Shown here: piece by piece, positions 1-34,287 of the stretch
How positions within the stretch are numbered: position 1 is the stretch's first letter
How the letters are laid out: every line of letters begins with the position of its first letter
DNA from: Bacteroidales bacterium
GTDB taxonomy: Bacteria > Bacteroidota > Bacteroidia > Bacteroidales > UBA4181
Reading direction: 5' to 3'
NCBI GenBank assembly: GCA_031270985.1
Contig: JAISWR010000003.1
Span: 1 to 34,287 of the forward strand
Length of the DNA: 34,287 nt
Notes under the pieces: generated by a model
What the model saw: the letters and a program-made list of their open reading frames with translations, nothing else
Told to the model about the DNA's origin: nothing
The model's database searches: none
Position numbers and translations under genes: made by a program

Positions 1-56
1 CCGTCATATTTACCCCGTCTATGATTGTAATAGTTTAGTAAACAAAAGTATGTTAG

Positions 57-94
57 GATTTTATAGACTACCTAATTAGGTAGTCTATAAAATC
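57..94. repeat. Perfect 38-bp palindrome
   Basis: The two 19-base halves are exact reverse complements, with an AATT centre and AT-rich outer arms around the core GACTACCT/AGGTAGTC. As RNA it would fold into a long hairpin ending in T-rich sequence on both strands, so it could be a bidirectional terminator for whatever lies left of the window. A dimeric protein-binding site is the alternative. The rest of 1-188 shows no gene that I can support. Confidence 0.6.
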
Positions 95-188
95 AGTGTA
101 ATGGTTTAAATATTAATATTTTACAGGAAATAACTACCTAACTTTTGCGGAGTTAGGGTTTGAATATCATTCCTGTAAGGATACCGCC

Positions 189-228
189 AAAAAAAAGACG
201 CCAGCAACACTTTTGTTGTCGGCGTCTT
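189..228 (-). terminator. Intrinsic terminator after the Gfo/Idh gene
   Basis: Read on the minus strand, an 8-bp GC-rich stem (AAGACGCC/GGCGTCTT) continues through one mismatch into a second pairing block and is followed at once by a run of eight T. It lies 17 bases past the stop codon of the Gfo/Idh/MocA gene and fits a rho-independent terminator closing the glycan-utilization transcription unit. Confidence 0.8.
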
Positions 229-245
229 CATCAGATAACGAAGCA

Positions 246-1742
246 TTACATGTCCAGAATATCCCGTTGGTATGCTTTCTGCGCTTGTGGTTTTAGGGAG
301 GTCATGTCGGCGATTTTAACCGGCTGTCCCGAAGCAATACTGTTGCGGGCTGCGATGCCTATCAGACATGCGAAAGATCCGTCCCTTGTCCCGGCGCACT
401 GTTTATACGGGTCGGGAGTATTGGGGATAAAAATCTGGTCGCGGAGCAGGTTGTCGCCGCCGCCATGTCCGGATGATCCGTTGGACACTTGAATGTACTG
501 ACGTCTGGAAAAGTTCTTGTACAGGACGATTTCGTCGTAATCTCTGTCCTGCGTAGGGTTTGATTCCTGAATCCATGCGTCCATGCGTCCTTTCGTACCG
601 TTGAATGCAATGCGATAGCCTTCATACGGCGAATAGGCGGTAAGCGAGTAAGACACCTGTACGCCGTTTGCATACTTGATGGTGGCTGCCATTTTGTCGA
701 AAATGTTGATGTCGTTTTTGAAAACACATCCGTCGCGCAGGTAGCCGTCATATTTTTCACAATCGATGTACAGTCGCCTGTACGGGCTAACAAAGGATTG
801 CGCTGCCTGTCCGCCGGGACGTCTCACGCCTGCCGCATCCTGCATGGCTGCCGACATTGCAGGGCGTTCCAGTTGGAAGTAGAACTGACATTCGGCGGTG
901 TGCGGACACGTGCGACAGTTTTCGGCGCGGAACTTTCCGTTTTTGCCGTAAAAATCCAGCGAACCCAGCGCGTACACTGTTTCGGGGTCGCTGTCGATCC
1001 ACCAGTTCAGCAGGTCGAAATGGTGGCTTGCTTTGTGTACCCACAGCGAACCGCTTTTTTCCACCAGCCTGTGCCAGCGGCGGAAATAATCCGCTCCGTG
1101 TCGCGTGTCCAGATACCAGTGGAAGTCCACAGAGGTCAGGTCGCCTATTTCGCCGGCGCGCAACAGTTCCCACATTTTTGCGCGATGGGGCGAATAACGG
1201 TAGTTGAACGTCACGCGGGTTTTCTTGCCCGTGCGTTTTTCGGCGTCCAGGATTTGCTGCACTTTCTTTTCATCGGTGGTCATCGGCTTCTCGGTAATGA
1301 CATTCACTCCAAGTTCCATGCCGCGCACGATGTATTCGTTGTGCGTAGCGTCCACAGTGGTCACAATGAGCAAATCCGGCTTGGTTTCCCGAATCATTTT
1401 TTCAAAAGCGCCCATCGGATTTGCGAGGTCGCTGTAAGTGGGGCAATTTGCTCTGATGATTTCCTTGCCGGCTTCCACGCGACCGGGATTCATATCGCAC
1501 AGTCCCACGAATTCAATCCTGTCCGAATATTGCTGTGTTAGGCCGCTTCCCCACATGCTGGTGCCGCGTGAGCCTGTGCCGACCATAGCTAATTTTACTT
1601 TGCCGGCAGCAGCAGGACGGGCAGACGCATCGGCTGTTGCCGCCCGAAGTTCCGATACGGGATTGATGATGGCGCTTCCTGCAAGGACTGTGCCCGATGT
1701 TGCCAGAAAGTTACGCCTTGACATTGATTGGTTTGCGTTCAT
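246..1742 (-). CDS. Tat-exported Gfo/Idh/MocA family oxidoreductase-like protein
   Basis: This 498-residue protein belongs to the Gfo/Idh/MocA NAD(P)-dependent oxidoreductase family. The N-terminus carries a twin-arginine signal (SRRNFLATSG, residues 8-17), so it should be folded in the cytoplasm and exported. A Rossmann nucleotide-binding segment follows (KLAMVGTGSRG, 50-60), then the family EKP motif (151-153) and the His-rich HKASHHFD segment (236-243) in the substrate domain. Within the C-terminal domain is an unusual cysteine cluster C276-x2-C279-x5-C285, with C328 and C339 nearby. Exported relatives include GH109 glycosidases, which use NAD as an internal cofactor for glycoside cleavage, so the protein may be a glycosidase or a sugar oxidoreductase. 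It sits at the 3' end of the PUL, 113 bp after the GH43 gene, with its own possible -7 box at 1782-1789. Exact activity is not assignable. Confidence 0.9.
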   Translation of the reverse strand: MNANQSMSRRNFLATSGTVLAGSAIINPVSELRAATADASARPAAAGKVKLAMVGTGSRGTSMWGSGLTQQYSDRIEFVGLCDMNPGRVEAGKEIIRANCPTYSDLANPMGAFEKMIRETKPDLLIVTTVDATHNEYIVRGMELGVNVITEKPMTTDEKKVQQILDAEKRTGKKTRVTFNYRYSPHRAKMWELLRAGEIGDLTSVDFHWYLDTRHGADYFRRWHRLVEKSGSLWVHKASHHFDLLNWWIDSDPETVYALGSLDFYGKNGKFRAENCRTCPHTAECQFYFQLERPAMSAAMQDAAGVRRPGGQAAQSFVSPYRRLYIDCEKYDGYLRDGCVFKNDINIFDKMAATIKYANGVQVSYSLTAYSPYEGYRIAFNGTKGRMDAWIQESNPTQDRDYDEIVLYKNFSRRQYIQVSNGSSGHGGGDNLLRDQIFIPNTPDPYKQCAGTRDGSFACLIGIAARNSIASGQPVKIADMTSLKPQAQKAYQRDILDM

Positions 1743-1781
1743 ATTGATGTTGTTTTTTTAGGTGATTAAACTATATCGGTA

Positions 1782-1789
1782 CAAATGTA
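1782..1789 (-). promoter_or_regulatory. Candidate Bacteroidota -7 promoter box (TACATTTG)
   Basis: On the minus strand TACATTTG matches the TAnnTTTG consensus of Bacteroidota primary-sigma promoters. It lies about 40 bases before the Gfo/Idh start codon. No TTTG -33 element at the standard spacing was seen, so support is partial. Confidence 0.4.
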
Positions 1790-1855
1790 CGGATTTTTTT
1801 TACACTCATCGCGTAATGAAATTTTTTTATGAATTTTTATGAATTTTAATTTCGG

Positions 1856-3481
1856 TCATTTCGGTCCGTCATAATCGTATTTAAACCGGTCGAACAACGC
1901 TACGCCGTCATCTTTCAGTTCGTTGTAGCTGAACAGTCCGATACGCGCTCCTTTCCAGAAACCGAACATGGCATGGAACGCTTTCCCGAAAGGGATGAAA
2001 TTTTTATTGTCGGTGCTGTAATAAAAATGGTTTTGATTCGTCAGGAAGTTGAGTTTTACTTTCAGATAAACCACTTTTGCGGCAACGGGCTGTTTTTCGA
2101 CATAGTTTTTGCTGGCGTCGAAATAATCAATCCGTACCCTTCTGCCGTCGGTTCTGGGCTGTACGAACAAGTCTTCGTTGTTTTCAAAGAACAGGTAGTT
2201 TTTTCCGCCTGTTCGGTACACGCCGAAGAGGTTGTACATGGAGCCGAAACTGCATAATCCTGCTTTCTGTCCTTCGGCGATTTTGCTGACGTCCAGCGCA
2301 ACGACGGCTTCTCCGGAGGCGCCCATAGTTTTCTGGGTGAGGGTATTTTTGGCTCTCAGGAAACTTTCGCTTTTCAACGCTTTCAGGCTCAGATAGCCGG
2401 GTTTTTCAACAAGCGACCATGCCGTATTGTCGGGATTATGGTTGAACTGCCATTGCAAACCGAGTGCAGGCGCGTTGAAATCATCGTCCGACTGGGGTGC
2501 GTGGATGGGCGGCGTTTTTTCGATAGCGGGTTTTTTCCACACATATACCGGCTCGCCGATGCCGTTGCGGTCAATATCCACGCCAAACAGTGGCCAGTCA
2601 TCCGCCCAGCGGACGGGTTGCAGATGCACCACTCGTCCCAAGGCGCCGGATTGTTGAAAATGATAGAACCACCACTCTCCTTCCGGCGTGTCCACCAATG
2701 CGCCCTGATGTGGTCCGTTGACAGACGTGCTGCCTGTTTCCAGCACCACTTTCTTTTCGTAAGGCCCATAAATATTTTTGGAACGCAGGACGGTTTGCCA
2801 GCCTGTTCCTACGCCTCCTTCGGGAATGTTGATGTAGTAATATTCCCCGCGTTTGAATATTTTGGTGCCTTCGGCTACGGGTCCCGTATAGACGGTAACG
2901 CCATCATCCAGCAACTGTGTGCCTTCTTCGCTCATTTTATGGATGATGATGGGGCCTGCTCCGTGTACGCTGTGTCCGAGATACGCCTTGCCGTCGTCGT
3001 CCCAGAACGGACACGGATCTTCCCATTTCTCAATCTTTTTGACAAGCGTCATTGTCCAGGGTCCTTCGGCTTTTTCGGCGTTGCACATGAACAGTCCTTC
3101 GGGGATGGTGCAGAAATACACCCAAAATTTACCTGCATGGTAGCGGATGGACGGTGCCCACGAACCGTTGGAATAACTGTTCACGTTGTCGTAATCGGGA
3201 AAATCCAGTCGCGAATAAATCTGCGCTATGATTTTCCAGTTCACCATGTCCTCCGATTCCAGCACAGGCATTCCCATGTATTGAAATTCGGAGCACACCA
3301 TGTAGTATTTATCGCCCACCCGCACCACGTCGGGGTCGGAGTAGTCCGCATTGAGGATGGGATTGATGTATGTGCCGTTGCCCTGGTCGCCCCACGATCC
3401 TGTTTTCGGCTGTGCATGAGCGGTTGCAACAAAGAACGCGGAGAACAGCAACGTTTTCGCTATATTATGTAATATTTTCAT
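1856..3481 (-). CDS. Glycoside hydrolase family 43 enzyme with C-terminal sandwich domain
   Basis: A secreted 541-residue enzyme, starting at the ATG that opens a clear signal peptide (MKILHNIAK...ATAHAQ). An in-frame extension to 3613 would overlap the upstream gene and lacks signal-peptide character. The five-bladed propeller of GH43 occupies roughly residues 35-330. The three catalytic acids are recognisable: general base D49 in the YSDPDV motif, pKa-modulating D155 in EDPCPFWDDDG, and general acid E204 in VAEGTKIFKRGEYYY. Residues about 360-540 resemble the concanavalin-like DUF1349/beta-xylosidase C-terminal domain found in this family. GH43 enzymes are inverting beta-xylosidases, alpha-L-arabinofuranosidases or arabinanases; which one cannot be decided here. 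It lies 35 bp downstream of the unassigned glycosidase-like gene and is probably co-transcribed with it. Confidence 0.93.
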   Translation of the reverse strand: MKILHNIAKTLLFSAFFVATAHAQPKTGSWGDQGNGTYINPILNADYSDPDVVRVGDKYYMVCSEFQYMGMPVLESEDMVNWKIIAQIYSRLDFPDYDNVNSYSNGSWAPSIRYHAGKFWVYFCTIPEGLFMCNAEKAEGPWTMTLVKKIEKWEDPCPFWDDDGKAYLGHSVHGAGPIIIHKMSEEGTQLLDDGVTVYTGPVAEGTKIFKRGEYYYINIPEGGVGTGWQTVLRSKNIYGPYEKKVVLETGSTSVNGPHQGALVDTPEGEWWFYHFQQSGALGRVVHLQPVRWADDWPLFGVDIDRNGIGEPVYVWKKPAIEKTPPIHAPQSDDDFNAPALGLQWQFNHNPDNTAWSLVEKPGYLSLKALKSESFLRAKNTLTQKTMGASGEAVVALDVSKIAEGQKAGLCSFGSMYNLFGVYRTGGKNYLFFENNEDLFVQPRTDGRRVRIDYFDASKNYVEKQPVAAKVVYLKVKLNFLTNQNHFYYSTDNKNFIPFGKAFHAMFGFWKGARIGLFSYNELKDDGVALFDRFKYDYDGPK

Positions 3482-3516
3482 GTTGAAAGATGATGAATAT
3501 TCTCTTTTTTTGCACA

Positions 3517-5679
3517 TCAGGGCATCGGTGACAGTCCTTCCCAGCGCACATCCCATTTGCCGTCTTTCGGAAATCCGGGTGTCGGCACGGTATTGCCGTC
3601 CCAGCCGGCGCACATCATCGCGACGGCGGTGAGCAATCCTCCGTTGCCCGGCAGGTAGATGCGCAGCCGTTCGGTCTGGTAGTTATGTCCGTTGGGCAGG
3701 TAAGTGTTGGTGCGTTTGTCCATCAGCAAGGCGCCCACCGCCTTTTCGGGTTCTCCCAAACGCGCGGCGCACATGGCGACGGTGGGAAAGTCCCAACCCC
3801 AGGTACGCTCCCAGTTCCATTTGTCCCATATCCAATCGAAAGTGGTTTTCATGATTTCCGGTTCCAGCAGCGGACTTTGCGGCAGGATACCCACTGAACC
3901 CAGCACAATCATGTGGTCGGAGGTGAAACGCACATCTTCGTATGTTTGCGGGGCGGATTCGGCTGCCAGATACAAGCCGTCTTTGGACGCTAAATGCGAC
4001 AAACGGTTGATGATGTCGTCCCATTGAGGGTCTCTGTCCATGCCTGCTCTTTCGCGCCATTGCTGGGCAATCGACAGGGCGAAACGCCAGTAAGACAGCT
4101 CGAACGGGGGATTGACGGTTTCCGCAGGGCGGAGTGTTTCCTGGGCGGGAATGACGCCTTTGATGATGTAGCGATCGTTGGCGCTGTCCAGCGTTGCGAA
4201 AGATGCCATGAATTTGGCGCTTTCCAACACCAGATGCAGGTGTTTTTTCAGTGTTTCGGGCGTCGGCTGTTGACGGTAAATCAGTTCGGACATGTAGACG
4301 TAGTGGGGTTGCTGCCAGATGAGGAATGAGCCTACCGACGAGGGCGCTTCTATGCCTGAGGGATCCGTCATTTTCATCCAACGAATACCGTCGAAATGCT
4401 GTCTTTCGGCTATTTCGCGTGCAACAGGTTCTACTTTTTCGTACCATTCCAGGCTGGGCGCCAGCAGTTCCGGTCTGTTCCACAGGGCAAAATGCGCCTG
4501 ATGCCACCAGTGCATCTCCAGATGGAATTTGCCGAACCAGCTGTTGTATGTCAAGCCTGTTTCCTGAGGCGGTTCCGGCGAAGCGCTTTGAATGGCGGTG
4601 AGATACTGTGACAGCACTACACGCCGCTCCAATTCTTTGGCGCGTTCGTCCGTGCATTGCGAGAAATCCACCACGCCTCCGTTTTTCCAGAATTGTTGCC
4701 GGTGTTCCTGCGCCTGCAACGCCGTTGCCTCAAAGGTTTCAGCAGCGGTAAAGGTGGCTTGCGGCGCAAAATCCACCGTAAAGGCGAGATGGTCGCCCTG
4801 CGTTTCCAGCACGAAATAGTGGGGTGATTTTTCTTTAAGGGTTGCCTGTCCTTCCCACACTATTTTGATAAAATAGGTGGTGGCGTCTATGTTCCGTTCC
4901 AGCAGGGCAAAATTGTCGCCCTGTTCAACGATTTTGGTCAGGTGGTCGGCAGGGCGATTCCAGTTGCATGCATCGTCGCTGTGCTGTCCGGTGGGATACG
5001 GGAAACGGAATTTCACGCCGGCTTTGCCTTCTTTCAGCAGCGGCGATTCGATTCTTGCGGCAATCCTGTCCTCCGACGGGTGGCATACGGTGCTTACCTT
5101 GAACGGGCTGCTATCCAGCGTAAATGCGCTGTTGATGCGTCCGTTCCACATGTCCAATGTCTGGCTGACGTCGGAAATATCTTCGGGGCGGGCGAGGGAG
5201 CCGTCGGTTTTCAGCAGTTCCAGCCCCACAATGCCCAAATGTAGCCGATGGGGATTGGCGCGGAAATAGTCCACCGCTTCCATACGCCTGCCGAAGCTCT
5301 TGGCTTCAACGGAGTTTAAGCCCGGCATCCGCAACTGAACGGAGTACAAGCCGGGTTGTCCATGACCGAAATCATAACTTTCCAGCGTTTCCTCGAATTT
5401 GTAATCCTTCGTATTCGGGAAACTGTGCCAGCCCCAGTGGGATTGCGTGCCCAACGGAACTCCCAGCGCATAAAACTCCTGAAACGTCTGTAATCCGGTG
5501 GCATCCACCGTGACGGCAAAACTGCCGTTGCCTACAGAGAACGAGGATAGCGTGTCGAACGCGGTTACTACCGGATTGTTGCGCGTAACAAGCGCTTCGC
5601 GGTCAATACTTTTCGGTTGCATGACGCATGAGGCACACAACCAAAGTGCGATAAAAAGGTTTAATAGACTGATTTTCAT
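3517..5679 (-). CDS. Lipoprotein resembling six-hairpin (alpha/alpha)6 glycosidases, unassigned
   Basis: The chosen ATG gives 720 residues with a lipoprotein signal (MKISLLNLFIALWLCASC, lipid Cys18); the longer frame to 5814 begins with a non-signal extension. An N-terminal beta-rich half (about 25-350) is followed by an alpha-helical half rich in Trp/His motifs such as NSWFGKFHLEMHWWHQAHFA and MTDPSGIEAPSSVGSFLIWQ. This plan (beta-sandwich then helical barrel) resembles clan GH-L/GH-M-like glycosidases such as GH65 and GH95. I cannot assign a CAZy family or pinpoint the catalytic acids. Location beside GH43 and SusCD supports glycan hydrolysis at the outer membrane or in the periplasm. A phosphorylase of the GH65 type is a less likely alternative for an exported lipoprotein. 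Confidence 0.75.
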   Translation of the reverse strand: MKISLLNLFIALWLCASCVMQPKSIDREALVTRNNPVVTAFDTLSSFSVGNGSFAVTVDATGLQTFQEFYALGVPLGTQSHWGWHSFPNTKDYKFEETLESYDFGHGQPGLYSVQLRMPGLNSVEAKSFGRRMEAVDYFRANPHRLHLGIVGLELLKTDGSLARPEDISDVSQTLDMWNGRINSAFTLDSSPFKVSTVCHPSEDRIAARIESPLLKEGKAGVKFRFPYPTGQHSDDACNWNRPADHLTKIVEQGDNFALLERNIDATTYFIKIVWEGQATLKEKSPHYFVLETQGDHLAFTVDFAPQATFTAAETFEATALQAQEHRQQFWKNGGVVDFSQCTDERAKELERRVVLSQYLTAIQSASPEPPQETGLTYNSWFGKFHLEMHWWHQAHFALWNRPELLAPSLEWYEKVEPVAREIAERQHFDGIRWMKMTDPSGIEAPSSVGSFLIWQQPHYVYMSELIYRQQPTPETLKKHLHLVLESAKFMASFATLDSANDRYIIKGVIPAQETLRPAETVNPPFELSYWRFALSIAQQWRERAGMDRDPQWDDIINRLSHLASKDGLYLAAESAPQTYEDVRFTSDHMIVLGSVGILPQSPLLEPEIMKTTFDWIWDKWNWERTWGWDFPTVAMCAARLGEPEKAVGALLMDKRTNTYLPNGHNYQTERLRIYLPGNGGLLTAVAMMCAGWDGNTVPTPGFPKDGKWDVRWEGLSPMP

Positions 5680-5706
5680 TATAGGTTTGATTAAAAAATG
5701 ATGAAA

Positions 5707-5714
5707 CAAATATA
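5707..5714 (-). promoter_or_regulatory. Candidate -7 promoter box for the GH gene pair (TATATTTG)
   Basis: TATATTTG on the minus strand fits TAnnTTTG and sits about 28 bases before the start codon at 5679. Together with the terminator at 6012-6046 it suggests that the two hydrolases form a transcription unit separate from susCD. No well-spaced -33 TTTG was found. Confidence 0.45.
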
Positions 5715-5822
5715 CTACTTTTTTGGTTTTTAAAGAACTTTCTCGAAAAAATTTCCTAAAGTTTTTAGGTGATGCAAAACAAATAAAACGATACCCGTAT
5801 TGAAACGACCTCAAAGTGACGC

Positions 5823-5903
5823 ACCGTCATTGCGAGACACGAAACAATCCACATTATTCCGAATGATTGCTCCCCCTTCGTGCCTCGCTGTCGTAATGAC
5901 GGT
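5823..5903. repeat. Palindromic intergenic repeat of the CGTCATTGCGAG type
   Basis: Outer arms ACCGTCATT and AATGACGGT are exact reverse complements. Inside, GCGAGaCACGAA and CAATC reappear inverted with small gaps on the other side (TTCGTGCCTCGC, GATTG). The result is an imperfect 81-base hairpin. The core resembles a repeat seen in intergenic regions of many unrelated bacterial genomes, usually read as a miniature palindromic element. It has no coding capacity. The gap 5680-6054 contains this repeat, the terminator at 6012-6046 and a candidate promoter box, and no gene. Confidence 0.7.
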
Positions 5904-6011
5904 AAATCGTCCTTTTGATACAGTCCGGAAAATCATTATATCCTGTTTATCTCGCATCACATAAAAAGCCTTTCGTTCTTTAAAGAATCTTTACTTGCTT
6001 TGAAAAATAAA

Positions 6012-6046
6012 AAAGCAGGGACAAAGTTACGTATTGTCCCTGCTTT
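6012..6046 (-). terminator. Intrinsic terminator after susD
   Basis: A perfect 13-bp stem (AAAGCAGGGACAA with its complement, 9-base loop) begins 8 bases past the susD stop and is followed on the minus strand by a T-rich tract. It should stop most susCD transcripts before the downstream hydrolase genes. Confidence 0.88.
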
Positions 6047-6054
6047 CACAAAAA

Positions 6055-7506
6055 TTAAGGATTTTGCAGGATTACTTCCGGGTTTTGCGTGATGACCTTC
6101 AGCGGGATGGGCCACACCAACTGTACTTTGGCAATGGCTTTATCAGATGCTCCCAGCACTGCCTGCGCTTTTCCCGTGCGTTTCAAGTCGAAATAGCGAT
6201 GAAATTCCAGCGCCAGTTCCACATGCCGTTCGTGCGCAATGGCTTCGTCAAGCGTGGGATACAGGGCGATGGGATATGCGGCGTTGCCCCACTCCGGCAG
6301 ATTTGCCCTTCTCCGCACTTCGTTCAGGTATTGCGCGTCGCCGGTGACTTCGGACAGCAGCAGCAGTATGTCGGCATAACGCAGCACGATGAAATTGTTG
6401 TCGCACATTTCCACTTCGCCTACCCTTGGTGCATCGAGGTCTATCCATTTGCCGGGGAAGCGGTGGTTAGGAAACTCCTCACCCGTACTGGTCTTCCATC
6501 CGTTCACTATGGAGAGGTCTCTGCGGGGATCGTTGGGTTCATAGGCGTTCCACAAGTCGACGGTTACTTGATTGTCGCCTCCGCCTGCCGCATGGAGCAA
6601 CTGTCCGACGAACGGGCCGTTCAGGAACACCCCGTCATGGTTTTCGTGCGGGGTAAACATTCGCCAGTAGGAGCTGTACGGGTTGCCCGATCCGCCCTTG
6701 TACTGTATTTCGAATACAGACTCGGCGCCGTTCTTTTTGGTCATGTCCCACAGGTCGGCGTAGTTCACCAGCGCAAATCCGGCTTTTTGGTAGATGTTAC
6801 GCAGGGCTGTTTCCGCCAGCGCCTTGTCGCCGCTTGCGTTCCGCGCCAGATAGACTTTTGCCAGGATGCCGTAAGCGGCTTCCTTGCATATTCTGCCTTT
6901 TTCGGCAACACTGGGCTTGGCGGGCAGTTTGTCGGCGGCAAATTTCAAATCCTCAATGACTTGCTCATACACCTGAGCGACGGGCGTCCGCCCCTGCGCG
7001 TAACTTTCGTCCACGTTCAGCGGCTTTGTCACCAAAGGGACGTCGCCCCACATCTGCACCATCAGGGAATAATACAAGCCGCGCAGAAACCTTGCTTCGC
7101 CTTCATACTGATCCTTAGAGGCAATGCTTGACGCCTGTACCTTCTCAATGAAAGTATTCACGCGGAACAGCGACTGATAAAAATTCTCCCAAAAACCGTT
7201 GATGAGCGCATTGTCTTCCTTGACAGCATGGGCATTAATATTTAAATACTCACCGATGGTACCGTTGTGCGCATATAAGGTGGCATTGTCGGACATCAGT
7301 TCGCCGTAATAGGACACCGGGCCGGAAGGTCCGTAGATAGTGTGCAACGTCCGGTATACCGCCATGATTGCCGTATTGAAATCGGATTCTGTCTGGTAAA
7401 AATCCTGTTCGTTCATGTTGGATATGGGTGAACGTTCGAGAAAATCCTTACTACATGAACCCGTCAGAAAAATTGAAATAGTGATAAAAAATATTGTTTT
7501 TTTCAT
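6055..7506 (-). CDS. SusD/RagB family outer-membrane glycan-binding lipoprotein
   Basis: Starting at the MKK codon at 7506 (two further ATGs lie just upstream at 7512 and 7515) the protein has 483 residues. A lipoprotein signal ends at Cys18 in LTGSCSKDFLERSP, and the residues after the Cys (SKDFLE) suit a Bacteroidota surface-export signal. The N-terminal DFLERSPISNMNEQDFYQTESDFNTAI region and the C-terminal WPIPLKVITQNPEVILQNP ending are typical of SusD/RagB proteins, as is the RYADILLLLSE segment. SusD caps the SusC barrel and delivers oligosaccharides to it. It follows susC by 18 bp in the same operon and precedes a strong terminator. The ligand cannot be predicted from sequence. Confidence 0.97.
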   Translation of the reverse strand: MKKTIFFITISIFLTGSCSKDFLERSPISNMNEQDFYQTESDFNTAIMAVYRTLHTIYGPSGPVSYYGELMSDNATLYAHNGTIGEYLNINAHAVKEDNALINGFWENFYQSLFRVNTFIEKVQASSIASKDQYEGEARFLRGLYYSLMVQMWGDVPLVTKPLNVDESYAQGRTPVAQVYEQVIEDLKFAADKLPAKPSVAEKGRICKEAAYGILAKVYLARNASGDKALAETALRNIYQKAGFALVNYADLWDMTKKNGAESVFEIQYKGGSGNPYSSYWRMFTPHENHDGVFLNGPFVGQLLHAAGGGDNQVTVDLWNAYEPNDPRRDLSIVNGWKTSTGEEFPNHRFPGKWIDLDAPRVGEVEMCDNNFIVLRYADILLLLSEVTGDAQYLNEVRRRANLPEWGNAAYPIALYPTLDEAIAHERHVELALEFHRYFDLKRTGKAQAVLGASDKAIAKVQLVWPIPLKVITQNPEVILQNP

Positions 7507-7524
7507 GATCATCATATTTAAAGA

Positions 7525-10500
7525 TTAAAAACCGATATTGATGCCGATTGTCCATGTTCTCGGGCTGGGGTATGTGCCGTAGTCAAGTCCTACCATAGCG
7601 CCTGTTTGGAAAGTACTGCCTTCCGGGTCAAAATTCGGATAATCCGAGAAGACATAGAGGTTCTCTACGTTGACATACAGTTTTGCCGAAGCGATGGACA
7701 ATTTTTGGGTGAGGTTGCGCGGCAACGTGTAACCCAACCGCACGTTGCGGATGCGGACAAACGAACCGTCTTCCACCCAGTAGGAACAGCTTTGCGCCTT
7801 AACGGTCTTTCCGGGTGTTACTCTCGGTTTCGGGGTTTTACCGTCGCCCGGTTCGGCTTCGGATCTCCAGTAGTTGAATACCGACTTGTACGCATTACGA
7901 GAGTCGTTGTACTCCTTGGTGAACCGCCCTTGCTGGTTGAATATTTCGTTGCCTTGCACGCCCTGCAACATCACCACCAGCTCCAGTCCCCGATAGTTGA
8001 ATGTATTGGTCATGCCCCAGATGAAATCGGGCTGGTAGTTGCCGATAGTGGTGCGGTCGTCCGGCGTGAGGGTACCGTTTCCGTCCACGTCCCTGATAAT
8101 GGGGTCGCCCGGCTCGTATCCTGCTTTTTGGAGGTGCGGATAGTTGGTCAAATCGGCAGCGCTCATGATCACTCCGTCATACATGTAGCCGTAATAATTG
8201 GAAATAGGCTGCCCCACTTCCGTTTTACAGATGGTTGACGAATTGGCTATTTCCACCGGAGCATCGTTGATGCCGAGTTTCAACACTTTGTTGCGGTTGC
8301 CCGAGATGTTGAAATCGGTTGTCCATTCGAAATTGCTGCTCGTGACGTTGCGCGAACTGATGTTCAGTTCCAGCCCGTTGTTCTGCAATTGTCCGATGTT
8401 GGTAAGCCTTGTGGTGAATCCCGAAAGTACGGGCACAGGCACGTTGAGCAACATGTCCTCGGTTTTGGAATGATAGTAATCCAATGTAGCATTCAAGCGA
8501 TTGTTCCAAAGGGATATATCCAGACCGAAGTTGATTTGTTTGGTTTTCTCCCAGCGCAGGTCTTTGTCGGGATAGGTGTTGGTATAAAGTCCCGGGTACA
8601 CCGTTCCGTCAAACACATAGTCGGCAGAGGTCAGCAATCCGATAGCGCCGTAGTCGGAAATCTGGTTGTTGCCCGTGACGCCGTAACTGACGCGGAGTTT
8701 CAGGTTGTCCAGCCATGTGAGGTTTTCCATAAAGGATTCCTGCGACAGTCGCCATGCTGCGGAGGCAGAGGGGAAATACCCCCACGGGTTGTTGGCGCCG
8801 AAGCGCGAACTTCCGTCGGCACGAATGGCGGCAGATGCCAGATATTTGCCTTGCCATGAATAGGTGACACGCGCCAGATAGGACAGCAACGCCCATTCGG
8901 AAGCGCTTGTCTGACCGGCAGTAGGCGTACCGGCGTTCAGGGTGTGTACCATATCGTTGGGGAACGACTGCGAGGTCAGGGAGGATTGGTAAATTTTTTG
9001 CTCCTGCGCGGTGTATCCCAACAAGCCTGTCACGGCATGGTTGCCGAACACCTTGTTGTAGTTCAGCGTATTTTCCCATGCCCAGTTGAACATGTGCGCG
9101 GTGCGGAAACTTGCGGCGGCATCCTGATAGACCGACCAGCCGTAGTTTTGCCCTTTGTTGCGGAAATCGTCATATTTGATGGCGTTCACGCTGGCGTTCA
9201 GGCTCGTTTTGAACGACAGTCCGTCGAAGAGTTTCACTTCCACAAAGCCGACGCCCATCATGTTGTCGGTTTCCTTGCGTCGTTTGATTTCCCTGGTTTG
9301 CGCCCACGGATGCCACAAGTTCAGGTTGTATCCTGTAAAGGCGGGATTCCAGATGGATTGCGGGTCGAGGAAGCCGTAAGTGCCTCTTTCGTTCACCACG
9401 GGAAAAATAGGGTCGCTTTGGATGGCAAGGCTCACCACGTCCGATTTTCCTTCCGTTCCGAAAGAGGACTCGCCCATTCTGGCGTAGGACATGTTCACGC
9501 CTGAGGTGAAGCGTTCGGAAATTTTGTGGCGGAGGTTTGCCCGCGCGGTCAAGCGGTTGTAATAGGTTCCGTCCACCGTGCCTTCCGAGTTCAGGTAGCC
9601 GGCGGAAATCATGAACTGCGTTTTCTCGCTGCCGCCCGATACGGAGGCCTGTACGTTGTGCGAATACGCGGTGCGGAACAGTACATCCTGCCAGTCCGTA
9701 CCGTTGCCGATTCTCGCCAGCCAGGTAGGATCGGTGAACGCTTCGGGAATCTTCAGGTTGGTGGCGGGACGAAGCGAATTGGGGTCGGTGGCTTTGTTGT
9801 TCACGGGGTCGTTGGAAACCCATGTGTTGTTTCTTCCCGCGATGGTAAACTCTATAAATTCCTGGGCATTCATCATCTCGTACCTGCGCGCTACGCTGGA
9901 GACGCCAAATTCATAATTCACGTCCACTCTGGTAGCGCCCGCTCTGCCCTGTTTGGTGGTGATGAGCACTACGCCGTTGGCGCCGCGCGAACCGTAAATT
10001 GCCGCCGAAGAAGCGTCTTTCAAAATCTCGACAGACTCGATATCCTGCGGATTAATCATGTTCAGCGGATTGGCGTTGGCGGTCAGGTTGGTTGCCTGAT
10101 TGGGCGATTGCGAGGTGGTTTCCGTCGGGCTGTAATCTTCCAGCGGAATACCGTCGATCACATACAGCGGCGTGGCGCCGGCATTGATGGTGGACGCGCC
10201 TCTGATTTTAATGGACGGCGCAAACCCCGGCGCACCCTGCGATTGTGAGATCTGGATGCCGGGCAACTGTCCCGCCAAGGACTGCATCACATTGCTGTAA
10301 GAGCGCTCTTTCAGTTTGGCGCTGTTCACGGAAGCCACAGCGCCTGTCAGATCGCGTTTGCGCTGCGTTCCGTAGCCAACTACCACTACTTCTTCAATCT
10401 CTTGGGATTCTTCGCCGAGCGTCACCGTGATGGCGGTTTGGTCGCCCACCTGAACGTCGATCGTGGAATATCCCAAAAAGGAGAAAGACAGTACGGCGTC

Positions 10501-10992
10501 ACGGTCGGGCACGTTGATGCTGAACTTTCCATCGGCATTGCTCACCACGCCGATGAGCGTCCCTTTGACGGTGACGTTTACGCCGGGCAATGTCACGCCT
10601 TTTTCGTCAAGCACCGTTCCCGTAACGGTTATGCCCTGACGGAATGCCCGAGTATCTTCCATCTCTTTCTGACCCAGAATGATCAACCTGTCTTTCACAA
10701 CATAATCGATCCCAGAGTCCTTGAACATTTCCTGCAGAACGTCGTAGATATTCCCGTCTTTCGTATGAACGCTTACTCTACGGGCGTTGTCTATCGCCCC
10801 GTGACGGTAAAAGAATACGTATTGGGTTTCTTTCTCTATCCTGCTGATCACATCGTTTAAACTGATCCCCTGTATATCCAGCGTGATTTTTGTATTTTGC
10901 GAATATACGCTTGCAGTAGCTTGAAATGTCAATACAATAGCCAAAACAAAAATATTTTTCATACACAATAAAAATTTAATCAAATAATGCAT
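7525..10992 (-). CDS. SusC/RagA family TonB-dependent outer-membrane transporter with STN domain
   Basis: The ATG at 10992 opens a signal peptide typical of SusC proteins (MHYLIKFLLCMKN...ASVYSQ), giving 1155 residues; an extension to 11046 adds nothing recognisable. Domains in order are: STN (about 36-108, ITLDIQGISLNDVISRIEK), carboxypeptidase-D-like beta-sandwich (about 120-193, GTVLDEKGVTLPGVNVTVKG), the VVVGYGTQRKRDLTGAV linker (about 202-219), a plug domain including GSRGANGVVLITTKQG, and a large C-terminal beta-barrel ending in an aromatic residue (GINIGF). It imports oligosaccharides with SusD using TonB energy. The STN domain is usual for receptors that signal to an anti-sigma/ECF sigma pair, yet no FecR-like gene adjoins it; the ECF sigma gene at 32866-33453 is remote and has no evident link. 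Confidence 0.97.
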   Translation of the reverse strand: MHYLIKFLLCMKNIFVLAIVLTFQATASVYSQNTKITLDIQGISLNDVISRIEKETQYVFFYRHGAIDNARRVSVHTKDGNIYDVLQEMFKDSGIDYVVKDRLIILGQKEMEDTRAFRQGITVTGTVLDEKGVTLPGVNVTVKGTLIGVVSNADGKFSINVPDRDAVLSFSFLGYSTIDVQVGDQTAITVTLGEESQEIEEVVVVGYGTQRKRDLTGAVASVNSAKLKERSYSNVMQSLAGQLPGIQISQSQGAPGFAPSIKIRGASTINAGATPLYVIDGIPLEDYSPTETTSQSPNQATNLTANANPLNMINPQDIESVEILKDASSAAIYGSRGANGVVLITTKQGRAGATRVDVNYEFGVSSVARRYEMMNAQEFIEFTIAGRNNTWVSNDPVNNKATDPNSLRPATNLKIPEAFTDPTWLARIGNGTDWQDVLFRTAYSHNVQASVSGGSEKTQFMISAGYLNSEGTVDGTYYNRLTARANLRHKISERFTSGVNMSYARMGESSFGTEGKSDVVSLAIQSDPIFPVVNERGTYGFLDPQSIWNPAFTGYNLNLWHPWAQTREIKRRKETDNMMGVGFVEVKLFDGLSFKTSLNASVNAIKYDDFRNKGQNYGWSVYQDAAASFRTAHMFNWAWENTLNYNKVFGNHAVTGLLGYTAQEQKIYQSSLTSQSFPNDMVHTLNAGTPTAGQTSASEWALLSYLARVTYSWQGKYLASAAIRADGSSRFGANNPWGYFPSASAAWRLSQESFMENLTWLDNLKLRVSYGVTGNNQISDYGAIGLLTSADYVFDGTVYPGLYTNTYPDKDLRWEKTKQINFGLDISLWNNRLNATLDYYHSKTEDMLLNVPVPVLSGFTTRLTNIGQLQNNGLELNISSRNVTSSNFEWTTDFNISGNRNKVLKLGINDAPVEIANSSTICKTEVGQPISNYYGYMYDGVIMSAADLTNYPHLQKAGYEPGDPIIRDVDGNGTLTPDDRTTIGNYQPDFIWGMTNTFNYRGLELVVMLQGVQGNEIFNQQGRFTKEYNDSRNAYKSVFNYWRSEAEPGDGKTPKPRVTPGKTVKAQSCSYWVEDGSFVRIRNVRLGYTLPRNLTQKLSIASAKLYVNVENLYVFSDYPNFDPEGSTFQTGAMVGLDYGTYPSPRTWTIGINIGF

Positions 10993-11211
10993 AACTTTGA
11001 ATGTTTTTAAATTAATACAGATTGTCTGCAAATTGCAGACGAACAATGGTTTGAAATCACTGCCGGAGAATACTCGTCCTATTTTCCGGCTTTTTTGGGT
11101 TTTTCTTTAGGTTTTCATAGGCAAACTGTTTTTTAGGTGATACTTCAATCAATAATTTTTTCCGACAGCACTGAAATGTTTGGCTGTTCTCTTATAAGAC
11201 AGACAACTGAA

Positions 11212-11234
11212 CAAAAATACGTATCGTATTTTTG
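11212..11234. promoter_or_regulatory. 23-bp palindrome holding two divergent -7 promoter boxes
   Basis: Ten-base arms CAAAAATACG and CGTATTTTTG flank a TAT centre and are exact reverse complements. Each arm contains TATTTTTG, matching TAnnTTTG, one on each strand, so the site could start susC transcription leftward (about 215-base leader) and comB transcription rightward (about 140-base leader). It could equally be an operator for a dimeric regulator. The whole gap 10993-11379 holds no other feature that I can support. Confidence 0.5.
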
Positions 11235-11379
11235 ATTTTTTTGAAAAATAATTCCAAAATATCCATTTTGGGCTTACTCGTCACTGCAATATTTCTTTTA
11301 TTGTCCGGAATTCTGTCTTCGTTGATAAATTATCCGGCGAACAGGTATATTAATAATGATAAATGCGTAATTTTGCCGG

Positions 11380-12096
11380 ATGTATCAGATCACCGTTTGT
11401 TTCACGCCCGTGCAGTTTCCGTCGTATCCGCACGATAATGTCAACGCCGTCGCCATTGATGTGTTGCGCGCCACTACTTCTATCTGTACCGCTTTCATGA
11501 ACGGGGCGGAAAAGGTAATACCCGTCAGCACGACGGAGAATCTGAAAACGTATGCGAGCGGGTCGTACATCATTGCTGCCGAGCGGGACGGCATTAAACT
11601 TGATTTTGCGGACATTGGCAATTCGCCGAAGTATTTCACCCGTGCGCTGGTGACGGGCAAAGCCATTGCTTACAGCACCACCAACGGCACACACACCATC
11701 AACCTTGCGGCGACATGCGGCAGTGCGGCGGTAGGCTCTTATCTCAACATCAGCGCAGTGTGTCGCTGGCTGGAGGCAGGCGGCAGGGATGCATTCCTGC
11801 TGTGTGCCGGGTGGAAAGGGCGGTTTAATCTGGAAGATGCCGTGTATGCGGGCGCCGTTGCGCAACGGCTGTTGGACACAGGGAAGTTTGAAACCGTATG
11901 CGACAGCGCCCTTGCGGCAATAGACCTTTGGTCGCTGGCAAAGAACGATGTGACGGGTTACATCCGCAAAGCCGCTCAAAACGAACGGTTGCGCAACATC
12001 CACGCTGCCGATACGATTCCTTATTGCCATACGCCGGATTTGACAGATATTGTGCCGGTGTTCTGCAACGGGATACTCAAAGGACAAAAATGTTGA
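11380..12096 (+). CDS. comB: 2-phosphosulfolactate phosphatase (ComB family)
   Basis: A full-length 238-residue ComB family protein, recognised by NVNAVAIDVLRATTSI near the N-terminus and the STTNGT segment in mid-protein. ComB is a Mg-dependent acid phosphatase that removes phosphate from 2-phosphosulfolactate to give sulfolactate. In methanogens this is step two of coenzyme M synthesis; in bacteria the purpose is mostly unknown outside sulfolactate-making sporeformers and a few others. No comA, comC or other coenzyme M gene is in the window. It is the first gene of a run comB-MFS-priA, with 22 bp to the transporter. The start ATG agrees with the family's short N-terminus. Substrate specificity in this organism is inferred only from family. 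Confidence 0.88.
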   Translation: MYQITVCFTPVQFPSYPHDNVNAVAIDVLRATTSICTAFMNGAEKVIPVSTTENLKTYASGSYIIAAERDGIKLDFADIGNSPKYFTRALVTGKAIAYSTTNGTHTINLAATCGSAAVGSYLNISAVCRWLEAGGRDAFLLCAGWKGRFNLEDAVYAGAVAQRLLDTGKFETVCDSALAAIDLWSLAKNDVTGYIRKAAQNERLRNIHAADTIPYCHTPDLTDIVPVFCNGILKGQKC

Positions 12097-12118
12097 ACCT
12101 GAAAATATATGGAATATC

Positions 12119-13501
12119 ATGATCGATAACGGGAAGAGTCTTCGCGATTCAAAACTTGCACGCTGGACGGCGTTGGGCATTGTGTCGTTCACCATGATGG
12201 CGGCATACTTTTTTTACGACGCTATGGCGCCGCTCAAACGGATGCTTGAGGAAACGCAGGGTTGGAGCAGTTCGGATTACGGCACGTTTACCAGCGCTTA
12301 CGGATGGTTCAACGTGTTTCTGTTGATGCTGTTTTTCGGAGGTTTGCTGCTGGACAAAAAAGGAATCCGCTTCACCGGCGTAACGGCTACGGGGCTGATG
12401 GTGCTGGGGGCGTTCATCAAATATGCCGCGCTGTCGGGCATATTGCCGACGGACGGGGTGCTGTTCGGGCTGAGATACCAGGTGTTGTTTGCCTCCGTCG
12501 GCTATGCCGTTTTCGGCATCGGCTCCGAAGTGGCGGGCGTTGTTGTCTCCAGAGTGATCGTTAAATGGTTCAAAGGTTATGAGATGGCTTTGGCAATGGG
12601 CTTGCAGGTTGCCGTTGCACGTATCGGCACCGGTATTGCGATGCTTACCGCCAATCCGCTGGCAAGATACTTCAACGACGTGTCCGGCTTGCTGTTGTTC
12701 GGCGTTACCTTGCTTGCTGCAGGACTGCTCTCGTTTTTGATGTACAACATCGCTATGGACAGGCGTATTGACCGGCAAACCGGCAACACGACACCATCAT
12801 CCGGCAGCGAGGAGGAATTTAAACTGTCCGACGTGAAAATAGTGGCAACTAACTACGGATTTTGGTTGATTGCACTGCTTTGTATGCTGTTTTACTCTTG
12901 TATTTTCCCGTTCTTGAAATACGCACCCGATTTGATGATCAACAAATTCGGCATTGATGAGGAATGGGCGGGAGTTGTTCCGTCCCTGTTGCCCATCGGC
13001 ACGGTGATTCTTACACCGCTTTTCGGTTATATTTACGATCATAAAGGGAAAGGCGCTACCATTATGCTGGTTGGCGTCCTGATGCTGATTGGCGTCCATG
13101 CCCTGTTCTCCCTGCAAGGCATTAATAATTGGGTGTATGCAGCGATATTGATGATGGCGTTGGGTGTGGCATTTTCGCTGGTTCCGTCGGCGATGTGGCC
13201 CTCCATCCCGAAAATCATCCCCGAAAAACAATTAGGCACGGCTTATGCGCTGATATTCTGGGTGCAAAATTTCGGATTGTGGGGTATTCCGCTGCTCATC
13301 GGGCAGGTGTTGGATAAATTCTGTAAAACCGTATCGCCTTCCGGCAACATAAGCTACGATTACACCCTCCCGATGCTGATTTTTCTCGGCTTGGCGGTTC
13401 TTTCCGCAGTGTTTGCGCTGTTGCTCCGCCGCGAAGACAGAAGGAAAGGTTACGGGCTGGAATACCCGAACATTGAGCGGCAAAAAAACACACCTTTATA
13501 A
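12119..13501 (+). CDS. Major facilitator superfamily transporter
   Basis: A 460-residue inner-membrane protein with about twelve hydrophobic segments and a hydrophilic central loop near residues 215-240, the usual two-halves MFS layout. The loop after TM2 contains GGLLLDKKGIRFTG, matching the MFS motif G-x3-D-x2-G-[RK], and the second half repeats it as FGYIYDHKGKGAT. The start was placed at ATG 12119, as the frame to 12050 would overlap comB and lacks membrane character. Substrate is unknown. Its position directly behind comB allows the guess that it exports or imports an organic sulfonate or other organic anion, but this is context only. It ends 11 bp before priA. Confidence 0.9.
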   Translation: MIDNGKSLRDSKLARWTALGIVSFTMMAAYFFYDAMAPLKRMLEETQGWSSSDYGTFTSAYGWFNVFLLMLFFGGLLLDKKGIRFTGVTATGLMVLGAFIKYAALSGILPTDGVLFGLRYQVLFASVGYAVFGIGSEVAGVVVSRVIVKWFKGYEMALAMGLQVAVARIGTGIAMLTANPLARYFNDVSGLLLFGVTLLAAGLLSFLMYNIAMDRRIDRQTGNTTPSSGSEEEFKLSDVKIVATNYGFWLIALLCMLFYSCIFPFLKYAPDLMINKFGIDEEWAGVVPSLLPIGTVILTPLFGYIYDHKGKGATIMLVGVLMLIGVHALFSLQGINNWVYAAILMMALGVAFSLVPSAMWPSIPKIIPEKQLGTAYALIFWVQNFGLWGIPLLIGQVLDKFCKTVSPSGNISYDYTLPMLIFLGLAVLSAVFALLLRREDRRKGYGLEYPNIERQKNTPL

Positions 13502-13512
13502 GCGTCCGGAAA

Positions 13513-15957
13513 ATGCTTTTTGCCGACGTCATACTCCCTTTGCCGCTTCCGCGAAGTTTCACCTATTCCGTGCCGGCTGATTTGCAATTGCAGGCAGGTA
13601 TGCGGGTAATTGTACCTTTCGGCGCACGCAAGTTTTATTCGGGAATTGTGGAAAAAATACACCATGAAGCGCCGGAATACATCGTGAAAGAAATTATTTC
13701 CACACCGGATGATCGCCCTGTGGCAAACGAACGGCAATTGAATCTGTGGCGGTGGATGGCGTCCTACTACATGTGCAGTATCGGGGAGGTGATGAAAGCT
13801 GCCTTACCGTCGGGACTGAAACTGGAAAGCGAAACGCAGGTATATTTCAACCCTGCATGGATACAATCAGACGAGCTGAACAGCCATGAAGAAGAGATAC
13901 TGAACATCGTGTGCAACGGGAAAAATCTTCCGATCAGCAAAATAGCCGAACAGTATAAGCGTAGAGACCTCATGCACGTAGTGCAGTCGCTGGTGGACAA
14001 AGAGGCGCTGTGGGTGGAGGAATTTATCGCTGCCCGCTATAAACCCAAATATGAAACATACGTCCGCCTGCATCCTACTATCGACAGCCGCGAAAAGCTG
14101 GAAAAAATTCTTCTCGCTCTGGAAAAGGCGCCCAAACAATCGGATGCGCTGGTGCATTATGTACAGTTGTCCGGTGCGTTTTCTGTGCGCGGGACGAAAG
14201 AGGTGACAAAAAAGGAGCTTTTGAAAAACAGCGCCTGTGCGCAGGCTGTTGCCGCACTTGTCGGCAAACAAATCATGGAAACATACCCCGTGCAAATATC
14301 ACGGCTGCGGAACGACGGACAATCCGGACATGCCATCCCTCTGCTGACGGCGCACCAACAGGCGGCGGCGGATCGTGTCCGCGAGATATTCCGCGAAAAG
14401 AACGTGGTTTTGCTGCATGGCGTCACCTCCGGCGGGAAAACCGAAATATACATTCACCTGATAGCGGAACAGTTGCAGAAAGGAAATCAAGTGTTGTACC
14501 TTTTGCCGGAAATTGCGCTGACTGCTCAGATCATCAATCGGCTAAAGTCCGTCTTCGGCAGTAAGGTGGGCATCTATCATTCGCGATTTTCCGATGCGGA
14601 GCGCGTGGAAGTGTGGAACCATATCGGGTCGCCCGATGGCTACAGCATAGTACTTGGCGTGCGCTCAAGCATTTTCCTGCCCTTTACGCGGCTCGGGCTG
14701 GTGGTTGTGGACGAGGAACACGAAAACACTTACAAGCAGCATGACCCCGCGCCTCGCTATCATGCGCGGGATGCCGCTATTGTGCTGGCTTCCCTGCACG
14801 GAGCGAAAGTGCTGGCAGGCACCGCAACGCCTGCTATCGAAAGTTACTACAACGCTCTTGAAGGCAAATACGGACTGGTGGAACTTACACAACGCTATGC
14901 AGGAATGGAACTGCCGCAGATTGTCATAGCAGACATTTCATCGGCACGCAAACAGAAAAAAATGCAATCCGTTTTTCATCCGGATTTGCTGGATGCGATT
15001 GAGCAAACGCTGAAAGCGGACAAACAGTGTATCCTGTTCCGGAACAGAAGAGGATTTTCGCCTTATGTGCAATGCCGCATTTGCGATCACGTGCCTCATT
15101 GTGTGCATTGCGACGTGAGTCTCACCTACCACAGGTTTTCGGAAAAACTTGTGTGTCACTACTGCGGGTACAGCATGGACGCTATTCACCGCTGTCCGGA
15201 ATGCGGAACGGGTGAGATGACAACTGTAGGTTTTGGTACGGAAAAGATTGAAGATGAAATCAAAATATTTTTCCCGCAAGCCCGTGTGGCGCGTCTGGAT
15301 TTGGACACTTCCCATTCGCGCAACCGGTACGAAAAAGTGATTGCCGGCTTTGAATACGGTGAAACCGATATTTTGGTAGGCACCCAGATGATTTCCAAAG
15401 GGCTGGACTTCGACAATGTGCGGCTGGTGGGCATCCTGAACGCCGACAATATGTTGAATTTTCCGGATTTTCGCGCTTTTGAACGCAGTTACCAACTGAT
15501 GGTGCAAGTGAGCGGCAGGGCGGGACGCGCAGGAGGACAGGGAAAAGTAATCATACAGACCGCCAATCCCAGCCATGCCGTCTTGCAGCAGGTAGCGGCA
15601 AATGATTATGCGGGGATGTACCATGCGCAACTCGCCGAACGGGAATCATTCGGCTACCCGCCTTTTTACAGGCTTATCCGCCTGACGTTGAAACACAAAA
15701 GCAAAGAAATAGCCCGTCGGGCAGCCGAAGAAACAGCCACCCTCCTGACGCAAATATTCGGACAACGTGTGCTGGGTCCGGAAGAACCGCTCGTAGCACG
15801 CGTGCAAACCTACTATCTGCACAACATCCTCCTCAAAATAGAAAAACAGGCATCGCTGCCACAGGCAAAAAAACTGCTGACAGACAGTATCCTGTACATC
15901 AAGGCCCAACCCGCCTTCAAATCCCTGCAAATTGTGGCAGACGTCGATCCTGCATGA
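13513..15957 (+). CDS. priA: Primosomal protein N', replication restart helicase PriA
   Basis: An 814-residue PriA, the 3'-to-5' DNA helicase that recognises stalled forks and reloads the replisome. The N-terminal 3'-DNA-binding domain (ADVILPLPLPRSFTYSVP) is followed by a winged-helix region, then the helicase core with Walker A GVTSGGKTE (303-311) and DEEH box (400-403). The zinc-binding insert has all eight cysteines: C521, C524, C530, C533, C548, C551, C561 and C564. Motif V/VI sequences (VGTQMISKGLDF, QVSGRAGRAG) follow, then the C-terminal domain. The length is usual for Bacteroidota. It is third in the comB-MFS-priA run and converges on the CLC gene across a tandem-repeat block. Confidence 0.98.
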   Translation: MLFADVILPLPLPRSFTYSVPADLQLQAGMRVIVPFGARKFYSGIVEKIHHEAPEYIVKEIISTPDDRPVANERQLNLWRWMASYYMCSIGEVMKAALPSGLKLESETQVYFNPAWIQSDELNSHEEEILNIVCNGKNLPISKIAEQYKRRDLMHVVQSLVDKEALWVEEFIAARYKPKYETYVRLHPTIDSREKLEKILLALEKAPKQSDALVHYVQLSGAFSVRGTKEVTKKELLKNSACAQAVAALVGKQIMETYPVQISRLRNDGQSGHAIPLLTAHQQAAADRVREIFREKNVVLLHGVTSGGKTEIYIHLIAEQLQKGNQVLYLLPEIALTAQIINRLKSVFGSKVGIYHSRFSDAERVEVWNHIGSPDGYSIVLGVRSSIFLPFTRLGLVVVDEEHENTYKQHDPAPRYHARDAAIVLASLHGAKVLAGTATPAIESYYNALEGKYGLVELTQRYAGMELPQIVIADISSARKQKKMQSVFHPDLLDAIEQTLKADKQCILFRNRRGFSPYVQCRICDHVPHCVHCDVSLTYHRFSEKLVCHYCGYSMDAIHRCPECGTGEMTTVGFGTEKIEDEIKIFFPQARVARLDLDTSHSRNRYEKVIAGFEYGETDILVGTQMISKGLDFDNVRLVGILNADNMLNFPDFRAFERSYQLMVQVSGRAGRAGGQGKVIIQTANPSHAVLQQVAANDYAGMYHAQLAERESFGYPPFYRLIRLTLKHKSKEIARRAAEETATLLTQIFGQRVLGPEEPLVARVQTYYLHNILLKIEKQASLPQAKKLLTDSILYIKAQPAFKSLQIVADVDPA

Positions 15958-15986
15958 CCAGATACAGATATGCTTTAGCCTGCTAC

Positions 15987-16170
15987 GGTTCGACGTCGCC
16001 TTACGTCGAGGTTCGACGTCGCCTTGCGTCGAGGTTAGACGTCGCCTTGCGTCGAGGTTAAACGTAATGCTGCTTCGAGGTTAAACGTAATGCTGCTTCG
16101 AGGTTAGACGTAATGCTGCTTCGAGGTTAAACGTAATGCTGCTTCGAGGTTAGACGTAATGCTGCTTCGA
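15987..16170. repeat. Eight tandem 23-bp repeats in two sequence versions
   Basis: Eight contiguous 23-base units start with GGTT and end with TTCGA or GTCGA. Units 1-3 carry the middle GACGTCGCCTTGCGTCGA (unit 1 with TTACG), and units 4-8 carry ACGTAATGCTGCTTCGA. At the fifth and sixth bases they vary among CG, AG and AA. A degenerate partial unit follows at 16171. The period is not a multiple of three and no supported gene crosses it. It lies between the convergent ends of priA and the CLC gene. There are no spacers, so it is not CRISPR. The first version contains a TCGACG/CGTCGA inverted repeat. Function is unknown. Confidence 0.92.
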
Positions 16171-16244
16171 GGAAAGGCGTCGCTGATCGACCTGAAGCCG
16201 GCGAACGGATAGAGATAGATCGGACATGTACTGCCGATTTTAGA

Positions 16245-18095
16245 TCATTCCTCGTAAAATTGTTGTAAAAGATGTCGGTAGGACGAAAAAATCTTGGATT
16301 TGGAGAGGAAACCGATATATTTTTTGTTTTCCACCACAGGCAGGTTCCATGCGCCGGTTTTTTCAAATTTGTCCATTACGGCGTCCATTGTTTCGCCTGC
16401 TTCGATCTTTGCCGGCGCTGGGGTGAGCAGTTCGGACACCGTAGTGATTTTATACTGCTGGGGGTCGAAAATGATGTCGCGGATGTTGTCCAGCAGTACC
16501 ACGCCGATAAAGTTTGTGTTGTGGTCAATCACCGGGAAGATGTTTCGTTTGGACTTTGAGATGCATTTCACGAGGTCGCCCAGCGTGTTTTCGGGGCGGA
16601 CGCAGATAAAATCCTTTTCGATGAGTTTGTTGGTTTTCAGCAGGGTAAGGATGGCTTTGTCCTTGTCGTGGGTAATCAGTTCGCCGCGTTTTGCCAGCCG
16701 GCTGGTGTAGATGGAATGGGGTTCGATGTATTGGGAGGTGATGAAAGCGAAGGCTGCGGTGAGGCTTATCGGCAGGAAGAGCGCATGTCCTCCGGTGATG
16801 TCGGTAATCAGGAAGATGGCGGTGAGCGGCGCGTGCATAACGCCGGCCATCATGCCGGCCATTCCGGCGAGCACAAAGTTTTTGTCGCTCACCCAGAAGA
16901 TGGGTATCTTGTTGATGACGTTGGCAAGGATGAAGCCGGACACGCCTCCCATGAAAAGCGTCGGAGCGAAGATGCCGCCTACGCCTCCGCTGCCTGTGGT
17001 GACCGCCATAGCAATCACTTTCAACAGCAACACCGCCGACAGAAATACCAGCAGCCATGCGTGGTCGTTTTTCAGGCTGCTGAAGATGCTGTTATCCAGC
17101 AGATCTGCGGAGTTCCCGCTCAAAATCATTTTCAGGGCTTCATAGCCTTCGCCAAACAGCGGCGGGCAGATGAAAATCAGCAATCCCACCACTGCACTGC
17201 CTATGAACAGCCGCTGGAAAATCAGGACTTTTTTCCCCGTAATCTCTTCTTTCACAAACCGTCCGGCGGACTTGTCCCATCTGAAATAAATCTTGCCCAT
17301 TTTGTCCATCATCCGCTCGATGTATTTGGTGATGCGCGTAAAATAGATGGAAATGAATCCTGTAAAGAATCCCAGCACGATGTAGTACGGGAGGTTTTTC
17401 AGGATGAGCGGGTCCATCACCGTGAAGGAAAACACCACGCCTTTGCCCATCAACAGCCACGAAACGGCTGTTGCGGTGATTGCGGAAATCAACAGCGGGA
17501 TGATGGAGGCGGTGGTCAAGTCAAGCATCAGCACTTCGAGGGCAAACACCACTGCCGCTACCGGCGCTGAAAAAATCCCGCCGATAGCGCCCGCCGCGCC
17601 GCAGCCCACCAGCAAGGTGGTGGTGTTGTAGTTCAGCCGGAACCATTGACCGATGCCGGATCCGATAGCCGAACCGGTGAGCACGATGGGGGATTCCAGT
17701 CCTGCCGACCCTCCGAAACCGACCGTAAGCGACGAACCAATCATGGACGAATAGGTGTTGTGCGACTGCAAACGGCTGTTTCTCTTCGATATGGAGAACA
17801 GGATGCGCGTAATACCGTGTACAATATCTTCTTTCACGAAAAATTTGACGAACAGCACCGTCAGCAGGATACCTGCGAACGGCAACACGAAATACAGCCA
17901 GTTGGCGGAGTGGAGATGAATGGTTCCCGTAAAAAAACGAGTCAGCTCATGCACGATGTTTTTCAAGAGTACCGCTGCCAGCCCTGTCAGGATGCCAATT
18001 ATGGCGCTCAACAGGACTATAAGCCGCTGGTTCGGAATATTTCGCGTGATCCACTGGGTGATTTTGATGTGGATAACTTTGACGGAGGTGTTCAC
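16245..18095 (-). CDS. CLC family chloride channel/transporter with C-terminal CBS domains
   Basis: This 616-residue membrane protein has the CLC fold in about residues 20-470 and a cytoplasmic pair of CBS domains at about 490-610. Aligning by eye with E. coli ClcA, the gating glutamate is E134 (GLESP, ClcA GREGP), the GGIFAP filter motif is at 373-378, and the pore tyrosine is Y463 (SIYTSRL). The serine of GSGIP is not kept; the matching place reads HGIT (93-96). The inner proton glutamate (ClcA E203) appears replaced by valine (FALEVL, V188), as in animal CLC channels. It may therefore work as a chloride channel or a weakly coupled exchanger. The start lies 12 bp after smpB, suggesting one operon. 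Confidence 0.95.
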   Translation of the reverse strand: MNTSVKVIHIKITQWITRNIPNQRLIVLLSAIIGILTGLAAVLLKNIVHELTRFFTGTIHLHSANWLYFVLPFAGILLTVLFVKFFVKEDIVHGITRILFSISKRNSRLQSHNTYSSMIGSSLTVGFGGSAGLESPIVLTGSAIGSGIGQWFRLNYNTTTLLVGCGAAGAIGGIFSAPVAAVVFALEVLMLDLTTASIIPLLISAITATAVSWLLMGKGVVFSFTVMDPLILKNLPYYIVLGFFTGFISIYFTRITKYIERMMDKMGKIYFRWDKSAGRFVKEEITGKKVLIFQRLFIGSAVVGLLIFICPPLFGEGYEALKMILSGNSADLLDNSIFSSLKNDHAWLLVFLSAVLLLKVIAMAVTTGSGGVGGIFAPTLFMGGVSGFILANVINKIPIFWVSDKNFVLAGMAGMMAGVMHAPLTAIFLITDITGGHALFLPISLTAAFAFITSQYIEPHSIYTSRLAKRGELITHDKDKAILTLLKTNKLIEKDFICVRPENTLGDLVKCISKSKRNIFPVIDHNTNFIGVVLLDNIRDIIFDPQQYKITTVSELLTPAPAKIEAGETMDAVMDKFEKTGAWNLPVVENKKYIGFLSKSKIFSSYRHLLQQFYEE

Positions 18096-18107
18096 AAGCG
18101 CACTGAA

Positions 18108-18560
18108 TTATATTTTTCTCACTCTGTCCAATTCCCGTTCGGTATCTTTCCGTTTAAGGTCTTGACGTTTGTCGTACAGTTTTTTCCCTCGCGACAGTGC
18201 GATTTCCATCTTTGCCAAGCCCCGTTCGTTGAGAAACGTCCTGATGGCGATGATGGTCAATCCTTTGTCCTGCGATTTGCGCTCCAGTTTGTTGAGTTCC
18301 TTTCGCGTCAGCAACAGTTTACGTTCCCGTCTGGAATTATGATTGTTGCATGTGCCCCACCGGTATTCGGCGATGTGCATTCCTTGTATCCACAGTTCGT
18401 TGTTGCGAAAAAAGCAATAAGCATCCGTCAGATTGGCTTTACCCTCTCTGACGGATTTGATTTCGGTGCCGAGCAACTGTATGCCCGCAACGTATTTTTC
18501 CAGAAATTCGTATTCGAACGCCGCTTTTTTGTTTTTGATATTGATGTGCGGTTGTTCCAT
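18108..18560 (-). CDS. smpB: SsrA-binding protein SmpB
   Basis: A complete 150-residue SmpB, the tmRNA partner that brings SsrA RNA to stalled ribosomes in trans-translation. The hallmark N-terminal strands ([20 protein letters not shown]) lead into [15 protein letters not shown], followed by the [13 protein letters not shown] segment and the basic C-terminal tail [16 protein letters not shown], which inserts in the mRNA channel. The start ATG gives the canonical length. It lies 16 bp after the outer-membrane protein gene and 12 bp before the CLC gene. No ssrA gene was seen in the window. Confidence 0.98.
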
Positions 18561-18576
18561 TACGTTTTCTGCAAAT

Positions 18577-19116
18577 TTAGAATGTCAAACTTATTCCCGC
18601 ATTGAGGCACAACACACTGTAGCCCATTTCGGCAAATACCGACATCCTGTCGGAAAACAGAAACCGGCAACCGGCAAGTATACCCAAATCAGGCGAAATA
18701 TTGGAATGGTCGAGAGTAGCGGCATTGTCTGGATATTTCCACTTCTCGATACGGACGCCGGGCATCAGCACTCCGTATGCTTCAAAATAGCGTGTAACGG
18801 AATAGCGGTAAGTCGCCCTCGCTGCAATCATCACGGAAGTTAATGTCTTATCGCCGTCGAAAATCGTTACGCCGATGCCTTTATATTCCCATTTTCTTCC
18901 CGAGATGCCAAAATATCCGCCTACGGTGAAGATACCCGGCCCCCAATGGTCAATCACACCGTAGTCGAAACTGACGCTGCCGCCCAGCCCGGGCGCTACG
19001 CCGACGCCAAGATTCAAAATGCCGCTACCATTGGCAATGTCCTGCTGCGCCTGCAATGAAGGTATGCACATCATGCATACAAAGACAAAAAATATAATTC
19101 GTTGTGTTCGTTTCAT
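18577..19116 (-). CDS. Small outer-membrane beta-barrel candidate, function unknown
   Basis: A 179-residue protein with a clear signal peptide ending near SLQAQQ (about residue 24). The mature part alternates polar and hydrophobic residues with many Gly, Tyr and Phe and ends in GISLTF, a terminal phenylalanine typical of outer-membrane barrels. It resembles generic eight-strand porin-like or opacity-like proteins. I cannot name a specific family. It precedes smpB by 16 bp and follows the hyfE-like gene after a 116-base gap that holds nothing else recognisable. Confidence 0.8.
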
Positions 19117-19232
19117 TTTTTTTTCAATTTAAATTATATTTCTTTCCGCTAAAATCGTGCCAAAAATTGTTGCCGCCTAAAAGTTTCATACCGAAAGCGT
19201 TTTGACAAGCCAAGCCGTTCTTCGTACGGTGT

Positions 19233-19871
19233 TCAATCTCTCAAGTGGTTCAGCTGTTCCACGTCGGATTCCCGAAATACGTCGCCGATTTTGTTGGCAA
19301 AGATGCCCAACACAAGTATGCTGACAAAAATATCCAACAGGATGCCGCTGTTGACCATCATCGGCATTTCGTTGCCTACAGCCAGCGACAACACAAAGAT
19401 GCCGTTCTCGATGACCAGATACCCCATCACATGGGTAATCAGTTTTTTGCGTGAAATGATGATGAACAGCCCCACGAAAACCGTTGAAACGGCTGCCGCA
19501 AAAAACATTGCGTCCAGATGTCCCATGTCGCTGTCGGCAATGGTGCCTGCGCCCAGAAAGGAACCCGCCAGCAAAAAGGTGATGATGATGAGCGACACAA
19601 AATTGGGGACAAACGGTTCCGCCTCGCGTGTGATTTTGTTCTTCCTAATGATGTTTTTCATAAATAAAGGTATGGCAAGCGTTTTGAAAATCAGGGTTTC
19701 CGCAAGCACAAACAGTAAGTTATTCCAACTCATGTCGTGCAATTGCAGGTAAGCCGCCCCCGTCAGCAACACTCCCTGCACCATCAGGATATTGATATAA
19801 GTAAACAAACGGTTAGCTATCCCTATGTAGAGCAGCGTGATGAGAAAAACGACCAGAAGAACGTGCGCCAT
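19233..19871 (-). CDS. Hydrogenase-4 component E-like (NuoK-related) membrane subunit
   Basis: A 212-residue protein made almost wholly of hydrophobic helices (about seven). The conserved C-terminal portion (KKLITHVMGYLVIENGIFVLSLAVG) and the ending LVLGIFANKIGDVF are characteristic of HyfE, a subunit whose second half resembles NuoK of complex I. The glutamate in YLVIENGIF is conserved in NuoK-like subunits and takes part in proton translocation. Length fits the family. It follows the hyfC-like gene by 24 bp. The expected downstream partners hyfF, hyfG and hyfI (antiporter-like, catalytic large and small subunits) are not here. Confidence 0.88.
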   Translation of the reverse strand: MAHVLLVVFLITLLYIGIANRLFTYINILMVQGVLLTGAAYLQLHDMSWNNLLFVLAETLIFKTLAIPLFMKNIIRKNKITREAEPFVPNFVSLIIITFLLAGSFLGAGTIADSDMGHLDAMFFAAAVSTVFVGLFIIISRKKLITHVMGYLVIENGIFVLSLAVGNEMPMMVNSGILLDIFVSILVLGIFANKIGDVFRESDVEQLNHLRD

Positions 19872-19895
19872 GATGATATTGATATGTCAGTGAAA

Positions 19896-20798
19896 TTATT
19901 GTCGCATCATCAGCAATACTCCGAAAGAAATCAGCAGACTGAGCGAGGTGAGCGCAAAAACGAACTGCGCGTTGTGGCTCATGCGAAAACGTGCGCCGAA
20001 TGATTCGACGCATCCTATGATGACGGCGGAAAGCGCCTGGACAGCAAAAAACACCAACGCCTGTAACCATAATGACCATGAATGGTTGATGAAAAAATTA
20101 GCAATCAGCGTGCCGAAAACCGCAAATTTTAACGTGCCGGCATACATGATAAGCCCCAAATCGAAACCGCTGTTGTCCAAAATCATCACTTCGTGCACCA
20201 TCGTCAATTCCAGATGCGTTTTGGGATCGTCCACCGGCACGCGGCTGTTTTCCACCGCCACAATCAGCAGCAGTACAGATCCCGCCAGCGCCGCCAGCGC
20301 ATAAGATGCAGGCTCCGAAAAATGAAACGCCGCGAAGATGTCGAAAAATGATGTATAACCTGTCAGCAGGGCGAACGATCCCATCAAAACAAAAAAAGCA
20401 GGTTCGGCAAGCATGGAAAATATTGCTTCGCGGCTGGCGCCCATACCTTCAAAACTGCTCCCCGTGTCGAGCGCCATCAAAATCATGAAAAACCTGCTCA
20501 TCGCCAGCATATACGCAAATACCACGAAATCACCGTCAAACGACAGCAAACCTTTGCTACTGCCAAACGGCGTCAAAAACGCGGCAAACAATACGGCGGA
20601 AAAATAAATCACCGGCGCCCACCGAAAAATCGGCGTGGTAGTGTGGCTGTACACTGCTCCCTTGCGGAACAGCCTCAGGTAATCATATATCGGTTGCAGG
20701 ATGCGCGCCCCTTTACGACCCGACAGTATGCCCTTAGTGCGTCCAATGATGCCCGCAAAAAATAGACTGGCAACAACGATAAGAACAAGGCTCAGCAT
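19896..20798 (-). CDS. Hydrogenase-4 component C-like (NuoH-related) membrane subunit
   Basis: A 300-residue polytopic membrane protein of the NuoH/HyfC family, the subunit that links peripheral catalytic modules to the proton-pumping arm in complex I and group 4 hydrogenases. Diagnostic segments are SSFEGMGASRE (114-124) and ENSRVPVDDPKTHLELTMVHE (183-203), which form the quinone-side loops in complex I relatives. Length is normal. The gene usually placed before it, hyfB (NuoL-like), is absent; an LptE-like gene lies upstream instead. A TATCTTTG box at 20814-20821 could be its own promoter. No Ni-Fe or Fe-S subunit gene occurs in the window. Confidence 0.9.
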   Translation of the reverse strand: MLSLVLIVVASLFFAGIIGRTKGILSGRKGARILQPIYDYLRLFRKGAVYSHTTTPIFRWAPVIYFSAVLFAAFLTPFGSSKGLLSFDGDFVVFAYMLAMSRFFMILMALDTGSSFEGMGASREAIFSMLAEPAFFVLMGSFALLTGYTSFFDIFAAFHFSEPASYALAALAGSVLLLIVAVENSRVPVDDPKTHLELTMVHEVMILDNSGFDLGLIMYAGTLKFAVFGTLIANFFINHSWSLWLQALVFFAVQALSAVIIGCVESFGARFRMSHNAQFVFALTSLSLLISFGVLLMMRQ

Positions 20799-20813
20799 AG
20801 TGATAAATTTTTA

Positions 20814-20821
20814 CAAAGATA
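20814..20821 (-). promoter_or_regulatory. Candidate -7 promoter box before the hyfC-like gene
   Basis: TATCTTTG on the minus strand fits TAnnTTTG and lies 16 bases before the start codon, implying a very short leader. No -33 TTTG at standard spacing was found. Confidence 0.35.
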
Positions 20822-20985
20822 CATGTTTCCCATGAATTTTTAATTAAATGGAACAAACACATCTTTGGGCGGGGTTTTCAACCGTTCCACTACCGGCTAT
20901 ATCAATAATCCACCGGATAATTTTCATGCCAAACCTCATGGGCGGGGTCAAAAATAAGTTTGTTATATCGTTATACAGATGTGCG

Positions 20986-21486
20986 TTACCACGAGGAGAA
21001 TGCCGCGTTGAAGATATCGTCCATCAACTGTTCCATGATTTCGTCCACAAGGTCGTTTTCCACCGAAGCAAAGGAGGTACCGCTGGAAAATTCGGAAAAA
21101 CGGGAGAAGGATTTTTCATAACCGTATTCGGGTTTCACTTCGTTGGTGAATTTTACTTTTACCGTTACGGTCAAGCGGTCTTTGGCAGGGAGTCCGGAAG
21201 CCTGAACCGCTTGAGGCTGCACATTGTAGCCGGTGATTTCGCCTTCAAACAATACGTCGGCATTGCTATTCACCAGCGAGAGGGACGTGTTCGACTGTAT
21301 TTTGTCTTTCAGCGCTTCGGTGACCAAATAACTGAGCCGTGGATTGACGATTTCAGCTCTGTTTTCAAAATAATTGACCTGACAGGTTTTAGCCGTTCCC
21401 ACCGATGCTCCGGACATGTTGAAAGTAATGCGTCCACAAGCGCAGAGAATCAACGGTATGCTGAAAATGATGACAAGTTTTTTCAT
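20986..21486 (-). CDS. lptE: LptE-like lipopolysaccharide-assembly lipoprotein
   Basis: A 166-residue lipoprotein with signal MKKLVIIFSIPLILCAC (lipid Cys17). The mature part begins GRITFNMSGASVGTAKTCQVNYFENRAEIVNPRLS and then resembles the LptE family as found in Bacteroidota, where LptE plugs LptD to insert lipopolysaccharide in the outer membrane. Resemblance to enterobacterial LptE is weak, so the assignment rests on the Bacteroidota family and gene order: this gene commonly follows a receiver-less sigma-54 activator, as here with an 11-bp gap. The secG gene that often follows in Bacteroidales is missing. Function beyond family level is inferred. Confidence 0.8.
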   Translation of the reverse strand: MKKLVIIFSIPLILCACGRITFNMSGASVGTAKTCQVNYFENRAEIVNPRLSYLVTEALKDKIQSNTSLSLVNSNADVLFEGEITGYNVQPQAVQASGLPAKDRLTVTVKVKFTNEVKPEYGYEKSFSRFSEFSSGTSFASVENDLVDEIMEQLMDDIFNAAFSSW

Positions 21487-21497
21487 AGGTTCAATGT

Positions 21498-22670
21498 TTA
21501 CTCCAGTCCATATTCTTTGATTTTACGGTACAGCGTTCGTTCGGAAATGCCGAGTTCCCGCGCTGCATTGCGACGGCGTCCGTCGTATTTTTCCAACGCT
21601 TTGCTGATGAGTTCGGCTTCTTTTTCCGAAAGGGACAGCGGTTCGTGGTGTTCTTCCAGCATGTCGGTATCCTCTATTTCCGTATTGGATACAGGCATTG
21701 CCCGCCGACGCGGCATGTCCACATAACCCGTATCCGCATCGCCGTGCATGATTCCGGACACTAACCGTTTCAGCTCGTTCACGTCGTTACGCATGTCAAA
21801 GAGGATTTTGTACAGGATTTCCCGATCGGAAGAGAATGATTTTTCGTCTGCCTTATTGTCGTACAATGCCGGCAGCATGGAATAGGCTTGTGCCGGCAGA
21901 TATTGCTGCAGTGTCGCGGCATTGATGGTTCGTTGCTGCTCAATAATGGAAATCTGTTCGGTGACGTTTTTCAGTTGACGTATGTTTCCCGGCCAGCGGC
22001 ACGCCAGCAATTCTTCTTGCGCATCTTCGGTGAGCTGGATAGAAGGCATCCTGTATTTTTCTGCGAAATCGGCGGCAAATCTCCGGAACAGCAGGTAGAT
22101 ATCCTCCTTACGTTCACGGAGCGGCTGAATGTAAACAGGTACGGCGTTCAGGCGGTAATAGAGGTCTTCCCTGAATTTTCCCCGTGCAACAGCCTCCGGG
22201 ATATTGACGTTTGTGGCGGCAATGACGCGCACATCGGTTTTTGCCGTTTTGGATGATCCGACCCTCATGTATTCGCCCGATTCCAGCACGCGCAACAGGC
22301 GTACTTGCGTAGGCATAGGCAAGTCAGCTACTTCATCGAGAAAAATCGTACCGCCGTTTGCCACCTCGAAGTATCCTTTACGGCTTTCGGATGCACCCGT
22401 AAACGACCCTTTTTCATGCCCGAAAAGTTCCGAATCAATAGTGCCTTCCGGTATGGCGCCGCAGTTGACGGCAATATACGCGCCGTGTTTGCGGGCGCTG
22501 TTCAGGTGAATGATTTGTGGGAACACTTCCTTACCTACGCCGCTTTCGCCGGTAATAAGCACCGATAAATCCGTAGGCGCTACCTGTATGGCAATATCAA
22601 TCGCCCTGTTGATTGACGGAGTGTTGCCGATAATGCCGAAGCGCTGCTTGATTCTTTGAATATCGTCCAT
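21498..22670 (-). CDS. Sigma-54-dependent transcriptional activator lacking a receiver domain
   Basis: A 390-residue bacterial enhancer-binding protein. The AAA+ domain starts almost at the N-terminus, with Walker A GESGVGKE (41-48), the sigma-54 contact loop GSFTGA (88-93, a variant of GAFTGA), and Walker B GGTIFLDE (106-113). A linker follows, then a Fis-type helix-turn-helix at the C-terminus (about 350-387, RRNAARELGISERTLYRKIKEY). No response-regulator, GAF or PAS domain precedes the ATPase, so control probably comes through a partner protein or expression level. It starts 3 bp after the sufD stop and continues into lptE, so it may be transcribed with both. Its targets cannot be read from the sequence. 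Confidence 0.95.
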   Translation of the reverse strand: MDDIQRIKQRFGIIGNTPSINRAIDIAIQVAPTDLSVLITGESGVGKEVFPQIIHLNSARKHGAYIAVNCGAIPEGTIDSELFGHEKGSFTGASESRKGYFEVANGGTIFLDEVADLPMPTQVRLLRVLESGEYMRVGSSKTAKTDVRVIAATNVNIPEAVARGKFREDLYYRLNAVPVYIQPLRERKEDIYLLFRRFAADFAEKYRMPSIQLTEDAQEELLACRWPGNIRQLKNVTEQISIIEQQRTINAATLQQYLPAQAYSMLPALYDNKADEKSFSSDREILYKILFDMRNDVNELKRLVSGIMHGDADTGYVDMPRRRAMPVSNTEIEDTDMLEEHHEPLSLSEKEAELISKALEKYDGRRRNAARELGISERTLYRKIKEYGLE

Positions 22671-22673
22671 ATT

Positions 22674-23654
22674 TTATTTATATTTCATGATTTGCAGATG
22701 CTGTAATATTCTTTGTTTCACCGCTGGAGAGGCTATGTCTTTCAGCAATTCTTCCGCCAATGCCTGCAACAATATTTTACGGGCTTCGGCCTCTCCTATC
22801 CCCCTTGAACGAAGGTAAAACACGGCTTCTGCATCCAATTGCCCCACAGTGGCGCCGTGACTGCATTTCACATCGTCGGCATATATTTCCAATTGTGGCG
22901 TGATGTTCATTTTTGTTTCCGGATGCAGCAGGATATTGCTGCTTCGCTGGTATGCCGTTGTTTTTTGCGCATTTGCGCTCACAACGATGCGTCCTGTAAA
23001 ATCACCTGTGGACGTTCCCGAAAGGATATGCCGAAACAACTGGTTGCTGCTGCATTCGGGCGATGCGTGTGTTATGTCCACATGGTTGGCGGCATGTTCC
23101 GCTTCTTTTGTAAAGGTCAGCCCCCGCACGACGTGTTCCGCATCCTTTCCTGCGAGTGTTGCGTCCAACGTATTCCGGACATTGCCGAACGTTACGCAGT
23201 GCACACTCATACGCGAAGATGACGCCTGCCACGCCTTGATGTGCGTGGACACACTTTTTTGTCCGCCTTGCTGCAATCGCACCATGTGCAGCGAGGCAGC
23301 CTCGTCCAGCCGTATGGTGGTTGCATCCTCTTCGTTGCTGTCGTATACCAGCACGTCGGCAACGCCTCCCGAAGCGATGTATATCAGGTTGTTGCCACCG
23401 GAGGAACGGATCAGCAAAGGCTTGTCGGAATGCTTTCCGCAGGGCACATACAGCATAAATCCGTTGATGCTTGCGGCATCCGTTACGGAAGCGTGAATAC
23501 GGCAATGTCGTAAAAAAATCTCCATGCTGCCGAATTTCTCAACAATGCCGGCACGATTGCCCGCCACAATACCGTTCCATTCTTCATACACCGCCTTCGT
23601 TGCGTCCGCTACGAACCGATAAACGTCTTGTTCAGGAATTGACAAGCCATTCAT
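22674..23654 (-). CDS. sufD: SufD, Fe-S cluster assembly protein (short form)
   Basis: The C-terminal half is clear SufD: NQLFRHILSGTSTGDFTGRIVVSANAQKTTAYQRSSNILLHPETKMNITPQLEIYADDVKCSHGATVGQLDAEAVFYLRSRGI, the family signature. SufD forms the SufBC2D scaffold that assembles Fe-S clusters. At 326 residues it is about 100 residues shorter than typical Bacteroidales SufD (near 440-450), mostly missing the N-terminal helical region and the C-terminal tail. Residues 1-100 are poorly matched. The reading frame is intact and the start overlaps the sufC stop by 23 bp, which is normal for the operon. SufB, SufS and SufE genes are not in the window. It could be a reduced but functional subunit. Confidence 0.88.
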   Translation of the reverse strand: MNGLSIPEQDVYRFVADATKAVYEEWNGIVAGNRAGIVEKFGSMEIFLRHCRIHASVTDAASINGFMLYVPCGKHSDKPLLIRSSGGNNLIYIASGGVADVLVYDSNEEDATTIRLDEAASLHMVRLQQGGQKSVSTHIKAWQASSSRMSVHCVTFGNVRNTLDATLAGKDAEHVVRGLTFTKEAEHAANHVDITHASPECSSNQLFRHILSGTSTGDFTGRIVVSANAQKTTAYQRSSNILLHPETKMNITPQLEIYADDVKCSHGATVGQLDAEAVFYLRSRGIGEAEARKILLQALAEELLKDIASPAVKQRILQHLQIMKYK

Positions 23655-24375
23655 ATCCTTTGGATTCTAATTCGAGCGCCAACTCTTTCCCTGCAGACTT
23701 GATGATGCACCCGTCAGCCATTACATGGACGACGTCGGGGACGATATAGTCCAGCAGCCGCTGGTAATGCGTGATGACGATCGTAGCGCTGTCCGGTCTT
23801 TTCAGCATGGTGACGCCGTTTGCCACTATGCGCAAAGCGTCAATATCCAGCCCGCTGTCGGTCTCATCAAGTATTGCCAAAGTAGGTTCCAGCATGGCCA
23901 TTTGGAATATTTCATTGCGTTTTTTTTCACCGCCCGAAAAACCTTCGTTCACCGACCGATTGATGAGCGAGGACTCCAAGCCCACCAATTCGGCTTTTTC
24001 GCGCATGCGTTTTAAAAATTCCGAAGCGGTCAACAGGGGTAAATTCCTGTATTTACGCTGTTCGTTCACAGCGATTTTCATGAAATTTGCCATACTTACG
24101 CCCGGAATTTCCACGGGATACTGAAAACTAAGAAATACGCCCTTTCGCGCGCGTTCTTCGGGTGAAAATTGCAGTAAATCCGTTCCTTCAAAAAACACCT
24201 CGCCTTGTGTGACCTCGTAACCGCTACGCCCCGTAAGGACGGCAGCCAGTGTGCTTTTGCCCGCGCCGTTGGGTCCCATGATGGCATGCACTTCGCCTGC
24301 TTTCACTTCGAGGTTCACTCCTTTCAATATCTTGTTCCCGTAAACGGAAGTATGCAAATTGCGAATAGATAACAT
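23632..24375 (-). CDS. sufC: SufC, Fe-S cluster assembly ATPase
   Basis: A 247-residue ABC-type ATPase that powers the SufBCD scaffold in the cytoplasm. Walker A GPNGAGKST lies at 34-42, followed by the SufC-type Q-loop segment FLSFQYPVEIPGVSMANF. The signature NEGFSGGEKKRNEI and Walker B with LAILDETDSGLD (a SufC hallmark) come next, and the C-terminus includes VITHYQRLLDYI, also diagnostic for SufC. Length is standard. In most Bacteroidales sufB precedes it directly; here a 220-base gap and then the PLP enzyme gene lie upstream, so SufB must be encoded elsewhere. Confidence 0.98.
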   Translation of the reverse strand: MLSIRNLHTSVYGNKILKGVNLEVKAGEVHAIMGPNGAGKSTLAAVLTGRSGYEVTQGEVFFEGTDLLQFSPEERARKGVFLSFQYPVEIPGVSMANFMKIAVNEQRKYRNLPLLTASEFLKRMREKAELVGLESSLINRSVNEGFSGGEKKRNEIFQMAMLEPTLAILDETDSGLDIDALRIVANGVTMLKRPDSATIVITHYQRLLDYIVPDVVHVMADGCIIKSAGKELALELESKGYEWLVNS

Positions 24376-24397
24376 CTCGTTTCAAATAATAACCGCA

Positions 24398-24405
24398 CAA
24401 AATTA
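24398..24405 (-). promoter_or_regulatory. Candidate -7 promoter box before sufC
   Basis: TAATTTTG on the minus strand matches TAnnTTTG and lies 22 bases before the sufC ATG, at a plausible spacing for a short leader. It suggests that sufC is the first gene of its transcript. The remaining gap to 24594 has only weak GC-rich inverted repeats. Confidence 0.45.
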
Positions 24406-24594
24406 CATGAAAAACTGCCGATTTCCAAGCGCGGGCAAATAAAATTCGGAGAGGGGGATAAACAAGTATAACGATTTGTCGGAAAACGACTGTTTTCGGA
24501 AGTGTTGGAAACCACAGTACTCCGCCCTGCACGGATTTTTGAGCAGGGAACGGTTATCCGGCAAAACCGGACAGCGCGCCGGATTTTTAGCACC

Positions 24595-25761
24595 TCAAAT
24601 TTGTTTCAGCGCCTGCTCAATATCTTCAATCAAATCCTCAATGTCTTCCACGCCGGCAGAAACGCGGATGAGCGTATCGGTGATACCGGTTTTTCGGCGG
24701 GTTTCCGGATCGACGGAAGAATGGGTCATTGCCGCAGGCAGTTCAATGAGGGATTCTACGCCGCCGAGACTTTCCGCGAGTGCAAAGATATGGAGACTTT
24801 CTAAAAATTTTTTTGCATCGACCACAGAGCCTTTTATTTCAAATGATAGTACGCCCCCAAATCCGGAGGACTGCGCTTTTGACAATTCATGTTGCGGGTG
24901 ACTTGCCAATCCGGGATAAATTACGCGATTCGCTTTGGGGTGCCGTTCCAGATAACGGGCGATGGACAAAGCGTTTTGCTGATGCCGTTCCATGCGCAAA
25001 GCCAGTGTTTTCACTCCGCGCAGGGTGAGGTACGAATCCAGCGGGGAAAGTACCGCTCCTACGGCATTCTGACGATGCCGTATCTGCTCGTAAAGAGCGG
25101 TGTCGGCAAGCAGGACGGCGCCGCCCAGTACGTCACTGTGTCCTCCGATATATTTGGTGGAACTGTGTACGACAAGATCGGCGCCCAAGTCCAACGGTTT
25201 TTGGAAAAACGGCGACAGAAAGGTGTTGTCCACCAACAACAATAATCCGTGTTGATGAGTAATTCCGGCAATGGCGCGAATATCGCAAACTTTCAGCAAC
25301 GGATTGGACGGCGACTCTATCCATACCAACCGCGTGTTGGGTTGTATGGCAGCCTCAACAGATGCGGCGTCGCTTGCATCCACATACGACACATCAATGC
25401 CGTATTCATTGAAAATATGGTTGAACAGGCGTTTTGTCCCGCCATACAGGTCATCGAACGCTACGATATGGTCGCCGCTTTTGACCAGCGCAAGCAACAC
25501 GGTGGTTTCTGCTGCAAGTCCCGAGCTGAACGTCAATCCATACCGTGCATTCTCGAGCGACGCAAGTTTGGTTTCCAGCGCCTTGCGTGTGGGATTAAGC
25601 GAACGGGTGTATTCATAACCCGCCGTAGGAATATCTACCTGTTTGCGGGCAAAAGTGGTGGACAGATGAACAGGCGCCACCACATCTCCCGTCGCTCCTT
25701 CCCTGAAATCGGGCTCTTCGCCCGCATGGATACTGTTGGTTGAAAAACCGTATTTACTCAT
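24595..25761 (-). CDS. Cystathionine gamma-lyase/gamma-synthase family PLP enzyme
   Basis: A 388-residue Cys/Met-metabolism PLP enzyme (fold type I). The PLP lysine is K203 in SSTKYIGGHSDVLGG; the phosphate-binding YTRSLNPTRKALE (51-63) and the FALAESLGGVESLIELPAAMTH segment are also present. This group covers cystathionine gamma-synthase, beta-lyase and gamma-lyase, which are hard to tell apart by eye. The adjacent cystathionine beta-synthase favours gamma-lyase, cleaving cystathionine to cysteine in reverse transsulfuration. The start was placed at ATG 25761; an in-frame TTG at 25770 adds three residues. It lies 105 bp after the beta-synthase gene. Confidence 0.93.
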   Translation of the reverse strand: MSKYGFSTNSIHAGEEPDFREGATGDVVAPVHLSTTFARKQVDIPTAGYEYTRSLNPTRKALETKLASLENARYGLTFSSGLAAETTVLLALVKSGDHIVAFDDLYGGTKRLFNHIFNEYGIDVSYVDASDAASVEAAIQPNTRLVWIESPSNPLLKVCDIRAIAGITHQHGLLLLVDNTFLSPFFQKPLDLGADLVVHSSTKYIGGHSDVLGGAVLLADTALYEQIRHRQNAVGAVLSPLDSYLTLRGVKTLALRMERHQQNALSIARYLERHPKANRVIYPGLASHPQHELSKAQSSGFGGVLSFEIKGSVVDAKKFLESLHIFALAESLGGVESLIELPAAMTHSSVDPETRRKTGITDTLIRVSAGVEDIEDLIEDIEQALKQI

Positions 25762-25866
25762 GTTTGTCAATTTATTTTATCGCTGCAACGTTTTGCCCAA
25801 ATCCCGTGATGCTCCCGCACGCTGATCGTTTTATGATTCATCATGAAAATCGCAGTTTGCATGTTT

Positions 25867-27237
25867 TCAGGATTCAGGCGCTATTTTTAACCGGTTGATG
25901 AAATCTATCTTGGTAATCAATCCTTCAAAATCGCCTTGCGGGTTCACCACGATAGCCACCAATCCGTCCGTAAGGATTTTGACTAATTCGTCCCTTCCGG
26001 CAGTATAAGGAATAGTGGTCAGCTCTTTGGTCATGATCTCTTTCACCGGCGTGTCCAAGGTATGTCCTTGGGTGTAGAGGGCGAGCAACAAGTCCGATTC
26101 ATCGATGATGCCCGTCAGTTGCCTGTTTTCCAACACGGGCAACTGCGAAATGTCGTAAAGTTTGAATCTGCCGTACACGGTTTTCAGGGTGTCGTCCGGC
26201 GCCACAAAGACGATGGAGTTGTCCTCGAAACGGCGCGAGATAAAATCGCGCAGGTCGCCGAAAAGTTTGCGTTCCGCCAATCCGTGATCAAGCAACCAGT
26301 AGTCGTTGTACATCTTGGACAGGTATTTGTTGCCGCTGTCGCAGACAAAGGTAATCACCCGTTTAGGGACGGTTTGTTCGCGGCAATACCTGAGGGCGGC
26401 GCTCAACAACGTACCCGATGAGGCGCCGGCAAGGATTCCTTCGTTGCGAAGCAAGTTGCGCACGGCGTCAAAACTCTCTTTGTCGCTGATGGTATAGGCT
26501 TTTCGGATCAATGAAAAATCGGCAATAGCAGGCACAAAATCTTCTCCGATGCCTTCCACCAGCCATGATCCGGCATTTGTCCGCAGGACGCCCGTATTGA
26601 CATAATCGGCAAGGACAGAGCCTTCGGGATCTGCAAGAATAAACTCGGTTTGCGGGGATACTTTTTTGAAAAACCGCGTCAAACCGGTGACGGTGCCCGA
26701 TGAACCTGCGCCTGTGATTACGGCATCTACACGATGTTCCAACTGTTCCCAGATTTCCGGTGCGGTAGTGGTTTCGTGCGCCAATGGATTATCTTGATTT
26801 TCAAATTGATTGATGTAGAAAGCGCCCCGTTCTCCGGCAATACGCTGCGCATAATCCTGATAATATTCCGCGTGCCCTTTCCCTACGTCGGAACGGGTGA
26901 GCAAGATCTCCACGCCCAATGCACGCAAATGGTTGATCTTTTCCTGACTCATTTTATCGGGTATCACCAGAACCAGTTTGTACCCTTTCATACGTGCCGC
27001 CAGCGCCAGTCCGATGCCGGTATTGCCGGCAGTGGCCTCTACGAGAATATCGCCGGGTTTGATAGCTCCCCGTTTTTCGGCTTCGCTGATCATGGTCAGC
27101 CCTATGCGGTCTTTGATAGAGCCGCCCGGATTCTGGTTTTCAAGTTTTACAAACAACCGGCAAAGTCCCGTATCCGTATGGGTAAGTTCCACTATCGGAG
27201 TATTGCCGATGGTCTCAAGAATATTTCCTACTATCAT
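25867..27237 (-). CDS. Cystathionine beta-synthase with C-terminal CBS-domain pair
   Basis: A 456-residue fold-type II PLP enzyme. The N-terminus (NILETIGNTPIVEL) leads directly into the catalytic core with PLP lysine K42 in GGSIKDRIG, the cofactor asparagine in ATAGNTGIGLA (69-79), and the phosphate-binding GAGSSGTVTGL loop. Two CBS modules fill about residues 335-452. The heme-binding N-terminal extension of animal enzymes is absent. It should condense homocysteine with serine to make cystathionine, possibly tuned by an adenosyl ligand on the CBS pair. The core alone resembles cysteine synthase, so O-acetylserine use cannot be ruled out, but the CBS pair and partner gene support transsulfuration. 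It is first in a two-gene unit. Confidence 0.93.
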   Translation of the reverse strand: MIVGNILETIGNTPIVELTHTDTGLCRLFVKLENQNPGGSIKDRIGLTMISEAEKRGAIKPGDILVEATAGNTGIGLALAARMKGYKLVLVIPDKMSQEKINHLRALGVEILLTRSDVGKGHAEYYQDYAQRIAGERGAFYINQFENQDNPLAHETTTAPEIWEQLEHRVDAVITGAGSSGTVTGLTRFFKKVSPQTEFILADPEGSVLADYVNTGVLRTNAGSWLVEGIGEDFVPAIADFSLIRKAYTISDKESFDAVRNLLRNEGILAGASSGTLLSAALRYCREQTVPKRVITFVCDSGNKYLSKMYNDYWLLDHGLAERKLFGDLRDFISRRFEDNSIVFVAPDDTLKTVYGRFKLYDISQLPVLENRQLTGIIDESDLLLALYTQGHTLDTPVKEIMTKELTTIPYTAGRDELVKILTDGLVAIVVNPQGDFEGLITKIDFINRLKIAPES

Positions 27238-27378
27238 GGTATTTTCGGTGATTATTGCGTGTTTCGCCTCAACCGGTTTTTATAAAGGTTTAAGACCGTT
27301 AAAATAATGTTTTCCTGAGGCTTATCGATCCTGTGCGCCTCATTCGTTTGTAAAATAACGATTCATCTATTTTAGATT

Positions 27379-27429
27379 ACAAATATGGTATGGAAAAAGC
27401 AGTCATGAAATACCACAAATATGGTATTT
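27379..27429. promoter_or_regulatory. Candidate operator: repeated ACAAATATGGTAT with inverted arms
   Basis: ACAAATATGGTAT occurs twice (27379-27391 and 27415-27427), 36 bp apart. The second copy is part of a palindrome, AAATACCA-6 bases-TGGTATTT, at 27408-27429. Direct plus inverted repeats about 140-190 bp upstream of the cystathionine beta-synthase start suggest a regulator site. Nothing else was found in 27238-27532. Confidence 0.4.
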
Positions 27430-27532
27430 CCATTTTGTTTAACCGCGTTCGGACACGGAATGAACGGTTTTACATCCGTTGGAAATTTTATTTCAATCTT
27501 TCGCCAACTTCTCTGCTGTCCGGATTGTTATT

Positions 27533-27550
27533 GTCATATAATAATATGAC
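27533..27550. repeat. Short hairpin-forming inverted repeat
   Basis: GTCATAT and ATATGAC flank AATA, a 7-bp stem with a 4-base loop followed by TTTTCTTT on the plus strand. It is AT-rich and weak as a terminator, and no plus-strand gene ends just before it. Confidence 0.3.
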
Positions 27551-27571
27551 TTTTCTTTAAAAAACAGAACC

Positions 27572-27766
27572 ATGGGAATCATTAAAATAAAAACATCCGC
27601 TGATCGTCAGCGGAAACAGACACAATCAATGGATACCGACGACACGCTCCGCAAAAACAAGGAAGAGGGCGAAGATACAAAAGGTTACCGGATGGAATAT
27701 CCGCCGTCGCAGCCATTGTCCGATGAAACGCAAACGTTCGGACACAGTGAATTTTGGGTGGGTTGA
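27572..27766 (+). CDS. Small hydrophilic hypothetical protein (uncertain)
   Basis: A 64-residue ATG-initiated reading frame rich in charged residues (for example TLRKNKEEGEDTKGYRMEYPP). There is no signal peptide, no membrane segment and no family that I recognise. Its codons look like those of neighbouring genes and it does not overlap a supported gene. Against it, a hairpin that fits a terminator for the opposite strand (27596-27614) lies within it. Treat as a possible gene only. Confidence 0.35.
   Translation: MGIIKIKTSADRQRKQTQSMDTDDTLRKNKEEGEDTKGYRMEYPPSQPLSDETQTFGHSEFWVG
27596..27614 (-). terminator. Possible intrinsic terminator downstream of the PorT-family gene
   Basis: A perfect 8-bp stem TCCGCTGA/TCAGCGGA with a 3-base loop is followed on the minus strand by TGTTTTTATTTTAA. 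It is about 160 bases past the stop of the PorT-family gene, which transcribes toward it. The tight loop and T-rich tail fit a rho-independent terminator. It lies inside the doubtful small ORF at 27572-27766. Confidence 0.5.
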
Positions 27767-27773
27767 CACAAAT

Positions 27774-28481
27774 TCATTCGATATAAATGGAAAACAGATA
27801 TACTGACGAACGAAGTTTGTCAATGGCATTTTGGAATTCGGGATGAGGGGTGGCTCTCCTTTTGAGCACGTCAAACATACCCCACGAACCGCGTATCTCG
27901 AAGGTCAATTTGAAATATGGAAAATAAAAATCGAATCCGCCACCCACTTCGTAGCACAGGTCGGCGAGGCTCAAATCCATATAAATTTCGTCTTCTTCTC
28001 GGTATGTTTTGGCAAGGTCGAAACGGGGATTTATCCCGCCCACCAGAAAGCCGCGCATGTTATTAACGCGCGTCGATTTGTATTTGAGCAGTATCGGCAG
28101 TTCTATGTAACTGGATTCCAGCTGCTGTTTGTCGTCAAACAGTTCGTTGTGGCGATAGAACATCAATTGGCGCGACCCGAAAGCCACGCCCGGCAGAAAT
28201 CTCAGTTCTATCCTGTCGGTCATCCGCATAGCGGCAACCGCCTGAATATGGAATCCCGGAGATAATTTGGATACGTTCGCCGTCAGGGAGTCTGTCTGAT
28301 AATGAGCCAAAGACGGGGTAACGGTATAATCCATCGCATTCAATCCCAGACAAAAGCCAAAATGGATAATGCGGTTGTCATGTTGCTGGTAATTCAGTAT
28401 TTTATTGTTCGATTGTGCCGATATTCCTATACAACAGAAAATCAACACTATGGAACAGACTGTTATCTTTTTTAATTTCAC
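27774..28481 (-). CDS. porT: PorT-family outer-membrane protein (type IX secretion related)
   Basis: A 235-residue protein with a signal peptide (MKLKKITVCSIVLIFCCIGISAQ). The mature part has segments characteristic of PorT-family barrels: RIIHFGFCLGLNAMDYTV, LSPGFHIQAVAAMRMTDRIELRFLPGVAFGSRQLMFY, SSYIELPILLKYKS, and the YEVGGGFDFYFPYFKLTFEIRGSWG block. PorT/SprT is required for type IX secretion and gliding in Bacteroidota; its precise role in the machinery is unsettled. The family also has members in species without proven type IX secretion. It lies 50 bp after the GDP-mannose pyrophosphorylase gene. A TATATTTG box (28533-28540) overlaps the end of that gene. Confidence 0.75.
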   Translation of the reverse strand: MKLKKITVCSIVLIFCCIGISAQSNNKILNYQQHDNRIIHFGFCLGLNAMDYTVTPSLAHYQTDSLTANVSKLSPGFHIQAVAAMRMTDRIELRFLPGVAFGSRQLMFYRHNELFDDKQQLESSYIELPILLKYKSTRVNNMRGFLVGGINPRFDLAKTYREEDEIYMDLSLADLCYEVGGGFDFYFPYFKLTFEIRGSWGMFDVLKRRATPHPEFQNAIDKLRSSVYLFSIYIE

Positions 28482-28531
28482 TCTTTTCGACGTTTTTCAT
28501 GTAAAACGCTTTCCGCTATATTTTTATTGTG

Positions 28532-29623
28532 TCAAATATACTGTTCGCCTCCGTTTAATTTTACGTGGTTCACGAAATCTTTGATTTGCTGTTCGCTGTC
28601 TTTCTTGCAAATCAGCAGTACATCATCGGTTTGTACCACAATCATGTCTTCAAGTCCCTGTATTACGGCGAGTTTATGCGGATGTATGTTGATTTCGCAC
28701 GATTTGGTATCATACAGGAAAACATGGTTGCCTACTACTGCGTTTCGCCTCTTGTCTTTTTTCTGATTGACATACAGCGACCCCCATGTACCGATGTCCG
28801 ACCAGCCGAAATCGGCACACAATACATACACGTTGTCTGCTTTTTCCATGATGGCGTAGTCTATGGAAATGCTTTTGCTTTGCGCATAGATGTCACACAC
28901 CGTTGCCGCCTCTTCCCCTGTGCCGAGTTTGTCGATGTGCTTGCGGAACATTGTGTTGATGGCGGGCATGTGGAGGTCAAAAGCCTGCATAATAGCCGGC
29001 AACGACCAGAAAAACATGCCCGAATTCCAGAAAAATTCGCCGCTTTCAAAAAACACTTTCGCCACATCCATTTTTGGTTTTTCGGTGAAAGTTTTTACTT
29101 TTTTTAAGTCCGAAATATTTATTTCGGGAAGTTCTTCGTTCGAGGTTTGAATATAGCCGTAGCCTGTTTCGGGACGACTGGGTTTGATCCCGATGGTGAG
29201 CAATGCCGGATGAGTGGCTGTAAAATCCAGTCCTTGACGCACTATGCGCAAAAATTCCGCTTCATTGAGAATCAGGTGATCCGACGGCGCTACAATGATG
29301 TTGGCATTGGGATTTTCCTGCGATATTTTGAAATTGGCATAAGCGATACACGGGGCGGTATTCTTGCGCATCGGTTCGAGCAATACCTGTTTCTCCTCTA
29401 TTTCAAGCTGTTCGATCGTGATCTCTTTGTATATATCGTTGGTCACGATGTAGATGTTTTCGCGCGGAACCACCTTGCAGAACCGGTCGAATGTCTGCTG
29501 TATCAGTGTTTTCCCTTCGCCCAATATGTCCAAAAACTGTTTGGGATGATTTGTCCGGCTGAGGGGCCAGAAACGGCTACCCACGCCGCCTGCCATGATA
29601 ACGCAATAATTGTTGGGGTTCAT
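28532..29623 (-). CDS. manC: Mannose-1-phosphate guanylyltransferase (GDP-mannose pyrophosphorylase)
   Basis: A 363-residue nucleotidyltransferase that makes GDP-mannose from GTP and mannose-1-phosphate, for capsule, O-antigen or glycoprotein sugar synthesis. The N-terminal signature AGGVGSRFWPLSR (11-23) with KQFLDILGEGKTLIQQ is diagnostic. VAPSDHLI and FTEKP follow, then the FFWNSGMFFWSL segment and the substrate-binding region ADFGWSDIGTWGSLY typical of the GMP family. The C-terminal phosphomannose isomerase domain of bifunctional ManC proteins is absent, as is usual in Bacteroidota. It lies 19 bp after a small ORF and 50 bp before the PorT-family gene. Confidence 0.96.
   Translation of the reverse strand: MNPNNYCVIMAGGVGSRFWPLSRTNHPKQFLDILGEGKTLIQQTFDRFCKVVPRENIYIVTNDIYKEITIEQLEIEEKQVLLEPMRKNTAPCIAYANFKISQENPNANIIVAPSDHLILNEAEFLRIVRQGLDFTATHPALLTIGIKPSRPETGYGYIQTSNEELPEINISDLKKVKTFTEKPKMDVAKVFFESGEFFWNSGMFFWSLPAIMQAFDLHMPAINTMFRKHIDKLGTGEEAATVCDIYAQSKSISIDYAIMEKADNVYVLCADFGWSDIGTWGSLYVNQKKDKRRNAVVGNHVFLYDTKSCEINIHPHKLAVIQGLEDMIVVQTDDVLLICKKDSEQQIKDFVNHVKLNGGEQYI
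28533..28540 (-). promoter_or_regulatory. Candidate -7 promoter box before the PorT-family gene
   Basis: TATATTTG on the minus strand, about 52 bases before the PorT-family start and overlapping the last codons of the upstream gene, fits TAnnTTTG. The AT-rich place near a stop codon makes a chance match possible. Confidence 0.3.
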
Positions 29624-29642
29624 TCGTGCAAATAATTAAGGT

Positions 29643-29840
29643 TCAACGGTGAGCCACCGCATCGGATGCCTGTATGTATATCCGATCCAGCATACTTTTA
29701 CTTACCTGTTGCTCCGCATTGCGAAATAATTCTGCAACATCGGCGTCCGTCAAGATTTCATCATTATAATATGCCTGATGTTGAATATCCGGATAGCGTT
29801 GCAATAAAAATAAAAGGGTAAATTTAACTGTCATAAGCAT
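29643..29840 (-). CDS. Small conserved-looking hypothetical protein
   Basis: A frame of 65 residues (63 from a second ATG at 29834). It begins with a short hydrophobic stretch (TVKFTLLFLLQRYP) and continues as a hydrophilic, probably helical chain (EILTDADVAELFRNAEQQVSKSMLDRIYIQAS). No family is recognised. It fills the only place on the strand between manC (19 bp downstream) and the divergent carboxypeptidase gene, and its composition looks protein-like. No ribosome binding site stands out, as is common in this phylum. Confidence 0.5.
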   Translation of the reverse strand: MLMTVKFTLLFLLQRYPDIQHQAYYNDEILTDADVAELFRNAEQQVSKSMLDRIYIQASDAVAHR

Positions 29841-29936
29841 ATCTTTTTACGGATTTTTAAAAATTCTATTCTTTTTATTAATGGAAAACGATTGTTTGCG
29901 GCAATTATTGTATCTTGCAAAAATATTTTTGATATC

Positions 29937-31367
29937 ATGATGCCGAAACGTTTATTCCTGTTTTTGATGTGCCTGCCTGCTGCACTTGCGGCGCAAACGC
30001 CGTTGCAACGTAGCCTTGATCGTTTGTTGGAGGACGATTTTTACCAAACGGCAACTGTCGGTATATCCGTGTATGACCTTACCGACGACCAATTGTTATA
30101 CACCAGAAATGACCGTCGGCTGTGCCGTCCCGCTTCCAACACCAAACTGCTCACGGCAGCGGCGGCGGTGCATTATCTGGGTGCGTCGTACGAATTTCGC
30201 ACATGGCTGTTGCGCACGGGAACGATAGACGCCGACAGTTGCCTGCACGGCGATTTGTACCTTGCCGGCGGGTTTGATCCCGAATTTACTTCCGGCAATC
30301 TGGACACGCTGGTACAGTTGCTGAAACTGTCGGGTGTCAGGCGCTTTGCGGGCAATGTGTATGCCGACGCCTCCGCGGCGGACGAAATGCCGTGGGGAAA
30401 GGGCTGGTCATGGGATGACGATATGGAAGCATTTCAACCGTATCTGTCGCCCGTGCCTGTGAACAAGGGCGTAGTGAAATTGAAAATATCGCCGATGGAG
30501 GTCGGCACTCGTCCGGTCATACAAACAAACCCCGGCACTGCGTATGTTGAGATCGACAACCGTGCGACAACCATTGCAAAAACAGACGAACCGCCGGCAA
30601 AAAGTTTGCGTTTCCGGCGTACTTTCAACGGCGTCGGCAATGTAATTACCGTGTCGGGAAGCATCGCCGCCAATGCCCGCCCTTACGAGATCTCCATCAG
30701 TATACAGTCGCCCAACAGTTACGTATTGACGCTGTTTGCGGAAAAACTTGCGGAGCAGTTGCCGGGCAGCCTTCCGGTGTGCGGCGGTACGGCAATTCCT
30801 CCTGTTCCGCCGGATACCGTAGGATATACCGCCCACCGGATGCCTGATGTCATCCTGCGCATGAACAAAGAAAGCGATAACCTGAATGCCGAAATGCTGT
30901 TGTACGCTATCGGGTTGCAATGCTGTGGCAAACCTTCGTCAACGGAAAAAGGGATAGGGCAGGTGCGAGAAATGATACGGCAACAGTTGAAACTCAAACC
31001 TGAGAATTACAGCATTGTGGATGGCTCCGGACTGTCGCATCAAAACTACCTGACGCCCGAACTCATCACAACATTGCTGCACTACATGTACCACACGCCC
31101 GATTTTCGCCTCTTCCGCGCATCTCTACCCGAAGCCGGCATAGACGGAACGCTGAAAAACAGATTGAAAAAGAAATCCGTGTATCGCAAGGTGTTTGCCA
31201 AAACGGGGTCGCTCACAGGCGTAAGCACTCTATCGGGCTATATGGAAGCTGACAACGGGCATCTGCTGGCATTTTCCATCATGATACAGAACTTCGTCGA
31301 AAAAACATCTCCGGTGGCTATCCGCTACATTGACGGGATCTGCGAACAGGTGATGCGTGATCTTTGA
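29937..31367 (+). CDS. dacB: D-alanyl-D-alanine carboxypeptidase/endopeptidase, peptidase S13 (PBP4 type)
   Basis: A 476-residue penicillin-binding protein with a signal peptide (MMPKRLFLFLMCLPAALAAQ), acting in the periplasm on peptidoglycan stem peptides and crosslinks. All three active-site motifs are intact: SxxK as S67-N-T-K70, SxN as S313-D-N315, and KTG at 422-424. The region between the first two motifs is the long insertion that marks the S13/PBP4 class. Start: two adjacent ATGs (29937, 29940) open the signal peptide; the frame to 29892 adds residues unlike a signal. It is transcribed alone, divergent from manC and convergent with fumC, with no strong terminator in the 67-base gap. 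Confidence 0.95.
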   Translation: MMPKRLFLFLMCLPAALAAQTPLQRSLDRLLEDDFYQTATVGISVYDLTDDQLLYTRNDRRLCRPASNTKLLTAAAAVHYLGASYEFRTWLLRTGTIDADSCLHGDLYLAGGFDPEFTSGNLDTLVQLLKLSGVRRFAGNVYADASAADEMPWGKGWSWDDDMEAFQPYLSPVPVNKGVVKLKISPMEVGTRPVIQTNPGTAYVEIDNRATTIAKTDEPPAKSLRFRRTFNGVGNVITVSGSIAANARPYEISISIQSPNSYVLTLFAEKLAEQLPGSLPVCGGTAIPPVPPDTVGYTAHRMPDVILRMNKESDNLNAEMLLYAIGLQCCGKPSSTEKGIGQVREMIRQQLKLKPENYSIVDGSGLSHQNYLTPELITTLLHYMYHTPDFRLFRASLPEAGIDGTLKNRLKKKSVYRKVFAKTGSLTGVSTLSGYMEADNGHLLAFSIMIQNFVEKTSPVAIRYIDGICEQVMRDL

Positions 31368-31434
31368 CCATCGGAACCACACGACCGAAATTTGCGGATT
31401 TTCAGACCCGACTTTGTCCGCTACATCCTGATCA

Positions 31435-32832
31435 TCAAATTTTCCCGACCATTTTGGCGGGCGCCACCCATTGGTCAAACTCTTCAGCGGTGAGGTGTCC
31501 AAGTTCAACGGCGGCCTCTTTGAGGGTTTTGCCTTCTTTGTGGGCTTTTTTGGCGATCTCCGCCGCTTTGTAATATCCTATTTTGGGGTTCAACGCCGTT
31601 ACCAGCATCAATGAGTTATCCAAATGTTTTTTGATGTTGGTTTCGACAGGTTCAAGCCCGACAGCGCATTTGTCGTTGAAGCTCACGCAACCTTCGCCGA
31701 TAAGACGGGCGCTGTGCAGAAAATTATAGATAATCACCGGTTTGAATACGTTCAGTTCAAAATGTCCAGTGGCGCCGCCCACATTGATGGCCACATCGTT
31801 GCCCAGCACCTGTGCGGCAATCATGGTAAGCGCTTCGCATTGGGTGGGGTTCACTTTTCCGGGCATGATGGACGATCCGGGTTCATTGTCGGGGATATGC
31901 AATTCGCCGATGCCCGACCGCGGACCAGAACTCAACATACGAATGTCGTTGGCAATCTTCATCAGGCTGACGGCAACGGTTTTTAACGCTCCATGCGCTT
32001 CCACGATAGCATCGTGCGAAGCCAGCGATTCAAACTTGTTGGGTGCGGTAACGAAGGGCAGGCCGGTGAGTTCGGCAATCTTTTCCGCCACGTTTGCGGC
32101 GTAGTTTTCGGGGGTGTTGATGCCTGTTCCCACAGCCGTTCCGCCCAAGGCAAGTTCCGACAGATGGGGCAGCGTGTTGCGGATGGCTTTCAACCCGTGT
32201 TCAAGCTGGGCGACGTATCCGCTCAGTTCCTGACCCACGGTGAGCGGCGTAGCATCCATGAAATGTGTGCGTCCAATTTTCACTATTTTCATGTATTGTT
32301 GGCTTTTCGCTTCCAACGTCGCTTTCAGTTTTTCGATACCCGGAATGGTAGTTTCCGTCAGCATTTTGTACGCTGCAATATTCATGGCGGTGGGAAACGT
32401 GTCGTTGGATGACTGTGACTTATTCACATCGTCATTGGGCGCAAGAAATTTTTCCTTGTCGGTGAGTTGTCCCCCGTGCAACACATGTCCGCGGTATGCC
32501 ACCACTTCGTTGACGTTCATATTGCTTTGTGTCCCGCTGCCTGTCTGCCATACCACCAACGGAAAATAATCGTCCAATTGTCCGCGCAGGATTTCCTCGC
32601 ACACGGTGGCTATCAAATCGCATTTTTCTTTCGGCAACACGCCCGCCTCAAAGTTGACAAGTGCAGCCGCCTTTTTCAGGTATCCGAACGCACGGATGAT
32701 TTCCTTCGGCATCCGGTTGATGTCGCATGCAATCTTAAAATTTTCGACGCTACGTTGTGTTTGTGCACCGTAGTATGCGTCAATGGGAACTTGCACCTCT
32801 CCCATCGTGTCTTTTTCTATACGATATTCCAT
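31435..32832 (-). CDS. fumC: Class II fumarate hydratase
   Basis: A 465-residue fumarase of the oxygen-stable class II type, interconverting fumarate and malate in the cytoplasm as part of the TCA cycle or the reductive branch to succinate. The N-terminus ([25 protein letters not shown]) and the [11 protein letters not shown] loop (319-329) with the catalytic serine (S320) are diagnostic. [12 protein letters not shown] and the [12 protein letters not shown] segment, bearing the active-site histidine, also match. Aspartase and argininosuccinate lyase share the fold, but the overall match is FumC. Many Bacteroidales instead carry an Fe-S class I fumarase. A TAAATTTG box lies at 32861-32868, at the end of the sigma factor gene. 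Confidence 0.97.
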
Positions 32833-32860
32833 TGTGTTAAAATTACAGTTATTTAACCCA

Positions 32861-32868
32861 CAAATTTA
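32861..32868 (-). promoter_or_regulatory. Candidate -7 promoter box before fumC
   Basis: TAAATTTG on the minus strand fits TAnnTTTG and lies 28 bases before the fumC ATG, touching the stop codon of the sigma factor gene. It would allow fumC to be transcribed apart from the sigma gene. Confidence 0.45.
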
Positions 32869-33453
32869 CAGCGTGAGTTGTACATTTTTTTCCTTAACCA
32901 GACGACGCAAATTGATGAGCGCATAACGCATCCGTCCCAGCGCGGTGTTGATGCTCACGCCCGTATGGTCGGCTATTTCCTTAAAACTCATATCCCCGTA
33001 ATGTCGCAGCAGAATCACCTCTTTTTGTTCCTGCGGAAGATGATCTACCAGATTGCGCACATCCTCGTATATCTGGTGCTGTACGATATATGTCTCGACT
33101 GTATTTTCCGAGTATTTCGACGAATTGAGCACCGGCACGGTAAGATTGTCGGTAGAGCAAACGTCCAATTGCTTTTCCTGACGGTACATATCTATGATAA
33201 GGTTGTGTGCAATACGCGTCATCCACGGCAAAAACCGCCCAGATTCCGAATAACGACCTTCCGTTAATGACGTAATCGCCTTAAAACATGTTTCCTGAAA
33301 AATATCTTCAGCCACATGCCTGTTTCTTACCGAATAATATATATAGGAAAACAGTTTCTTTTTATGCCTTTCCAGCAATACTTCAAAACTCTTCCCATTA
33401 CCTGCAATAAATTGCTGCACCAAAATTTGGTCTGACAATTCTTGTAACTCCAT
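32866..33453 (-). CDS. ECF (sigma-70 family, RpoE-like) RNA polymerase sigma factor
   Basis: A 195-residue group 4 sigma factor. Region 2 (about 10-90) contains HVAEDIFQETCFKAI and the -10 recognition part FLPWMTRIAHNLIIDMYRQ. Region 4 (about 130-188) contains LPQEQKEVILLRHYGDMSFKEIADHTGVSINTALGRMRYAL, a helix-turn-helix for -35 binding. No sigma region 1 or 3, and no anti-sigma gene (FecR, zinc-binding or otherwise) next to it, so its control is unknown. It lies 33 bp upstream of fumC. Such stand-alone ECF factors are common in Bacteroidales. Confidence 0.95.
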   Translation of the reverse strand: MELQELSDQILVQQFIAGNGKSFEVLLERHKKKLFSYIYYSVRNRHVAEDIFQETCFKAITSLTEGRYSESGRFLPWMTRIAHNLIIDMYRQEKQLDVCSTDNLTVPVLNSSKYSENTVETYIVQHQIYEDVRNLVDHLPQEQKEVILLRHYGDMSFKEIADHTGVSINTALGRMRYALINLRRLVKEKNVQLTL

Positions 33454-33604
33454 CGTTTACAAATATTTGATTGAGAGTAAAGATATCGTATAGGCAATTA
33501 TTTTTAAGGTGTAAAGATAGTCATTTTTTTTATATGCAATATTTTTTATATTTTTTTGACTAATTCTTTTTTGGTCATCATTCACTATTCACTATTCTGA
33601 GGCA

Positions 33605-33720
33605 GGGCAACCACATAGGGTTGCACCCTACCAAGGGCAACCACATAGGATTGCCCCTACCAGAGGCAACCACACAGGGTTGCCACTACCAAGGGCAACC
33701 ACACAGGGTTGCCCCTACAT
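33605..33720. repeat. Four tandem GGGCAACC...GGTTGCCC palindromic repeats
   Basis: Four head-to-tail units (30, 29, 29 and 28 bases) starting at 33605, 33635, 33664 and 33693, each of the form GGGCAACCACAnAGGGTTGCCCCTACCAA with one to three changes. Within each, GGCAACC and GGTTGCC form a hairpin. Units touch directly with no spacer, so this is not CRISPR. Such GGGCAACC repeats are familiar in Bacteroidota intergenic DNA. The surrounding sequence has short TTCACTATTC and TTCTCTATTC repeats. The gap 33454-33733 has no gene; its left part is strongly T-rich. Confidence 0.9.
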
Positions 33721-33733
33721 TATTCTCTATTCT

Positions 33734-34287
33734 CTATTCGTTCATCACTATCTTCACTCTTCTGTTTTTCCGTCGGTTTTCTTCGCCGATGTTGGGTACG
33801 ATGGGTTCTGTTTCGCCTTTGCTGACGGTGCGGATGCGTTCCGGCGCGACGCCTTTTTCCACCAGATAGGCTTTGGCGGCTTCTGCGCGGCGCAGACCAA
33901 TGGACATGTTAACGGCGGGGGTGCCCAGGTCGCAGGTGTGTCCTTCTATCAGCAGCTGTTTGTCTGGGTAGCGCTGCAACAGGGCTGCTTTCTCGTCCAG
34001 TTCCGTTTGGGCGGCAGCAGAAGGCTCGGTGTCGTTGATGCCGTAGTCGGCGACAGGCTGCTGCACCGTTTCCACGGCGGCGACATACTGACGCACCTCT
34101 TCTTGCCGACGCACTTCCTCTTGCCGGAGCGTCTCCCGTACCGTGCGGATGGAGTCGGCGCGTTCGGCAGCGCGGCGTTCGCGCTCTTCGGCAAATGCCT
34201 GCTGGCGGCGCTGCTGTTCCTCCACCTCCTCCTGCGTCTTTTCGACCAGTTGCAGGTCGAAGCGTTTACCGGCCTCCGTGCCTGACG
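33734..34287 (-). CDS. OmpA-family peptidoglycan-binding protein, C-terminal part (cut by window edge)
   Basis: The reading frame stays open to the right edge, so the start lies outside. A GTG at 34225 is unlikely to be the true start, as the open frame continues past it as SGTEAGKRFDLQLVEKTQEEV. The visible 184 residues hold a Glu/Arg-rich segment likely to form a coiled coil (KTQEEVEEQQRRQQAFAEERERRAAERAD onward, about 60 residues). An OmpA C-terminal domain follows: LLIEGHTCDLGTPAVNMSIGLRRAEAAKAYLVEKGV and IRTVSKGETEPIVPNIGEENRRKNRRVKIV, including the Asp and Arg that hold diaminopimelate. It should anchor the outer membrane to peptidoglycan. The N-terminal domain is not visible. Confidence 0.88.
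   Translation of the reverse strand, partial: SGTEAGKRFDLQLVEKTQEEVEEQQRRQQAFAEERERRAAERADSIRTVRETLRQEEVRRQEEVRQYVAAVETVQQPVADYGINDTEPSAAAQTELDEKAALLQRYPDKQLLIEGHTCDLGTPAVNMSIGLRRAEAAKAYLVEKGVAPERIRTVSKGETEPIVPNIGEENRRKNRRVKIVMNE

Follow-up and report, generated by a model that had tools for sequence, protein, structure and literature searches.

Ehr complexes are homologues of group 4 hydrogenases that lack the Ni-Fe ligands (PMC6349859, PMC7304191), and HydDB places them among the homologues that do not metabolise H2 (PMC5037454). That Ehr couples charge translocation to a redox reaction is called suspected in PMC6349859. Here we describe a hyfC-hyfE gene pair from a Bacteroidales bacterium that stands apart from any other gene of this kind. 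We propose, with a probability of about 0.85, that it is one piece of an Ehr-type complex whose six genes (HyfB, HyfC, HyfE, HyfF, HyfG and HyfI) are all present but dispersed over the genome. Scattered loci encoding the subunits of one complex are known from Aquifex and from the cyanobacterial ndh genes.

The window, i.e. the whole stretch of DNA analysed, is the entire contig C12 (34,287 bases) of the organism's own assembly (G000; 2.4 Mb, 146 contigs, 85% complete). It carries hyfC and hyfE separated by 24 bases (Table 1). The first-pass annotation had described the pair as intact, full length and devoid of hyf neighbours, and this is real: both frames are open over their full length, and in searches of the genome with the NuoH, NuoL/M/N, NuoD and NuoB families, hyfC was the sole match within the window. 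No second NuoH-family gene besides hyfC was found in the assembly, at its 85% completeness. HyfC exceeds the cut-off of Pfam NADHdh (27 bits), while HyfE matches the NCBIfam model 'hydrogenase 4 membrane subunit' (NF008556) almost from end to end, its 62.4 bits falling short of the cut-off of 136, and Pfam Oxidored_q2 (PF00420) at 20.4 bits, below the cut-off of 26.1. Identity of HyfC is 76-81% with seven relatives from the genus and 64-65% with two genomes of the same family; for HyfE it is 80-84% with six genus relatives. Upstream of the pair lie lptE and a gene for a sigma-54 activator; downstream, an OMP beta-barrel-like gene (22.4 bits, below the cut-off of 28.7) and smpB. Because ~19 kb and ~13 kb surround the pair in C12, its isolation is not an effect of the contig edge.

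Table 1. Features of the hyfC-hyfE locus (positions in the window).
Feature	Positions	Strand	Description
hyfC	19896..20798	-	NuoH-like membrane subunit of Ehr-type complex; 300 aa; PF00146, 93.8 bits
hyfE	19233..19871	-	NuoK-like membrane subunit; 212 aa; NF008556 and PF00420
Gap lptE/hyfC	20799..20985		187 bases; upstream edge of the fragment; in the ancestral order hyfB precedes hyfC
Gap hyfE/OMP beta-barrel-like gene	19117..19232		116 bases; downstream edge of the fragment; in the ancestral order hyfF follows hyfE
TATCTTTG	20814..20821	-	Candidate Bacteroidetes-type -7 promoter element; begins 23 bases before the hyfC start

The pair had been taken to lack catalytic and antiporter partners. 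All four are encoded at other loci of the same genome, each as an open frame. HyfB (669 aa, C145) lies between metallo-hydrolase and prolyl oligopeptidase genes, and HyfF (472 aa, C142) between the genes of methylmalonyl-CoA mutase and queuosine synthase; both match PF00361, the family of antiporter-like membrane subunits. HyfG (490 aa, C66) is found beside TrmO and a cytochrome-c-assembly protein, with a 90-aa frame without assignment also sitting between in these surroundings, and HyfI (254 aa, C120) beside YqeY and dihydroorotate dehydrogenase. The six genes thus occupy five loci, and none of the four lies a short distance from the pair: each is on a contig other than C12 and has different neighbours. 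The earlier suggestion of retained use, perhaps with subunits encoded elsewhere, agrees with these four loci and with the purifying selection reported below. A second PF01058 match, on C9, was rejected as HyfI, its Pfam assignment being the small subunit of a Tat-type [NiFe] hydrogenase (L042, 6656-7741); its N terminus is Tat-like as read by eye, and the organism may therefore have, next to the Ehr-type complex, a genuine uptake hydrogenase.

We compared G000 with further members of the genus (G001 to G008), all fragmented draft assemblies. All six subunits were found in four of them (G000, G005, G007 and G008) and five of six in another four, the searches of these draft genomes missing F in G001, I in G003, G in G004 and E in G006; G002 (57% complete) yielded HyfI and a 38-residue HyfF fragment only. 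The hyf genes now adjoin different genes and could be regulated apart, as would fit a history in which individual subunits were each recruited to a task of their own, for instance HyfC-HyfE as a minimal membrane module. However, the same six recur across the genus, and pN/pS is low in all of them (medians from 0.15 to 0.30), which makes such recruitment very unlikely. The minimal module, put forward in the first-pass annotation, we judge wrong: all six subunits are in the genome and it is the operon that is dispersed.

A set of 60 genomes contained twelve from outside the genus with a HyfC of this type. Nine were fetched (G009, G011, G016, G029, G033, G034, G038, G040 and G054), whose coordinates already suggested a shared contig; G028, G037 and G050 were left unfetched. 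The order B-C-E-F-G-I is compact in all nine, which belong to the same family or order, hyfB of G034 being truncated by the contig start. A contig scan with HyfC as single protein returned no relative, and a scan with a HyfG alignment succeeded. Among the best 80 of at least 572 relatives, tblastn located HyfG between F and I in 58 of the 62 sufficiently flanked loci (exceptions: L109, L111, L118 and L130), and all six genes were present in 49 of the 51 loci with longer flanks (exceptions: L109 and L118). Where one side only could be assessed, L078, from the genus itself, was without I and L103 without an adjacent F. In L111, from a Prevotellaceae bin, a lone HyfG (6405-7907) sits beside FKBP-like and parAB-like genes, named by eye; in L118, from a Gastranaerophilales bin, there are G and I only (9905-12186). 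These two are possibly independent break-ups. As a separate observation, G009 bears a second hyfB-like copy (L069, 10207-12216) with one in-frame TGA; its first hyfB and the other genes of the operon are open.

Within the genus, B-C-E-F-G-I has been taken apart to differing degrees, into a four-gene block, a pair and single genes. The B-C-E-F block is kept in G004 and G008 (in the latter hyfF is cut by contig ends), with HyfI apart from it in both and HyfG apart in G008. G007 has E and F together and B, G and I elsewhere; its hyfC ends at a contig edge, so that C-E-F may still be contiguous there, and no end overlap was found between the contigs concerned (C107 and C111). G000 retains the C-E pair plus four single genes, G005 has six separate loci, and G001, G003 and G006 show singles only. 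Several new neighbourhoods are shared by subclades: hyfC following genes for an amidase and an MscS channel (G001, G003, G005 and G006), hyfI behind YqeY and dihydroorotate dehydrogenase (G000, G001, G005 and G006), hyfG behind a MiaB-like gene (G001, G005 and G006) and hyfF behind an Lnb-type gene (G003 and G005). Dihydroorotate dehydrogenase is also near hyfI in G008, and YqeY in G007. Neighbour families were grouped by BLAST and named from Pfam on one member each. In the tree of concatenated genes, support was 100 for G001 with G006, for G003 with G005 and for those four together, and 88 for G004 with G008; the other nodes within the genus are weak (34 and 50). Pfam searches of 20 chosen neighbours revealed no transposases beside relocated genes.

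Could the dispersal be an artefact of assembly or binning, with the pair coming from another organism or contig breaks splitting a compact operon? The many contigs and incompleteness of G000, the short contigs of its relatives and the contig edge at hyfC of G007 would all fit, yet this, too, is very unlikely. In G000, B, C-E, F and G are each flanked on both sides, within one contig, by unrelated genes, and hyfI (whose contig ends 442 bases downstream) has dihydroorotate dehydrogenase 5 bases upstream, at the ancestral position of HyfG. The new junctions, moreover, recur in several different species. Regarding a foreign origin, the four partner contigs have a GC of 0.479-0.491 against 0.499 for the window, and their tetranucleotide profiles correlate with it at r 0.93-0.96. 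Loci of sister species gave 0.88-0.91 (three) and 0.51 (one), and four genomes from outside the genus 0.30-0.61. Given the sister-species loci at 0.88-0.91, composition excludes distant contamination better than a close relative, and alone does not tell G000 from a sister species. However, all six hyf gene trees, as well as the concatenate, hold the genus apart from six outside genomes.

To quantify selection we used the Nei-Gojobori method with Jukes-Cantor correction, taking dN/dS ratios from the two closest pairs. Between G001 and G006 we obtained 0.12 for hyfC, 0.13 for hyfB and hyfG and 0.14 for hyfI; between G003 and G005, 0.03 for hyfE, 0.10 for hyfG, 0.11 for hyfC and hyfF and 0.24 for hyfB. 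In most other pairs, including those with G000, synonymous sites are near saturation and pN/pS never exceeds 0.39; selection on the G000 copies is hence read from low pN/pS and from the relatives. The genus relatives of all six hyf genes are under purifying selection. If a hydrogenase operon had been lost and its remnant were decaying, with frames open by chance or recency, this would explain why the pair is alone in the window and why single subunits were not found in several incomplete genomes. The selection result contradicts this reading, which is very unlikely: six subunits are intact in G000, the two closest pairs give dN/dS of 0.03-0.24, and eight genus members retain the same pieces.

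The first-pass annotation had also spoken of the loss of a group 4 hydrogenase operon. The operon is dispersed, not lost, and the complex is Ehr-type, without Ni-Fe ligands. Indeed, none of 96 aligned HyfG rows has a CxxC at the Ni-Fe sites (residues 160-225 and 440-490), and 'hydrogenase 4' is therefore the wrong name. The HRG histidine is kept in 93/96 rows, and most of the listed HyfG rows end in a DPSF-type C-terminal motif, as in NuoD. The tyrosine in the DRLDY motif of NuoD is the tyrosine of the quinone site; where NuoCD has DRLDY, the six displayed Ehr rows align with a sequence of the ENIAGD type, and this tyrosine is not conserved in them.

HyfI joins a ferredoxin half, similar to FHL-6/NuoI, to a half similar to MbhJ/NuoB. 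Four ferredoxin-type cysteines (48, 65, 68 and 71) are kept in 85/87 HyfI rows. The four N2-type cysteines are all present in 33 of the 87 rows, and two or fewer in the other 54; the seven rows from the genus have none of them, and the other nine rows from the same order 0-1. We read the HyfI of the genus as likely to hold one [4Fe-4S] cluster and no N2 cluster. We also observed a clean split of the HyfI rows into L079-L117 and L118-L157: rows with four N2 cysteines are all in the latter, mostly from other phyla, and most Bacteroidota rows are without N2 ligands.

Most likely, the six genes are transcribed separately and their products assemble into an ion pump driven by a redox reaction; this pump probably still works though the genes are no longer together. 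For a complex of this kind in the membrane, we would assign antiporter-like channels to HyfB and HyfF, a connecting membrane arm of the NuoH/NuoK type to HyfC and HyfE, and the peripheral arm to HyfG and HyfI. Electrons from ferredoxin or another soluble donor would enter at the single [4Fe-4S] cluster of HyfI, and a redox event in the old active-site cavity is predicted to drive H+ or Na+ across the membrane.

We searched for TAnnTTTG, which we take to be the Bacteroidetes -7 promoter motif. In the window it occurs 33 times, where 21.3 sites would be expected, and among 75 ORFs picked from G000, 15 have a site within 100 bases upstream. The motif begins 12-30 bases before hyfC of G000, hyfB of G004, G005 and G006, and hyfE of G001 and G007. 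The two-element Bacteroidetes promoter pattern occurs at two window sites, neither at hyf, hyfC being preceded by the -7 element only. The gene upstream is not a hyf gene for 36 of the hyf genes; 10 of these 36 follow a same-strand stop within 10 bases or overlap it by 4-7 bases (a count that excludes hyfF of G006 and hyfI of G008, which depend on the automatic choice of start), and none of these 10 closely abutting genes has the motif within 120 bases. Free-standing hyf copies may thus carry a promoter of their own; as the motif is common, this evidence is only suggestive.

Other operons of the genus show to what extent the break-up is general. The two genes with a SUFBD core, which we interpret as sufB and sufD, are on different contigs in 7/7 members that yielded both (G001 and G003 to G008); judging by their position, a contig break alone does not account for this in G001, G004, G005 and G008, but could do so in G003, G006 and G007. 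The starts of the SUFBD genes are ~1.7-2.3 kb apart in G010, G011, G016, G029, G033, G034, G038 and G040. In G054 they are on two contigs, one near the contig end, and the search of G009 gave no match. In the window, sufD and sufC adjoin (22674-24375) with no sufB beside them, and upstream there are genes for a Cys/Met PLP enzyme and a PLP-CBS-domain protein; neither sufB nor another second SUFBD gene was found in the G000 assembly. Complex I is compact in G008 (L205), with B, CD, H and the following genes, L, M and N. G004 has a B-CD-H block, and L, M and N were not found there. In G001, NuoB, NuoL, NuoM and NuoN are scattered singly among other genes; NuoCD and NuoH, located at contig ends, may adjoin. 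G006 has CD and H together and L, M and N on other contigs, and NuoB was not found there. The scattered loci of these two members are L195-L204. The split of suf and the scattering of complex I in two members indicate that break-up is wider than hyf. Most Rnf/Nqr pairs (PF02508) of the genus, by contrast, have stayed adjacent; pairs are divided between contigs in G004 and G007, and gaps are wider, at ~0.7-1.1 kb, in G001, G002 and G004. Break-up is therefore broad but not universal. We infer that hyf dispersal is part of this wider, non-universal process in the genus rather than specific to hyf.

What appeared to be an orphan pair is therefore one stage of an ordered series of operon break-up within a single genus, from a block of four to a pair to singles. 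Such a series allows theories of operon persistence (co-regulation, assembly order, gene transfer) to be tested on a complex still under selection. Separately, a relative of complex I that lacks the N2 and Ni-Fe ligands is relevant to the question of how pumping is powered by redox chemistry in the superfamily. A 2024 paper reportedly treats antigenic operon fragmentation in Bacteroidota. Among the titles and shown abstracts returned by our literature search, we found no published account of hyf dispersal or of an Ehr without N2. Annotation based on neighbourhood will report false orphans in genomes of this kind. PMC12361115 groups complex I matches that are at most 250 bases apart; a survey of this type would presumably miss that a scattered set is complete.

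How does the complex compare with known systems? With Ehr complexes it shares kinship to group 4 hydrogenases, antiporter-like subunits and the lack of Ni-Fe ligands; it differs in that its genes are dispersed over the genome and that HyfI of the Bacteroidales branch is also without the N2-cluster cysteines. A tentative and rather doubtful extension is that the Bacteroidota Ehr represents a new sub-kind of complex-I-like pump, without Ni-Fe and N2 and with one ferredoxin-type [4Fe-4S] cluster, and that the present genus shows how such a machine can be kept whole though its operon is dismantled gene by gene. Group 4 [NiFe] hydrogenases (Hyf, Hyc/FHL, Mbh) provide, by sequence, the best solved relatives of HyfG (FHL subunit 5 and MBH alpha) and of HyfI (mbhJ and FHL subunit 7), but they are set apart by the CxxC that HyfG lacks at either Ni-Fe site in every one of the 96 rows. 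HyfG resembles complex I in its domains of the NuoC and NuoD type, its HRG motif and its DPSF-type C terminus; the differences are that the displayed Ehr rows do not conserve the tyrosine of DRLDY, that the N2 ligands are lost and that no NuoH besides hyfC was found in G000. Finally, in contrast to the dispersed operons of Aquifex and the cyanobacterial ndh genes, here the intermediates of the break-up are still visible within one genus.
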